NCBI GenBank assembly: GCA_017405085.1
Contig: JAFRBB010000026.1
Coordinates: forward strand, 62,001 to 126,000
Length of the DNA stretch: 64,000 nucleotides
DNA from: Eubacteriaceae bacterium
GTDB lineage: Bacteria > Bacillota > Clostridia > Eubacteriales > Eubacteriaceae
Direction: 5' to 3'
In this document: in pieces, positions 1 through 64,000 of the stretch
Position numbering within the stretch: the first letter of the stretch is position 1
How the letters are laid out: every line of letters begins with the position of its first letter
Program-made: the position numbers and the translations under genes
Notes under the pieces: model-generated
The model's input: only the letters and a program-made list of their open reading frames with translations
Databases searched by the model: none
Told to the model about the DNA's origin: nothing

Positions 1-1
1 A

Positions 2-595
2 GCCGACGCCCTGTCCATGGCCGACGCGATGATCACTTTAAAGCTGGTGATTCGTACGATTGCCCAAAGACACGGCTTTTTCGCGAGTTTCATGCCAAAG
101 CCCAAACGCGGCGTTCCCGGCTCCGGCATGCATTTAGGATTGTCTTTTCAAACGATCAAAAATGCTTCTTTTGATGCCCGTGCTTTTCATGACGGCATTG
201 CCGCGCATCTTCCGGGCACGGCATTGGTGAGCAATCCTCTGGTCAATTCTTATAAACGTCCGGTCTCCGATTTGGCGGATGCCTTTTTGGCGAAGGGGGA
301 CGGGCGATTTGATTTGAAGCATCCGGATCCCGCGGCAAACCCCTATTTGACCATCGCTCTGATCATAGAAGCGGGGCTTTCGGGTTTGAACGGAACAGCC
401 GAAAAATCAACAGAGTGTCAATTTCCGCAAAATTTAAAAGCGGCGATCGAGACATTTGAGAAGGACAGATTGATTCAAGAGATTCTGGGAAAAACCATCA
501 GCACAAGGCTTATCGCTACAAAGGAAGAGGAATGGGCGGAATACAGTTCTCAGGTGACAGATTGGGAGCTTTCCAAATGGCTGTTCCGGATATGA
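2..595 (+). CDS. glnA: Glutamine synthetase type I, C-terminal part (5' end outside window)
   Basis: This is the C-terminal part of a type I glutamine synthetase, which makes glutamine from glutamate, ammonia and ATP in the cytoplasm. The frame is open from the window edge, so the first half of the roughly 440-residue enzyme is missing. What is visible includes the stretch FMPKPKRGVPGSGMHLGLSF, the conserved KP...GSGMH active-site block of the family. The C-terminal tyrosine motif used for adenylylation in enteric bacteria is not seen. An ANTAR regulator starts 3 bases after the stop and glutamate synthase follows, so this is the head of a GS-GOGAT operon. A second, type III synthetase lies at 35.3-37.5 kb. 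Confidence 0.93.
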   Translation, partial: ADALSMADAMITLKLVIRTIAQRHGFFASFMPKPKRGVPGSGMHLGLSFQTIKNASFDARAFHDGIAAHLPGTALVSNPLVNSYKRPVSDLADAFLAKGDGRFDLKHPDPAANPYLTIALIIEAGLSGLNGTAEKSTECQFPQNLKAAIETFEKDRLIQEILGKTISTRLIATKEEEWAEYSSQVTDWELSKWLFRI

Positions 596-598
596 TCT

Positions 599-1150
599 AT
601 GCCCATCATTGTCATTTTCCCCAAGGCGGAAACGGCCAGAGCGATCAGGGATGTTTTGATCCGGGCGGGTTATCACCCTATCAAGATTGGTACGTCGGCC
701 GCGGCGGCAAGAGCTTTTTTACGGACCTTTGAAGAAGGGATCATCATTGCCTATTACAGACTTGCCGATGAATCCGCTTCTCATTTGGCTGAAGATCTTG
801 ATCCCGGATTTTCCATGATCATGGTCGGCCCTGCCGATGTATTTGATGATTATGCCTATGACGATGTGTTGATGCTCGCCGCGCCGTTTCACAAAAATGC
901 GTTGATCTCGACGGTGGAAACCTTGACGGCAGGACGCTTTTTTCAGAGGCGAAGACATTCAGCCGGGAATCGTCGGCGAAGTGACTCAGAACAAAAGCTT
1001 ATTGAAAACGCCAAGGCATTGCTCATTGAGCGCAATCGTCTGACCGAAGAGCAGGCTCATCGCTTTTTGCAAAAGGCAAGCATGAACCGGGGCCTCACAT
1101 TGGTTCAGGCCGCGCAGATCGTATTAAACACATCTGATGAACCATCGTGA
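599..1150 (+). CDS. ANTAR-domain antiterminator with pseudo-receiver domain
   Basis: This is a predicted RNA-binding transcription antiterminator of 183 residues. Residues 1 to about 110 have the alternating strand/helix pattern of a response-regulator receiver. The position expected to hold the phosphorylated Asp reads IIIAYYRL rather than a CDYRL-like motif, and the N-terminal acidic pair is also missing (VIFPKAET), so I infer it is not phosphorylated. The C-terminal 50 residues (LIENAKALLIERNRLTEEQA, then HRFLQKASMNRGLTLVQAAQ) match the three-helix ANTAR domain. The ATG lies 3 bases after glnA, implying translational coupling. ANTAR proteins of this kind bind paired hairpins in leader RNAs of nitrogen genes; I did not find a clear dual hexaloop target here. 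Confidence 0.88.
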   Translation: MPIIVIFPKAETARAIRDVLIRAGYHPIKIGTSAAAARAFLRTFEEGIIIAYYRLADESASHLAEDLDPGFSMIMVGPADVFDDYAYDDVLMLAAPFHKNALISTVETLTAGRFFQRRRHSAGNRRRSDSEQKLIENAKALLIERNRLTEEQAHRFLQKASMNRGLTLVQAAQIVLNTSDEPS

Positions 1151-1219
1151 TGCTAGCGAACTTGCCCCGAGAAGCGGTAAAACGGATGAATCCGAAGAAA
1201 GAGAAAGTACGGCAAAAAA

Positions 1220-4200
1220 ATGATAGAACAATTAAACAAACAATACGAACAATTAAAAACGGAAAAGGATGCCTGCGGAATCGGAGCGGTGGTGAGTATC
1301 ACCGGGAAGCGGGATTACGGCGTGCTTTCGGACGCCCTTGATATTGTTGAGAAACTCGAGCATCGCGCCGGTAAGGACGCAACCGGAAAGGTTGGCGACG
1401 GCGTCGGCATTCTCACACAAATCTCCCATGATTTTTTTAAGACGGCCGCGGCAAAGGAGGGCATCGCATTGCGCGAAGCCGGAGATTACGGCATCGGCAT
1501 GTTTTTCTTTCCCCAGGATAAGCTAAAGCGAACTTTCGCCAAGCGCATGTTTGAGGTCATCGCCGGCAAAGAGGGACTGACGCTGCTCGGATGGCGGGAT
1601 GTACCCGTCCGTTCTAACATTTTGGGCGGTCCGGCAATAGAGAGCATGCCGCGGATTATGCAATGCTTTATCGAAAGGCCTGAGTCCCTTGAGCCGGGCA
1701 TTGATTTTGACAGGCGGTTATACGTCGTCCGGCGTGAATTTGAGCAAAGTGCCGAAGATACTTATATCTGCTCCCTTTCCTCCCGCACCATTGTCTACAA
1801 AGGCATGTTTCTCGTCGCTCAGCTTCGCGCTTTTTATGATGATCTCAGAGATGAGACCTATCAAACCGCCATCGCCATCGTTCATTCCAGATTTTCCACC
1901 AACACGACCCCGTCCTGGGAGCGGGCGCATCCTTACCGCATGATTGCCCACAACGGTGAGATCAATACCATCCGGGGAAATATCGACCGGATGTTCGCCC
2001 GGGAAGAAACCATGAACAGCCGTTTTTTCAAAGAAGATATTGACAAAATCTATCCGGTCATCGGCAGGGTGGCGTCGGATTCGGCCATGATGGACAACAC
2101 CTTGGAATTTTTGGTCATGAACGGGATGCCGCTGCCGCTGGCCATGATGATTTTGGTGCCCGAACCGTGGAAGCATAATGACCTGATGTCCCGGGATAAA
2201 AAAGATTTTTATCATTATTACGCGACCATGATGGAACCCTGGGACGGTCCCGCTGCCCTGCTGTTTACCGACGGCGAAACCTTCGGCGCGACTCTTGATC
2301 GGAACGGTCTTCGTCCCTCAAGATATATCGTCACCGATGACGGAAAACTCATTTTGTCCTCGGAAACCGGTGTTGTCGATGTGGATGAATCGCATATCGT
2401 TAAAAAATCACGCCTGGAACCTGGTAAAATGCTCATTGTCGACACCAAAGCGGGGAGGATCATTTCCGACGAAACCTGCAAAACAACATACGCCGGACAT
2501 AAGCCCTACGGCGAGTGGCTTGATCGTTATCTCATCCGTCTTCGGGATCTTCATATCCCCAATCAAAAAATCCCCGTTCATACCCAGTCTCAGCGCGACA
2601 AGCTTTATCGCGCCTTTGGCTATACCTATGAGGATGTGTTTGAACAGATTTTGCCGATGGCGAAAACAGGAAGCGAGCCCATCATGTCCATGGGGCATGA
2701 TGTACCCCTGGCGGTGCTGTCGGACAAACATCCGCCGCTGTTTCATTATTTCAAACAGCTCTTTGCCCAGGTGACCAACCCGCCCATTGACGCTCTGCGT
2801 GAAAAAACGGTGACCGACACCACCGTCACCATCGGTTCCGACGGCGATCTTTTGGGTGACAAAGCCGAAAATTGCCGCGTCCTGGAAATTGATCACCCAA
2901 TTTTAACCGAAACGGATCTGCTCAAAATCCGCGTTCTTGATGAAGAAGGCTTTCGGGCTAAGACGATTCCGCTGTTGTATTACAAACACACATCCCTCTC
3001 TCATGCCCTCAGACAATTAAACATTGCCGTTGACCGCGCGGCGGCGGAAGGCAAAAACCTTATCATTCTCTCGGATCGGGGCATTGATGAAAATCATGTG
3101 GCCATTCCCTCGCTTCTCGCGGTTTCTTCGGTGGAGCAGCATTTGGTCGAAACAAAAAAACGAACCGCGGTTTCCCTCATTTTGGAAAGCGGTGAACCCA
3201 GAGACGTTCATCAAATCGCGGCGCTGCTCGGCTTTGGGGCCCGGGCGGTCAACCCCTATCTGGCCCACGAGTGCATTGGAGAGCTCATTGCTTCCGGGCT
3301 GCTCAACAAAGATACCCACACGGCCATTGCCGATTATGACAGCGCGCTTTTGGCCGGTGTGGTCAAAACCGCGGCGAAAATGGGTATCTCAACCCTTCAG
3401 TCTTATCAATCGGCGCGTATTTTTGAAGCGATCGGTCTCAGTCAGAACGTCACAGATAAATATTTTATGGGAACAGGATCGGAGATCGGCGGCATCGAGA
3501 TTGAAGACATTGAAGGAGATGTGGCTTATCGCCATGATCGCGCCTTTGATCCCCTGGGCCTTCCCGTGGACACCACGCTGGATTCGACGGGATTTCACGC
3601 CCTGCGAAGCGGCGCGGACAGTGAGGATCATCTGTATAATCCCAAAACCCTGATATTGCTTCAGCAGGCTGTCCGGGAAGTCAATTATGAAAAATTCAAA
3701 GCTTACAGCACCATCGTCGATCATCCCGACAATCCCCACACCATTCGGGGACTTTTGGATTTCGCGCCGAAAAACGATCCGATTGCCTTGGATGAGGTCG
3801 AACCGGTCAGTGAAATTGTCAAGCGATTCCAAGTCGGCGCCATGTCCTACGGCTCGCTTTCCCGGGAAGCGCACACCTGTCTGGCTAAGGCCATGAATCG
3901 GCTTGGCGGCAAATCCAATACCGGGGAAGGCGGCGAGGCAATCGATCGATTCGGCACCATCGATAACAGCGCTGTCAAACAGGTTGCGTCGGGAAGATTC
4001 GGCGTGACGAGCGCCTATCTGGGCAGCGCCAAAGAAATCCAAATCAAAATGGCCCAGGGGGCCAAGCCCGGCGAAGGCGGACACCTTCCGGGCAAAAAAG
4101 TTTATCCCTGGGTGGCGAACGTGCGTTTTTCCACCCCCGGCGTGTCGCTGATCTCACCGCCTCCCCATCATGACATTTATTCCATCGAAGATTTGGCGGA

Positions 4201-5752
4201 GTTAATCTATGATCTCAAAAACGCCAACAAAAACGCGCGGATTTCCGTCAAGCTGGTGTCCGAACCCGGCGTCGGAACCATTGCCGCGGGGGTGGCCAAA
4301 GCCGGCGCCCAGGTCATTCTCATTTCGGGATATGACGGCGGCACGGGCGCGGCGCCGTATTCTTCCATTCATCACGCGGGACTTCCCTGGGAACTGGGCC
4401 TTCGGGAAGCGCATCAAAGCTTGATGGCAAGCCATCTTCGGGAACGGGTTGTGTTGGAAACCGACGGAAAACTCATGACCGGCAGAGATGTTGCCATCGC
4501 GGCGCTTTTGGGGGCCGAGGAGTTTGGCTTTGCCACGGCACCGCTGGTGGCCATGGGCTGCATGATGATGCGCGTCTGTTCCAAAGATACCTGTCCGGCC
4601 GGAATCGCCACCCAGGATGAAACCCTGCGGGCACGCTTTAGCGGAAAGCCCGAATACGTCATGTGTCTGATGCGCTACATCGCCGAAGAACTTCGGGAAA
4701 TCATGGCATCCCTCGGCTTTAAAACGATCAACGAGATGATCGGAAGAACAGACTGCCTGAAACGAAGAGAGGGAGCCTCACCGGACAGAAGACAAAAGGT
4801 CGATCTTTCCGCGCTGCTGCGCGTGGGCGATGATCCCATTGAGCCCTGTCACTTTAGGCCGGGGAAGGCGATGGATTTCCATTTGGAAAAAAGTCCCGAC
4901 GAGTCGGTGCTCATCCCGGCCTTCCGTCAATTTTTGGATACCGGAAACAGTCCCGAAAGGTCACAAAAAATCGACGTCGCCGTCAGCAGCACGGATCGGG
5001 CCTTCGGCACGCGTTTCGGCAGCGAGATCACCAAAACCTTTGGGGATGAGCTTGCGGAGGACAGTTTTGTTATAGGTGCCAAGGGCAGCGGCGGCCAGTC
5101 TTTCGGCGCGTTTTTGCCGAAGGGCGTGACCATCCGTTTAACCGGCGACGCCAATGACGGCTTCGGCAAGGGACTTTCCGGCGGAAAGCTTGTCATCACA
5201 CCGCCTGCGGACGCGGGGTATACAGCCCACGACAATGTGATTGTCGGCAATGTGGCCTTGTATGGCGCGACATCGGGAAAAGCGTATTTTTGCGGTGTTG
5301 CCGGAGAGCGGTTCATGGTTAGAAATTCCGGAGCCGTCGCTGTTTGTGAAGGCTGCGGGGATCACGGGCTTGAATATATGACCGGAGGCCGCGCGGTGAT
5401 TCTCGGCATGACCGGCAAAAACTTCGCTGCGGGCATGAGCGGCGGTATCGCTTATGTCTATGATCAAAGTCACACCCTTTACCTCCGCATGAATAAGGAA
5501 ATGGACAGGCTCAAAGAAGTGACGGAAAAATACGATATTGCCGAACTGAAAAGCATATTAACCGATTATGTGAACGAAACCGATTCGGCCTTCGCGAAAA
5601 CCATTCTTGATGATTTTGACGCGTATTTACCGGACTTCAAAAAAATCATTCCGAAGGATTATCAGGCGATGCTGTCGGCGATCAGCAAATTTGAAGAGCA
5701 AGGCATTCCCCATGAACACGCGGTATACGAAGCCTTTTTGTCGATGCATTAA
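1220..5752 (+). CDS. gltB: Glutamate synthase, large subunit
   Basis: This is the alpha subunit of NADPH-type glutamate synthase (GOGAT). It takes the amide of glutamine and transfers it to 2-oxoglutarate. The 1510-residue length fits the family. An N-terminal class II amidotransferase domain begins at Cys19 (DACGIG), so about 18 residues would be removed as a propeptide. The central and FMN-binding synthase domains follow, with the 3Fe-4S cysteine motif CMMMRVCSKDTCPAG near residue 1113. The C-terminal part is the glycine-rich beta-helix. The ribosome binding site ahead of the ATG is weak. It lies between the ANTAR gene and gltD, so all four genes are probably one transcript. Confidence 0.97.
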   Translation: MIEQLNKQYEQLKTEKDACGIGAVVSITGKRDYGVLSDALDIVEKLEHRAGKDATGKVGDGVGILTQISHDFFKTAAAKEGIALREAGDYGIGMFFFPQDKLKRTFAKRMFEVIAGKEGLTLLGWRDVPVRSNILGGPAIESMPRIMQCFIERPESLEPGIDFDRRLYVVRREFEQSAEDTYICSLSSRTIVYKGMFLVAQLRAFYDDLRDETYQTAIAIVHSRFSTNTTPSWERAHPYRMIAHNGEINTIRGNIDRMFAREETMNSRFFKEDIDKIYPVIGRVASDSAMMDNTLEFLVMNGMPLPLAMMILVPEPWKHNDLMSRDKKDFYHYYATMMEPWDGPAALLFTDGETFGATLDRNGLRPSRYIVTDDGKLILSSETGVVDVDESHIVKKSRLEPGKMLIVDTKAGRIISDETCKTTYAGHKPYGEWLDRYLIRLRDLHIPNQKIPVHTQSQRDKLYRAFGYTYEDVFEQILPMAKTGSEPIMSMGHDVPLAVLSDKHPPLFHYFKQLFAQVTNPPIDALREKTVTDTTVTIGSDGDLLGDKAENCRVLEIDHPILTETDLLKIRVLDEEGFRAKTIPLLYYKHTSLSHALRQLNIAVDRAAAEGKNLIILSDRGIDENHVAIPSLLAVSSVEQHLVETKKRTAVSLILESGEPRDVHQIAALLGFGARAVNPYLAHECIGELIASGLLNKDTHTAIADYDSALLAGVVKTAAKMGISTLQSYQSARIFEAIGLSQNVTDKYFMGTGSEIGGIEIEDIEGDVAYRHDRAFDPLGLPVDTTLDSTGFHALRSGADSEDHLYNPKTLILLQQAVREVNYEKFKAYSTIVDHPDNPHTIRGLLDFAPKNDPIALDEVEPVSEIVKRFQVGAMSYGSLSREAHTCLAKAMNRLGGKSNTGEGGEAIDRFGTIDNSAVKQVASGRFGVTSAYLGSAKEIQIKMAQGAKPGEGGHLPGKKVYPWVANVRFSTPGVSLISPPPHHDIYSIEDLAELIYDLKNANKNARISVKLVSEPGVGTIAAGVAKAGAQVILISGYDGGTGAAPYSSIHHAGLPWELGLREAHQSLMASHLRERVVLETDGKLMTGRDVAIAALLGAEEFGFATAPLVAMGCMMMRVCSKDTCPAGIATQDETLRARFSGKPEYVMCLMRYIAEELREIMASLGFKTINEMIGRTDCLKRREGASPDRRQKVDLSALLRVGDDPIEPCHFRPGKAMDFHLEKSPDESVLIPAFRQFLDTGNSPERSQKIDVAVSSTDRAFGTRFGSEITKTFGDELAEDSFVIGAKGSGGQSFGAFLPKGVTIRLTGDANDGFGKGLSGGKLVITPPADAGYTAHDNVIVGNVALYGATSGKAYFCGVAGERFMVRNSGAVAVCEGCGDHGLEYMTGGRAVILGMTGKNFAAGMSGGIAYVYDQSHTLYLRMNKEMDRLKEVTEKYDIAELKSILTDYVNETDSAFAKTILDDFDAYLPDFKKIIPKDYQAMLSAISKFEEQGIPHEHAVYEAFLSMH

Positions 5753-5843
5753 AAAGATCTTTCAATGTTGTCGGTGATGATCAGACGATCAAACGTAAGG
5801 TCGAAAAAGCCCAAGGGCGAAAAAAACAGAGTAAGGTGAAAAA

Positions 5844-7325
<1,482 letters not shown>

Positions 7326-7460
7326 TGTTTGATGCATCTGTGCGTGTTTTGTTGACAATCCCATCGCTTTGAGAAGCCGAAAGACTTTGATATCAGCTTG
7401 CGGGTTTGTCTTTTGGCGCGGTATCTTGCAACACGTAATATCAAGCCAAGGCGGAAAAAC

Positions 7461-7498
7461 AAAAATCGCTCGGGTCTGGCGGACCGGGGCGATTTTTT
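7461..7498. terminator. Bidirectional rho-independent terminator
   Basis: An inverted repeat with outer arms AAAATCGC/GCGATTTT and an inner GGTC/GACC stem is flanked by A-runs on the left and T6 on the right. It lies between the convergent gltD and the barstar-like gene and can end both transcripts. Confidence 0.85.
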
Positions 7499-7555
7499 GA
7501 TGTTTATCGGGTTGTTGTGTTTTGGGGAAGGGTATCCCCGGCAGGAACCGGCCAA

Positions 7556-7825
7556 TCAGTCGATTTCCAAAATGATATCATCGTTGCCGTTTGCGGCGTC
7601 GGTGAAGGCCTTGAGGATGGTCTCGCCCCGCTGACCTAGTTGGTCGAGCATGGCATCTTTGTCATAGAAGTTGATGACGGTGGTGCGGTCGATGGCCATC
7701 AGGGCATCCCAAAGATCATCAGTGCCTTGAATCGCGCCTTCATCGAGTTCCAGACGGTGAGTCAGATGGGTGTAGGCCCGGGCCTTATCCGTCATTTTTT
7801 TGCCTTCAATATTGTATTCTTTCAT
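7556..7825 (-). CDS. Barstar-family protein (ribonuclease inhibitor-like)
   Basis: This 89-residue acidic protein resembles the barstar family, small inhibitors that plug the active site of barnase-type ribonucleases. The family signature is visible: an N-terminal strand ending IEGKKM, the block GTDDLWDALMAI equivalent to barstar's NLDALWDCL helix, and the C-terminal acidic tail. The ATG has a good ribosome binding site (GGAGG, 8 bases upstream). It is a single gene between gltD and trkH, and no barnase-like ribonuclease is adjacent. The gene may be an orphan immunity factor or regulate an endogenous nuclease; the sequence does not decide. Confidence 0.82.
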   Translation of the reverse strand: MKEYNIEGKKMTDKARAYTHLTHRLELDEGAIQGTDDLWDALMAIDRTTVINFYDKDAMLDQLGQRGETILKAFTDAANGNDDIILEID

Positions 7826-8003
7826 TAGGATTGCCTCCGTTCAATTCGGAAATGATGTCTAAAACTGTTTTCATTATAACACGATTAAGACTCGGAGACC
7901 CGCCATTTTCTTTTGTTTTAACGAATTGTTACAAAAAAATTTCAATTCTTAATATTTGTTCCCGGCAAACGAACCGTCATCACAGATGATAACCTTTCGC
8001 CGT

Positions 8004-9464
8004 TCATCCGTTCCGGCGCCAGGTGGCCGGCATAAACAGCATGAGCATCGGGAAGATTTCCAATCGGCCGGCCAGCATATCAAAAATCAAAACAATTTTG
8101 CTGATGTTGCTGTATGCCGAGAAATTGCTGGTGGGACCGACGGCGTCAAGACCAGGACCGATGTTGTTCAATGTGGCGGCGACGGCGGTAAAATTGGTTT
8201 CAAGGGAGAAGCCGTCAAGGCTGATGATCAAGACCGACGCGCCGAATATAATTAAATATGCGGCGATAAACACATTGATGGAGCGCAGAACATCGTGAGG
8301 GACGACCTGACCGTCAAACATGACTTTGCGAACTGTCCGCGGATGAGCAAGGACAATCAGCTCTTTTTTAATGGACTTGGCCAAGATGACGATACGTGAT
8401 ACCTTGATTCCGCCGCCGGTGGAGCCTGCGCAGGCGCCGATGAACATGAGCAGCACCAGCACCCATTTGGATGCCGAGGGCCACTGATTGAAATCCACCG
8501 TGGAAAATCCGGTGGTGGTGATGATGGAACCCACCTGAAAAGACGCGGCGCGAAGAACTTCCTCAAAGGTTGCGAGATCCGGCCGCACGCCGTTTTGCCA
8601 CAAAAGTTGGACGGTGATAAAAGCGATGGCGGTCAAGATGATGATAAAATAAAACTGAACCTCCTGCATCCGAAAAGCCGCCTTTTTTTTGCGGTGGAGC
8701 AGCAGAAAATAGAAGCTGAAATTGACCCCGAAGGCGATCATGGAAATGGTGACAATCCATTGCTGAAGAGGGGTGTAGGAGGCCAAACCGCTGTTTAACA
8801 CCGCGAAGCCCCCGGTTCCGGCAGAACCGAAGGTGATGCACAGGGCGTCAAACCAAGGCATCCCCGCGACCAAAAGCAGCACGACTTCAATGAGAGTCAT
8901 CCCCAGATAAATGCGGTATAAAATCTTAGCGGTATTGCGCACCCGGGGAACAAATTTGGACACGTCGGGTCCCGGACTTTCCGCGCGCATCAGATTCATT
9001 TGAGAGCCGGTTTTGACGGGGATAAACATCAAGATGAAAACCAGTACCCCCATGCCGCCGGTCCAGTGGGAAAAGCTGCGCCAAAACAGGCTGGCGTGGG
9101 ACAGGGCCTCCACGTCCTTTAAAATGGACGAGCCGGTGGTGGTAAATCCGGAGACAATTTCAAAAAGGGCATCCACAAAAGAAGGGATTTCCCCGGTAAA
9201 TACAAAGGGAAGGGCGCCAAAAACCGAGAGAACAATCCAGAGCAGCGCCACGGCGGCAAACCCGTCCTTAGCGTAAATTTCCGTATTTTTCGGTTTTTTG
9301 GAGGTGATCAGTCCGACCGCTAAACAAAGGGCGACGATGGCGGCGTAAACGGGAAAAACTGCCCATTCTCTGTAGATGGCCGCAATCAAAAGGGGCAAAA
9401 TCAACAGCCCCGCCTCCACTTTGGCGATCCAACTGAGCACGTAGCGAATCATGGCGTAATTCAT
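8004..9464 (-). CDS. trkH: Trk/Ktr-type potassium uptake membrane subunit TrkH
   Basis: This is the ion-conducting membrane subunit of a Trk/Ktr potassium transporter, 486 residues with many hydrophobic segments. Four pore-loop signatures are visible: TTTGSSI, GTGGFAV, TTTGFST and CAGSTGGGIK, the last with the glycine-rich filter typical of TrkH. The ATG overlaps the end of the upstream trkA by 4 bases (ATGA), so the two subunits are translationally coupled. Uptake would be gated by nucleotide binding to TrkA. Confidence 0.95.
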   Translation of the reverse strand: MNYAMIRYVLSWIAKVEAGLLILPLLIAAIYREWAVFPVYAAIVALCLAVGLITSKKPKNTEIYAKDGFAAVALLWIVLSVFGALPFVFTGEIPSFVDALFEIVSGFTTTGSSILKDVEALSHASLFWRSFSHWTGGMGVLVFILMFIPVKTGSQMNLMRAESPGPDVSKFVPRVRNTAKILYRIYLGMTLIEVVLLLVAGMPWFDALCITFGSAGTGGFAVLNSGLASYTPLQQWIVTISMIAFGVNFSFYFLLLHRKKKAAFRMQEVQFYFIIILTAIAFITVQLLWQNGVRPDLATFEEVLRAASFQVGSIITTTGFSTVDFNQWPSASKWVLVLLMFIGACAGSTGGGIKVSRIVILAKSIKKELIVLAHPRTVRKVMFDGQVVPHDVLRSINVFIAAYLIIFGASVLIISLDGFSLETNFTAVAATLNNIGPGLDAVGPTSNFSAYSNISKIVLIFDMLAGRLEIFPMLMLFMPATWRRNG

Positions 9465-10876
9465 CGGTTGGCCTCTCTTTCGCCGATGAACTCGCCGATA
9501 TCTTTTAAGGGATTGCGGTCTTCGATGATATCACCGATATCCCGGAAACCGTGATTGGTGGTGACGACAATCACGCTGTCTCCGGGCGCGAAGGAATCAT
9601 TTCCCCCGGGAATGATGAAATCATTGCCCCGGGAAATGCCGGCGATGAGCGTGTTGTTTTTGAGATGCATGTCCATAATTTTGGTGCCGATTAAGCCGCA
9701 GCTGTCATGAATGTGAAATTCCAGCGCTTCCACCCGCTCATCCATCAGGCGATACAATGTTTCCACGTTGCTGCCGATGCTGTTGCCCATGGCGCGAACG
9801 TATTGCAAAATGGTTTCACTGGTGATGTATTTGGGGTTGATGACCGAATCGAGATTCAGGCTTTTCACCACGTCGTTAAATTCCAAATGACTGATTTTGG
9901 TGACGACCTTGGATTTGACTTTATCTTTGGCGTAGAGAGCCAGAATGATGTTTTCCTCGTCAATGCCGGTGGAGGTCACGAGGGAGTCCATGTCCGACAA
10001 GCGTTCTTCTTTTAATACCGCCTCATCGGAACCGTCGCCGTTGATGATGGACGCCTGGGGAATGAGGCTGCAGAGATTTTCGCAGCGTTCCCGGTTGATT
10101 TCGATGATTTTGACGGCGATGCCGCTTTTGATGAGCATCTGAGCAAGGTAGTAGGACATTTCGCCGCAGCCGATAATCATCGTGCTTTTGACGATGCCTC
10201 CCCGTTTGCGGTAGCCGATTTTGTCAAAAAAGGAAATGGCTTTGGACGGAAGACTCATGACCGAGAGCATATCCCCGGCTTCGGCGGAAAAATCGCCGTC
10301 GGGAATGATAATCTCGTTGCCCCGTTCGGCGGCGCAGAGGAGCACGTCGTCGTTTAAGAAGCTGGAGTGGCGCAGTTTTTCTCCGATGATCGGCGAGCCT
10401 TCCGGCACTTTAAAACGAAACATCTCAATGCGCCCCTTGGCGAAGCTGTTGATTTCGATGGCCGAGGGAAACCGGATCAATTTGATGATTTCTTTGGCCG
10501 CGGCGTATTCCGGGTTGATGGTCATGGAGATGCCCAAAACCTGTCTGATATAGTTTTGCCCCCGGGAATAAATGGGGTTTCTGACCCGGGCAATGGTTTT
10601 GCAGCCCGAGGTGCGCTTGGCCAGCACACAGCACAGCAGATTGACCTCGTCACTGTGGGTGACGGCAATCAAAATGTCGGTGTGCTCGATATCCGCGTCG
10701 GACAGCACCTCAAAATCGGTGCCGTTGCCGGCGATACCCATGACATCATAGGATAACGACACGGCCCGGACCCGTTCGGCATTGGTGTCGATGACGGTGA
10801 CGTTATGATCTTCTTCCGAAAGCTGAGCGGTAATGGCTTTGCCGATTTTACCGCAGCCTACGACGATAATTTGCAT
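9461..10876 (-). CDS. trkA: Trk system potassium uptake regulatory subunit TrkA
   Basis: This is the cytoplasmic NAD(H)/nucleotide-binding gating subunit of the Trk potassium transporter. Two RCK repeats are visible, each with a Rossmann glycine motif: MQIIVVGCGKIGKAI at the start and STMIIGCGEMSYYLA near the middle, each followed by a RCK-C (TrkA_C) segment. I place the start at 10876 because AGGAGA lies 7 bases upstream; an in-frame ATG 18 bases earlier has no such site. A TATAAT hexamer on the minus strand at 10946-10951 may be the -10 box. trkH follows with a 4-base overlap. Confidence 0.95.
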   Translation of the reverse strand: MQIIVVGCGKIGKAITAQLSEEDHNVTVIDTNAERVRAVSLSYDVMGIAGNGTDFEVLSDADIEHTDILIAVTHSDEVNLLCCVLAKRTSGCKTIARVRNPIYSRGQNYIRQVLGISMTINPEYAAAKEIIKLIRFPSAIEINSFAKGRIEMFRFKVPEGSPIIGEKLRHSSFLNDDVLLCAAERGNEIIIPDGDFSAEAGDMLSVMSLPSKAISFFDKIGYRKRGGIVKSTMIIGCGEMSYYLAQMLIKSGIAVKIIEINRERCENLCSLIPQASIINGDGSDEAVLKEERLSDMDSLVTSTGIDEENIILALYAKDKVKSKVVTKISHLEFNDVVKSLNLDSVINPKYITSETILQYVRAMGNSIGSNVETLYRLMDERVEALEFHIHDSCGLIGTKIMDMHLKNNTLIAGISRGNDFIIPGGNDSFAPGDSVIVVTTNHGFRDIGDIIEDRNPLKDIGEFIGEREANR

Positions 10877-10959
10877 AGAAAGTCTCCTGATCATTATAAA
10901 ATCGCTCAGGCGCCCGATTAACGTCTGGGCTTAAATCCGAAGGGTATTATAGCACAACC

Positions 10960-11430
10960 GTTTCAAAAAGGGCGGCAAATCAGGAGAAAATTTCATCATT
11001 AATCGTGAATGATTCAATTAAATATCCGAATCTTATATTGGCCCATGGGAATATACTTTGCGAAGCGGGCGGAAATGTGGTGAGCAAAGCGAGAACATAG
11101 CACAAGAAAACAAGCTAACAATCCTATCCCGGGAAGCGGCGCGCGTTGTTGAATATGATGATGGGGCTTGTGCTTTAGCTCAACCAATCAATACGTCACG
11201 CTATCAAAAAGCAATCAAATTTGAGAACTGCCGTCAGCAAATCAAAGCCTAAATGGAAATTCTGCGGCCGGGTGTTTATCCAGAAAGCTTAAATCTACAT
11301 TATTAATGATAATTCAGTCCGCCGGAAAACCATTTTCTCATCATAACAACATGACATGCCTCTTATTGACCATCGATCATCTCAAAAAATTGATTTTTTA
11401 AGAAAAAACAATAAAAACCTTCAAAAAAAC
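10960..11430. other. AT-rich intergenic region
   Basis: This region separates the divergent trkA and surface-protein genes. A 64-codon open frame at 11058-11252 has no ribosome binding site and resembles no family I know, so it is not called. No repeat or strong hairpin was seen. Confidence 0.5.
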
Positions 11431-11435
11431 AAATT

Positions 11436-11462
11436 TGTGACCCTTTGTGACCGCTCTGTGAC
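11436..11462 (+). repeat. Three phased TGTGAC direct repeats
   Basis: TGTGAC occurs at 11436, 11446 and 11457 (steps of 10 and 11 bases, one helical turn each) and the third copy abuts the -35 box. This layout suits an activator that binds one DNA face next to RNA polymerase. Confidence 0.6.
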
Positions 11463-11491
11463 TTGATTATTTTATCATGACAACATAAAAT
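11463..11491 (+). promoter_or_regulatory. Promoter of the surface-protein gene
   Basis: TTGATT, a 17-base spacer and TAAAAT form a near-consensus housekeeping promoter. Transcription would start near 11498, giving a leader of about 60 bases. Confidence 0.65.
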
Positions 11492-11557
11492 AGAAAAAGT
11501 ATGAAAATCATCGAATTTTTTATTACGACGTCTAAGTTAAATTCGGAGGGAATCGAT

Positions 11558-14500
11558 ATGAAAAACAAAAAATTAATCAAAGGAGCCGTGAGCAAATTCA
11601 TTTGTCTCTTACTAGCGCTGACACTCGTTTTTAGCTATACGGCACCGGTCTTTGCTCAGGAAGCGGCCGGCGCTCAGGCCAATCAACAGGCAGGACAAAC
11701 CGATGCGACGGTTCAAACGGCCGCGGACACCACCGAAGGGGCCTCACGCAGCGTCGCCCAGGAAAACGGTGTTGAAGTGGTGCGCTTTGATTATCAAAGC
11801 GCTGACGTCAACGTGCTCGTGACCCTCAAAGATCCCGCCGATTTGCCCGAAAACGCCGTGCTCTCCGTCACACCGGTGACCTTGGACGCCGCGGCTCAGG
11901 CCAAAGTTGACGAAAAAGTCAAATCGGAAAATCGAACCATCACAACGCAAAAAGCCTTTGACATCAAATTTACCGTCGATGGCAAAGAAGTGGAACCCGG
12001 CGACACCGTCAAGGTCACGATGAGTCTGCCCGAAGTGACGGCTCACACCCAAACCGAGGTGCTTCATTTAAGTGATGACAGCAAATCCGTGGAAAACACC
12101 GGCGCCGAAAAGGTCTCCGGCAACAAGCTTCAACTGGAAACCGACAGCTTTTCCCGTTATGTGGTCATCAATTTCGGCGAAAAAAGTGCCGAATTAACAA
12201 TCGAACGCTATGTCATCACCGATGAAAATCCCAACGGCAAACTCACTTACAAAAGCTCAAAAACCATCGATGGTGTTTCCGAAGAAGGTGAAATCCAGCA
12301 GGTGGTCACCTATGACCTCAACAATTATGATTGCCAAAAAATCATCAAAGTCGAAGATTCAAAAGAAGAAGAAATTTCATTGAGCAGCAATGGAAAAATC
12401 AATATCGGTGTTCAAAGCGACACAACATTAAAGCTTTATTATAAAGCGAAAGAAGGCAGCAGCACGGATCCGGTAACCTTCTTTGATTATGATGTTGATT
12501 ATAATCATCCGGAAACATTGATTAATGATCCCGACAACTATCCGGCGGGAACCACCAATGATCAAAAGATTGCTGTGAGTACGAAGCTTTCCGGAACTTA
12601 TAAAGGAAAATCAACAGGCGGACCCGAAGTAACCAAGACCCCGGTGTGGGATGGTATGCCGGTAGATCCGGTAAAAATAGTTGATAGTAGAAATGTTAAT
12701 GAATTTAGCGGTATGTGCTATGATCCGGCTAAAACGAATACCACGAAGGGCATGCTCAATCTTGAAAATGGCTTAAAAGATTTTTCCCAAAGTCAAACCG
12801 ACGGAACAATTGAAAAGGGCGAGCCCAATTGGGGATTAAATAGCGCAGATCAACAACTTTATGATCCGGGCTTGTTTACCGAAGATAACAAAGAAGGTAA
12901 ACATGTCCTTACGAATTTCCAGCTTAAATTTGAACAAGACGGCGATCACTACCATTTGGCGGATGTCGTGCAGCAAAACGGAACTACTGCATTCAAAAAT
13001 CATCAAAATGATGGCGGTACTAATGGCTATACCTATAATAGCAAAGAAGGGTATAACTTCTTTCCGTTGGATGATAAACAGATAATTGGATATGATTATA
13101 AAGGAAGCGAACAAACTACTTCGCCGACCGGGGATAGAAATTATCATAACCACTATTTCGGCATGCGCTATGACATCACCTTTAAACTGGGTGATTATGT
13201 AGGGGATCTCAACTACAAATTTAGAGGCGACGACGATATGTGGGTCATTCTGGATGGCAAAAAGGTCGTCATTGACCTCGGCGGGATTCACAGTGCCGCG
13301 GATGGAAAAATCGATTTGTGGAAGGTGCTCGCGCAGCAAAATGGTGTCGATTATAAAGATGAAAATGCCCTTAATGCTTTTATACAAAACGAATCTGAGA
13401 AACGAACCGATGCCGTCAATAATCAATACCACTGTTTAACCATTCTTTATATGGAACGCGGCGGCGGCCGATCCAATTGCGTCATGGACTTTACCATTCC
13501 CAATATGGAAATCGCCGAAGTGGTTAAAAGCCCCAAAGGTGAATTTACATTTGACAAAAAGCAAATTTCCATCGATGAAAAGACGGAAGCGCAGTCAATC
13601 ACACCCCTTGCCGGCGCCGAATTTTCAATTAAAAAACTCGGTGAGGCTACACCGATGGCATACAGCACTTCAGATGCGAACGGTAAGGTCAATTTTAACA
13701 ACCTGACAGCCGGCACCGATTCACAGGTCTATGTCATTCAAGAGGAAAAAGCACCGACCGGCTATGCAGCGTCCTCGAAGACATACTATGTTAAGGCAAC
13801 CTTGAACGAAGCGGCGGATACGGTCACCATTGAAGGACTTTATAAAGACGAAGCCTGCACCGAACCGCTTAAAGCCAAAGAAGATCTTGATCAATTCAAA
13901 GGTGCCGTAGGCTATAACGATGTCAAGGACAACACCGTCATCAATTATCCTATCGACGCTTATCTCAAACAAAAGAAATCCGCGAGCCTCGTTAACTGGG
14001 ATAATAGAACCTATCGCATTGATCTTTATATCGGCCAACAAATCCCCCGTCTCAAAAAGATTGATGACGCGGTGGTGACCGATATTGTCGATTCGCGTTT
14101 TGATGTCACCGACGCCAATGGCACACCGTTGGAAAAAGGCGATAAGATTAACGATGAAGGCGGGAAAGACGAAAACGGCTCGGGCATTATCTCTTTCTAC
14201 ACCGATAATTACGGAAACACTTGTTATCAGGTCACATGGAATGATCAAAGCATTCCGGCGCTGACCGATGATAACGGAAACAATCTGGATGACGTGACCT
14301 TGAGCGGATGGCATAAAAAAATCAACATCAAAGCCAAAACCGAATACGTCGGCGGAAACAACGTCACGACCAACGTGGCGCCCTACTCCGCGGTGACGGT
14401 CAGCGGAATGCGCTATTCTTTCGAGCAGCCGACGGTCAACGTCAAACCGCAGCTTAAGATCTCCAATATTACCCGTACCTATTTTGCCGGGGAAGCCATT

Positions 14501-15574
14501 GATCACGACGCCAATACCGGCGGTATGTTTAATCTGACAACAAACGGATCTCATGAAGGCACCCCGCAATGTGATGTGATCGGCGGAAAATATCAAGCCA
14601 TCGATACGAGCGAAAACGCACATTTCAGCAAAACTTGGTATAGCGATCAAGCCTTGGAAACTCAGGCGAACCTACCGCAAAAAGAAACGGCAAGCGTCGA
14701 TTCTCCCGCTGAAGTCAAGCGATACCTGATGGCAAAATACACCTTTGACGAGCCGACAGACGACAGCTTGAAAGCCACATCGGATAAGCAAAGAATGCAT
14801 TATGCCGGCGAAGAAAATCACGGTTACTTTGATGGTGACGCATATGTGCTGAAAGAAGGTGTTCAAGAAAATGACGAATTATACGTCGATGCTGTCAACA
14901 CCGGAGCCCTCAATCGCAACGATGTGATGCTTCCCAACGGCGCGAGCGCCTATCAAAACAAAAACTACGGCGTGTATACCGTTCATGTAGTGAAAGGTCA
15001 AATTCAGATCACCAAGAAAATTGACAACCAATACAGCGGGACAAAGGCCATCAAAGCCAATCAAACCTTTGTTTACCGAATTGATGTGTACAAAAATATC
15101 AATGGTGAAGGATTGCCGACGGGAAGTCCCGAACAGACGATTTACGAAACCATCGCCTTTAGCGCCAACGAAAACGTCACGGAAAAAACAAAACTCATTT
15201 CCAACCTGCCTAAAGGTGTCTATGTGGTCACCGAGGAAACCAAATGGTCGCCCAAGTATCAATTGGACAAAGCTGAAGGTTCTTCCCAATATGCCAATCT
15301 CGGCAATGACGCAAACAACGGTGTCAGACTGATTGTCGGAAAAGAAACCGCGAAAAACCTCAACACCGGCATGCGCACTTTCAGCGGATTGGAACAATTT
15401 AAATATCAAAATGGCAGACGTGATCAGATCACGGAAATCAATATTGACGGCGGACAAAAATACAGAGATATCGCCGGTTATGAAGAAGCCAAAGCAAGCT
15501 TTGTCAACAAAACCGACAGCACCTGGCAATGGCTCTCTGATACCGCGGCGGCCGTCAACATGTTCACCAAGTGA
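11558..15574 (+). CDS. Large secreted surface protein with fibro-slime and SpaA-like domains
   Basis: This is a predicted exported protein of 1338 residues. The start at 11558 is chosen because GGAGGG lies just upstream; the earlier in-frame ATG lacks this. Residues 1-35 form a signal peptide (KFICLLLALTLVFSYTAPVFA). A fibro-slime domain is centred near residue 540 (FRGDDDMWVILDGKKVVIDL). A SpaA-like prealbumin-fold domain follows near 660-750 (TPLAGAEFSIKK, then IQEEKAPTGYAAS). The C-terminal third includes another pilin-like region (residues about 1147-1338). The protein ends WLSDTAAAVNMFTK with no LPxTG motif, membrane helix or basic tail, so anchoring is unexplained. It is a single gene with its own promoter and terminator; a role in adhesion or matrix is an inference. 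Confidence 0.85.
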   Translation: MKNKKLIKGAVSKFICLLLALTLVFSYTAPVFAQEAAGAQANQQAGQTDATVQTAADTTEGASRSVAQENGVEVVRFDYQSADVNVLVTLKDPADLPENAVLSVTPVTLDAAAQAKVDEKVKSENRTITTQKAFDIKFTVDGKEVEPGDTVKVTMSLPEVTAHTQTEVLHLSDDSKSVENTGAEKVSGNKLQLETDSFSRYVVINFGEKSAELTIERYVITDENPNGKLTYKSSKTIDGVSEEGEIQQVVTYDLNNYDCQKIIKVEDSKEEEISLSSNGKINIGVQSDTTLKLYYKAKEGSSTDPVTFFDYDVDYNHPETLINDPDNYPAGTTNDQKIAVSTKLSGTYKGKSTGGPEVTKTPVWDGMPVDPVKIVDSRNVNEFSGMCYDPAKTNTTKGMLNLENGLKDFSQSQTDGTIEKGEPNWGLNSADQQLYDPGLFTEDNKEGKHVLTNFQLKFEQDGDHYHLADVVQQNGTTAFKNHQNDGGTNGYTYNSKEGYNFFPLDDKQIIGYDYKGSEQTTSPTGDRNYHNHYFGMRYDITFKLGDYVGDLNYKFRGDDDMWVILDGKKVVIDLGGIHSAADGKIDLWKVLAQQNGVDYKDENALNAFIQNESEKRTDAVNNQYHCLTILYMERGGGRSNCVMDFTIPNMEIAEVVKSPKGEFTFDKKQISIDEKTEAQSITPLAGAEFSIKKLGEATPMAYSTSDANGKVNFNNLTAGTDSQVYVIQEEKAPTGYAASSKTYYVKATLNEAADTVTIEGLYKDEACTEPLKAKEDLDQFKGAVGYNDVKDNTVINYPIDAYLKQKKSASLVNWDNRTYRIDLYIGQQIPRLKKIDDAVVTDIVDSRFDVTDANGTPLEKGDKINDEGGKDENGSGIISFYTDNYGNTCYQVTWNDQSIPALTDDNGNNLDDVTLSGWHKKINIKAKTEYVGGNNVTTNVAPYSAVTVSGMRYSFEQPTVNVKPQLKISNITRTYFAGEAIDHDANTGGMFNLTTNGSHEGTPQCDVIGGKYQAIDTSENAHFSKTWYSDQALETQANLPQKETASVDSPAEVKRYLMAKYTFDEPTDDSLKATSDKQRMHYAGEENHGYFDGDAYVLKEGVQENDELYVDAVNTGALNRNDVMLPNGASAYQNKNYGVYTVHVVKGQIQITKKIDNQYSGTKAIKANQTFVYRIDVYKNINGEGLPTGSPEQTIYETIAFSANENVTEKTKLISNLPKGVYVVTEETKWSPKYQLDKAEGSSQYANLGNDANNGVRLIVGKETAKNLNTGMRTFSGLEQFKYQNGRRDQITEINIDGGQKYRDIAGYEEAKASFVNKTDSTWQWLSDTAAAVNMFTK

Positions 15575-15590
15575 ATGAAAAATTAACACA

Positions 15591-15619
15591 AAAAAGAACA
15601 GCAACTGCTGTTCTTTTTT
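15591..15619 (+). terminator. Rho-independent terminator of the surface-protein gene
   Basis: A 13-base stem (AAAAAGAACAGCA and its complement) with a tiny loop runs into T6. It lies 16 bases after the stop codon. Confidence 0.88.
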
Positions 15620-15735
15620 GATGGGTTGAAGATACGCAGAAGATAATATAGCTTTGTTAGCCGATTACATTTTTCGCTAATTTTTACTGTTTTTTGTCAA
15701 TCTATCCCACGTCAATTCGTTTATTTTTTTCAGCG

Positions 15736-15755
15736 CTTTGGTATAATAACCAAAG
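15736..15755 (+). promoter_or_regulatory. Inverted repeat centred on the -10 box (possible operator)
   Basis: CTTTGGT-ATAATA-ACCAAAG is a perfect inverted repeat with 7-base arms. It contains a TATAAT hexamer (15742-15747) about 105 bases before the transporter start. A repressor bound here would block the promoter; no convincing -35 box is visible. Confidence 0.5.
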
Positions 15756-15852
15756 AAAACACTGAGCTGTGCCTCAGACAATCAATCGGGGAATCTTCAT
15801 TCATAACAGACGATCAATTCAAGGCGAACGATCCCCATGCTACGGAGAATCA

Positions 15853-16752
15853 ATGAAATTCACAGAAAAGAAAGCGGAGATTTTACTCGTATTTGTCATT
15901 GCGGCTCGGGCGACGTCTTTCGTGTTTAACAAGCAACTCCTCGATCACATGGGGGTCTTTAATATTCTTGCCCTGCGCTTTGTCATCGCTGCGGTTGTGA
16001 TGGGCCTCATTTTCCATAAGGGTTTATTTAAAATGACCAAACGGGAAGCCTTGGCCGGCCTTGCCGTCGGCGGGTGCTATTTTCTCGTGCTTTGGTCGGA
16101 ACTCGCAGCCACGGCGGTATCCCCGACATCGACGGTGGCGCTCCTTCAAAATACGGCTGTCGTCATTGTGCCGATCATCGAGATGATCCTCACCCGCAAG
16201 GCGCCGAAAGCGGTAACGGTCTTTGGCGTCATCCTCGCGATGGCCGGTGTGGCGTGCATTGCCTTGCCCCAAGGTGAAATCGGCGGCGGCATTGCCATTT
16301 GTTTTGTGTCCGCCCTGCTTTATGCCATTGCCATTGTGGTGACGGATCGCGTCACCGACGAATCTTTAAACGCGATGAATGTGGGCATTGTTCAGGTGGC
16401 GGTCATCGCCGTGTTGTCCGGCGTCTCTACTTTTCTCTTTGAAACGCCGACGTTTCCCAACGGGGGAGGAGATTGGTTCAGACTTCTCTATCTCTCGCTG
16501 GTTTGCACGGGCTTCGGCTTTACTCTTGTGCCCGTGGCGCAGAGTCGACTCAGCGCGTCTCGAGCCGGCATCATTTGCGCATTGAGCCCAGCGGTGGCAG
16601 CGGTTCTCGGGGTGATTGTTCTTAACGAAAACCTTGGGATTTGGGGAATCATTGGGGTGGTGCTCATATTGATCAGCATTATTTTGCCCCACCTCATGGA
16701 GATGCGCAGAGAATTTGCCTCGGCGCATCAAGAATGTAAAGACGATAACTGA
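15853..16752 (+). CDS. DMT-family (EamA) membrane transporter
   Basis: This 299-residue protein consists of about ten hydrophobic segments in two similar halves, the pattern of EamA/drug-metabolite transporters, which mostly export small metabolites or amino acids. Family-like stretches are visible in both halves (LALRFVIAAVVMGLIF in the first, SALSPAVAAVLGVIVLNE-type residues late in the second, where the sequence reads ICALSPAVAAVLGVIVLNEN). I start at 15853 because GGAG lies 6 bases upstream; an in-frame ATG exists 84 bases earlier. The substrate cannot be told. The gene stands alone behind a candidate operator. Confidence 0.88.
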   Translation: MKFTEKKAEILLVFVIAARATSFVFNKQLLDHMGVFNILALRFVIAAVVMGLIFHKGLFKMTKREALAGLAVGGCYFLVLWSELAATAVSPTSTVALLQNTAVVIVPIIEMILTRKAPKAVTVFGVILAMAGVACIALPQGEIGGGIAICFVSALLYAIAIVVTDRVTDESLNAMNVGIVQVAVIAVLSGVSTFLFETPTFPNGGGDWFRLLYLSLVCTGFGFTLVPVAQSRLSASRAGIICALSPAVAAVLGVIVLNENLGIWGIIGVVLILISIILPHLMEMRREFASAHQECKDDN

Positions 16753-17254
16753 TTCATCATAATTGAAAGATAAAACGAAAATAGAATCAAACAATTTCAT
16801 AGGAGAACTATGATAATTCAATTTGATTATACAGGCTGATCAATATAGATATATGGATTGTTTATGAGTAAATCAAAAATCCGAAGCCTATGTTATTGTG
16901 AGGATTAATGACTGGTTTTGGAGAAATTTAATTTTTATCTTAACCTAACAACGAGACGTACTATTATATATGACTGAGTAAACTTTCGTGTGAAACTTAA
17001 ACGGACAATGCGCAAAGACAGAATCGATGAAACAACAAACATAACAACATAAATACTTGATAAAATGGACGTTTACGCTGGAAGTCAGTGGTTTTACAAT
17101 GCAGTAACAACAGATTGATGTAACTGAGATAAGAACAATAATAATCAGCAATAGAACTGCTGACTTTTGAGAATGACGCCGGTGTAGTATAAAGCGCTGT
17201 GTTGTGAATTACACTCGGGAAATGAAGCGATCTCTCTACGAATAAAATAAAGGA
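16753..17254. other. AT-rich intergenic region without recognised gene
   Basis: About 500 bases between the convergent DMT transporter and trpS. Short open frames occur on both strands but none has a ribosome binding site or a recognisable family. It may be a decayed region. Confidence 0.5.
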
Positions 17255-17293
17255 AAATAAAAATTGCCGTCTTAAGCGTGTGCTTAAGACGGC
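17255..17293 (-). terminator. Terminator of trpS
   Basis: A perfect 12-base stem (GCCGTCTTAAGC, loop GTGT) is followed on the minus strand by a T-rich tract. It sits about 70 bases downstream of the trpS stop. Confidence 0.85.
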
Positions 17294-17362
17294 AGTGATA
17301 GTTATTGTTTATTATAAGCGCAGTAAACATTAGCGCTTGCTGCGGCGCTGATGACATTATAT

Positions 17363-18364
17363 TTATTTCGGCAGGACAAAGCCGACTTTTCGCTGGGCTT
17401 TTGCCAAAGTTTTATAGGCAATGCGTGAGGCTTGAGCCGCACCGTTTTTCATGATATTGTCAAGTTCGCCTTTATCGGCAAGCAACTCGGCATACTTGTC
17501 TTGAATAGGTTTTAAAGATTCGGCAACAGCCTCGCCGACGGCGGCTTTAAAGGTGCCGTAGCCTTGACCCGCGAATTCCGCTTCGACAGCTTCAATGGTT
17601 TTATCCGTCGCGCAGCTGTAAATTTCCATCAAATTGGAAATACCGGGTTTGGTTTCGGGATCATAACGCACATCGGTTTCCGAATCGGTGACAGCCCGTT
17701 TGAATTTTTTCACAATGATATTCGGCGCGTCGGTCATGGAGATAAATCCGTTGATATTGGTATCGGATTTACTCATTTTGGAAGTGGGGTCCTGAAGGCT
17801 CATCACCCGGCGTCCAGCGCTGCCGAAGAGCGGCTCCGGCACGGTAAAGGTTGGGCTGTAGGTGGTGTTAAAGCGTTCGGCGATATCCCGGGCAAGCTCA
17901 ACGTGTTGTTTTTGATCGGCGCCGACAGGCACCAAATCCGCTTGGTAAAGCAAAATGTCGGCGGCCATCAGCACAGGATAGTCGAAAAGCCCGACACGGA
18001 TGGTTGATCCCTGTTTGCCGCTTTTTACCTTGTATTGAGTCATGCGGGAAAGTTCGCCCATATAAGCGGTGCAGTTTAAAATCCAGGACAGCTCGGCGTG
18101 GGCGCCAACCTGAGATTGGACATAAAGGATGGACTTTTCCGGATCGATGCCGATGGCCATCAGCATGGCCAGACATTCATAGGTGCGTGCTCTGAGTTTT
18201 GCCGGTTCCTGGGGCACGGTGATGGCGTGCATATTGGCCAGACAAAAAAGACAATCGTGTTCATCCTGAAGGGCAACCCAGTTTTTCATGGCGCCGAAAT
18301 AGTTGCCGATGGTAAACGTGCCCGAAGGCTGAATGGCCGAGTAAATTCTTTTTTTCTTCTCCAT
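17363..18364 (-). CDS. trpS: Tryptophanyl-tRNA synthetase
   Basis: This class I synthetase charges tRNA-Trp. It has 333 residues, normal for bacterial TrpRS. The HIGH-like motif reads TIGNYFG after SAIQPSG, and the KMSKS loop is intact (TSKMSKSDTN). The start at 18364 follows AAAGGAAA; the open frame extends 38 codons further upstream without a better site. It is downstream of murI on the same strand, with 53 bases between. No T-box leader was recognised. Confidence 0.97.
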   Translation of the reverse strand: MEKKKRIYSAIQPSGTFTIGNYFGAMKNWVALQDEHDCLFCLANMHAITVPQEPAKLRARTYECLAMLMAIGIDPEKSILYVQSQVGAHAELSWILNCTAYMGELSRMTQYKVKSGKQGSTIRVGLFDYPVLMAADILLYQADLVPVGADQKQHVELARDIAERFNTTYSPTFTVPEPLFGSAGRRVMSLQDPTSKMSKSDTNINGFISMTDAPNIIVKKFKRAVTDSETDVRYDPETKPGISNLMEIYSCATDKTIEAVEAEFAGQGYGTFKAAVGEAVAESLKPIQDKYAELLADKGELDNIMKNGAAQASRIAYKTLAKAQRKVGFVLPK

Positions 18365-18417
18365 GTTGTTTCCTTTCATGTGGGTTTTATGTTTGATGTA
18401 TCGATATGCTGCGGCCG

Positions 18418-19254
18418 TCAGTACGGCATGATGATATTTTGATCGATGTCGAGTTTTCCTTGAGACAGCTTGTCGCAATGGATGTCTAAATAATGGGTCA
18501 TATTTTCAAAAATATTCATGTCAGCGCTGGTGCCCGTGGTGTAAATTTCGGTTCGCCCGGGCTTTTGATTGTTGTTGATCAGATCATTGGCCGTCATTGA
18601 TTCGCCGAGCAAATCAATCATTTTGTCCGCGGGATTGATAAGGATAAAGTCCGGATAAAGAGATCGGATGGTCTCTGACACAATGGGGAAATGGGTGCAT
18701 CCCAAAAGCAATGTGTGAATGTTTTTCTCCTCAATCAGCGGATCAACCGCCAAATGAATGTGGGTTTTTAAAAGCTCAATTTCCCGGGGATAGTTGTTGA
18801 TGACGGCAGCCAGGGTTTTGGTTCCTTGTTGAACAAATTGGACTTTGTCCGTCATCTTGGAAAGGGTGTTGGGATAGGCGTTGTTGTTGACGGTGGCCCG
18901 GGTGGCGATGAGGCCGACCTCTCCCTGCCTGACAATATCAAGGGTCGCCAGGCAACCGGCCTCCACAATGGAAAACAGCGGAACGCGGCTGGTGAGCCGG
19001 TCAATCATGGACGAGACCGTATTGCAAGCGAGCAGCACCGCTTTGACATTGTGTTCGGCGAGAAAGCGTATGTCGCTGTTGGCATAGGTGATGATTTCGT
19101 CATTATCGCATTCGCCGTAGGGCATGCGCAGCGAATCGCCGAGATAAATGATGTTTTCATTGGGAAAGCGGTTTTGGAGGGCTTTTAACACCGTAAAACC
19201 GCCGATGCCCGAATCAATGAGCCCGATGGGGCGGCTATCATGCATGGTTTTCAC
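18418..19254 (-). CDS. murI: Glutamate racemase
   Basis: This enzyme converts L- to D-glutamate for peptidoglycan. The 278-residue protein carries both catalytic cysteines in their family contexts, ACNTVS and GCTHFP, plus the N-terminal IGLIDSGIGGFTVLK and the MPYGECD motif. It lies upstream of trpS on the minus strand, so the two may be cotranscribed. The exact start is uncertain between 19254 and the next ATG three codons in. Confidence 0.95.
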   Translation of the reverse strand: MKTMHDSRPIGLIDSGIGGFTVLKALQNRFPNENIIYLGDSLRMPYGECDNDEIITYANSDIRFLAEHNVKAVLLACNTVSSMIDRLTSRVPLFSIVEAGCLATLDIVRQGEVGLIATRATVNNNAYPNTLSKMTDKVQFVQQGTKTLAAVINNYPREIELLKTHIHLAVDPLIEEKNIHTLLLGCTHFPIVSETIRSLYPDFILINPADKMIDLLGESMTANDLINNNQKPGRTEIYTTGTSADMNIFENMTHYLDIHCDKLSQGKLDIDQNIIMPY

Positions 19255-19355
19255 CTTCTTGTGATGTAATTTGATTCTTACGTGTTGATATTATAGCATT
19301 CCTTATCGGCGTCGTGCTATAATAATCACAAAGAATATATGATATGAGGATAACG

Positions 19356-19775
19356 ATGAGAAAATTACGCATCTTATATGGCATTTTTAAGCGCACCGGC
19401 GCCATGAAGTCTCTCGGCTCGTTTTTGATATTTTTTTTCATTGCCGCCGTCATCATCTGGCTAATCGAGCCGACCATCAAAACTTTTGCGGACAGTTTGT
19501 GGTTTTGTTTTATTATCTCCACGACCATCGGCCTCGGGGATATGACGGTGACAACACTCCTAGCCCGGTTTATCGCGGTGATTTTGTCCCTCTATGCCAT
19601 CATTGTCGTTGCGGTTTTGTCTGCGGTCATCACCAACTTTTATTTGGAAATGATGCGCTTAAAACGGGATGATTCCATTGCGGCTTTTATCGATGATCTG
19701 GAGCGCTTGCCGGAGCTCTCACAGGAAGAATTAAAAGCTTTGTCTGAGAAAGTCAAACATTTCAAAGAGAAATAA
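19356..19775 (+). CDS. Small two-helix potassium channel protein
   Basis: This is a KcsA-like ion channel subunit of about 139 residues. Two membrane helices flank a pore segment with selectivity filter TTIGLGD, a common variant of TVGYG. The first helix is FLIFFFIAAVIIWLI and the second AVILSLYAIIVVAVLSAVI. A charged, helical C-terminal tail (about 45 residues) could tetramerise. The start at 19356 has AGGA five bases upstream; an in-frame ATG lies four codons earlier. There is no RCK domain, so gating is unknown. Confidence 0.85.
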   Translation: MRKLRILYGIFKRTGAMKSLGSFLIFFFIAAVIIWLIEPTIKTFADSLWFCFIISTTIGLGDMTVTTLLARFIAVILSLYAIIVVAVLSAVITNFYLEMMRLKRDDSIAAFIDDLERLPELSQEELKALSEKVKHFKEK

Positions 19776-19781
19776 CAGGCG

Positions 19782-20441
19782 TCAATGCCATGATTTGACA
19801 ATGTCGTCAAGCGCTTGTCTATCCGAAAGCGGCTTTTCTTTGTCCCCGGCATCATAATACACATTTCCCGATGCGTAGCGCAAAACCGACACGCTTTTTC
19901 CAGGACCCCCATACATCGTGATTTCGTGATAGGCGAAGGGTGGAGATTTAACGGGAACACGAATGCACACTGTCGGCGTGTCGTTTTCGGACAATCTTTT
20001 TCGCGGTTTAATATAAATCATTGTTTGGTAAGGCGTATTCGAAAAGGTGATGAGCCAATCCGAGCGTTTCAGTCTGTTATTGGCAAGCAAAAAAGCCTCG
20101 ATATCGTCGCCGGCTGTGACCATGTCGGCCATGGGTAAAAACACGTCTCGGTAGAGCGCCGATTCATAAGGGGATTCACTCGACGAGACAGCGCGGGAAG
20201 TGATCGTGTTTATCGTGTTGATCCAAAGATCACGGCCGGAAAAGCCCACCGCCAAAATGATGACGGCGAAGGTGATAATCAAAGCGTTTTTTGAGAAAAA
20301 AGACAAAATCTTTTGCCGAAAGGGAGTGTAATCCTCTGATACGGGCGATTTGGTCTTTCGCGCCGACCCCTTTTTAGCGCGCCTCAAAAAAGCAAAGCCT
20401 TTCGTCCCGGATTCGGTTGTTTGTTCGGTATTTTTATTCAT
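19782..20441 (-). CDS. Hypothetical single-span membrane protein
   Basis: I do not recognise this family. The 219-residue protein has a basic, Ser/Thr-rich cytoplasmic N-terminus of about 55 residues, one membrane helix (ALIITFAVIILAVGFSG) and an extracellular domain of about 140 residues without cysteines. The start at 20441 is preferred because GAAAGGA lies 6 bases upstream; an in-frame ATG 24 bases earlier lacks a site. It converges on the K+ channel gene with only 6 bases between them. Confidence 0.7.
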   Translation of the reverse strand: MNKNTEQTTESGTKGFAFLRRAKKGSARKTKSPVSEDYTPFRQKILSFFSKNALIITFAVIILAVGFSGRDLWINTINTITSRAVSSSESPYESALYRDVFLPMADMVTAGDDIEAFLLANNRLKRSDWLITFSNTPYQTMIYIKPRKRLSENDTPTVCIRVPVKSPPFAYHEITMYGGPGKSVSVLRYASGNVYYDAGDKEKPLSDRQALDDIVKSWH

Positions 20442-20672
20442 GACGATCCTTTCGTCAATTGACATACTTTGCGCCTATTTTCGATGAAAATAAAGCTTTG
20501 TCTATTTTGCCACATTTGGCCGAAAAAGTCCACCGTTTACGCTTTTTTACGACACTGAAACCGGCGGCGAAGAGGCCTTTTGACGCGATGGATGTCATTT
20601 ATAACAGCTGTATGTTTTTTTCGTGGTGACGCTTATTGATTTATGATAGAGTGAAAGCTTAAGGAGGGAACG

Positions 20673-21911
20673 TTGGAATTTCGAGAAAATATAAAGCTTG
20701 CCTGGGAGGGCATCCGCGGCAATTTGCTGCGCTCGATTTTAACCACCCTGGGCATCATTATCGGCATCGCGTCGATTATCGCGGTGCTGTCGGTGGGAAC
20801 GTCCCTTGAGGAGCACCTGATCAAAACCATGCATCAGATTTTATCACCGTCCGTAGATATTTCGGTGACTTCCAGAAATGAAAGCAACGAAGAGGTGACG
20901 ATTCCCCAAAATAAAATGATCACCGATGATATGATCCGGCTGATTCAAACGCGTTTTTCGGGAAAGATTAAAGCGGTCGGTATGGTATCCATGTTCATCC
21001 AAATGAAAACCGAGGGCACAAAGCCCTACAATATCATGGCCATGGGCATCAATCCGGCATACGCCGGAATCGTGAAGGCGGACGATATTGTCAGCGGTCG
21101 GGCGATAAACGATGATGACATTGCCCGACGGCGAAATGTCGTTGTCATCCCCGATAATTTTGCCGAGGCCTATTTTGGAAATGAAGATCCTCTGGGCAAG
21201 GTGATTGTGTTTAAGACGTCGAACGGCCGCCTTCGGTTTACCGTGGTCGGGGTCTGCCGTTCCCTCACCGAGCGCATGGGCGATTTGGTGCAGGTATATA
21301 TGCCGGTATCGCTCAAGACAACCCTCGCGGCCAATGAAGATGACCGCTGTGAAGGTTACAGGTCAGTCACGGCTCTGGTGAGCGAGGATATCTCCGACAA
21401 TCAAGCTTTTGTCGACGATGTCAGCACCTTTATCAACGAGCGGTATTATGTGGGAGATCCCAATTTTGCCGTCAAGGTGGACGCGGGACTGGATTTTGAA
21501 AAGATCATTTCATCGGTTATGGAGCCGACGTCCTACGCGGTTTCAGCCATTGCCGGCATCTCGCTTCTGGTCGGCGGCATCGGCGTCATGAACATCATGC
21601 TGGTGTCGGTGACGGAGCGAACAAAGGAAATCGGCATTCGCAAGGCCCTCGGCGCCACCAATCGAGACATCCGCACGCAATTCATTTTTGAATCTTTGAT
21701 TCTTTGCCTCATCGGCGGCACCATCGGCATGCTCATCGGCATCGGACTGGCGGCGCTGGCCGGCATGTTTTTGGGATTTAGCGTTCATCTGTCCTTGGCG
21801 TCGGTGATCATCGCCGTGGGCTTTTCCAGTTTCATCGGTGTGTTTTTTGGCTATTATCCCGCCAACAAAGCGGCGGTACTCGACCCGATTGACGCACTGC
21901 GGTATGAATAA
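20673..21911 (+). CDS. MacB-like ABC transporter permease (first)
   Basis: This is a FtsX/MacB-type permease of 412 residues with one N-terminal helix (SILTTLGIIIGIASIIAVL), a large extracellular MacB_PCD-like domain and three C-terminal helices. The hallmark VGGIGVMNIMLVSVTERTKE followed by IGIRKALGAT precedes the last two helices. The start is TTG, supported by AAGGAGGG 4 bases upstream. It has no ATPase domain, so it would use the ATPase at 23672. It is similar to the second permease at 24384, suggesting a heterodimer or alternative pairings. Confidence 0.9.
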   Translation: MEFRENIKLAWEGIRGNLLRSILTTLGIIIGIASIIAVLSVGTSLEEHLIKTMHQILSPSVDISVTSRNESNEEVTIPQNKMITDDMIRLIQTRFSGKIKAVGMVSMFIQMKTEGTKPYNIMAMGINPAYAGIVKADDIVSGRAINDDDIARRRNVVVIPDNFAEAYFGNEDPLGKVIVFKTSNGRLRFTVVGVCRSLTERMGDLVQVYMPVSLKTTLAANEDDRCEGYRSVTALVSEDISDNQAFVDDVSTFINERYYVGDPNFAVKVDAGLDFEKIISSVMEPTSYAVSAIAGISLLVGGIGVMNIMLVSVTERTKEIGIRKALGATNRDIRTQFIFESLILCLIGGTIGMLIGIGLAALAGMFLGFSVHLSLASVIIAVGFSSFIGVFFGYYPANKAAVLDPIDALRYE

Positions 21912-22104
21912 TATTTGCCGTGAACCGTCAATAAACGGCGTTGGATTGACGGGCAACAAACAGCGTTTTTTGTCGGATTTCACCTAAATATTAACGTCAA
22001 AAACGTCTTATGCAAAGACATGACGCAATTAGCGTGCTTGCGCATTAAGGTTAAAAACAAAAGCGTCCTGAAGCTTAAAGAAAAAGATTTAAACCGTAAT
22101 AACT

Positions 22105-22118
22105 ATTTCCCGGGAAAT
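22105..22118. promoter_or_regulatory. Perfect 14-bp palindrome upstream of the adaptor gene (possible operator)
   Basis: ATTTCCCGGGAAAT lies 4 bases before the -35 box of the putative adaptor promoter. Its position and symmetry suit a dimeric regulator, possibly the response regulator of this locus. This is an inference. Confidence 0.45.
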
Positions 22119-22122
22119 CATG

Positions 22123-22151
22123 TTGATTGTTTTTTGAAAAAGCTTTTATAA
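22123..22151 (+). promoter_or_regulatory. Putative promoter of the adaptor-ATPase-permease genes
   Basis: TTGATT, a 17-base spacer and TTATAA lie 50 bases before the adaptor start. It could allow expression independent of the first permease, which ends 290 bases before the adaptor. Confidence 0.45.
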
Positions 22152-22200
22152 GTGTCGGATGGCAATCAATTATGTGTACGATGATCATGAAGGAGAGTAT

Positions 22201-23637
22201 ATGGCAATCAAAAAAGACGGTTTGTTCCGAAGGAAAAAAACAAAGCAGAATACCGCTCCGGAAAACAGTGTTAAGCCAAATGAGGCAGGAGATAATCCTT
22301 CGGCAAAAGGCGAAATCAATACAGATGCGCCCGGTGCCGGGCAGGGAAGCGACGCGCCTGCCGATCAAATTCCGGACATCCTTTTACAGGACCAACCGAA
22401 ACCTGAGTCCGCAGACAAAGTCAAAGAACAGACTCAGCCTGAAGCAGAAAATGAGACGCCGGAAAATTCGGTAAAAAATGCGCCGACGGACGCTCAGGCG
22501 GAACCCTTTAGCTTTCGGTTTGACGAAAACGGCATCACCGTTGATGACGAATCGAAAAAGAAAGACGACGAAAAAAACGATAAGGGCAAAGTCCAAAAAC
22601 CGAATCGAAAGAAAAAAATTATCATCGGGGGCGTCATCGCGGCGGTGCTGCTTATCGCCTTTATCATCGCGGTGGTCTCCGCGGTGTCAAGCCTGTCCTC
22701 CTCGGTTAAAGAAGTCAAAGCCAACCCCCTCAAACGCGGTAATGTCGAAAGTCTCGTCAATGCCGACGGCACAGTGGTCAGCACGAAAACCGGTGCCGTC
22801 AGCAACTCATCGGGCATGCGCATCACCGAAGTCTATGTCTCCGTCGGGGACTATGTCAACGAAGGCGATGCCCTTTGTCACCTTGAGTCAAGCGGCTCCG
22901 CCCAAAACTCGGATATGCTCGCAGCCTATGGCGGTGACGCGTCCGCCGCGTCGGCCCCGACGTCCGAAACGGTGACGGCCAACACAGACGGCGTCATCAC
23001 CAGCGTGAAGGCTGAAGTCGGCGGAGCGGCTTCCGGCGATTTGTTCTCGATTCAAAATACGGACAGTCTCATGATCGAAATGTCGGTCAACGAGACGGAC
23101 ATCAACAAAGTGGGCATCGGCATGCCGGTGCGCATCACCTCGGAAGGAGCGGCCAACCGTCAATATTCCGGAACGGTTGCGTCTGTCGCGCCGACGTCCA
23201 GCGAAACGGCGACCGTCAGCAGCGGCAGCGCGGGCGCGGGCTACAGCGGTTTGACCGGCGCCGCGGCGGGTTCTTCCACCCCGACCTATAAAGTCAATGT
23301 CAACCTCAATTTGCCCACCGACGGTCTTCGCATCGGGATGAAGACCAATCAGGATATCATTATCGAAAACCATAAGGATGTTTTTGTCGTGAGCTATGAC
23401 GCCTTGGTCAAAAGCGGCGATAACAGCTATCAAATCTATGTTGCCGAGGAAGAAAACGGCATCAAAACCGTCAAGGCCATTCCTGTGTCTCTGGGACTTC
23501 AGGGCGATGCCAACGTCGAAGTGATTTCCGATCAATTAAAGGAAAACATGGCGGTTATTCAGGAGACGGACAAAGTGGCCGAAGGGGATAGAGTGATCAT
23601 CACGGACAAATCAACCACGTCAAACGGGACAAACTAA
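22201..23637 (+). CDS. MacA/YknX-like transport adaptor with long cytoplasmic tail
   Basis: This is a membrane-fusion-type adaptor of 478 residues that would link the MacB-like permeases to substrate outside the cell. Residues 1-138 are hydrophilic and rich in Lys, Glu, Pro and Gln. One membrane helix follows at about 140-162 (IIIGGVIAAVLLIAFIIAVV). The extracellular part has the split biotinyl-lipoyl fold (VSVGDYVNEGDALCHLES, then VTANTDGVITSVKAEVG) and beta-barrel segments. Only about 30 residues join the lipoyl halves, so the long coiled-coil hairpin that docks TolC in Gram-negatives is missing, as expected here. I start at 22201 (GGAGAGTAT just upstream); an in-frame ATG lies 42 bases earlier. 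Confidence 0.88.
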   Translation: MAIKKDGLFRRKKTKQNTAPENSVKPNEAGDNPSAKGEINTDAPGAGQGSDAPADQIPDILLQDQPKPESADKVKEQTQPEAENETPENSVKNAPTDAQAEPFSFRFDENGITVDDESKKKDDEKNDKGKVQKPNRKKKIIIGGVIAAVLLIAFIIAVVSAVSSLSSSVKEVKANPLKRGNVESLVNADGTVVSTKTGAVSNSSGMRITEVYVSVGDYVNEGDALCHLESSGSAQNSDMLAAYGGDASAASAPTSETVTANTDGVITSVKAEVGGAASGDLFSIQNTDSLMIEMSVNETDINKVGIGMPVRITSEGAANRQYSGTVASVAPTSSETATVSSGSAGAGYSGLTGAAAGSSTPTYKVNVNLNLPTDGLRIGMKTNQDIIIENHKDVFVVSYDALVKSGDNSYQIYVAEEENGIKTVKAIPVSLGLQGDANVEVISDQLKENMAVIQETDKVAEGDRVIITDKSTTSNGTN

Positions 23638-23671
23638 TCATGACGGACAACAAATTATCGGGAGAAATAAA

Positions 23672-24394
23672 ATGGCCAAAAAAATTATTGAAATGCGCGA
23701 TATCGTCAAACGCTATTTTGTGGGCACCCCCAACGAGTTGGAGGTGCTTCACGGCGTTTCCCTTGAGGTGTACGAAGGGGAGTTTTTGGCCATTGTTGGA
23801 CAATCGGGGTCGGGTAAATCTACCATCATGAACATGATCGGCGCCCTCGATCGTCCCACCGAGGGACAATATATGCTCGACGGTCTCGATATGTCAAAGA
23901 TCAAAGATAAGGAACTGTCACACATCCGCAATCAAAAAATCGGTTTTGTTTTTCAATCTTTCAATCTTATCGGCCGCTCATCGGCCTTAGCCAATGTGGA
24001 GCTGCCCATGCTCTATGCCGGCGTCGGCAGAAGCGAGCGCCGCGCTCGGGCGGAAAAGCTTCTCGGCAGTGTCGGAATGCTGCCCTGGAAGGATCACAAA
24101 CCCAATGAAATGTCCGGCGGTCAAAATCAGCGTGTGGCCATCGCCCGGGCAATGGCCAACGATCCGGCCATCATCCTAGCGGACGAACCCACCGGCGCCC
24201 TCGACAGCAAAACAGGCCGTCTCGTCGTGGATATTTTTCACTATTTGCACCAGATTGGCGGCAAGACCATCGTGTTCATCACCCACAACGATGAGCTGGC
24301 GGAAGAGGCCGACCGCATCGTCACCCTTTCCGACGGCCGCATCATCGGCGAGCGGAGAGGCAGTGTGCGAAGGGAGGCCGTCAGTGCAACTTAG
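23672..24394 (+). CDS. MacB/LolD-type ABC transporter ATP-binding protein
   Basis: This 240-residue ATPase powers the neighbouring permeases. Walker A reads GQSGSGKST, the Q-loop lies in FVFQSFNL, the signature is MSGGQNQRVAIARA and Walker B is IILADEPTGALD, followed by the switch His in FITHNDELAEEADR. The subfamily motif LDRPTEGQY fits MacB/LolD/YknY. It starts 35 bases after the adaptor, and its stop overlaps the next permease start by 11 bases. Confidence 0.96.
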   Translation: MAKKIIEMRDIVKRYFVGTPNELEVLHGVSLEVYEGEFLAIVGQSGSGKSTIMNMIGALDRPTEGQYMLDGLDMSKIKDKELSHIRNQKIGFVFQSFNLIGRSSALANVELPMLYAGVGRSERRARAEKLLGSVGMLPWKDHKPNEMSGGQNQRVAIARAMANDPAIILADEPTGALDSKTGRLVVDIFHYLHQIGGKTIVFITHNDELAEEADRIVTLSDGRIIGERRGSVRREAVSAT

Positions 24395-25685
24395 CGAACA
24401 TATTCGCATGGCCTTTTCCTCTCTGGTGGCCAACAAAATGCGCTCGATTCTGACCATGCTCGGCATGATCATCGGCGTCGGCGCCGTCGTGGCTATTTCC
24501 TCCGTCGGTAATGGGATTACAAATGAAATCAACGAGAGTTTTGAGCGCGGCACATCCAACGCCTTTACCCTTAAAGTGGCTTCCCGGGATGGACAATCCT
24601 CAGAGAGCGGGTTTATCCTTGCTCTGCTTTACGGTGACGATATGGCGGAGAAAGACCGCATCAACGACAGGATGATCGAGGCGCTGCGCACCCGCTTTGA
24701 CGGAAAATTCGCGGAAATCGGAAGCTCCGTTTCCATCGCCTCCGGCCATGCCGACGATCTCAGAGAAACGCAGCTGAGTTTTACGGGACTGACGGCGGAA
24801 GGCGCCGCGACGGAAAATGTCCCGATGTTATCGGGAAGAAGTTTTAGTGAAGATGACGTCATCGGCAAAAGGCGGGTGGCCATCGTCCCCGAAAAATTTT
24901 TAAAAGTCTATTTCGGCTCGTCCTCCGATACTGCCCTCGGAAAAACCTTTAACGCGTCGGTCAACGGCAAAACCGTGACGTTTACGATCATCGGCATTTA
25001 TGAAAACGCGGTGACTTCCGGCGTTGTTAAAATGTTTGGCATTGACTCGTCGGAAACCCATCAGATTTATGTGCCCTATACACTCAATGGCGATATGGCT
25101 TCTTCGGATCAAACCGTCTACAGCGGTTATACCTCCGTCAAAGTGAAGGGAAATAATCTGACGGATAATCTGGAAAATCTGGCGGCGGATATGTCGGATT
25201 ATCTGACCGAGCGATTTTATGCGGACAATAAAGATTATAAAATCAGCTATGACTATACACCGCCGAACTCGGGCAACATGATCGGCGATGTCTTTTCCGC
25301 CGTATCCATGGCCATTTCGACCATTGCCGGCATTTCTCTTGTGGTGGCGGGCATCGGCGTGATGAATATTATGTTGGTTTCCGTGACGGAGCGTACCCGG
25401 GAAATCGGCATACGCAAAGCCTTGGGCGCCACCAACCGCGATATTCACAGACAGTTTATCATCGAAGCGGTGATTCTCTGTGTGGTCGGCGGCATGATCG
25501 GCGTGGTTTTCGGGGCCCTTGTCGCCTTTCTGGTTGGCCTTCGATTTGAGATGAATGTCTATCCCTCCGTCGGCTCGGTGATCATGGCCTTCGGCGTGTC
25601 GGTTTTGGTCGGCATCTTTTTCGGAACCTATCCCGCGAGCAGAGCCGCCAAGCTCGATCCCATCGACGCCTTACGCCATGAATGA
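24384..25685 (+). CDS. MacB-like ABC transporter permease (second)
   Basis: This second FtsX/MacB-type permease has 433 residues. I place the start at the GTG at 24384, which has GGGAGG 8 bases upstream and overlaps the ATPase stop; the open frame continues upstream, but that part is the ATPase gene read in another frame. The first helix is in SILTMLGMIIGVGAVVAIS, followed by an extracellular domain of about 230 residues and three C-terminal helices with GIGVMNIMLVSVTERTRE then IGIRKALGAT. It ends LDPIDALRHE like its partner's LDPIDALRYE. The locus exports an unknown substrate; antibiotics, peptides or lipids are all possible. Confidence 0.92.
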   Translation: MQLSEHIRMAFSSLVANKMRSILTMLGMIIGVGAVVAISSVGNGITNEINESFERGTSNAFTLKVASRDGQSSESGFILALLYGDDMAEKDRINDRMIEALRTRFDGKFAEIGSSVSIASGHADDLRETQLSFTGLTAEGAATENVPMLSGRSFSEDDVIGKRRVAIVPEKFLKVYFGSSSDTALGKTFNASVNGKTVTFTIIGIYENAVTSGVVKMFGIDSSETHQIYVPYTLNGDMASSDQTVYSGYTSVKVKGNNLTDNLENLAADMSDYLTERFYADNKDYKISYDYTPPNSGNMIGDVFSAVSMAISTIAGISLVVAGIGVMNIMLVSVTERTREIGIRKALGATNRDIHRQFIIEAVILCVVGGMIGVVFGALVAFLVGLRFEMNVYPSVGSVIMAFGVSVLVGIFFGTYPASRAAKLDPIDALRHE

Positions 25686-25747
25686 TGATCGTTAAGAAAT
25701 AAAGAGATAGCTTTTGGTTGGTTTTCGTTCATGTGAGGATGTGAATC

Positions 25748-27202
25748 ATGAATCTACAGGGAATCTATGCAAGTTTTGATATTTGGGGCGCGGTTTTATG
25801 CCTGGTTTTCGCGCTGACGGCGCATTATTACCGGGATTTTGACCGGGAAGGGACCAAAAGACTCATTCGAATTCTCGTGCTCAACGCCGCGGGACTCATC
25901 ACCGATATGATGTCCTGGGCGATCTGGGAAATGACCAATTACCACGCGTATTGGATTACAGCGGCGCAGATGTCCGATTTTATCACGAATTGTCTCAATT
26001 TCGCGTTAATGATGGTCACCGCGGACTATATTGTCTATCTTATTAAACGGCGTAACGGCAACCCACATCGCCGTTGGCGCGGAATCACATACACGGTTTG
26101 CGCCATCGGCATTATCGGCCTTTTCTTTTCAAGGGCATTCGGCTACGCCGCGATGCCCGGGGTGTGGGAAAGCGTTGAAGCACATCCCATCATCATGGTG
26201 CCGTACTTATCCAGCTTTGTCGGATTGATGCTTCTGGGGTATTTGGTCATCAGCGAGCACAATTGGTTGATGCCCCTTGAGCGCATTGCTTTTACGTTGT
26301 TTTTCGTTCTTCCCATATTCATCAGCGTGACGGAGTTTTATATTTACGGTTATTCACCGGTAAGCGTCGGCGCGACGACGGCCACCGTATTACTTTTTGT
26401 CTCCAGAACAAAAATGAATACGGAAATTCTCATCGATCAACAAAAGATTTTGACCGAGCAAAGACTTTCGGAAGTGGAAAAGCAAGTCAGGCCCCATTTT
26501 ATTTTCAATGTGCTCAACATCATCTATTATCTTTGCGCCTCGGATCCAGCCAAGGCTCAGCGTGCCGTTGAAACCTTTTCCGATTATTTGAGGGATAATC
26601 TCAAGGCGATGAACGCCGAGACACCGGTGCCTTTCAACCAGGAGCTTGAATATGTAAAGCATTATCTGTCGCTGGAAAAACTGCGCTATGAAGAGGAATT
26701 GACGGTTTGCTATGATATCCGGTGTACGGACTTTAAACTGCCGGTGTTCACAGTGCAGCCCTTGGCGGAAAACGCGGTCAAACACGGCATTCGCTATAAG
26801 CCCAATGGCGGCACGGTGAATATTTCCACCTGGGAGAGCGATGAGGCTTACCACATTCGCGTGGCAGATGACGGCGTGGGATTTGACCCGGCTTCTCTTG
26901 ACATGTTCGACGATCCCGAAGTTGGTCTTGAAAAGCGTTCCCTGTTGGATCAGGAAGCTTTACGCTCGTTGGAAATCGCCAATTTTTCGAAAAATAGTCC
27001 CGACGAAGAAGATGAACAGCAAAAAGATAAATATGCGACATCCCCCGACGCGGGAAATCGCATCGGTTTGGCCAACACCCACACACGTCTTAAGCTTATG
27101 TGCGATGGAGACATGACCATCACCAGCGCTGAAGGGAAGGGCACAACCGTTGATATCACAATTCCGAAGGAGAATAACCATGAGAATGATCGCAGTGGAT
27201 GA
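25748..27202 (+). CDS. LytS-like sensor histidine kinase
   Basis: This is a membrane sensor kinase of 484 residues. The first 220 residues hold six or seven hydrophobic segments. A short coiled coil leads to the His_kinase family H-box (QVRPHFIFNVLN), where the His is phosphorylated. The ATP-binding domain has the N-box VQPLAENAVKHGI, G1 DDGVGFD near residue 374 and G2 RIGLANTHTRL near 437. The 56 residues between G1 and G2 include a low-complexity acidic/Lys stretch (SPDEEDEQQKDK) and are much longer than usual. It overlaps the response regulator by 23 bases and follows the ABC locus, so it probably senses something tied to export. Confidence 0.9.
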   Translation: MNLQGIYASFDIWGAVLCLVFALTAHYYRDFDREGTKRLIRILVLNAAGLITDMMSWAIWEMTNYHAYWITAAQMSDFITNCLNFALMMVTADYIVYLIKRRNGNPHRRWRGITYTVCAIGIIGLFFSRAFGYAAMPGVWESVEAHPIIMVPYLSSFVGLMLLGYLVISEHNWLMPLERIAFTLFFVLPIFISVTEFYIYGYSPVSVGATTATVLLFVSRTKMNTEILIDQQKILTEQRLSEVEKQVRPHFIFNVLNIIYYLCASDPAKAQRAVETFSDYLRDNLKAMNAETPVPFNQELEYVKHYLSLEKLRYEEELTVCYDIRCTDFKLPVFTVQPLAENAVKHGIRYKPNGGTVNISTWESDEAYHIRVADDGVGFDPASLDMFDDPEVGLEKRSLLDQEALRSLEIANFSKNSPDEEDEQQKDKYATSPDAGNRIGLANTHTRLKLMCDGDMTITSAEGKGTTVDITIPKENNHENDRSG

Positions 27203-27992
27203 CGAAAAACCGGCATTACAGGGATTGATGGCAACTATTCGTCAAGTGGATCCCGAGGCGCAGGTTACGGGATTTCGCGATGCGAAAGCGGCCATTGATT
27301 ATGTGGCGGAGAATCCCGTTGATGTGGCGTTTCTCGATATTGAAATGAGAGATATGAATGGGCTTCAGGCAGCTGAAAAGCTCATCGAGATGAATCCCGA
27401 CATCAATATTATTTTTACAACGGGCTACAGCGAGTATACTGGCGACGCTTTTAATTTGCATGCCAGCGGCTATATCACCAAGCCCATCAGCGCGGAAAAG
27501 CTGGCCAAAGAGCTTTCGGATTTGCGAAGACCTGTCCCATCGAAGGAGGAATCCTTAAAGATTCGGGTTCAGACCTTTGGCAATTTTGAGATCTTTTATG
27601 ATGGCAAACCTCTGTCTTTTCAATACAGTAAAACCCGAGAGTTGGTGGCCTATCTCGTTGATCGCCGGGGCGCCTTTGTGAGCAACGGTGAGTTGGTCGC
27701 CGTGCTTTGGGATGACGATCGTCCCGGAGCGCACAATTCTTATTTTAAGAATATCCGGGCCGACCTCAAAAACACGTTGACGGACTATGATCTGTTGGAC
27801 ATTGTGGTCAGACAACGGGGGAAAATCGCTATTGTGAAAGATCGGATCGATTGTGATTATTATCATTTTTTGGAAGGAGACGAAAAGGCAATCACCGCTT
27901 ATCAGGGCGAGTACATGGCTCAGTATAGCTGGGCGGAAATGACCAACGCTGCCATCAGTGAACAGATATTAAACGAGACGTTTAAATCATAA
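27180..27992 (+). CDS. Response regulator with SARP-like output domain
   Basis: This is the partner of the kinase, 270 residues. The receiver domain has the acidic pair VDDEK, phospho-acceptor Asp in FLDIEMRDMNG and the conserved Lys in YITKPIS. A linker leads to a winged-helix domain (VQTFGNFEIFYDGKPL, then SKTRELVAYLVDRRG) of the transcriptional-activator type found in SARP and related regulators. A helical C-terminal part follows. The ATG at 27180 has AAGGAG 7 bases upstream and lies inside the end of the kinase gene. Likely targets are the adjacent ABC genes. Confidence 0.9.
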   Translation: MRMIAVDDEKPALQGLMATIRQVDPEAQVTGFRDAKAAIDYVAENPVDVAFLDIEMRDMNGLQAAEKLIEMNPDINIIFTTGYSEYTGDAFNLHASGYITKPISAEKLAKELSDLRRPVPSKEESLKIRVQTFGNFEIFYDGKPLSFQYSKTRELVAYLVDRRGAFVSNGELVAVLWDDDRPGAHNSYFKNIRADLKNTLTDYDLLDIVVRQRGKIAIVKDRIDCDYYHFLEGDEKAITAYQGEYMAQYSWAEMTNAAISEQILNETFKS

Positions 27993-28116
27993 GGCCATCC
28001 TCATACAACAATCACAAAGAAATAAGCCGCTTTTAATGAGTGAAGGCACAATTGTATGGCGTTTTAAAAACATATTGCGTTTTAATCAGATGTTGCGCTG
28101 ACAAAAATACGGCAAT

Positions 28117-28155
28117 AAAAAACGTGTTTGGAAACAAACCCAAGCACGTTTTTTT
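28117..28155 (+). terminator. Terminator after the two-component genes
   Basis: A 15-base stem with one wobble pair (AAAAAACGTG... to CACGTTTTTT) ends in T7, about 125 bases after the response regulator. The flanking A-run means it may also act on the opposite strand. Confidence 0.8.
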
Positions 28156-28246
28156 ATATTACCATGCGTTCTCCCGCTGATGTCCGGTGAGGATGAATGG
28201 ATCTATAAAACGACAGTTGATGATGGGGCGTGACGGCAAGAAAAAC

Positions 28247-28273
28247 AAAACCGCCGGCGATGCCGACGGTTTT
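28247..28273 (-). terminator. Terminator of the EF-G-like gene
   Basis: A 12-base stem with a GATG loop (AAAACCG...CGGTTTT) is followed on the minus strand by TTTTGTTTTT, 36 bases past the stop. Confidence 0.8.
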
Positions 28274-28308
28274 GATCATGGAATACGCGGGATTGACGTT
28301 ATACCGGT

Positions 28309-30423
28309 TTATTTCTTTTTCTTGTCTTTTTTGGCGTCTTTGCCGCCGTCTTTTTCACCGTTTGCATCAGCGATTACTTTTTCGGTGACGGAGGCCGGCG
28401 CTTCTTCATAGCGGGCAAAGCTCATTTCGAATTCGCCGCGGGCCTGGGTCATGGAGCGCAACTCGGTGGCGTATTTGAAAAGTTCTGCCAGCGGAGCTTC
28501 GGCGGTGATGACCTGTTTGCCGCCTTCGATGGGTTCCATGCCCATGATGCGGCCGCGTTTTTTGTTGAGATCACCCATAATATCGCCCATGTATTCTTCG
28601 GGGACGGTGATTTTCAGCGTGTAGATGGGCTCTAAGAGAACCGGTGAGGCATCGGCGATCCCTTTGCGGTAAGCCAGGGTGGCGGCCATTTTGAAGGACA
28701 TTTCGTCGGAGTCGACGGCGTGATAGGAGCCGTCGTATAAGGTGGCGCGAACGCCGGTGACCGGATAGCCGGCGAGCACACCGGTGCTCATGCAGTCGGC
28801 AAGGCCTTTTTCAACGGCGGGAATGAAGTTTCTCGGAACGGCGCCGCCGACAACCTGATCGACAAATTCAAAGTTGTCGTTGGGGTCCGCGGTGGGTTCG
28901 AATTTGACGAAGACATGACCGTATTGGCCGCTGCCGCCGGATTGTTTTTTGTGCTTGCCTTCGGCATCGGATTTTTTGCGGATGGTTTCGCGATAGGGAA
29001 CTTTCATCGGTTCCAAATCGACGTCGACGCCGAATTTTTGTTTGAGTTTATTGGAGATGACTTCCAGATGCATTTCCCCGAGACCGGAAATGAGGGTCTG
29101 TTTGGTTTCGCCGTTTCGTTCCATGGTGACGGTGGGATCTTCTTCCACCAGACGGTGAATCCCGGTGGAGAGTTTGTCGATGTCGCCTTTGCTCTTGGGT
29201 TCGATGGCCATGGAAAGAACCGGTTTGGGCAGGTCAATGGCCGGATAGACAACGGGATTGGCCGGATCGCAAAGCGTGTCGCCGGTGGCGGTTTTGGAGA
29301 GCTTGGAGAAAGCGCCGATGTCGCCGGCTTCCAGGCTTTCCACTTCGATTTGTTTGTTGCCGCGGAGCATGTAGATATGGTTGGCTTTTTCTTTGCTGTC
29401 CTGGGAGGCGTTGTAGATATCTTGACCGGCTTTCAAAAGACCAGACATGATTTTGAAGACGGAAAGCTTGCCGACAAAGGGGTCGACAACGGTTTTGAAC
29501 ACGAAAGCGGAGAACGGTTCTTCCAGATCGCAGTTGCGTTTGATTTCATCGGAGGTTGCCGGGTTTTTGCCGACGATGCTTTGACCTTCGTCAGGCGAGG
29601 GCAGGTATTCGATGATCATGTTTTCCAGGGTTTCGACGCCGATGTTTTGGACAGCGGAGGTGCAAAGCACGGGAATGAGATCGCCGTCGTGGACACCGGT
29701 GCGGATGCCGTAGTGAATTTCTTCCGGCGACAGTTCTTCGCCTTCGAAATATTTTTCCATGAAGTCTTCGCTGGTTTGAGCGACGCTTTCCATGATCATT
29801 TCGCGGTAGGGTTCTAAGTCGCTTTTCATTTCATCGGGAATTTCGCAATCGAAGCAGCGGTTTTCTTTGCGTTCGCTGCCGGTCATGTCGACGATGTTGA
29901 CGACGCCGTGCATATCAAGGCCTTCGCCCATGGGCAGTTCGAAAGGAATGACTTTATTGCCGAAGGTTTCTTTCAAATTGTCCATGACTTTTGAAAATTC
30001 CGCGTTTTCACGATCCATTTTGTTGACGACGACGAAAGCCGGAACATCAACGGATTTGAGCAGGGCAATGGCTTTTTCCGTGCCGACTTGCACACCGGCA
30101 AGGGCATCCACGACGATGATGATGGCATCCACGACGCGCAGGGCGGCGTGGGCTTCCCCGATGAAGTCAAAATACCCGGGGCAGTCAATGATGTTGATTT
30201 TGTGACCGCCGTATTCCACGGGAACAATGGATGAAGAAATGGAGAACATTCGTCTCTTTTCTTCCGCTTCAAAGTCGGACAGGGTGTTGCCTTCGTCCAC
30301 GCGCCCCATGCGATCGATGGCGCCGGCGTTGAAAGCCATGGCTTCGGTCAGCGTCGTTTTTCCGCTGCCTCCGTGTCCTAAAAGCAGAACATTACGAATG
30401 TTTTTGGTCGGATAATTCTTCAT
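28309..30423 (-). CDS. EF-G-like translational GTPase (EF-G2 type)
   Basis: This is a 704-residue paralogue of elongation factor G with all five domains. The P-loop reads GHGGSGKTT instead of GHIDAGKTT, and G3 reads DCPGYFDF instead of DTPGHVDF, so the usual catalytic His is Tyr. G4 is intact (NKMD). These changes are typical of the EF-G2 branch rather than the main translocase, so another fusA probably exists elsewhere in the genome. The C-terminus is a Lys/Asp tail (GGKDAKKDKKKK). The start at 30423 has AAGGGGGA upstream; a TTG seven codons earlier does not. Confidence 0.88.
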   Translation of the reverse strand: MKNYPTKNIRNVLLLGHGGSGKTTLTEAMAFNAGAIDRMGRVDEGNTLSDFEAEEKRRMFSISSSIVPVEYGGHKINIIDCPGYFDFIGEAHAALRVVDAIIIVVDALAGVQVGTEKAIALLKSVDVPAFVVVNKMDRENAEFSKVMDNLKETFGNKVIPFELPMGEGLDMHGVVNIVDMTGSERKENRCFDCEIPDEMKSDLEPYREMIMESVAQTSEDFMEKYFEGEELSPEEIHYGIRTGVHDGDLIPVLCTSAVQNIGVETLENMIIEYLPSPDEGQSIVGKNPATSDEIKRNCDLEEPFSAFVFKTVVDPFVGKLSVFKIMSGLLKAGQDIYNASQDSKEKANHIYMLRGNKQIEVESLEAGDIGAFSKLSKTATGDTLCDPANPVVYPAIDLPKPVLSMAIEPKSKGDIDKLSTGIHRLVEEDPTVTMERNGETKQTLISGLGEMHLEVISNKLKQKFGVDVDLEPMKVPYRETIRKKSDAEGKHKKQSGGSGQYGHVFVKFEPTADPNDNFEFVDQVVGGAVPRNFIPAVEKGLADCMSTGVLAGYPVTGVRATLYDGSYHAVDSDEMSFKMAATLAYRKGIADASPVLLEPIYTLKITVPEEYMGDIMGDLNKKRGRIMGMEPIEGGKQVITAEAPLAELFKYATELRSMTQARGEFEMSFARYEEAPASVTEKVIADANGEKDGGKDAKKDKKKK

Positions 30424-30610
30424 TATGGATTCCCCCTTAGTCAATTAATTGATTGGTTTTTGCCTTTAAAGCAAAATTACTCTCATATTGTAGACGATAA
30501 TCATAATTTTTGCCACTCTTTTTATCAAAAACCCCAAATGAATTCACGATTTTAATCCAATATTTCCAAAATGGCAAAAAAATACCCGATGATGATCGGT
30601 GTTTCCGTGA

Positions 30611-30635
30611 AATAAAAAATCCGGCATAGGCCGGA
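30611..30635 (-). terminator. Terminator of the ferredoxin gene
   Basis: Stem TCCGGC/GCCGGA followed on the minus strand by T6 starts 4 bases after the stop codon. Confidence 0.8.
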
Positions 30636-30638
30636 CAA

Positions 30639-30845
30639 TCAATTTTTTTGTTTTTTATAGTCTTCCATGATGGCGCCGACGGGACAATTTTCAAAGGCGT
30701 CATGGGCGGCGCTGACAAATTGGGGCGGAACGTCTTCCATGAGGACAAAGGCTTTGCCGTCCTCGTTTAAATCAAACACGTCGGGAGCGGTGGCTTTGCA
30801 CATGCCGCAGCCGATGCAGGCTTCCTGGTCTACTGTAAATTTCAT
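30639..30845 (-). CDS. Single-cluster 4Fe-4S ferredoxin
   Basis: This 68-residue electron carrier has cluster ligands in CIGCGMCKATAP and a remote Cys in ENCPVGAI. It belongs to the single 4Fe-4S type (ferredoxin I-like), not the two-cluster clostridial type. A good ribosome binding site, a consensus promoter and an immediate terminator show a monocistronic, probably well-expressed gene. The partner enzymes cannot be told from context. Confidence 0.93.
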   Translation of the reverse strand: MKFTVDQEACIGCGMCKATAPDVFDLNEDGKAFVLMEDVPPQFVSAAHDAFENCPVGAIMEDYKKQKN

Positions 30846-30895
30846 AATGACGATTCTCCTTCCTTTGAGGGTGTCTCTTTTTTTCTTCCACGTTT

Positions 30896-30924
30896 ATTTT
30901 AATCCGAAATCGACGTTTTGTAAA
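30896..30924 (-). promoter_or_regulatory. Promoter of the ferredoxin gene
   Basis: On the minus strand TTTACA, a 17-base spacer and TAAAAT form a near-consensus promoter, 50 bases before the start codon. Confidence 0.7.
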
Positions 30925-31008
30925 GCGTTTCCTTATTGTTGCGGGGCAGAATCGCAAGATGCTTTAAAATGTGTTATACTTTGGGCAAAGCATCCATTTG
31001 GAGGTATC

Positions 31009-31812
31009 ATGAAAAAGCATTATTTCTTTTTTGATATTGACGGCACCCTGACGGTGCGGGAGACCGGTGAAATTGTGCCTTCAGCCGAAAAGGCTCTTGA
31101 AAAGCTTCGGAAGGCGGGTCATTTTGTCGCCATTGCCACCGGACGGGCGCATTATAAAGCGCGTTGGTTTTTTGACGCGCACGGCTTTGACAATATGGTT
31201 TGCAACGGCGGGCACGGCATTGTGATGGACGGCAAGCTTGTGGAAAACCGCCCCATCAATCAAAAGCTGGCGCGCTCGCTCTATCTTGAGGCCAAGGAAA
31301 AAGGTTTCGGCGTCATGTGCGCGACGGATGATTCCGTCAAGGTCTATGCCGAGGATTTTCGCTTTTACGATCAGGCGGGCTATCGTTTGGAACCCACGAC
31401 TTATATCATTGATGAGCATTTTGACCCGATGGCCGAGACCATTTACAAAATGTATGTCTCGGTCCCGCCCGAAAGAGAAGGGGAGCTCGAGACCCTCTCG
31501 GAAATCGCACGGCAAAACGATATCGGCGCGCTGCGCTTTGAGAAAAATTATTTGATTATTCAGCCGGACAACAAAAAAGCCGGGGTGATGCGTCTCCTTT
31601 CCCTTGCGGGCGGTAATCCCGAAGACACCGTCGTTTTCGGGGATGACACCAATGATTTGGTCATGTTTGACGAGCTGTTTTATAAAATCGCCATGGGAAA
31701 CGGCTGCGACGCCTTAAAAGCCCGAGCCGACGAGGTGGCGCCGGCAAACGTGGACGACGGCATTTACCGGGTGTGTGAAGCCCACGGTTTTTTTGAGCCG
31801 ATCGACGAATAA
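31009..31812 (+). CDS. HAD-superfamily (Cof-type) hydrolase
   Basis: This 267-residue cytoplasmic phosphatase has HAD motif I FFDIDGTLT, motif II in AIATGRAHY, the conserved Lys in PDNKKAGV and motif III VVFGDDTNDLVMF. The cap is the large C2B type, as in Cof/YidA enzymes that hydrolyse sugar or nucleotide phosphates. The frame stays open upstream, but the ATG at 31009 has GGAGGT 5 bases before it. The substrate is unknown. Confidence 0.92.
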   Translation: MKKHYFFFDIDGTLTVRETGEIVPSAEKALEKLRKAGHFVAIATGRAHYKARWFFDAHGFDNMVCNGGHGIVMDGKLVENRPINQKLARSLYLEAKEKGFGVMCATDDSVKVYAEDFRFYDQAGYRLEPTTYIIDEHFDPMAETIYKMYVSVPPEREGELETLSEIARQNDIGALRFEKNYLIIQPDNKKAGVMRLLSLAGGNPEDTVVFGDDTNDLVMFDELFYKIAMGNGCDALKARADEVAPANVDDGIYRVCEAHGFFEPIDE

Positions 31813-31822
31813 AACGAAAATC

Positions 31823-31852
31823 AAAAAAGACACGGTCATGTGTCTTTTTTTT
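31823..31852 (+). terminator. Terminator of the HAD hydrolase gene
   Basis: Stem AAAAAAGACAC/GTGTCTTTTTT with a 6-base loop and T8 lies 10 bases after the stop. Confidence 0.88.
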
Positions 31853-31931
31853 GCGTTGGTATGTTGACGGCGCGTCTTTTTGTTAGATCATCGCCGGATT
31901 TTGCGGTCGATCACTCCGGTAAAATAAAAAA

Positions 31932-32023
31932 TGGCGGAGAAGGAGGGATTTGAACCCTCGCACCGCTCACACGGCCTATACCCTTAGCAGGGGCACCTCT
32001 TCAGCCAACTTGAGTACTTCTCC
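31932..32023 (-). tRNA. tRNA-Ser (anticodon GCT)
   Basis: The minus strand folds as a class II tRNA with acceptor stem GGAGAAG/CTTCTCC, discriminator G, encoded CCA and a long variable arm. The anticodon loop reads CTGCTAA, so the anticodon is GCT, reading AGC/AGT codons. The T-loop GGTTCAAATCC is intact. Confidence 0.96.
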
Positions 32024-32092
32024 GCGAATGTTGAAAGCCCAAACTGATATGGCTTTCAAGAGATATGAGATTGTCGTTGCTCGAGCGTGAAA

Positions 32093-32181
32093 TGGCCGAG
32101 AGGGTGGGATTCGAACCCACGTGGGCTTGCACCCTAACGGTTTTCAAGACCGCCCCGTTATGACCGCTTCGGTACCTCTCG
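32093..32181 (-). tRNA. tRNA-Ser (anticodon TGA)
   Basis: The minus strand gives a second serine tRNA with acceptor stem CGAGAGG/CCTCTCG, discriminator G, encoded CCA, a long variable arm and T-loop GGTTCGAATCC. The anticodon loop CTTGAAA contains TGA, reading TCA and probably other TCN codons. It lies 69 bases upstream of the other tRNA-Ser, so both probably come from one transcript. Confidence 0.96.
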
Positions 32182-32269
32182 AAACAACATTGTTATTATA
32201 ACAGGCCATGATGGGCTTTGTCAATCAGAACTTTTATAAAATCGTGATGAATCTATCCCCGGCCTTCTT

Positions 32270-33112
32270 TTATTTTCGCGGGGAAAAGACAAACAGGCTT
32301 TGCCAGCGTTTTCCCGTCAGATAGATTTTTTCGTATTCCTTGTCATAGGCGATGCCGTTTAACACATCGTCGGTGTTTTGATGGGGAATGCTGTCTTTGA
32401 GCTCGCCGCAGTCAAAACGCGTCTCGACTTTTCCGGTTTCGGGATTGATGATGACAATGTCCGTTGTCATCCAGATATTGGCCCAGATTTTGCCGTCGAT
32501 CCATTCAAGCTCATTGATGTTCTCCACGGCGTTGCCGCCGTCTCGCACGTCGATGGTCCGGGCGGTTTTGCCGTTTTGATCAAGGATGTAGAGATGGGAT
32601 GTGCCGTCGCCGGCGTAAAGGCGCGCGCCGTCGGTGGTCAGACCCCAGCCTTCCCGGGGATAACCGTCGATGGTCCGTTTTAGCGCTAAGGTTTCGGGAT
32701 CAAAGACGAAGATTTTGCCTTCGGTGTAGGTGAGGACATAGAGTTCGCCGTTCATCACGCAGGCGCCCTCGCCGAAGGCGCTGTTCGGCAGAGCTGTCTC
32801 CGCGGCGGCTTTTCCGGTTTTGAGATCAACCTTCGCGCGGATTTTGGAGCGGCCCGAAAGCCCAGTGGATTCATAAAGCTTTCCTTGGTCAAAAAACAAT
32901 CCTTCGGTGAAGGCGTCCCCGTCGTGGGGTAGGGTGGCCTCAAGATCGAAACCTTCGGAGATTTTTTTGACGGGGGCAGACGCGTGATTTGCCGCACAAC
33001 CGACAAGCAAGGGAAGGGCGGTGGAAAGCGTAAGGATCAAAAGTAACGATTTTATGACGCGTAAAGGTCGATGATCGGATTTTTTTCCAGTGTTTGGATT
33101 TGACGTTTTCAT
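32270..33112 (-). CDS. Glutaminyl-peptide cyclotransferase, lipoprotein form
   Basis: This 280-residue protein belongs to the five-bladed beta-propeller glutamine cyclotransferases, which turn N-terminal glutamine of peptides into pyroglutamate. Family motifs are clear: FTEGLFF, YESTGLSGRSKI, GWGLTTDG, NELEWIDGKIWANIW, VLNGIAYD and LTGKRWQSLFVF. An N-terminal helix ends in a lipobox (LPLLVGC, Cys39), so the enzyme should be lipid-anchored on the outer face of the membrane. The ribosome binding site is weak. It could modify peptides or surface proteins after cleavage; the target is unknown. Confidence 0.9.
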   Translation of the reverse strand: MKTSNPNTGKKSDHRPLRVIKSLLLILTLSTALPLLVGCAANHASAPVKKISEGFDLEATLPHDGDAFTEGLFFDQGKLYESTGLSGRSKIRAKVDLKTGKAAAETALPNSAFGEGACVMNGELYVLTYTEGKIFVFDPETLALKRTIDGYPREGWGLTTDGARLYAGDGTSHLYILDQNGKTARTIDVRDGGNAVENINELEWIDGKIWANIWMTTDIVIINPETGKVETRFDCGELKDSIPHQNTDDVLNGIAYDKEYEKIYLTGKRWQSLFVFSPRK

Positions 33113-33196
33113 AGGTTCATCTTACATCACAGATGAGGTCTTGTCCATTTTTTTCGGCCTTCGTTCACGGCAAATCTTGACGTTAGCGTTCTGTCC

Positions 33197-33719
33197 TCAT
33201 GAAGGATCGGAAGACGGCGCGTTTTTGACGAACAAACCAAAAATCAAACGCGTGACGGGCGCCGCGGCAAAGATGTTCCACAGAAGCGCCATCGGAAAAT
33301 TTTTGATGATCGTCCCGACCCACGTGGCGGGTAAATCAATAGGATTTGCGCCGCCGAGAAAAATGCCGAATAGAATGGCGGCAATGAGACTCATCGTCGG
33401 GCACATGATGAGCACCGTGGCACTTTGACGAACGAGGGAGAAGATAAACGGCGGCACGTCATCCGGTGACAGACAACGATTCGCGATGGCTGCGCCGAGA
33501 CGATTGCCCCAGAGACTCGATGTCAGTAGGACAATCAGACCCATATAGGCAACTTCGACCAGGGCAGCGGGAAAGACGGCATTGGTCATGGTTGCCAGTC
33601 CGCCGGGGTTGGTGTGAAATCCCATTTTAATGGCGATGTTATACACCTCCATGCCGATGGCCATGGTGTAAGACATGATCAGTCCGAAGAGAAATCCCTG
33701 TTTTTTTGTTTTGTGGCAT
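33197..33719 (-). pseudogene. DUF2798-like membrane protein, frameshifted near its start
   Basis: The main frame (from an ATG at 33676) encodes a 159-residue membrane protein with four hydrophobic segments and two similar halves, resembling DUF2798. It has no ribosome binding site there. A start with an excellent site (TAAGGAGG) lies at 33719 in another frame. Removing one A from the A7 run at 33701-33707 joins the two: the protein then begins MPQNKKQGFLFGLIMSYTMA and is 173 residues long, and the downstream residues flow naturally into the first helix. So this is a one-base frameshift in a homopolymer. It may be a sequencing error, a real null allele or a slippage switch. Confidence 0.75.
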
Positions 33720-33873
33720 AGTTACGCCTCCTTATAAAAATGGTAAAGCAAAAGCGCAGTCCGTCACGATTGTGATAGACTACGCCGATTTGACTTATTT
33801 CTATACCATCTATAAGAAGACTGCCTTTTGAATGTAATGCTATTTTATCATATCGTTTGCCAAAGCGCAAGCT

Positions 33874-35085
33874 TTAACAGGCGGAAATGGCCGCGATAAG
33901 GCGCATGCCGTCTCCTTGGGTCATGACAACGGGTACCGGATAGAGCCAGGCTTCGCTCAAGGCGTGGTCGACCAGTTCGGGCACATCGTCGGGATTGATG
34001 GCGTCGGTGACGGCCGGAATGTCCATGGCCGCGTTCATGTCCTCGATGCGAGTAATGAGAGCTTCGGCCAGGGTGCGGTCATCTTCGGTGAGCTCACCGA
34101 GGCCGGCATTATAGGCAAATTCCGATAGCTTGGCCGTCGCTTTTTTGCTCTTGAGATAAAAGCGCAGTACATGGGGCAAGAGCATGGCATTTAATTTGCC
34201 GTGGGAGAGATCGTAGCGGGCGCCGATGGCGTGGGCGAAGGCGTGGACATAGCCCACAAAGCCGCGGGTGAAGGCTTCGCCGGCAAAAAAGGCGGCGTGC
34301 ATCATGGCCATGCGCTCGTCCAAATTGTCGCCGTCGATATAGGCGTTTTCCAAATGGGCAAAAATTTCGGCGCCGGCGGTGAGGGCTTTATCGCGCACAA
34401 AGGACGTGTCCATGTCGCCCACATAGGCTTCGATGGCGTGGGTGAGGGCGTCCATGCCCGTGGCGGCAGTGACCGAGGGGGGCATGGAGGCCGCGAGCTT
34501 GGGATCTAAGCAGACCGCCAAGGGAATGAGGCGGGTGTCGGCGATGAGGTTTTTGGTTTTGGTCTCGGGATTGGTGATCACCGAGGCAATGGAGCATTCG
34601 CTGCCGCTGCCGGAAGTGGTGGGCACGGCGAAGAACGGCGTGGCGCGAAAACGCAGTTTAAAGGCGCCGTCCATGTGTTCGACGGGTATGTCGTTGGTGG
34701 CTTTGGCCGCGACGATTTTTGCGCAGTCGAGGGAAGAGCCGCCGCCGAATCCCACCACGGCGTCGCAATGCCGGGTGTTGTAGACTTTGACGGCGTCATA
34801 GACGTTTTGGATGGTCGGGTTGGGCATCGTTTTGTCGTAGAGGACGGCGTCGATGCCGTTTTGCTTCAGGGCATCGATGAAGGGGTCGATCATCCCCGAG
34901 GCAGACACGGTGGGTCCTGCGACAATCAACACACGCCGCACACCGGTGACGGCGATGACTTCGGGAAAACGCAAAACCATGTCCGGCCCTTCCAATACCG
35001 GCGGTGTCGGTACTTTCAGGCGCTGCATGATCATTTTGATGGGAAGGTTTGATAAATTGGCGGTGGCTTGTTGAACTTTGTTCAT
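33874..35085 (-). CDS. Iron-containing alcohol dehydrogenase
   Basis: This 403-residue group III alcohol dehydrogenase reduces an aldehyde or oxidises an alcohol with NAD(P). The nucleotide motif is GGGSSLDCAK, followed by PTTSGSGSE. Metal ligands lie in TGMDALTHAIEAY and HAFAHAIGARYDLSHG. The protein is slightly longer than classical members, with an N-terminal extension of about 15 residues. It is transcribed alone; TATAAT on the minus strand at 35149-35154 may be its -10 box. A role in ethanol or butanol formation or redox balance is possible. Confidence 0.93.
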   Translation of the reverse strand: MNKVQQATANLSNLPIKMIMQRLKVPTPPVLEGPDMVLRFPEVIAVTGVRRVLIVAGPTVSASGMIDPFIDALKQNGIDAVLYDKTMPNPTIQNVYDAVKVYNTRHCDAVVGFGGGSSLDCAKIVAAKATNDIPVEHMDGAFKLRFRATPFFAVPTTSGSGSECSIASVITNPETKTKNLIADTRLIPLAVCLDPKLAASMPPSVTAATGMDALTHAIEAYVGDMDTSFVRDKALTAGAEIFAHLENAYIDGDNLDERMAMMHAAFFAGEAFTRGFVGYVHAFAHAIGARYDLSHGKLNAMLLPHVLRFYLKSKKATAKLSEFAYNAGLGELTEDDRTLAEALITRIEDMNAAMDIPAVTDAINPDDVPELVDHALSEAWLYPVPVVMTQGDGMRLIAAISAC

Positions 35086-35257
35086 GAATTTCTCCTGTAT
35101 ATTTGGCTGTGGATGTAAATATGATTTGATGGTTAACTTTTTTTATCTATTATAACCGCTTTTCTGTGATTTTGCTTTAAGCTTGGCCGCTTACTGCCCG
35201 CGTTGTCGGATTTATTGAGCGGTTCATTCAAAATTGGGTCATCAAAATCAAAAGATG

Positions 35258-35295
35258 AAAACCGGCAGGAAGGGAAAACCCTTGATGCCGGCTTT
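35258..35295 (-). terminator. Terminator of the type III glutamine synthetase gene
   Basis: Stem AAAGCCGGCA.../TGCCGGTTTT with an inner AAGGG/CCCTT stem is followed on the minus strand by a T-rich stretch, 32 bases past the stop. Confidence 0.8.
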
Positions 35296-35326
35296 TGTTG
35301 TGATGTAAAGCTTCAAAAAGCTCTTG

Positions 35327-37465
35327 TTAAATGTAGAACAGCAAGTCTTCGTAGATCGGATAGGGCCAGTATTTGCGGCCGACAATTTTCTCAAGGGCAT
35401 CGGCGCTTTGTCTCAAGGCGTTCATTGCGGGAATGACATCCGACAAATAGAAATCGGCTTTTTCCTGGGCGCCGGAGGTGGCGTCGGCGCGCTGATTTGC
35501 GGATTCGAGGGCGTCGGTGCGGTCGATGGTCTCGGCGGTGAGCGCCGAGATGCGTTCGGCCATGCGCCGCTCGGCCGTGTCGTCCGTGGACATGCCGACG
35601 GCTTGTTTTTGGGACAGGATGGTCGTCAAATCCCGGACGCAATCGAGGCAGGCCGGCACGATTTCATGGCGGGACATGGAAATCATGGTTTTGGCTTCGA
35701 TGTTGACGGTTTTGGAATATTCTTCCAAATGGATTTCCTGGCGGGCCTGCATTTCCAGCGGTGAATAGATGCGGTGCTTGTCCATGACGTCCATGTTTTT
35801 GGGCAGGCAGTATTCACGGAAGGCATCGGGGGTGGTGGCCAGATTGGGAAGACCGCGGCGCTCGGCTTCACGCACCCAGTGATCGGTATAGTTGTTGCCG
35901 TTGAAGATGATGTCTCTGTGTTCGCGCAGTTGGTGTCTGAGCATGCGCTTGCATTCTTTTTCGAAATTGTCGGCGTTTTCCAAAATATCGGCGTATTCCG
36001 AAAGGACTTCGGCGACGATGGCGTTTAAGGCGATGTTGGGACCGGCGATGGATTGGTTGGAGCCGAGCATACGAAATTCAAATTTGTTGCCGGTGAAGGC
36101 AAAGGGCGATGTGCGGTTGCGGTCGGTGGCGTCGGTGACGAAATTGGGGACGGCGCAAATGCCCAGATCCATGATTTCCTCTTCGGATTCGGCGACGGCT
36201 TCGCCGGTTTCGATGGATTCAAGCGCCGCGGTCAGCTGATCGCCCAAAAAGATGGAGATGATGGCGGGAGGGGCTTCGCCGCCGCCGAGACGGTGATCGT
36301 TGCCGGCGCTGGCGACGGTGCAGCGCAGGAGCTCGGGATAGCGGTGAACCGCTTCGATGACGGCGGTCAAAAAGGTCAAAAACTGCAAGTTGGAAGCGGG
36401 ATCTTCGCCGGGATCCAAGAGGTTTTCGCCGGTGTCGGTGGCGATGGCCCAGTTGTTGTGCTTGCCGGAGCCGTTGACGCCCTCAAAGGGCTTTTCGTTG
36501 AACAGACAGTGCAGGTTGTGCTTGGGGGCCTGACGGCGCAGCGTGTCCATGACCACGTGGTTGGAATCCGTCGCCTGATTGCAGACGGAGAACACCGGCG
36601 CCAGCTCGTGCTGGCAGGGAGCGACTTCGTTGTGGCGGGTTTTGGAGGGGACGCCCATGCTCCACAATTCCCGGTCGACGTCGCGCATAAAGGAGCCGAC
36701 GCGGCCGCGGATACGGCCGAAATAATGATCGTCCATCTCCTGGCCCTTCGGTGGCTCAGCTCCGAAAAGGGTGCGGTGACAGAGGATCAAGTCCTTGCGT
36801 TTTTTGAACATTTCGTTGTCGATCAAAAAATATTCCTGTTCGGCGCCGACGGTGCAGTTGACGCGTTTGACGGTGGTGTTGCCGAATAAGCGGAGCACCC
36901 GGACAGCGGCGTCGGAGAGGGCCTCCATGGAGCGAAGCAACGGTGTTTTTTTGTCTAAAACTTCGCCGGAATAGGAGATAAACGTCGTCGGGATATAGAG
37001 TGTGGTACCTTTGACATAGGCGTAGGACGTGGGGTCCCAGGCGGTGTAGCCCCGGGCTTCAAAGGTGGCGCGAAGACCGCCGGAAGGGAAGGAGGAGGCG
37101 TCGGGCTCGCCCTTGATGAGCTCTTTCCCCGAAAATTCCATGATGACTTTGCCCTCTTCCGTCGGGCTGATGAAGGCGTCGTGCTTCTCGGCGGTGACGC
37201 CGGTCATCGGCTGAAACCAGTGGGTGAAATGGGTGGCGCCCAGTTCCAGTGCCCAATCCTTCATGGCGTTGGCGACGACCTCCGCCACCTCAAGGGTCAG
37301 GGGCATGTCGCCTTTGATGGTTTGAAGCATGCTTTTATAGATGTGCTTGGGCAGGCGTTTTCGCATCACCGTGATGTTAAACACCTTGGAGCCGAACAAC
37401 TCGATAATGTCTTCTTTTTGATCGTGATACTCCGACTCGCGATGGGACGCATGATAATCTGACAT
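35327..37465 (-). CDS. glnN: Glutamine synthetase type III
   Basis: This 712-residue enzyme makes glutamine and belongs to the large type III family common in Clostridia, Bacteroides and cyanobacteria. Clear markers are the N-terminal [41 protein letters not shown], the active-site [32 protein letters not shown] and [20 protein letters not shown]. It is the second glutamine synthetase in this window. The gene has a strong ribosome binding site (AAAGGAG) and is preceded by a consensus promoter and a leader with a small frame overlapping a terminator hairpin, so expression is probably controlled by attenuation. Confidence 0.97.
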
Positions 37466-37514
37466 GTAAAACTCCTTTGGATTAAATTTTGTATGACATC
37501 AATTGATTGACAGG

Positions 37515-37568
37515 TTAAAAAAAGCGCCGAAACCACAAAAACGGAAATCGGCGCGTCATTATCTTCAT
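37515..37568 (-). CDS. Possible 17-codon leader peptide upstream of glnN
   Basis: Between the promoter and glnN a short frame reads MKIMTRRFPFLWFRRFF and stops. It has a strong ribosome binding site (GAGGAG, 8 bases upstream), stronger than many real genes here. The frame runs through the whole terminator hairpin and stops just inside the T-run. The peptide is Arg- and Phe-rich, with RRF twice because the stem arms encode it. This is the geometry of a translation-coupled attenuator, but there are no Gln codons, so the sensed signal is unclear. It may also be fortuitous. Confidence 0.45.
   Translation of the reverse strand: MKIMTRRFPFLWFRRFF
37517..37554 (-). terminator. Leader terminator (attenuator) of glnN
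   Basis: Arms GCGCCGA/TCGGCGC enclose a 17-base loop with two further pairs possible; T7 follows on the minus strand. It lies between promoter and start codon, so it must be passed for glnN to be expressed. Confidence 0.78.
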
Positions 37569-37597
37569 TAACTTTTCTCCTCGTAAAAGTCCCTTGC

Positions 37598-37626
37598 ATT
37601 ATATCCAAAAGTCCGGAAATTGTAAA
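37598..37626 (-). promoter_or_regulatory. Promoter of glnN
   Basis: On the minus strand TTTACA, exactly 17 bases and TATAAT. Transcription would start near 37591, giving a leader of about 125 bases. Confidence 0.82.
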
Positions 37627-37706
37627 GTTATGACAGCCTTGTTTTTTTGTTCGTACACAAAGGATTAAGGAATGAAGGGGGGAACAAATCGAGGTTGAAA
37701 ATTTGG

Positions 37707-37734
37707 TTGTTTCAAAAACGAAATGTGTTATAAT
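37707..37734 (+). promoter_or_regulatory. Promoter of purA-carAB
   Basis: TTGTTT, a 16-base spacer and TATAAT, about 115 bases before purA. Confidence 0.6.
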
Positions 37735-37764
37735 GACAATGGATAGAATCGCATTGAATTAAAA

Positions 37765-37802
37765 GCGTCTTTTTCTCTGCCACCCTCTGGCAAAAAAGAC
37801 GC
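37765..37802 (+). other. Long hairpin in the purA leader
   Basis: GCGTCTTTTT pairs with AAAAAGACGC, and after a 3-base bulge TGCCA pairs with TGGCA around a 5-base loop. There is no T-run after it, so it is not a terminator. It may stabilise the RNA or take part in regulation. Confidence 0.6.
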
Positions 37803-37848
37803 GGTTCGCATCACGTATACGCGCTTTTGGCGCGGGAAGGGAAATCTC

Positions 37849-39120
37849 ATGGCAATTACAGTTTTGGTCGGCGCTCAATGGGGCGACGAAGGCAAGGGCA
37901 AGATCATCGACTATCTGGCGGACAAGCAGGATTTGGTCGTGCGCTTCCAGGGCGGCGACAATGCCGGGCATACGGTCATCAACGACAAGGGCGTTTTTAA
38001 AATGCACCTGGTCCCCAGCGGCATCTTTAATGAACACGGCGCTTGCCTCATCGGCACCGGCACCGTGGTCAACCCCGATGTCCTCATGTCGGAAATGGCG
38101 GAAATCGAGGCCGGCGGCGTCGATGTAAGCCGGCTTTACATTTCCGGAAAGGCGCATATCTTGATGCCTTATCATCAGGAATTGGACGCGCTGATGGAAG
38201 CGGCCGGCGGCATCGGCACCACCAAACGCGGCATCGGCGTGGCTTACGCCTTTAAAATGCTTCGCAAAAATCTCCGGATGGAGGATTTACTCGATCTCGA
38301 CAACGCGTGCGCCAAGCTGGGATCCTATCTTGGCGTGGTCAATAACATGCTTGCCGCCTATGGCGCGGCGCCGGTGGACATGGCGTCAATGGATGAGAAA
38401 CTCTCAAAATGGGCGGCTTTTTTTGCGCCGCGAATCGTCGAGCCCATCGCCTTTGTGCATCGCTATATCAACGAAGGCAAAAACATTCTCTTTGAAGGGC
38501 AGCTGGCTGCCATGAAGGACATCGATCAGGGGATTTATCCCTATGTGACGTCCTCCTGTCCGTCGGCGGCCTACGCCGCGGTATCCGGCGGGTTCCCCGC
38601 AAAAAAAATCGACACCGTCATCGGTGTGGCTAAGGCCTTTTCCTCGGCGGTGGGCGACGGGCCGTTTCCGACGGAGGATGCCGAGGATGAGCAAATCGCG
38701 ATCATCCGCGGCAAAGGCGACAAACCCGACGATGAATTCGGCGCCCGCACCGGACGCTCCCGGAGACTGGGCTGGCTGGATTTGCCCATTCTCCGCTACA
38801 CTACCATGGTCAACGGCTTTGATGAAATTGCCCTGTGCAAAATCGACAAGCTGGATAAGCTTGCGTCCATCAAGGTCTGCGTCGCCTATGAGCTTGACGG
38901 CAAGCGCATTGTCGACCTGCCGGGCACCGATGATCTATATCGGGTCAAACCGATTTATGAGGAACTTCCCGGCTGGCAAGAACCCACCGGCGGCATCCGC
39001 AAAATCGACGACTTGCCCGAGAACGCCAAGGGTTACATCAAATTCATTGAGGATTATGTCGGCGCGCCGGTGAATTATGTCGGCGTCGGACCGGGACGGG
39101 AAGATTTGGCTGTGCGATAG
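37849..39120 (+). CDS. purA: Adenylosuccinate synthetase (divergent subfamily)
   Basis: This GTP-dependent enzyme joins IMP and aspartate in AMP synthesis. The 423-residue protein has the catalytic Asp13 and His41 in their motifs (QWGDEGKGK, GGDNAGHTV) and the GTP/aspartate loop ARTGRSRR. Several usually invariant substrate positions differ: FEGQLAAMKDID replaces FEGAQG..LDID, QGIYPYVTSS replaces HGTYPFVTSS and GIGVAY replaces GIGPAY. I believe a branch with FEGQLGAM-type motifs exists in some Gram-positives, so this is probably a true PurA of that branch. The gene leads purA-carA-carB, with 36 bases to carA. Confidence 0.88.
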   Translation: MAITVLVGAQWGDEGKGKIIDYLADKQDLVVRFQGGDNAGHTVINDKGVFKMHLVPSGIFNEHGACLIGTGTVVNPDVLMSEMAEIEAGGVDVSRLYISGKAHILMPYHQELDALMEAAGGIGTTKRGIGVAYAFKMLRKNLRMEDLLDLDNACAKLGSYLGVVNNMLAAYGAAPVDMASMDEKLSKWAAFFAPRIVEPIAFVHRYINEGKNILFEGQLAAMKDIDQGIYPYVTSSCPSAAYAAVSGGFPAKKIDTVIGVAKAFSSAVGDGPFPTEDAEDEQIAIIRGKGDKPDDEFGARTGRSRRLGWLDLPILRYTTMVNGFDEIALCKIDKLDKLASIKVCVAYELDGKRIVDLPGTDDLYRVKPIYEELPGWQEPTGGIRKIDDLPENAKGYIKFIEDYVGAPVNYVGVGPGREDLAVR

Positions 39121-39156
39121 ACCCGCACGACACGCATCAGGAAGCGAGAGGAAACT

Positions 39157-40275
39157 ATGTCATATTTTAAAAACGATAAGCGCGCCTATATTTTGCTGGC
39201 CGACGGCACCGTTTATGAAGGCTATCACTTCGGTGTCGAAGGCACGACTTTCGGCGAGGTGGTGTTTACCACCGGCATGACCGGCTATCTGGAAGTGCTG
39301 ACGGATCCGTCCTATTGCGGACAGATTGTCTTGCAGACCTATCCCTTAATCGGCAATTACGGCGTCAACGCCGCCGATATGGAAAGCGAAAAAAGCTGGG
39401 TGGCCGGCTATATTGTCAAGGAATGGTGTGAAGAGCCGTCCAATTTCAGAAACGCCGGCACCATCAACGATTTTTTGGTCTCCCAAAACGTCGTGGGCAT
39501 TTGGGGCGTGGACACCAGAGCCTTAACCCGCCGCATTCGCGAATACGGTACCGTCGGCGGATGCATCACCACGGAAAATGTCTATGACAAAAAAGACGAG
39601 CTCCTTGCGGCCATCAAAGCCCATCGGGTTGTGCAGCCCGTCAAGGCCGTGACCTGCTCCGAAAAGGGCTGGTATTACACCAGAGAAAACCGCGCCAATC
39701 ACGTCGCGCTGATGGATTACGGCTATAAGCACAACATTCTCTACAAGCTTTTGGAATTCGGCTGTAATGTCACGGTCATGCCCGCCGACTCCGATATCAA
39801 CGACATCCGCCGCCTCAATCCCGACGGCATCATGCTGTCCAACGGACCAGGAGATCCGATGGACAATCCGGAGCTCATCGAGAACATCAAAGACTTCATC
39901 GACTACGGCAAGCCGATTTTCGGCATTTGCCTCGGCCATCAACTGCTGGCCATTGCCCGAGGCGCCAAAACCGTCAAGCTCAAATACGGGCATCGGGGCC
40001 TCAATCAGCCGGTCAAGGACTTGGACCGTGACCGGGTGTACATCACCAGTCAAAATCACGGGTATGCCGTGGTGTCCGACAGTCTGCCCGAAGGCGCCGG
40101 CCGCGTGACCCACGTCAACGTCAACGACGGCACCTGCGAGGGCATCGACTATCCCGACATTCACGCCTTCACCGTGCAGTTCCATCCCGAGGCCAGCGCC
40201 GGCCCCAACGACACCGGTTATCTGTTTGAAAAATTCTGTGATTTAATGGAAAGGGGACAACAAGGATGCCTCTAG
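39157..40275 (+). CDS. carA: Carbamoyl-phosphate synthase, small (glutaminase) subunit
   Basis: CarA releases ammonia from glutamine for CarB. The 372-residue protein has an N-terminal CPSase domain (FTTGMTGYLEVLTDPSYCGQ) and a class I amidotransferase domain with catalytic Cys in GICLGHQLLA and His/Glu in VQFHPEAS. AGAGGAAA lies before the ATG. Its last codons overlap the carB start by 10 bases, coupling translation of the two subunits. The product feeds pyrimidine and arginine synthesis. Confidence 0.97.
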   Translation: MSYFKNDKRAYILLADGTVYEGYHFGVEGTTFGEVVFTTGMTGYLEVLTDPSYCGQIVLQTYPLIGNYGVNAADMESEKSWVAGYIVKEWCEEPSNFRNAGTINDFLVSQNVVGIWGVDTRALTRRIREYGTVGGCITTENVYDKKDELLAAIKAHRVVQPVKAVTCSEKGWYYTRENRANHVALMDYGYKHNILYKLLEFGCNVTVMPADSDINDIRRLNPDGIMLSNGPGDPMDNPELIENIKDFIDYGKPIFGICLGHQLLAIARGAKTVKLKYGHRGLNQPVKDLDRDRVYITSQNHGYAVVSDSLPEGAGRVTHVNVNDGTCEGIDYPDIHAFTVQFHPEASAGPNDTGYLFEKFCDLMERGQQGCL

Positions 40276-43200
40276 CAAAAGATCTGAAAAAAGTACTCGT
40301 CATCGGCTCCGGCCCCATCGTCATCGGACAGGCGGCGGAATTTGATTACGCCGGCACCCAGGCGTGCAAGGCGCTTCGCGCCGCGGGGCTCAATGTGGTG
40401 CTCATCAATTCCAATCCCGCCACCATCATGACCGACAAGGCCATGGCCGACGAAATCTACATCGAACCTTTGACCCTGGATGTCGTCAAGCGGGTCATCA
40501 TCAAAGAAAAGCCCGACGGCATTCTTTCCACCCTGGGCGGCCAGACCGGCCTCAATTTGTCCATGCAGCTGGCCAAAGAGGGCTTTCTGGACGAACACGG
40601 CGTGAGGCTTTTGGGCGCCGACGTCGACACCATCGACATGGCCGAGGACAGACAATCCTTTAAAGACGCCATGCGCGCCATCGGCGAGCCGACCATTCCC
40701 TCCAAAGTCGTCGAGAGTACCAAAGACGCCATCGACTTCGCCGAGCGCATCGGCTATCCCGTCATCGTGCGTCCGGCCTTCACTTTGGGCGGCACCGGCG
40801 GCGGCATCGCGAACAACGCCGAAGAGCTTGACCACATCGCGACCAGGGGCCTAAGACTTTCGCCGATTCATCAGGTCCTCATCGAACGGGGCATCGCCGG
40901 CTGGAAGGAAATTGAGTTTGAAGTCATGCGGGACGGCAAGGGCAACGTCATCACCGTTTGCTCCATGGAAAACTTTGACCCCGTCGGCATTCACACCGGG
41001 GACTCCATCGTCGTCGCTCCCTGTCAGACCTTGTCCGACAAAGAATACCAGATGCTTCGCACCTCGGCGCTGAAAATCATCTCCACCCTCGGCGTGGAAG
41101 GGGGCTGCAACTGTCAGTTCGCCCTGGATCCCGAGAATTTCAACTACGCCGTCATCGAAGTCAACCCCAGGGTGTCGCGCTCCTCGGCCCTGGCTTCCAA
41201 AGCGACGGGCTATCCCATCGCCAAAATGGCCTCCCTCATTGCCGTGGGATTTAGCCTCGATGAAATCGTCAATGACATCACCGGCAAAACCACGGCCTGC
41301 TTTGAGCCGGTCATTGACTACATCGTCGTCAAATTCCCCCGTTGGCCCTTTGATAAATTTGTCTATGCCCAGCGCACCCTGGGCACCCAGATGAAGGCCA
41401 CCGGCGAAATCATGGCCATCGGCAACAGCTTTGAACACGCCATGATGAAAGCCGTCCGCTCCATCGAGCTGGGCTTCGACACCCTGTCCGTGGACAAATA
41501 CCGCATGGCCTCCGACGCGGAAATCATGGAAGCCATGGCCCGCAAGGATGACGAACGCTGTTTTGTCGTCTATGAAGCCCTCTATCGCGGCATGTCCATC
41601 GACGATATCAACCAAACCACGATGATTGACCATTGGTTCCTTGACAAGCTTCGCCATGTGGCGGTCATCGAACACGATTTGACCGAAAAGGGCCTTAACG
41701 CCGAAAGACTTCACGTGGCTCGGGAACTCGGATTTTTGGATTCCACCATCGCTCGCCTGACGGGGTATGACTATGACAAGGAAACCTGCAAAATCGTCCT
41801 TCCCGAGGGTTTTGAAGACGAGTTTAACGACGCGCCTTACGCTTCCTACAAAATGGTCGACACCTGCGCCGGCGAGTTCAAAGCGGAAACGCCCTATTTC
41901 TATTCCACTCGCGACCGGGAAAACGAGGCGGAGCTGTTTTTGGAAGAACATCACGACGACAAAAAGAAAGTCCTCGTCTTCGGCTCCGGTCCTATCCGCA
42001 TCGGGCAGGGCATCGAGTTTGATTATTGCTCGGTCCACTGCGCTTGGGCTCTTCGGGAGCTGGGCTATGAAGCCATCATCATCAACAACAATCCCGAGAC
42101 GGTCTCCACCGACTTTGATACCTCGGATCGCCTCTATTTTGAACCCTTGACCGCCGAGGACGTGCGGGCTGTCGTCGAAACGGAAAATCCCATCGGCGCC
42201 ATTGTGCAGTTCGGCGGCCAGACGGCCATCAAGCTCACCCAGCACCTTCAGGAAATCAAGGTGCCCATCATCGGCACCGATCCCACCTATATCGACGCCG
42301 CGGAAGACCGCGAACGCTTTGACGAAGTCCTGGAAGCCTGCGGCATTCCCAGGCCCAAGGGCGACACGGTCTTTACCGCGGAAGAAGCCCTTGACGTGGC
42401 GAATCGTTTGGGCTATCCTGTGCTTTTGCGCCCGTCCTATGTGCTCGGCGGTCAGAATATGATCATCGCCCACAACGATGACGACGTTCGCGAATACATG
42501 GGCATCATCACCTCCCACGAAATCACCAATCCCGTTCTTGTCGATAAATACTTGATGGGCAAGGAAGTGGAAGTCGACGCCATTTGCGACGGCACCGATT
42601 ATCTGATTCCCGGCATCATGGAACACATCGAAAAGGCCGGGGTCCATTCGGGAGACTCCATCTCGGTTTATCCGCCCCAGACCTTGGACGATGAGGTCAA
42701 AGCGACGATTGTCGACTACACCGGCAAGCTCGCCCGGGCGCTTCACGTTATCGGTCTCGTCAACATTCAATATGTGGTCTATGACGGTCAGGTCTATGTC
42801 ATCGAGGTCAATCCCCGCTCCAGCCGGACGGTGCCCTATATCTCCAAGGTGACGGACATTCCGATGGTCGATCTGGCCACCCGCATCATGATGGGCGAAA
42901 CCCTGGCGGACATGGGCTATGCTTCGGGATTGCATCCCAGCAAGGATCACGTGGCCGTCAAGGTGCCGGTGTTCTCCTTCTCCAAGCTTGAGGATGTGGA
43001 TACCCAGCTGGGACCGGAAATGAAATCAACCGGGGAAGTCCTCGGCGTCGCCACCAATTTCGGTGACGCGGTGTACAAAGGCCTGGTGGCCGCCGGCAAC
43101 GACATGGCCCGCAAGGGCGGCGTGCTCATCACCGTCCGCGACCGGGACAAAGCCGAAGCCTGCGCCATCGCCAAGCGCTTCCACGACATGGGTTTTGTGG

Positions 43201-43508
43201 TCTACGCCACTGCCGGCACCGCCAAGGCGCTGCACGATTTCGGCGTGCCCGCCCACATGGTCCGCCGCATTTCCGAGGCCAAACCCAACATCGGCGATCT
43301 GTTGGAAAATCGCGAAGTCCACTATGTGATCTCCACCTCCGCCACCGGGCGCCAGCCCCATCGGGATTCGGTGCGCATGCGCAGAAAAACCGTCGAGAGC
43401 TCCATCAGCTTAATCACGGCCCTGGATACGGCAAGAGCCCTGCTCGGATGTCTTGAATCCGAACGCACCCTGGCGGAAATTCCCTTGATCGATCTCAACA
43501 CGATTTGA
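40266..43508 (+). CDS. carB: Carbamoyl-phosphate synthase, large subunit
   Basis: CarB makes carbamoyl phosphate from bicarbonate, ammonia and two ATP. The 1080-residue length is standard. The two homologous synthetase halves begin KVLVIGSGPIVIGQAAEFDY and KVLVFGSGPIRIGQGIEFDY, each with its ATP-grasp domain (EVNPRVSRSSALASKATGYP and EVNPRSSRTVPYISKVT). The C-terminal MGS-like allosteric domain (from about residue 940) is present. AAGGGGACAACAAGG precedes the ATG inside carA. Confidence 0.98.
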   Translation: MPLAKDLKKVLVIGSGPIVIGQAAEFDYAGTQACKALRAAGLNVVLINSNPATIMTDKAMADEIYIEPLTLDVVKRVIIKEKPDGILSTLGGQTGLNLSMQLAKEGFLDEHGVRLLGADVDTIDMAEDRQSFKDAMRAIGEPTIPSKVVESTKDAIDFAERIGYPVIVRPAFTLGGTGGGIANNAEELDHIATRGLRLSPIHQVLIERGIAGWKEIEFEVMRDGKGNVITVCSMENFDPVGIHTGDSIVVAPCQTLSDKEYQMLRTSALKIISTLGVEGGCNCQFALDPENFNYAVIEVNPRVSRSSALASKATGYPIAKMASLIAVGFSLDEIVNDITGKTTACFEPVIDYIVVKFPRWPFDKFVYAQRTLGTQMKATGEIMAIGNSFEHAMMKAVRSIELGFDTLSVDKYRMASDAEIMEAMARKDDERCFVVYEALYRGMSIDDINQTTMIDHWFLDKLRHVAVIEHDLTEKGLNAERLHVARELGFLDSTIARLTGYDYDKETCKIVLPEGFEDEFNDAPYASYKMVDTCAGEFKAETPYFYSTRDRENEAELFLEEHHDDKKKVLVFGSGPIRIGQGIEFDYCSVHCAWALRELGYEAIIINNNPETVSTDFDTSDRLYFEPLTAEDVRAVVETENPIGAIVQFGGQTAIKLTQHLQEIKVPIIGTDPTYIDAAEDRERFDEVLEACGIPRPKGDTVFTAEEALDVANRLGYPVLLRPSYVLGGQNMIIAHNDDDVREYMGIITSHEITNPVLVDKYLMGKEVEVDAICDGTDYLIPGIMEHIEKAGVHSGDSISVYPPQTLDDEVKATIVDYTGKLARALHVIGLVNIQYVVYDGQVYVIEVNPRSSRTVPYISKVTDIPMVDLATRIMMGETLADMGYASGLHPSKDHVAVKVPVFSFSKLEDVDTQLGPEMKSTGEVLGVATNFGDAVYKGLVAAGNDMARKGGVLITVRDRDKAEACAIAKRFHDMGFVVYATAGTAKALHDFGVPAHMVRRISEAKPNIGDLLENREVHYVISTSATGRQPHRDSVRMRRKTVESSISLITALDTARALLGCLESERTLAEIPLIDLNTI

Positions 43509-43720
43509 CGAGGGGAGAGGCCGCCCGAGGGCGGTGCGATAAGCCCGCATTGCTTCATGCTTCGCATTCTCATAATTCGGCGTCTATTCGCACCCGAGCG
43601 ATCGCTCTATGTGCTCATGACTGTTGCCTTGTCAAATGTCTATATGACCTGATGAGCAAACGCATCGTTCATACGTCCGCTTGACAAGAGCTTATCGCTT
43701 AAATGAATAATGAATCCTTC
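43509..43720. other. Intergenic region after carB
   Basis: Non-coding stretch. A short GC hairpin (GCCGCCC/GGGCGGT) lies 14 bases after the carB stop but lacks a T-run. Nothing else is recognised up to the terminator at 43725. Confidence 0.5.
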
Positions 43721-43724
43721 AGGT

Positions 43725-43754
43725 AGAAATCCGGCTTTGCCGGATTTCTGCTTT
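43725..43754 (+). terminator. Rho-independent terminator
   Basis: Perfect 11-base stem AGAAATCCGGC/GCCGGATTTCT with loop TTT and a following CTTTTC tract. It probably ends the purA-carAB transcript. Confidence 0.75.
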
Positions 43755-43809
43755 TCTGTATTTTGCCTGCACAAAATTTCCTCTTTGAAATAAATACACG
43801 ATTACCCCA

Positions 43810-43838
43810 TTGTCGTGTTTCCTTTTGTCGAATATAAT
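43810..43838 (+). promoter_or_regulatory. Promoter of the subtilase gene
   Basis: TTGTCG, 17 bases and TATAAT, about 50 bases before the start codon. Confidence 0.62.
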
Positions 43839-43889
43839 ATATAGCAAATGATTTCGATCAACATTACAGTATTAAGGAAGGAAAAACAA

Positions 43890-46800
43890 ATGAAAATTAA
43901 TCGCTCCGTGATGATCATTTTCGCTTTGACCCTGGCCATTTTGCTTGGTTCGGGAGTGACCCTTGCCGAGGATATTCCGACGCTTTCAGCCGCAAATGAA
44001 AAGGGGACGGTCACCTCAACCGAGGAGAAACCCGATGTCGACCTCAACAGTCCCGCCGATGAACGGGTTGTGGTTGTCTATCACGAAGGCGGCGATATCG
44101 CCGATTTGGGATTGAACCGGGATACGGTGGAAGCGGCCTCATCGGTTTCCGACGATGTGGATCTCATTCAACCCAAAGACGGCACAAGCGCCGAAGCCTT
44201 GGCGGCGGCCATCGACCGAAACGACAAAGTGGAAGCGGCTTTTGTAGACGCGGAGATTCCCGTGATGGGGCTCCCCAACGACAAGGAGCTGTCGTATACT
44301 TCGGGTTCCAGCCGCGCCGACGCGGTGTATACCCAAACCAAAGCGGTGAACACCTGGGATCAAATCTCGGGAAACGATACGGTCAAAGTGGCGGTCATCG
44401 ACACGGGGTGTCAGACTCAGCATGAGGATTTGACGGGCAAGACGGATGCGGTGAAGGACTATTTCAGCACCAGTACGGAATATCCGAAATACAATGCCTA
44501 TCCCGGAGAAGATCTGGCCTATCACGGCACCCGGGTGTGCGGCATCATCGGCGCGACGGCCAACAACGGTGTCGGCATTGCCGGGGTCACCGGCACGGCC
44601 AATGTGAAAATCGTGCCCTATCGCGCCGGCGGCACCTATAACGGCGATGCCGATTTAAGGCTTTTTGCCATCGTCGCGGCGTTAAACGACATCGCGAAGG
44701 ATGACAGCATTCGCGTGGTCAATATGTCTTTCGGCATTGTCCAAAGTTCCACCACGCAAAACGCCATTGACACCATGTCATATTATGTCAAAAAAAATGT
44801 GAACGCCGGCAAGGTCATGGTCGCCGCCGCCGGCAATCACGGCGCCACCAGCTCGGCCCTTTGTTATCCGGCGGCCTGCGAAGGCGTCATTGGGGTTGGG
44901 GCGCTGTCCTGCAATTTTTCGAATGGGTCATCGACGCCGACGATTGACAAGTACAGCAGTTCCGCGGCCAATGCCTCGGTGGACGTTTCGGCGCCGGGTC
45001 AATACGTGCGAAGCACCTACACCTACAGCAGCACCTTCGGCACATCGACCTATGACAGCGTCAGCGGCACGTCCTTTTCCACGCCTATCGTCGCCGGGGA
45101 AGCCGCGATGCTCCTCTCGGCAGCCCCCGATTTGAGCGCGGCGCAGGTGGAACAAATCATCGAATCCACCGCCAAAGACCTCGGCGCCGCTGGCCGGGAT
45201 GACGCTTTCGGTTACGGTATTGTCCAATTTGACAAAGCCCTGGCCCGGGTCAAAAAGGATCCCGTTGATCCCACCGCGGATTTGTATCGGGTGAGCCCCC
45301 AAAAAGCGGCTTACACCGGAAGGGCCGTGAGCGTCACGGTTGACAAGGCAGACGCCACCGCCGGCGATGTGACCAACATCACCATCACCGACGCGTCGGG
45401 AAAGATCGTCTCGGCCCCTGTTGACATTGGAACGTACACCGTCCGCGTCGACACGGCGGCCAATCAAACCTACAACGCGGCGACCGGGCTGGCGGTCGGA
45501 ACGGTCACCATTTCCAATCCCTCGGAATTTGTTCCTTCTGTTTATTACCGCACCCATGTGGAGAACATCGGCTGGCAGCCTTATGTCCGAGACGCTGAGA
45601 TGGCCGGCACCACCGGCTTGTCCTACCGCCTTGAGGCCATGACCGTTAAGCTTGACAATTCGGGACTTTCCGGCAACATCGAATACCGCACCCATGTGCA
45701 AAATATCGGCTGGGAACAAAATTGGAAAACGAATGACGCCATCAGCGGCACCAACGGCAAAGGCTATCGTCTTGAGGCCATGCAGGTGCGCCTGACCGGG
45801 GAGCTCGCTGACTATTATGACGTTTATTATCGGGTTCACGCGCAGAATTTCGGCTGGCTTTCCTGGGCCAAAAACGGCGAGGAATCGGGAACCGCCGGCT
45901 TCGGCTATCGCTTGGAAGGCATGCAGATTGTCCTGGTGAAAAAAGGAGAAACGCCGCCGAGGCTTAATCCCGCAGCCAATGACGACCGCGCTTATATCAT
46001 TCAGGGAGAACAAAACATCCATCCCGACAACCGCGTTGCCTACCGCACCCATGTGGAAAATATCGGTTGGCAGTCCTATATGGTTGACGGGCAAAGCGCC
46101 GGCACCAGCGGTCTCGGCTACCGTTTGGAAGGGATGAACATCAAACTCAACCGCCCGGCTTATGACGGCAGCGTCGAATACCGCACCCACATCCAAAACA
46201 TCGGCTGGGAAACCCAGTGGAAAAAAGACGGTGAGATGAGCGGCACCGACGGCAAAGGCTATCGCCTTGAAGCCATGCAGGTGCGCTTGACCGGGGAAAT
46301 GGCCGAGCGTTATGATGTGTATTACCGCGTTCACGCGCAAAATTTCGGATGGCTGAATTGGGCCAAAAACGGAGAACAGGCCGGCACCGAAGGATTTGGT
46401 TATCGCCTGGAAGCGATGCAGCTGGTTTTGGCGCCAAAAGGGCAGGGGTTATCGAGCTATAATCCCGCCTGTGATCGGAACGAAGCTTTCATTAAGCTGA
46501 CAAAAGATTTAGCCATCAGCATGGCGCGGGCACAGGGATATGATCAAATCTATGAAGGCACCCTTAAATTCTGTACGACGCCTTCTCAGGTAAAAACGTT
46601 ATTTGCTTCGGAAAGTTGGTGGACAGAGTGGATTACTGAACAACCCGATAGTTATTATTATTCTAGAGCTGATATCCATAACCTCCCATTTCCGATATTG
46701 TGTTTAGATAGAGAAACAACAGTCATGTCAAACTCTTTTGGTCGCCCTGGTGTATATGCTCGTAGAACTAAATATTTTTATTTTCCTGAAAATAAAGAAA

Positions 46801-46931
46801 GTTGGCGGTCCTATAATGGCAGGCGCATGGTCTTTGCCTACCATTCCGACCAGGCGAAAGTACCGACAGTAGCTTCGCTCCCGGGGGATATGCCTTACGC
46901 CTTTGGCGCGAAGATAGTCTGGATTGATTAA
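43890..46931 (+). CDS. Secreted subtilisin-like protease with six ChW repeats
   Basis: This is a predicted exported S8 serine protease of 1013 residues. The start at 43890 follows AAGGAAGG. A signal peptide (MIIFALTLAILLGSGVTLA) leads to a propeptide and a subtilase domain with Asp in VAVIDTGCQ, His in YHGTRVCGIIGA and Ser in GTSFSTPIVAGEAAML. An Ig-like segment (residues about 465-545) follows. Six ChW repeats (residues about 553-847) come next, each with a GW pair and YRLE-M. The last 165 residues are unrecognised and more AT-rich. ChW repeats occur in clostridial secreted proteins and are thought to bind surfaces or ligands. Confidence 0.92.
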   Translation: MKINRSVMIIFALTLAILLGSGVTLAEDIPTLSAANEKGTVTSTEEKPDVDLNSPADERVVVVYHEGGDIADLGLNRDTVEAASSVSDDVDLIQPKDGTSAEALAAAIDRNDKVEAAFVDAEIPVMGLPNDKELSYTSGSSRADAVYTQTKAVNTWDQISGNDTVKVAVIDTGCQTQHEDLTGKTDAVKDYFSTSTEYPKYNAYPGEDLAYHGTRVCGIIGATANNGVGIAGVTGTANVKIVPYRAGGTYNGDADLRLFAIVAALNDIAKDDSIRVVNMSFGIVQSSTTQNAIDTMSYYVKKNVNAGKVMVAAAGNHGATSSALCYPAACEGVIGVGALSCNFSNGSSTPTIDKYSSSAANASVDVSAPGQYVRSTYTYSSTFGTSTYDSVSGTSFSTPIVAGEAAMLLSAAPDLSAAQVEQIIESTAKDLGAAGRDDAFGYGIVQFDKALARVKKDPVDPTADLYRVSPQKAAYTGRAVSVTVDKADATAGDVTNITITDASGKIVSAPVDIGTYTVRVDTAANQTYNAATGLAVGTVTISNPSEFVPSVYYRTHVENIGWQPYVRDAEMAGTTGLSYRLEAMTVKLDNSGLSGNIEYRTHVQNIGWEQNWKTNDAISGTNGKGYRLEAMQVRLTGELADYYDVYYRVHAQNFGWLSWAKNGEESGTAGFGYRLEGMQIVLVKKGETPPRLNPAANDDRAYIIQGEQNIHPDNRVAYRTHVENIGWQSYMVDGQSAGTSGLGYRLEGMNIKLNRPAYDGSVEYRTHIQNIGWETQWKKDGEMSGTDGKGYRLEAMQVRLTGEMAERYDVYYRVHAQNFGWLNWAKNGEQAGTEGFGYRLEAMQLVLAPKGQGLSSYNPACDRNEAFIKLTKDLAISMARAQGYDQIYEGTLKFCTTPSQVKTLFASESWWTEWITEQPDSYYYSRADIHNLPFPILCLDRETTVMSNSFGRPGVYARRTKYFYFPENKESWRSYNGRRMVFAYHSDQAKVPTVASLPGDMPYAFGAKIVWID
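45546..46431 (+). repeat. Six ChW repeats arranged as two copies of a three-repeat unit
   Basis: Repeats 1-3 (45546 to about 45942) and 4-6 (46039 to 46431) match in order: YRTHVENIGWQ, YRTH(V/I)QNIGWE, YRVHAQNFGWL. Each repeat is about 37 residues. A linker of about 30 residues separates the triads. Confidence 0.9.
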
Positions 46932-47043
46932 CGGAGTCTATATTGAAGATCAATTGATTAGGGACATTCGGGGCGGCTGACGGCGCGTCTCGCGACAGCC
47001 TCCGCCTAATCGATCGTTGTTTTATCGCTAAATTGATTTTGAC

Positions 47044-47074
47044 AAAAAGCGGCAGATGCTTCTGCCGTTTTTTT
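47044..47074 (+). terminator. Terminator of the subtilase gene
   Basis: Stem CGGCAGA/TCTGCCG with loop TGCT is preceded by A5 and followed by T7. It ends about 15 bases before the next gene's start. Confidence 0.85.
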
Positions 47075-47089
47075 AAAGGAGATTGTTTA

Positions 47090-48043
47090 ATGAACCACCA
47101 TTCAACCATGCTCAAACCCAAACCCCTTCGCAAGGGCGGCACCATCGGCCTTGTGGGGCTATCCAGCGCCTTGCGGCAGCCGGAGAAAAAGTATCCCAAG
47201 ATGATGGAGGCCATCGACGCATTGGGCTATAACGTGATCGTGGCGGACAACTGCCTGGAGCAATACGGCTATTTTTCCGGGACGGACGCCTCCCGAGCGG
47301 AAGGTTTAAACCGGATGTTCGCGGACGACCGCGTGGATGCCGTGGTGTGCATGAAAGGCGGCTACGGTGCCGCGCGAATGCTGGATCTGGTAGACTTTGA
47401 CGTCATTCGCGCCAATCCCAAAATCCTGCTGGGCTTTTCGGACATCACCGCATTGCACACAGCCATCCACCAAAAAGTGGGCATGGTGACGTTCCATGGG
47501 CCGATGCCCGCCTCTTGCTGGGTGAAATTTGACGACTACACCAAGAACAGCATGCTGCGGGCGCTGACTTCCACCGAGCCCTTGGGACTGATGGAGAACC
47601 CCGAGAACAGACGGCCTCGGTGCGTCGTGCCCGGACGCTGCGAGGGGCCATTGGTGGGCGGCAACCTGACGCTGATCGCTTCCGCCTGCGGCACGCCCTA
47701 CGAACTGGACGCCACCGGCAAGGTGCTGGTGCTGGAGGATACCAGCGAATACTATTCTCGCTTGGATGCCATGCTGACTCAGTTGCGGCAAGCGGGCATG
47801 TTTGAGCGCTGCGCCGGGGTTGTGCTGGGTTGTTTCGCCAACTGCTTTGAAATGCACGAGGGATACAGCCTGCATATGGACGAGATTATTCAGGACATCA
47901 TCGTGCCTGCCGGCAAACCGGTGATGGCGGATTTGCACATCGGACACAGTGATTCCAAGATGACCATCCCCTTGGGCGTTCATTGTCGGATGGACGCCGA
48001 AGCGGGCATCCTGGAGATAACCGAGGCCGCGTTGAAGGACTGA
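47090..48043 (+). CDS. LD-carboxypeptidase (S66 family)
   Basis: This 317-residue protein belongs to the S66 serine peptidases, which cut the L-D bond of tetrapeptides during murein recycling or act on microcin C-like compounds. The nucleophile Ser motif is in LLGFSDITALH, and the later Glu/His residues in VLVLEDTSEYYSRLDAML and DLHIGHSDSKMTIPLG fit the family. I start at 47090 with AAAGGAG 7 bases upstream. Leu is written mostly CTG or TTG, with CTC and CTT nearly absent, unlike neighbours, which suggests recent transfer. It is a single gene immediately after a terminator. Confidence 0.88.
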   Translation: MNHHSTMLKPKPLRKGGTIGLVGLSSALRQPEKKYPKMMEAIDALGYNVIVADNCLEQYGYFSGTDASRAEGLNRMFADDRVDAVVCMKGGYGAARMLDLVDFDVIRANPKILLGFSDITALHTAIHQKVGMVTFHGPMPASCWVKFDDYTKNSMLRALTSTEPLGLMENPENRRPRCVVPGRCEGPLVGGNLTLIASACGTPYELDATGKVLVLEDTSEYYSRLDAMLTQLRQAGMFERCAGVVLGCFANCFEMHEGYSLHMDEIIQDIIVPAGKPVMADLHIGHSDSKMTIPLGVHCRMDAEAGILEITEAALKD

Positions 48044-48513
48044 TCACATGTGCGAACAGTGCAGGCTCCTTTGCTTCACTCGGAATGACCTGACCGGGCG
48101 CCGGCATTGGTGTCGCAGATAGAAGTTATCCGCAATGTGCTGAAGACCAAAATAAAACCATGCCAACATTCATGGACCCTCTGGCTATTTCGGAGGGAAA
48201 TCGGCGGCTTTGACAGTCTGCCGAAAGCGTTGTGGTCAGATTTCATTTCTCGGTAGAACGATGATTTTTGCTTCTCTTTTGTGTTTTGTCAATTGATGAT
48301 TTTATCATAAGAAAAATCATCGGTTTTTGATCGATTAATGCGGATGGGTTTCAACAAGCCAGCGCGCTGTGGGAAGCGTGCCCGGTTCATGATGCCAATT
48401 TGATTTGAAGAGATGAGTATCGGTGTTGCTTTGAAAATCATATCATCAACAAAAAGTTCCGGGATTGCCGATTCTTTGCTTTGCCGTCCGGCTTGTCCAG
48501 CGACTGTTGGTCA
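48044..48513. other. Intergenic region after the S66 peptidase gene
   Basis: No gene is recognised. The segment at 48058-48090 (CTCCTTTGCTTCACTCGGAA) resembles stretches often seen in dispersed genomic repeats, but I see only one copy here. A weak hairpin lies at 48295-48328. Confidence 0.45.
48295..48328 (+). terminator. Weak terminator-like hairpin
   Basis: Perfect 9-base arms GATGATTTT/AAAATCATC with a 9-base loop, then GGTTTTT. It is AT-rich and lies 250 bases after the stop, so its role is doubtful. Confidence 0.4.
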
Positions 48514-48528
48514 TAAGGAGAATATCTT

Positions 48529-49674
48529 TTGAAAAACCAAAACGAGCTGATGCTCTACGTCCACTGGCCCTTTTGCGCGCGGAAATGCCGCTATTGCGAT
48601 TTTTTGTCGGGGCCGCCCGATTCACCGGGACAAATCAGCGCCTATCGGGACGCGCTGATTGCCGAAATAAAAAAAGAAGACAACCATGCCGGTGCGGGCA
48701 TCACCTCGGTCTATTTCGGAGGGGGAACGCCGTCGTTGGTGCCTGTGGAGGACACCGAAGCGGTGATGGACGCCCTTCGCCGGCGGTACGACTTTGACGC
48801 GGCGGACGAGACGATCGAGTGCACCATCGAAGTCAATCCCGGCGCCGTGACCAAAGAAAAACTCAAAGCCTACCGGCAAATGGGCTTTAACCGCTTAAGC
48901 ATCGGCTGTCAATCCACCGACGACGGCCTGCTAAAAACCCTCGGGCGCGTCCACACCCATCGGGATTTTTTGGACACCGCGGCCGACGCTCAGGCGGCGG
49001 GCTTTTCAAACATCTCCGTCGATCTCATGATCGGCCTGCCGGGGCAGACCCAGTGGGACGTCACAACCGCGGTTCGGGAAGTCACGGCGCTACCCGGGGT
49101 CCGGCATTTGTCCTGCTATAGCCTCATCATTGAGGAAGGCACGCCCTTTGCCGAACAATTCGCCCGGGGCGAGCTCATTCTTCCCGACGAGGACACCGAG
49201 CGGGACATGGCCCATGGAGTTACCGAGGAAGCCCAAAGGCAGGGCTTTGCTCAATATGAAATTTCCAACTACGCGAGAGCCGGCTTTGAGAGCCGCCACA
49301 ACAACGGCTATTGGCGATTGGTCTCTTATCGGGGATTCGGCGCCGGCGCCGCCTCCTTCGACGGGGCAAGGCTCAGGCGCTTTGCCAACGCGGCAAGCAT
49401 TTCCGGCTATATCCGGGGAGCGGCGCTCAGTGAAGACCGCCTGCTGTCCGAGGACGAAGCGCGGGGAGATTTCATGTTTTTGGGCTTAAGGCGGCTGGCG
49501 GGGGTGGACGAAGGCGAATACCGCGCGCGGTTCGGACGGGATCTCTTTGACGATTACGCGGGGGAGATCGACGAGCTGCTCAAAGCGGGGCTGATTGTCC
49601 GCGGCGCCAAGGGGATCCGCTTGAGCCAAAAAGGGCTGGATTTCGCCAATCGGGTCTTCATGGCCTTCGTTTAG
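48529..49674 (+). CDS. hemW: Radical SAM heme chaperone HemW
   Basis: This 381-residue radical SAM protein has the CxxxCxxC motif followed by aromatic residues (CARKCRYCDF) and the glycine motif YFGGGTPS. The HNxxYW motif (RHNNGYW) marks HemW, the heme chaperone, rather than the HemN oxidase. The start is TTG at 48529 with AAGGAG 8 bases upstream. It stands directly before the hrcA operon, a placement seen in many Firmicutes. Confidence 0.93.
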   Translation: MKNQNELMLYVHWPFCARKCRYCDFLSGPPDSPGQISAYRDALIAEIKKEDNHAGAGITSVYFGGGTPSLVPVEDTEAVMDALRRRYDFDAADETIECTIEVNPGAVTKEKLKAYRQMGFNRLSIGCQSTDDGLLKTLGRVHTHRDFLDTAADAQAAGFSNISVDLMIGLPGQTQWDVTTAVREVTALPGVRHLSCYSLIIEEGTPFAEQFARGELILPDEDTERDMAHGVTEEAQRQGFAQYEISNYARAGFESRHNNGYWRLVSYRGFGAGAASFDGARLRRFANAASISGYIRGAALSEDRLLSEDEARGDFMFLGLRRLAGVDEGEYRARFGRDLFDDYAGEIDELLKAGLIVRGAKGIRLSQKGLDFANRVFMAFV

Positions 49675-49716
49675 CTTAAAAATTATTTAAAATACAAAAA
49701 CCCGGCACCCTTCCGG

Positions 49717-49745
49717 TTGACAATCAACCCGGAGGGTGCTATATT
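49717..49745 (+). promoter_or_regulatory. Promoter of the hrcA-grpE-dnaK operon
   Basis: TTGACA, a 17-base spacer and TATATT lie just upstream of CIRCE. The -35 box and spacer are inside an inverted repeat (49705-49739, 16-base arms with 1-2 mismatches, 3-base loop) that may also end the hemW transcript. Confidence 0.75.
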
Positions 49746-49756
49746 ATAGTCAGATG

Positions 49757-49783
49757 TTAGCACTCGAGTTCAATGAGTGCTAA
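49757..49783 (+). promoter_or_regulatory. CIRCE operator (HrcA binding site)
   Basis: TTAGCACTC-N9-GAGTGCTAA matches the CIRCE consensus perfectly. HrcA bound here represses the operon until heat or unfolded protein removes it. Confidence 0.98.
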
Positions 49784-49804
49784 TAACTCAGGATGGTGAT
49801 AATC

Positions 49805-50848
49805 ATGGAAATGAAACCAAGAAAGAAAAAAATATTGGAAGCCATCATCAAAGACTACATCAACACGGCGGAACCCGTCGGGTCTAGGGCTTTGTCCAAG
49901 CGCTATCACTTGGGCGTCAGCCCGGCCACCATTCGAAACGAAATGGCCGACTTGGAAGACATGGGCTTTCTCGTGTCGCCCCATACTTCCGCGGGCCGCA
50001 TCCCCACCCAAAAGGCCTACCGCTATTATGTGGATGAAATCATGCAGATTCAAAAGCTGGCGGAGACCATGCGGCGGGATATTCACAAAGGCTATCTCGA
50101 CGCGGCGGCGGAGATCGATCAAACCATGACCCACACGGCGCAGTTGCTCTCGGACATGACCAACTACACGTCCATTGTCCTCTCGCCTCGGGTATCCCGG
50201 TTTAATTGCAAGCATGTGCAGATTATTCCCTTGATCCGAAACCGCGTGATGATGGTGGTCGTGACCAACGAGGGCATTGCCCGCAACACCGAGCTGACCT
50301 TGTCCGGCGATGTTGACGAAGCGTCGGCCCTCAAACTTACCGGCGTGATCAACGGCATGATGAAAAACATCGTTTTTCAGGACATCACCTCGGCGCCGGT
50401 GGAGGCCATGCAGTCTTTGGACGAAAATGAAGTCAAGCTGCTCAAAGATATCCTGCCGGCCCTCCGGGAGATGCTTCTTCAGGAAGCGTCGGACGTGACG
50501 GCGGTAGGGGTGACCAATCTGTTCAACTATCCGGAATTTTCCGACGTGGACAGCATCAAAAATTTGGTCAACGTGGTGCAGGCCAAGCCGCTGCTCGCGA
50601 AAATCCTTCGGGAAAATCGAGACGGCAACCAAATCCTGCACGTGACCATCGGTGACGAGAACAGCCACGAACAGATGCACGAATTTTCCATCATGACGTC
50701 CACCTACGAGGCCGGCGGCAATGTGATGGGCGCTTTCGGGGTCATCGGTCCCACGCGGATGAGCTACAGCAAAGTCGGATCCCTGCTCGAATACATCAGG
50801 CAGGAGATCAATCACAACATCGCGGGGTTGCTCTCGTCCTCCGATTAG
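49805..50848 (+). CDS. hrcA: Heat-inducible transcription repressor HrcA
   Basis: HrcA represses the chaperone operon by binding CIRCE. The 347-residue protein has an N-terminal winged helix (EPVGSRALSKRYHLGVSPAT then IRNEMADLEDMGFL) and the GAF-like C-terminal part ending GVIGPTRMSYSKV. I chose the ATG at 49805, since GGTGAT lies close upstream; the earlier ATG at 49793 is nearer to the AGG and less well spaced. CIRCE is 22 bases before this start, so the gene is autoregulated. Confidence 0.95.
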   Translation: MEMKPRKKKILEAIIKDYINTAEPVGSRALSKRYHLGVSPATIRNEMADLEDMGFLVSPHTSAGRIPTQKAYRYYVDEIMQIQKLAETMRRDIHKGYLDAAAEIDQTMTHTAQLLSDMTNYTSIVLSPRVSRFNCKHVQIIPLIRNRVMMVVVTNEGIARNTELTLSGDVDEASALKLTGVINGMMKNIVFQDITSAPVEAMQSLDENEVKLLKDILPALREMLLQEASDVTAVGVTNLFNYPEFSDVDSIKNLVNVVQAKPLLAKILRENRDGNQILHVTIGDENSHEQMHEFSIMTSTYEAGGNVMGAFGVIGPTRMSYSKVGSLLEYIRQEINHNIAGLLSSSD

Positions 50849-50885
50849 AGAGCAGATCAATATCAAATGGTTAGAGGTACATAAT

Positions 50886-51554
50886 ATGGAAGAAACAAAA
50901 CAAACACCGCAGACGGAAGACAAAACACCGCAAAGCGAGGCGGCAAAAAAAGCCCAAGTCGATGAAGGGAACGCCGAAGAGCGGGAAACTCACATCGAAG
51001 CGGAAAAAGCCGGGGTGAACAAAGCCGAAGGGGAAGCGTCCCAAGACGCAGCGCCGGCCGAAGACGAGTCAAAAACCATCGATCCGGCCAAAGCCATCAA
51101 GGAAATGGCCGAAAAAAAAGCCGAGGAAGCCGTCAAAGGCATCAAAGATCAAATGATGCGGCTCCAGGCGGATTTTGAAAACTACAAAAAGCGCACGGTA
51201 CGGGAAAAAACCGACATCGCGGCTTTCACCATGGAAAACTTCATGACGAAATTGCTGCCCATCATCGACAATCTGGAACGCTCGGAAGCGGCGGCTGAGG
51301 CAGCCGGCGAAGCCGGAAGCTACCGGGACGGCGTCAAAATGGTTTTCGATCAGCTGATGGGCGTGCTTGACGCCGAGGGCCTCAAAGCCATCGACGCCGA
51401 AGGGAAACCTTTCGATCCCAATTTCCATCACGGCGTTGCCGTCGGAAATGATCCGGAGGTCCCCGATCAGACGGTGCTCGAGGTTTTCCAAAAAGGCTAC
51501 ACCTACAAGGACAAAGTCATCCGTCCCGCCATGGTCAAGGTCAATCAACTATAA
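50886..51554 (+). CDS. grpE: GrpE nucleotide-exchange factor
   Basis: GrpE releases ADP from DnaK. The 222-residue protein has a charged disordered N-terminus (about 65 residues), a long helical segment (MMRLQADFENYKKRTVREK) and the C-terminal beta wing with the conserved FDPNFHHGVAVG and TVLEVFQKGYTYKDKVIRPA blocks. GAGGT lies before the ATG. It is the second gene of the HrcA operon. Confidence 0.96.
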   Translation: MEETKQTPQTEDKTPQSEAAKKAQVDEGNAEERETHIEAEKAGVNKAEGEASQDAAPAEDESKTIDPAKAIKEMAEKKAEEAVKGIKDQMMRLQADFENYKKRTVREKTDIAAFTMENFMTKLLPIIDNLERSEAAAEAAGEAGSYRDGVKMVFDQLMGVLDAEGLKAIDAEGKPFDPNFHHGVAVGNDPEVPDQTVLEVFQKGYTYKDKVIRPAMVKVNQL

Positions 51555-51617
51555 CGGATCAATCCAATATATCAAACGCCAATGAGGGCAGGTCACTGCC
51601 ATTCATATAGATTTTAA

Positions 51618-53501
<1,884 letters not shown>

Positions 53502-53572
53502 ACCGGGCGAGAGACCGGCGTCAATCGACAGGATTGAAATTCAATCGGTTGACGGACTGTGAAAACCCAATG

Positions 53573-53606
53573 AGAGATGACGGCCTCTGCGGTTGTCATC
53601 TCTTTT
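53573..53606 (+). terminator. Terminator between dnaK and dnaJ
   Basis: Arms AGAGATGAC/GTCATCTCT around a 13-base loop run into TTTT. It would let part of the transcripts stop before dnaJ. Confidence 0.7.
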
Positions 53607-53673
53607 CGGCTTTAAACGAAAAACAGAAAGTCGGCCGAAATGATAATTCCGGTTATAAACGAGGTGATAGACC

Positions 53674-54822
53674 ATGAGTGAAAATAAAAGAGATTACTAC
53701 GACGTGCTGGGCGTCGACAAAAACGCCGACGGCGATGCCATCAAAAAAGCCTACCGCAAACTCGCGATGAAATATCATCCGGACCGCAATCCCGGCGATA
53801 AAGCGGCTGAAGAAAAATTCAAAGAAGCCAACGAAGCTTACGAAGTGCTCAGCGACGAAAAGAAACGCAGCGCCTACGATCAATTCGGCCATGCCGGCGT
53901 GGACGGCCAGGGCTTCGGCGGCGGCGCCGGTTTTAACGGCGCTCAGGGCTTCGGCGGATTTGAGGACATCTTCTCGGATCTCTTCGGCGGCGCCGGTTTC
54001 GGTTTCGGCGGGACCAGCGCCCGCAGACGGGGACCCGAACGCGGCTCCGACATGAAAATCAACATCAATCTGGATTTCATGGAAGCCGTCAAGGGCACGA
54101 CGCGCACCATCAAAATCAAAAGAAAAAAAGCTTGTGAGAGCTGCGGCGGCCGGGGCGCCAAAGACCCCAAGGACATTACAACCTGCAGCGTTTGCGGCGG
54201 CAGCGGCATGAAGACCGTCACCAGACAAACGATGTTCGGCGTCATGCGTCAAACGGTGGTTTGCGACCATTGTCACGGTGAGGGCAAAACCATCAATCAT
54301 CCCTGCAGCGACTGCGGCGGCAGCGGCATCGTCGAAAAAGAAGAAAAAGTGGACATCAAAATTCCCGCCGGCGTCGACAGCAATTCGGTATTGACCCTAT
54401 CCGGCAAAGGAAACACCGGTCGGCACGGCGGCACCACCGGGGATTTATACGTCTATCTCAACGTCAAAAAAGACCCGATCTTCAAACGTGAGGGCGACGA
54501 CATCTATGTCGATCTGCCGATTTCCTTCGCTCAGGCGGCTCTGGGCGCGGAACTGACGGTGCCCACGGTCGACGGCAAAGTCAAACTGAAAGTCCCCGAA
54601 GGCACATCGTCGGGCAAGGTGCTTCGCATGCGCAACAAAGGCGTCGCCAACGTCAACGGCTACGGCAAGGGCGACCAATACGTCACGGTCCGGGTGGAAA
54701 CGCCCCAAAATTTAAGCAAGGAACAAAAAGAACTGCTTCGTCAGTTTGACCAAACCCTGACGGATAAAAACAACAAAAAAGGCCAAAGCTTCTGGTCCAA
54801 AGTCAAAAGCGCCTTTCAATAA
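53674..54822 (+). CDS. dnaJ: Hsp40 co-chaperone DnaJ
   Basis: DnaJ delivers clients to DnaK and stimulates its ATPase. The 382-residue class A protein has the J domain with HPD ([18 protein letters not shown]), a Gly/Phe-rich region and four CxxCxGxG zinc motifs ([32 protein letters not shown]), then the C-terminal substrate domain. GAGGTGAT lies before the ATG. It is 172 bases after dnaK, with a terminator in between. Confidence 0.98.
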
Positions 54823-54887
54823 ACCGCGAGTGCTTTGACCGATGAGGCGGCGTCTTCCCTTCGCGAGATGGAAAGAAGGAGAAATCA

Positions 54888-55451
54888 ATGGCAAAACAGG
54901 AAAAAACCAAACAAGCGATTGCCGCGGGCTTCAAATCGTTGATGAACGAAAAAGCCTTTGACAAAATCACGGTTTCGGATATCACGTCGCGCTGCGGCTT
55001 AAACCGCCAGACCTTCTATTATCACTTTCAGGACAAATACGACTTGTTCACCTGGATCCTTCAGCAAGAGGCTCTGGTCAGTCCCAATGTGACGCTGAGC
55101 ATTTATAATTGGAGCGAGGCGATATACCGCACCTTGTCCGTCATGCAAAAGGACCGGCGCTTTTATATGAATGCTTTTAAATCCTCCGGGAAAGAAGAAT
55201 TTGTGCTCTATCTTGAACAAAGCATGGCCATCACGTTAAAACAAATCATTGCGGACACGCCCCATCGCCACATGATGAATCGGGAAGACCGGGACTTTGT
55301 CACCGAGTTTTACACCTTCGGCATTGTGGGCATCATCGTGGATTGGATTTTGGACGGCATGAAAACATCGCCGGAAGCCCTCAAAGAGCGTTTTGAAAAT
55401 CTCATCGTCGGCGGACGGACGTCATCCCTTGATCTCTGGCTGTCAAATTGA
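54888..55451 (+). CDS. TetR-family regulator, DhaS-like
   Basis: This 187-residue DNA-binding protein has a TetR helix-turn-helix (ITVSDITSRCGLNRQTFYYH) and a C-terminal domain of the DhaS type (YTFGIVGIIVDWILDGM), the group that includes activators of dihydroxyacetone-kinase genes. AAGGAG precedes the ATG. It lies upstream of the RpiB-like gene with 175 bases between. It may control that gene; no dihydroxyacetone kinase is in the window. Confidence 0.85.
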   Translation: MAKQEKTKQAIAAGFKSLMNEKAFDKITVSDITSRCGLNRQTFYYHFQDKYDLFTWILQQEALVSPNVTLSIYNWSEAIYRTLSVMQKDRRFYMNAFKSSGKEEFVLYLEQSMAITLKQIIADTPHRHMMNREDRDFVTEFYTFGIVGIIVDWILDGMKTSPEALKERFENLIVGGRTSSLDLWLSN

Positions 55452-55548
55452 GCCTGTCCTTATCGTCGCGCTTCCTTGCCTCCTGCGACTCAGCAAAAAA
55501 ATAAGAAAAGCGATATTTCTGAAACGATGACAAAAAGCGGTAAAAGAT

Positions 55549-55577
55549 TTGACAGAATCCAGGCCGCCTTATACAAT
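55549..55577 (+). promoter_or_regulatory. Promoter of the RpiB-like gene
   Basis: TTGACA, exactly 17 bases and TACAAT, about 50 bases before the start codon. Confidence 0.8.
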
Positions 55578-55626
55578 AATCTTAACACTTGATCATAAGG
55601 CGAAAAAACGCCAAAGGAGGATTATG

Positions 55627-56064
55627 ATGAAAATTGCCGTCGGTTGCGATCCCAATGCGGAAAGCTATAAACAGGAAATGATTGAATTTATTGAAGGTTT
55701 GGGTCATGAAGTGAAAGATTTCGGCAGTGACGACGTCATCTATGCCCATGTGGCCACCGCTGTCGGGGAAGCCGTCGCGGCGAAGGAATATGATCGCGGC
55801 ATTCTCTTTTGCGGAACGGGCATCGGCGTGATGCTGGCCGCCAACAAAGTCAAAGGCGCCTATGCCGCCAATGTGCTCAACGTCTATTCGGCCAAACGCG
55901 CCTGCTTGTCCAACAATTGCAACATCATCACCCTGGGCTCCCAGGTGACGGGCAACATGCTGGCCAAAGAGCTCATCGAAGCCTATTTAAGCTGCACCTA
56001 TGAATACAACGAACGCTCCGGCAAAAAAGTGGACGCCATCGTCGAATACGAACAAGCACATTAA
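55627..56064 (+). CDS. RpiB/LacAB-family sugar-phosphate isomerase
   Basis: This 145-residue cytoplasmic enzyme is of the RpiB family, which interconverts aldose and ketose phosphates such as ribose/ribulose 5-phosphate; relatives act on allose, galactose or tetrose phosphates. The active-site Cys is in GILFCGTGIGVMLAANK, and the SNNCNIITLGSQVTG motif is present. GGAGG is best spaced to the second of two adjacent ATG codons (55627). With a DhaS-like regulator next door, a tetrose- or triose-related substrate is possible, but this is inference. A diverged copy of its last 25 codons lies at 57751-57829. Confidence 0.88.
   Translation: MKIAVGCDPNAESYKQEMIEFIEGLGHEVKDFGSDDVIYAHVATAVGEAVAAKEYDRGILFCGTGIGVMLAANKVKGAYAANVLNVYSAKRACLSNNCNIITLGSQVTGNMLAKELIEAYLSCTYEYNERSGKKVDAIVEYEQAH
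55986..56064 (+). repeat. Direct repeat copy 1 (3' end of RpiB-like gene)
   Basis: This 79-base block recurs at 57751-57829 without gaps and with 9 mismatches (about 89% identity). It encodes the last 25 residues and stop of the isomerase. The two copies bracket the toxin/immunity segment. Confidence 0.93.
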
Positions 56065-56097
56065 AATTTAAAAAAATACCGGGGGCTAAAGTAGCCC

Positions 56098-56133
56098 AAA
56101 AAAAGAGGATCATCGCGATGATGGTCCTTTTTA
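56098..56133 (+). terminator. Terminator after the RpiB-like gene
   Basis: An imperfect stem with arms AAAAAGAGGATCATC and GATGATGGTCCTTTTT lies 34 bases past the stop and ends in T5. Confidence 0.6.
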
Positions 56134-56185
56134 AGATGTTAGCTAATATTGTTTCATTTACCGATTTGGTAATTAAAGATATTGA

Positions 56186-56560
56186 CATATTGAGTCCGAG
56201 GAAAAAGCGAAAGAGAACGAAGAAAAAGTTGCGTCAGAATTGAAATCCGAGGACTCTGATGGTAAAGTGGATCTTCCGAAAAATAAATCGCAGCTTAATC
56301 ACATTTTTGGCGAGCGTCCAGGACATCTTCCTGATACTCCGGAGAATCGAAAGCTTATATTAGATTTAGCAAATGATCATCGCTATTATGTTGGAAAAGA
56401 TAAATACGGCAATGATTGGCATGTGAGGATAAACGAGGATGGAACGCAGGACTGGGTTCGGCATCAGAATATGATGATAAATGAGGGAGGCCGTAATCAA
56501 GAGCCAAAACCTTGGAATCCCAAAACCGGACTAAACAAAAATATTTGGGAGGATGATTAA
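56186..56560 (+). pseudogene. Orphan polymorphic-toxin C-terminal module (no carrier, no start)
   Basis: The frame is open from 56186, just after an in-frame TGA, to 56560, and encodes about 124 residues. The first 30 are Glu/Lys-rich linker. The rest (LNHIFGERPGHLPDT, then DKYGNDWHVRINEDGTQDWV and NEGGRN) resembles the C-terminal tips of large contact-dependent or secreted toxins. There is no ATG; a TTG at 56240 is possible but has no ribosome binding site. The signal or carrier domain is missing, so it cannot be delivered as is. Its stop directly abuts the ATG of an immunity-like gene. I cannot name the toxin fold; an RNase of the barnase/colicin-like type is one possibility. Confidence 0.65.
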
Positions 56561-56884
56561 ATGACAGAATTTGAATTGTATATTATGATTTTTCAGGCGT
56601 TGGATCATTATTGGGATAAGCATCAAGGCGAAGCATTAGGAATGTTTTTGAGTGGTATGAACCCTTTTTTATTTCAAGGAGAGGGCTCAGCAGTACCTGA
56701 TTACTATATAAGCTATCAACGATTCATAGGCGGACGAACGATTACTGTCCGAAATAGTTTTGATTTAGCCATGGCGTATATCAAAGATTTGGATAAGGAT
56801 TATATTACAGAAGCCTTTGCATGGGTGGAGCGCGACGCATGGATGGAAAAAGCCATGAAAATGTTTCAAGGGCATAAATCCTAA
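56561..56884 (+). CDS. Putative immunity protein (first copy)
   Basis: This 107-residue acidic protein starts at the base after the toxin module's stop, with GGGAGG 8 bases upstream, so the pair looks like a toxin-immunity cassette. I do not recognise a named family. It has a clear paralogue at 57423 (shared FELY-MIF, SG-NPFLF, GSA-P and a C-terminal AF--V--D-W pattern). It is helical, without signal peptide or membrane segment, so it should act in the cytoplasm. Its low GC differs from the surrounding core genes. Confidence 0.7.
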   Translation: MTEFELYIMIFQALDHYWDKHQGEALGMFLSGMNPFLFQGEGSAVPDYYISYQRFIGGRTITVRNSFDLAMAYIKDLDKDYITEAFAWVERDAWMEKAMKMFQGHKS

Positions 56885-56913
56885 AGTAGGTCATAATCAT
56901 ACTCAAAAAGCAT

Positions 56914-56956
56914 AAGTTCGCATGTGCCAAATCTCAGATTCGGCACATGCGAACTT
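56914..56956. repeat. Near-perfect inverted repeat with 21-base arms
   Basis: Arms 56914-56934 and 56936-56956 are complementary at 20 of 21 positions around a single central base. There is no T-run, so it is not a normal terminator. It lies between the first immunity-like gene and a degraded gene. Confidence 0.9.
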
Positions 56957-57040
56957 ACTGAACGTAGCGGGTGGAGTGGATTCCTCGGATGGAATACATG
57001 TCTTTTTCAGTCTCGTTGTTGTACCATTTGTTCTCATGGA

Positions 57041-57268
57041 ACAAAAACTAATGAAGCGTCAAAAATTGATAACGCATTTAAATTTTTTGAAGAGATGGCC
57101 GGATCTGAAGACCCTTTAGTATGCGAAGTTTTGGAATTTTCAGTTATAGAAAGTTTTATATCAAAAGATAAAAAGGTTCTTGCAAAATGTAAGACTTTTA
57201 TGAGACCGAAAACGCTTAGCTGTTGTGAAGTGATTGAGCAATGGTTTATAATAGAGTTAAGTTTGTGA
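57041..57268 (+). pseudogene. Degraded immunity-protein-like gene (C-terminal part)
   Basis: About 75 residues in one frame (NAFKFFEEMAGSEDP, then VCEVLEFSVIESFISKDKKV) look like the C-terminal half of a small helical immunity protein; the style recalls DUF7674, but I am not sure. The preceding 115 bases in the same frame are not protein-like and there is no ribosome binding site, so the N-terminal half appears lost or replaced. Confidence 0.5.
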
Positions 57269-57422
57269 AAAATAAAAGTATCCACGTAAGCTAAAGTAAC
57301 CGATATGGTTTAAACATGCAAAATATTGAGAAGCCGCATCAATTTTTCAATCAGCACACGATTTAAGAAAGCAAAGGATATATTAAACCTCTAGAAACAT
57401 ATTTGCTTTAACTGAGTAAAAA

Positions 57423-57755
57423 ATGAACAAATTTGAATTATATTGTATGATATTCTATTTTCTTGACGCTGAATACGACGAAAATAAAAGCAAAGCGCTC
57501 GGTGATTTTCTTAGTGGTGCAAATCCGTTTTTATTTACCGACATCGGTTCTGCCGATCCAGCGGTATATGTTGATTTTTGCAATAAGATTCCTGAGAAAA
57601 TAACACTAGAAAACAGTTTGAGCATCGCATCTGAGTATATCGACTCGTTAAACAACGACGTTGTTTCCCTTGCGTTTGATGATGTCAATCAAGATGAATG
57701 GTTCAAATGTGTTAAGGAATATCTTTTATCTGAGCATAAAGGGAGTCATGTTTAA
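57423..57755 (+). CDS. Putative immunity protein (second copy)
   Basis: This 110-residue protein is homologous to the one at 56561: both begin M--FELY-MIF--LD, share SG-NPFLF and GSA-P, and end with a similar helix. No good ribosome binding site precedes the ATG and no toxin partner is next to it, so it may be an orphan immunity gene or weakly expressed. Its stop codon lies within the first bases of the second direct-repeat copy. Confidence 0.65.
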   Translation: MNKFELYCMIFYFLDAEYDENKSKALGDFLSGANPFLFTDIGSADPAVYVDFCNKIPEKITLENSLSIASEYIDSLNNDVVSLAFDDVNQDEWFKCVKEYLLSEHKGSHV

Positions 57756-57829
57756 GTTGCGTATATGAATACAACGAACGCTCCGGCAAAAAAGTGGACG
57801 CCATTGTCGAATACGAACAGAGTCATTAA
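57751..57829 (+). repeat. Direct repeat copy 2 (diverged isomerase tail)
   Basis: Same 79-base block as 55986-56064. In the isomerase frame it encodes LSCVYEYNERSGKKVDAIVE then YEQSH and stop, with Thr to Val and Ala to Ser changes. It has no start and is not expressed by itself. Confidence 0.93.
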
Positions 57830-57851
57830 TGATTAATATAAGTATAAAGAT

Positions 57852-57887
57852 AAAAAAAACACGAACCGGCAGGCTCGCGTTTTTTTA
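57852..57887 (+). terminator. Terminator after the toxin/immunity segment
   Basis: AAAAAAA...CGAACC/GGCTCG...TTTTTTT stem with a GGCA-like loop lies 22 bases past the second repeat. The A-run on its left could also serve the minus-strand lipoprotein gene. Confidence 0.75.
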
Positions 57888-57936
57888 TGTACACCATTTT
57901 GTATCATGAACAAATTTTGGATGGTTGCTTCAACGC

Positions 57937-58365
57937 TTATTGTCCGTCCATTTGCGAAAGGGAAACCGTAAAGCCTTCATAGGTCAGCTTTAATGTGCTG
58001 CCGGATTTTTTGAAGGTGCCGGTATAGCTTTTTTGGCTTTTGGACTCGGTCACGGTGAGATTCTCGCCGTCGATTTTGTAAGTGCCGTCAGTCGTGAGGG
58101 TTTTGGTGTTTCCCGTGATGGCTTCGAGATTGCCTTCGGCATGAAAGGTACCGTCTTCTTTGATGGTGACGGTGCCGCCTTTGAGGCCTGACAGACGGGC
58201 GATGTCGGCATTGTCGTCGGCGATAAATTGATAGGTGCCGGCGATTTCATTGGATTGTTTGTCCGCGGTGGTTTCGGGTTTCGCGCAGGCGCCGAGGCCA
58301 AAGGCCGCGATGATCATGGCAATCAGCGCGAGGGGGAATGCGAGGGCGTGTAATGTTGATTTCAT
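57937..58365 (-). CDS. Small lipoprotein of unknown function
   Basis: This 142-residue protein has a signal helix ending in a lipobox (FGLGAC, Cys27), so it should be anchored to the outer membrane face of the cell. The mature part is beta-rich, with GTYQFIADD, GGTVTIKEDGTFHAEG and DGTYKIDGENLTV, a pattern like lipocalin-type or DUF5640-like domains in Firmicutes. No partner gene is evident. Confidence 0.75.
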   Translation of the reverse strand: MKSTLHALAFPLALIAMIIAAFGLGACAKPETTADKQSNEIAGTYQFIADDNADIARLSGLKGGTVTIKEDGTFHAEGNLEAITGNTKTLTTDGTYKIDGENLTVTESKSQKSYTGTFKKSGSTLKLTYEGFTVSLSQMDGQ

Positions 58366-58426
58366 TTTCTTGATTTCCTTTCATTGTGATGTTTGAATGA
58401 GGCCGAATAGCGATTGGGTATGGCCG

Positions 58427-58744
58427 TCAAATCATCGTCATCACCCATTCGGTGATGAAAACGGCAACGCAGGCGACGGCGGCCACGGTGAGAAGCCCGC
58501 GGTCAAACCAGGCGAGAATCACGGCGACGATAAGCCCCACCGCCGCGGAGATGACGCTTTGGGTGGCGAAAAAAACCGCCGGAATGGTCATGGCGCCGAG
58601 GACGGCATAGGGCACATAATAAAGAAACGAGCGGATAAAAACGCTTTTGATATCCCGACGAATAAACACCAGCGGAATGGCGCGGATGGCGTAGGTCACA
58701 ATGGCCATGGTGGCAATATACATTAATAAAGTTGGGGTGCTCAT
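58427..58744 (-). CDS. azlD: Branched-chain amino acid exporter small subunit AzlD
   Basis: This 105-residue membrane protein has four hydrophobic segments and the AzlD features (ATMAIVTYAIRAIPLV, then FLYYVPYAVLGAMTIPAVFF). It works with AzlC to export branched-chain amino acids or analogues. Its ATG overlaps the azlC stop by 4 bases. Confidence 0.92.
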   Translation of the reverse strand: MSTPTLLMYIATMAIVTYAIRAIPLVFIRRDIKSVFIRSFLYYVPYAVLGAMTIPAVFFATQSVISAAVGLIVAVILAWFDRGLLTVAAVACVAVFITEWVMTMI

Positions 58745-59526
58745 CGGGTGTCGCCTCCTTGGGGTGTGTCTTGTTTATCGGGTTCAGCTGCAGCATCGGT
58801 GTCTGCCGGCGACGGCCCTTGAATGCCGTTGTCGACGGTAATGGGATGACGCCAGGCCCCGTAAGCCGAGGCGGCGACGGCGCAGATGATAATGGCAAAG
58901 CCCGAGGAAATGTTGTTGAGATAGGGCAAAAAGGTCAGCGCGCAGCTGAGCGCCACGGCGATGCCCACCACGACGCGAACCGCTTTGTCCTTTTTGGCCG
59001 GCGGCACAATGATGGCGATAAACATCCCATAGATGGCAAGCCCCAGAGCGGAGCGGATGGCGTCCGGTAAAACTTCACTAGCCATTGCGCCTAAGGCCGT
59101 GCCCAAGGTCCAGCCGATGACAGGCCCGATAATCAGACCGAGCATATAGTTTAAGCCCAGGGTGCCGGGCTCGGCGCTGCTGACGGCGAAGATTTCGTCG
59201 GTGTCTCCGAAAGCAATCAAAAGTCTGCCGGGAAGGCCGACGGAACGGTCGATTTTTTGAGACCAGGAAAGGGACATCAAAGCGTAGCGCAGGTTGATGA
59301 CGAGCTGCACCATGGCGATTTCAATGAGACTGCCGTGATTCGCGATAATGTCGAGACCGGCAAATTGGCCGGCGGAGGTCACGTTGGTCAGGGAAATGAG
59401 AACGGCGGACCAGGGCGGCAGTCCCTTTTGCACGGCCATCATCCCGAAGGTGAAGGAGACGGAAATGTAGCCAAGGGCGATGGGAATGCCGTGACGAAGT
59501 CCTTTTTGAAAGTCGTTTTGAATCAT
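58741..59526 (-). CDS. azlC: Branched-chain amino acid exporter large subunit AzlC
   Basis: This 261-residue membrane protein has the AzlC signatures (IPIALGYISVSFTFGMMA, SAGQFAGL and NLRYALMSLSWSQK) and about seven hydrophobic segments. The C-terminal tail of about 25 residues is hydrophilic. It is downstream of tatD by 12 bases and overlaps azlD, so tatD-azlC-azlD is probably one operon. Confidence 0.94.
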   Translation of the reverse strand: MIQNDFQKGLRHGIPIALGYISVSFTFGMMAVQKGLPPWSAVLISLTNVTSAGQFAGLDIIANHGSLIEIAMVQLVINLRYALMSLSWSQKIDRSVGLPGRLLIAFGDTDEIFAVSSAEPGTLGLNYMLGLIIGPVIGWTLGTALGAMASEVLPDAIRSALGLAIYGMFIAIIVPPAKKDKAVRVVVGIAVALSCALTFLPYLNNISSGFAIIICAVAASAYGAWRHPITVDNGIQGPSPADTDAAAEPDKQDTPQGGDTR

Positions 59527-59538
59527 GAGGTTTCCTTT

Positions 59539-60327
59539 TTAAGACGCGCAAGCGGTGTCAAACCGAAACAAACGATTGGCGTTTTCTGTTGTTATGCGAA
59601 TCATATCATCAACGGATATGTTTTTGTATTCGGCCATTTTGGCGGCAATATGCACAATGTAAGATGACTCGTTGCGGCGTCCGCGAAGGGGAACCGGCGC
59701 CATATAGGGGGAGTCGGTTTCGATGAGCAGTCTGTCCGCCGGGGCGTAGGCCACCACGTCGGGGGCTTTGCGGGCGTTTTTGAAGGTCAGTGGACCGTCA
59801 AATCCCAGATACAATCCCATGTCCAAAAGCTCTCTGGTCATTTCCACGGAACCGCCGTAGCAATGAAAGACGCCGGAGGCCTCTTGATTAAGATTCGCTT
59901 TTACGATGGCCAAGGCGTCACCGTGGGCATCCCGGTCGTGGACGATGATGGGCAGACCCAGCTCGCCCGCCAGACCCACCTGGGTTTCAAAGACGCGTTT
60001 TTGCACATCCCGGGGGGCGCCGTCGTCATAATAATAGTCCAGGCCGATTTCGCCGATGGCAAGCACCTTGGGATGCTCCGCCCATTGCCTGATCATGGGA
60101 ATGTGGCGGGCGGCGTCAAAATCCACGCAATCGGAGGGATGATACCCGACGGCGGCATAAACAATCTCGTAGGTTTCACTGATCTCTATAGCGCGGCGTG
60201 ATGTTTCGGCATTGACGCCGGGATCCAAGATAAAGCCGATATCCACGGCTTTGGCGCGGTCGATGACCGCGTTGAGATCGTCTTGAAATTGTTCGTCGTC
60301 CAAATGACAATGGGTGTCCGTCAGCAT
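59539..60327 (-). CDS. tatD: TatD-family metal-dependent DNase
   Basis: This 262-residue cytoplasmic hydrolase of the amidohydrolase fold has metal ligands in DTHCHLDD, GEIGLDYYY, VHDRDAH, FHCYGG and IETDSPYM. TatD/YcfH enzymes degrade DNA 3' ends or act on D-aminoacyl compounds. GAGAGGT precedes the ATG. It heads the minus-strand operon with azlC and azlD. Confidence 0.95.
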   Translation of the reverse strand: MLTDTHCHLDDEQFQDDLNAVIDRAKAVDIGFILDPGVNAETSRRAIEISETYEIVYAAVGYHPSDCVDFDAARHIPMIRQWAEHPKVLAIGEIGLDYYYDDGAPRDVQKRVFETQVGLAGELGLPIIVHDRDAHGDALAIVKANLNQEASGVFHCYGGSVEMTRELLDMGLYLGFDGPLTFKNARKAPDVVAYAPADRLLIETDSPYMAPVPLRGRRNESSYIVHIAAKMAEYKNISVDDMIRITTENANRLFRFDTACAS

Positions 60328-60618
60328 GATTTACCTCTCGTTTTTAAATGTAAGTATTGGTATAACATCAGCTTATCCATTGCCGCATGGCGGGATTGAT
60401 GTTTGGGATTCATGTGCGGCATGATTTCATGTGAATACCGGGCAATCCCGGTAAGGTGAATCCCGGATTTAAGGATATATTTAAGCTTCCCGCCAACTTT
60501 GTGATAAGCCGTTAAAAGCTTTTTTATTATAGCATAGATGAATTTAAAAAAATACATGGAATACGTCGGTTTTGGTGTATAATACAATGCAAATTCAACG
60601 AAAAAGAGGTGTAAAAAA

Positions 60619-61104
60619 ATGAATCGTATTTCGACGCGTGATTTAGTTCGGACTGCGTTGCTCGCGGCGCTGGTCTTTTTGTTTACCTTTGTGATACGCA
60701 TCCCCATTCCCAACGGATATGTGCATCTCGGCGACGGCGCCGTGATGCTTTGCGGAATTTTACTTGGACCCGTATTAGGACCGGTCGCGGCGATTGTCGG
60801 CAGTGCGGCGGCGGACTATTTCGGCGGTTTTGCGATATATATGCTGCCGACGGCTATTGCCAAAGGGCTTTTGAGCTATCTCTGCGCCCGTGCTTTTTCG
60901 GGAAAATATAATCGTGGCACACAAAGCGCATTTATCGGTGCCGGGGCATTATCTTCGGTCGCGGTATATTATATCGCTGAAATCATGATGTACGGGAGCG
61001 TGGTGGGCCCGCTGATTAATGTGCCATTTAATCTACTTCAAACGGCGGTGGGCATTGCCGCCGCGGCGATTTTACTCAAACCTTTAAAAGTGATGAGTCA
61101 CTGA
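60619..61104 (+). CDS. ECF transporter substrate-binding (S) component
   Basis: This 161-residue membrane protein has five or six hydrophobic segments and the pattern of vitamin ECF S-components (IPIPNGYVHLGDGAVMLCGI, LLGPVLGPVAAIVGSAAADY). It would need the shared EcfA-EcfT module from elsewhere in the genome. The leader is short: TATAAT at 60578-60583 gives about 30 bases, so there is no room for a riboswitch to reveal the substrate. AGAGGTG precedes the ATG. Confidence 0.9.
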   Translation: MNRISTRDLVRTALLAALVFLFTFVIRIPIPNGYVHLGDGAVMLCGILLGPVLGPVAAIVGSAAADYFGGFAIYMLPTAIAKGLLSYLCARAFSGKYNRGTQSAFIGAGALSSVAVYYIAEIMMYGSVVGPLINVPFNLLQTAVGIAAAAILLKPLKVMSH

Positions 61105-61198
61105 ATGATGGGCACTAACAAAATCAATCGAAGACTGATGTGATATCAACGCGCGGAATCGAAAAAGCGCATATTTAGAACATATAATTTATAAAACC

Positions 61199-61246
61199 AA
61201 AAAGCTGCCGGCCTGTTTTAAGCGAAACAGGCAAAGGCAGCTTTTT
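61199..61246. terminator. Bidirectional terminator
   Basis: Nested stems AAAGCTGCC/GGCAGCTTT and GCCTGTTT/AAACAGGC lie between the convergent ECF and flavodiiron genes, with A- and T-runs at the ends. Confidence 0.85.
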
Positions 61247-61267
61247 ATCGTTGGGAAGGATTCTGAT

Positions 61268-62467
61268 TTACGCGTTCACGGAGGCGGCGATGGCGTCCGC
61301 TAATGTGGAAAGATCGGCTTCGCCGTCTTCTTTGACAGAGGAGAGCAGACTGACTTTTTCGTTAAGCAAAGTGATATCTTTCATGCTTTCGAGTTCCGCT
61401 TGCATGAGGGTGCCGGATTTGACGGCCCAGGTGCCGTTTTCGATGATGGCGGCGGTGCGGTTTGAGACATTGAGGGCCTTCATGTCGCTTATGAGATCGT
61501 GCATGGTGGGGAAAATGCCGAGGTTGTAGGTGACGGAGGCCAACACAAAATGACTGTATTTAAACATATCGGCGATGATATAGGACCGGTCGGTTTTGGA
61601 CACGTCATAGACTTTGACGTTTTTCATGCCGGCTTCGGCAAGCTTCACGGCCAGAATGTCGGCGGCGTTTTCGGTGTCGCCGTACATGGAGGCGTAGGCG
61701 ATGACCACCCCTTGTTCCTCGGGGGTGTAGCTTGCCCATTTTTGATGTTTTTCCAAGATATAATCAATGCCGGAGCGCCAGATGAGGCCGTGCAGCGGGC
61801 AGATCATTTTGATGTCGAGGGGAGCGGCTTTTTTGAGCAGGGCGGTGACGTTTTTGCCGTATTTGCCGACGATGTTGGCGTAATAGCGGCGGGCTTCGTC
61901 AATCCAATCGCGGTCATAATCCACTTCGTCGTCAAACAATTTGCCGTCCAAGGCTTTGAAGGAGCCGAAGGCGTCGGCTGAGAAGAGCACGCCGTTGGTG
62001 TGATCAAAGCTCACCATGACCTCGGGCCAATGGACCATCGGCGCGGCCACAAAGGTGAATTCATGGGCGCCGAAGGAGCGGGTGTCGCCGTTTCTCACGA
62101 TGTCGGCGTTTTTAATGTCATAGCCGAATTGCTCGGCGAAAGCCTTGCCCTTGGCTGTCGTCACGACGGTGACATCGGGATAGCGCAGCAGAATTTCGCC
62201 CAGGGTGGCGGCGTGATCCGGCTCAAAATGGTTGACGATGAGCACGTCCAAAGGTTTGCCGGCAAGCACGTATTCGACATTTTCGATAAACTGTTTGCCG
62301 ACGGACCAGTCCGCCGTGTCGATGAGGACGGTTTTTTCATCGGTCAGCACATAGGCGTTGTAGGAGACGCCTTCGGGTAGGGGATGAATGTTTTCAAAAA
62401 GGGCCAGTCTGCGGTCGCTGGCGCCGACCCAATATAAATCGTCTGTGACTTTTCGTACGTTATGCAT
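61268..62467 (-). CDS. fprA: Flavodiiron protein (FprA, A-type flavoprotein)
   Basis: This 399-residue enzyme reduces O2 to water (or NO to N2O) and protects anaerobes. The N-terminal metallo-beta-lactamase-like domain has diiron ligands in NHFEPDHA, the His in PMVHWPEVM, Asp in LFSADAFG and His in CPLHGLIWR. The C-terminal flavodoxin domain binds FMN (YASMYGDTENAAD). A rubredoxin domain is absent, so an external electron donor is needed; the ferredoxin at 30.6 kb is only a guess. Confidence 0.96.
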   Translation of the reverse strand: MHNVRKVTDDLYWVGASDRRLALFENIHPLPEGVSYNAYVLTDEKTVLIDTADWSVGKQFIENVEYVLAGKPLDVLIVNHFEPDHAATLGEILLRYPDVTVVTTAKGKAFAEQFGYDIKNADIVRNGDTRSFGAHEFTFVAAPMVHWPEVMVSFDHTNGVLFSADAFGSFKALDGKLFDDEVDYDRDWIDEARRYYANIVGKYGKNVTALLKKAAPLDIKMICPLHGLIWRSGIDYILEKHQKWASYTPEEQGVVIAYASMYGDTENAADILAVKLAEAGMKNVKVYDVSKTDRSYIIADMFKYSHFVLASVTYNLGIFPTMHDLISDMKALNVSNRTAAIIENGTWAVKSGTLMQAELESMKDITLLNEKVSLLSSVKEDGEADLSTLADAIAASVNA

Positions 62468-62589
62468 GGTATTTCCTCCGAGAATTTGTCATGTGAAATG
62501 AAGCGAAAACGGGAAGATGACCGCCTTCGGGGCTCATCATGACCCGGTTCGCTTTCGGCCGATTGATTTTGTGAAATGATTGCCCGATT

Positions 62590-62619
62590 ATTATACCAAA
62601 AATTTTCGGGGCGACGCAA
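62590..62619 (-). promoter_or_regulatory. Promoter of fprA
   Basis: On the minus strand TTGCGT, an 18-base spacer and TATAAT, about 120 bases before the start codon. Confidence 0.5.
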
Positions 62620-62696
62620 TCTTTATTAAAGAAAGCCGTGATATAATTTAGTCATCTATCGAGAAGACCGAATGTTATGAAAAGGAGGCGAACATC

Positions 62697-63080
62697 TTGA
62701 TCGACAACAAAACCTTTATCAAAATGATCGACGATCACGAAAAATGGCTTCGCGGTCAGGGGGGACAATGCGCCGATTTCAGCGGCATGGATTTGAAAAG
62801 TCATGATTTTGTCAATGTGGATTTGCAAAAGGCCAATTTTGAAAACGCCGATCTTCAGGGCATCATGTTTATTCGGTGCAATCTGGCCTTTGTCAATTTT
62901 AAAAACGCCAATTTGAACAATGTCATTTTCTCCGATTGCGAATGCTATCAGACCAACATGCAATCCGTCACCATGCGGGATTGTGAGTTTCGCGGCGTGA
63001 AAATGAGCATGACCATCATGACGCCCAAGGACGAAACCAAAGAACGCTATATTTCCAAATATGTCACCATTAACGATTGA
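62697..63080 (+). CDS. Pentapeptide-repeat-like protein
   Basis: This 127-residue cytoplasmic protein has about ten pentapeptide-like repeats with a central Phe/Leu (ADFSG, MDLKS, VDLQK, ANFEN, ADLQG, CNLAF, VNFKN, ANLNN, VIFSD), which should form a short right-handed beta-helix. The start is TTG at 62697, supported by AGGAGG 8 bases upstream; no in-frame ATG is near. Function is unknown: some relatives mimic DNA and protect gyrase, but this one is short. Confidence 0.8.
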   Translation: MIDNKTFIKMIDDHEKWLRGQGGQCADFSGMDLKSHDFVNVDLQKANFENADLQGIMFIRCNLAFVNFKNANLNNVIFSDCECYQTNMQSVTMRDCEFRGVKMSMTIMTPKDETKERYISKYVTIND

Positions 63081-63103
63081 TCCGTCATCAGCGATTGATT
63101 GCG

Positions 63104-63137
63104 TGCCGGCAAAGCCCTTCGGCTGCGCCGGTTTTTT
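63104..63137 (+). terminator. Terminator of the pentapeptide gene
   Basis: Arms GCCGGCAAAGCC/GGCTGCGCCGG with loop CTTC run into T6, about 25 bases past the stop. Confidence 0.85.
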
Positions 63138-63230
63138 GCTGTTTTTTTGAGCTATGCCCCTTGTTTGAGATGGAATTTAACCTTAAAATCCCATCAACCA
63201 CGGGAATTTATCATTTATTGCGTGATTTCA

Positions 63231-63260
63231 TTGTTTATTATTTTTGATTTATGGTAAAAT
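63231..63260 (+). promoter_or_regulatory. Promoter of serS
   Basis: TTGTTT, an 18-base spacer and TAAAAT, 43 bases before the start codon. The short leader has no room for a T-box. Confidence 0.55.
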
Positions 63261-63302
63261 AATCGGTAATGATTGATTATTTGACAAGGAGAACAAACCG
63301 CA

Positions 63303-64000
63303 ATGCTGGATATCAAACGCATTAGAGAAAACAGCGACGAAGTCATCGCCGCACTGAACAATCGCGGCGGCGATTTTACCGCCGATATTGAAAAGGCCCT
63401 TTCTCTTGACGAAAAACGCCGCGAGATTTTGGGACGCGTCGAAGCCCTCAAGGCCAAGAAAAACGCCGTTTCCAAAAGTATTCCCCAAAAGAAAATGGCC
63501 GGGGAGGACCTCGCGCCGGTGTTCGCCGAGATGAAGGCCGTGTCAAACGAAATCAAAGCCGATGACGAAGCGCTGTCCGCCGTGGAAGATGAGCTGAAAC
63601 AAACCTTGATCGTGCTTCCCAATATTCCAAGCGATAGCATTGTCGTCGGCAAGGACGACAGCGAAAACAAAGAAGTCCGCCGTTGGGGAGAACCCCGTCA
63701 ATTTGATTTTGAGCCCAAAGCCCACTGGGATATCGGGGTCGATCTTGACATTTTGGATTTTGAGCGCGCCGCCAAGCTCACCGGTGCCCGCTTTTCCATG
63801 TTTAAAGGCAAAGGCGCCCGCTTAGAACGCGCCCTCATCAATTTCATGCTCTATGTGCACACCGCGGAGCAGGATTACACCGAAATGTCCACGCCCTATA
63901 TGGTCAACCGCGAAAGCATGACCGGCACCGGCCAGCTTCCCAAATTTGAGGAGGACGCCTTCCATCTGGAAAAAGAAGACTTTTTCCTGGTTCCCACCGC
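63303..64000 (+). CDS. serS: Seryl-tRNA synthetase (3' end outside window)
   Basis: This class II synthetase charges tRNA-Ser, two of whose genes lie at 32 kb. The first 232 residues are visible. MLDIKRIRENSDEVIAALNN starts the tRNA-binding coiled-coil arm (to about residue 100), followed by the hinge LPNIPSDSIVVGKD, motif 1 region ERALINFMLYVH and the TGTGQLPKFEEDAF block. AAGGAG precedes the ATG by about 11 bases. The frame runs off the window. Confidence 0.95.
   Translation, partial: MLDIKRIRENSDEVIAALNNRGGDFTADIEKALSLDEKRREILGRVEALKAKKNAVSKSIPQKKMAGEDLAPVFAEMKAVSNEIKADDEALSAVEDELKQTLIVLPNIPSDSIVVGKDDSENKEVRRWGEPRQFDFEPKAHWDIGVDLDILDFERAAKLTGARFSMFKGKGARLERALINFMLYVHTAEQDYTEMSTPYMVNRESMTGTGQLPKFEEDAFHLEKEDFFLVPT

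Follow-up and report, generated by a model that had tools for sequence, protein, structure and literature searches.

A predicted terminator in the leader of a type III glutamine synthetase gene of a Eubacteriaceae bacterium: a probable attenuator lacking an ANTAR site and possibly opened by translation of a mini-frame

Results and Discussion

The intrinsic terminator predicted between the promoter and the coding region of glnN, the gene of type III glutamine synthetase (GSIII), very probably belongs to a transcription attenuator that has no ANTAR site. Our preferred reading is that of a lineage-specific attenuator of a vertically inherited GSIII, opened by ribosome-coupled read-through; to this statement as a whole we assign a probability of about 0.4. 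Its translation part, according to which translation of a mini-frame would open the terminator, is equally tentative, and a general coupling of translation to read-through is possible. The window referred to below is the whole stretch of 64,000 nucleotides that was analysed, and positions are counted from its first letter.

Architecture of the glnN leader

The 712-aa GSIII is encoded on the minus strand (35327..37465, Pfam GSIII_N 1e-78) and has its own ribosome site AAAGGAG at 37478-37472. The upstream neighbour purA (37849..39120, plus strand, Adenylsucc_synt 3e-153) is divergent, so the terminator in this intergenic region cannot serve an upstream gene and can act on glnN alone. All elements named in the original prediction (the promoter, the ribosome site in a hairpin loop, the 17-codon frame and the T7 terminator before glnN) were located on the minus strand, and the description of the leader as attenuator-like is supported by the position of the terminator between the glnN promoter and glnN. 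The promoter (37598..37626) matches the consensus at 11 of 12 positions and consists of the -35 box TTTACA (37626-37621), a 17-nt spacer and the -10 box TATAAT (37603-37598); the 1.2-kb region contains 3 promoter-like sites against 1.2 expected. Transcription of glnN is expected to start at about 37591.

The 5'-terminal hairpin (37571..37590, minus strand) is formed by ACTTTT (37590-37585) and AAAAGT (37576-37571) with the 8-nt loop ACGAGGAG. It is weak (-4.1 kcal/mol, z -2.5, 4 of 200 shuffles equally stable). The putative ribosome-binding site GAGGAG (37577..37582, minus strand) lies inside this loop, 8 nt from the ATG at 37568 that opens the predicted 17-codon frame MKIMTRRFPFLWFRRFF (37515..37568, minus strand). 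The frame spans the predicted terminator (37517..37554, minus strand), which is made of a 7-bp stem, GCGCCGA (37554-37548) and TCGGCGC (37530-37524), and a T7 tract (37523-37517); the stop codon TAA (37517-37515) sits directly behind the T-tract. The stability of the terminator (-15.4 kcal/mol, z -3.99) was reached by none of 200 shuffles, and the start of glnN follows at a distance of about 50 nt. The fold of the full 81-nt leader is unremarkable, no better than that of shuffles (z -1.44), and the predicted structure comprises only the 5' hairpin and the terminator, which do not overlap.

Rfam covariance models gave no match over the leader at the gathering score (the best permissive match, E = 2, is far under the cut-off), and a known riboswitch or other Rfam family was ruled out on these grounds. 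A 10-bp palindrome between the terminator and glnN, ATCAATTGAT, was set aside as an operator; by a hand estimate it has a chance of about 4% in 50 nt. Elsewhere in the window a Clostridiales-1 RNA (Rfam RF01699) is found at 43537-43697 on the minus strand, between carB and the next gene (64.1 bits against a cut-off of 48).

Frequency of comparable frames

The terminator is clearly non-random, and the frame exceeds chance only moderately. Because no stop codon interrupts any of the three frames within the terminator sequence, only a Shine-Dalgarno sequence and a start codon need to arise by chance. We required a Shine-Dalgarno match of at least 5 nt, a start codon and an open run through the terminator, and shuffled the 38 nt ahead of the terminator, i.e. 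the leader's own 5' part. Such a frame arises in 2.9-3.8% of these shuffles and in 0.5% at intergenic composition. Among 239 terminator-like structures from the window and about 80 related loci there is one other framed case, within a gene; 408 structures from the window and 20 further stretches of the genome (about 0.45 Mb, both strands) contain five others. One of the five is a cobalamin riboswitch leader (RF00174, 98.6 bits; L183:4890-5095, minus strand) with a Shine-Dalgarno-led frame of 19-20 codons across its terminator, which is probably due to chance and was used as calibration. The control of this leader is known and different, and thus a frame of this kind can occur without being a leader peptide.

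Leaders of related GSIII genes

GSIII orthologues, 64-77% identical, are present in most of the 40 genomes of the Eubacterium family that were compared. Nearly all of the 31 other family leaders examined, none of them from the same genus, have a terminator-like structure, and a Shine-Dalgarno-led frame through it is found in 0 of the 31. Relatives that keep the terminator without the small frame are what the original prediction had named as speaking against it. The weight of this result is reduced, since the leaders compared are not positional counterparts: in the other family loci that were inspected purA is nowhere adjacent to glnN, the arrangement being known in this genus only, and in the same-genus assembly (G001) no GSIII gene was found and the contig ends at the position matching about 37636 of the window. 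Across the 40 genomes, similarity of the leader DNA is convincing only for the purA-side flank in this same assembly.

A hairpin of the ANTAR P2 type, with a C-G closing pair and the hexaloop AANGGY (A1, G4), overlaps the 5' arm of the terminator in the majority of family leaders. It was detected in 62 of 118 GSIII leaders against 0.3 expected from shuffles (L005, L048, L065, L067 and L073 are examples of the about 60 loci). At the fourth stem position, which lay outside the search requirement, 26 of 29 distinct sequences form a pair, and five pair types are represented there. These hairpins resemble the 13-nt element AGCAANGRRGCUY and obey the A1/G4 rule published for the targets of EutV, NasR and AmiR, and genes of glutamine and glutamate synthesis have been listed among ANTAR targets (PMC3369931). 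Among the journals covered by our search, no paper was found which ties type III glutamine synthetase to ANTAR leaders. As expected, the hexaloop hairpin is also missing before the GSIII (L021) of the family genome G002, where the search detected no ANTAR gene. L016, L115 and L116 are likewise negative under the strict hexaloop rule. Genome G021 has two closely related GSIII copies, L004 and L168 (G021:C1:114013 and 2154201); in one of them the leader is of the ANTAR type and an ANTAR gene lies about 7 kb away, and the short leader of the other shows, by inspection, no hexaloop hairpin and no terminator.

The window gene's five nearest neighbours in the GSIII tree (L004-L008) bear ANTAR-type leaders, and yet its own leader has no hexaloop hairpin overlapping the terminator, a pattern that counts in favour of an attenuator which has left ANTAR control. 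The second GSIII of this genome (glnN2) is placed on a distant branch and does have an ANTAR-type hairpin (L166:3075-3130 = G000:C67:58882). Another such hairpin precedes purF (L166:1187-1240 = G000:C67:56994). Both lie just outside the window and near the only ANTAR gene found in the genome (599..1150, plus strand, PF03861 2.5e-15, the single match in G000), whose likely targets are outside the window glnN leader. The interval from glnN2 to the ANTAR gene encodes a 395-aa GlnA-like protein (window 17-595 and L166:5609-6796; 233 bits against a family cut-off of 429), which may be a degenerate synthetase that serves the ANTAR protein as a sensor partner.

A possible single-hairpin ANTAR target

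The published ANTAR mechanism employs two hairpins (PMC3369931); a later structural study found the single hairpins to be bound with similar affinity and raised the possibility that the two are not required together (PMC8934654). Of the 62 GSIII leaders of ANTAR type, 4 contain a further A1/G4 hexaloop upstream, with 5.5 expected by chance. The hexaloop hairpin often starts a few nt from the expected transcription start, and in 30 of the 52 leaders whose promoter could be recognised its stem begins 5-13 nt past the -10 box, where a first hairpin would have hardly any space, if any. As judged from these sequences, the hexaloop hairpin seems to stand alone, and it may constitute a single-hairpin ANTAR target. 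In L017-L020, L114, L117-L119 and L123 a small hairpin whose loop is a GNRA-like tetraloop (e.g. GTCACGAGAGTGGC) is seen just upstream of the hexaloop hairpin, and in those loci it may replace the usual first ANTAR hairpin.

Alternative explanations

With its promoter, short leader and terminator directly before a nitrogen gene, the glnN leader is built like the ANTAR target leaders of EutV, NasR and AmiR (PMC3369931) and of the GSIII relatives, but it differs from them in that rule-based scans found neither an A1/G4 hexaloop hairpin overlapping the 5' arm of the terminator (P2) nor a second one upstream (P1). The ANTAR protein which such control requires is present, and ANTAR control is the rule for the orthologous leaders. 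It is conceivable that an ANTAR protein opens the leader through a diverged site, or that another RNA-binding protein does so at the 5'-terminal hairpin. We consider this improbable: the sole A1/G4 hexaloop with at least 3 bp, GTTAATGAAGAT, has a weak stem with G-U pairs and does not overlap the terminator arm, a pattern search for AGCAANGGNGCT was negative in the leader, and the loop of the 5' hairpin has 8 nt and its stem does not compete with the terminator. ANTAR control of the leader was rejected after these scans and pattern searches, and with it the suggestion that the ANTAR regulator near position 600 provides the signal, the hexaloop over the terminator being absent here, unlike in the orthologues and the genome's second GSIII. 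Far less probable still is classical attenuation, in which stalling at Arg or Phe codons for want of charged tRNA would choose between terminator and antiterminator. The 17 codons do include 4 Arg and 5 Phe, and in 13 window genes the codons ATA and CGA are used infrequently (1.7 and 3.1 per thousand). However, the predicted fold contains no mutually exclusive antiterminator hairpin, and the positions of the Arg codons coincide with the stem arms and those of the last Phe codons with the T-tract, which means that these codons follow from the terminator itself. Repeated codons for a pathway-linked amino acid were not found in the frame: it has no Glu and, as had been stated, no Gln codon. There is no logical tie to nitrogen assimilation, and the frame was not found in relatives. 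Amino-acid attenuation was rejected on the codon content and the missing antiterminator; the proposal that charged tRNA for Phe or Arg provides the signal is unsupported for the same reasons. The window leader shares with trp/his-type and drug-sensing leaders of Firmicutes a Shine-Dalgarno-led mini-frame upstream of or across a terminator, but lacks their run of pathway codons, alternative hairpin and known stall motif. Among the journals covered by our search, no paper on a glutamine synthetase leader peptide in Clostridia was found.

Nearly as likely as ribosome-coupled read-through is a plain, partly leaky attenuator with a coincidental frame, which would let glnN be expressed at a low fixed fraction of initiation while the second, ANTAR-type GSIII does the regulated work. 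The chance expectation of 0.5-4%, which follows from the three open frames, and the same geometry in the cobalamin riboswitch leader are compatible with coincidence, and the ANTAR-type hairpin of the second GSIII is of textbook form and close to the only ANTAR gene found. On the other hand, GAGGAG and ATG are well arranged, and a terminator of 7 bp and T7 immediately downstream of a promoter would be costly if it were never opened. For ribosome-coupled read-through speak the Shine-Dalgarno-led ATG, its 8-nt spacing and the stop right behind the T-tract, a combination that is rare among terminators; against it speak the absence of the frame from the family leaders, the cobalamin riboswitch case, the short distance from start to terminator and the z-score of the whole-leader fold. 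Also unfavourable are the finding that in B. subtilis the polymerase outruns the leading ribosome (PMC9226507) and the rarity of leader-peptide attenuators in Firmicutes (PMC2965389).

Proposed mechanism

According to the ribosome-coupled reading, the terminator directly behind the promoter would end many transcripts near +75 unless its hairpin is opened. A ribosome initiating at GAGGAG/ATG would cover the 5' arm of the terminator after a few codons, the polymerase would pass and glnN would be made; with poor or late initiation the terminator would form. What is sensed would be the initiation of translation, or general coupling, and no particular tRNA, since there is no competing hairpin and no Gln codon and the Arg and Phe codons largely spell the stem and the T-tract.

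The closest parallel is the pyrBI leader of E. coli. Its frame pyrL, with about 44 codons, exceeds the mini-frame in length and follows a U-rich pause region through which UTP is sensed, whereas A and G predominate in the region before the window terminator, where by inspection there is no U-rich pause stretch of this kind. Common to both is a mini-frame through an intrinsic terminator, translated in pyrBI and predicted here. In pyrBI tight coupling across pyrL prevents the terminator, a closely following ribosome blocking the hairpin, and a competing antiterminator hairpin is not needed (PMC5021804).

Switches of the sensing system on one and the same gene have been documented (PMC2965389). 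A full scenario for glnN, in which the ANTAR site was lost, the leader terminator was kept or regained and a translated mini-frame was acquired, so that a protein-controlled attenuator became a ribosome-coupled one, appears rather unlikely.

Significance

The broader and better supported result is that many GSIII genes of Clostridia share an ANTAR-type leader which apparently uses one hexaloop. If the mini-frame of the window leader works, glutamine synthetase would have a coupled attenuator in the manner of pyrBI, in a phylum where the polymerase is thought to outrun the ribosome. The leader would then also show clearly how, on one and the same gene, here a central nitrogen gene in Clostridia, one attenuation sensor takes the place of another.
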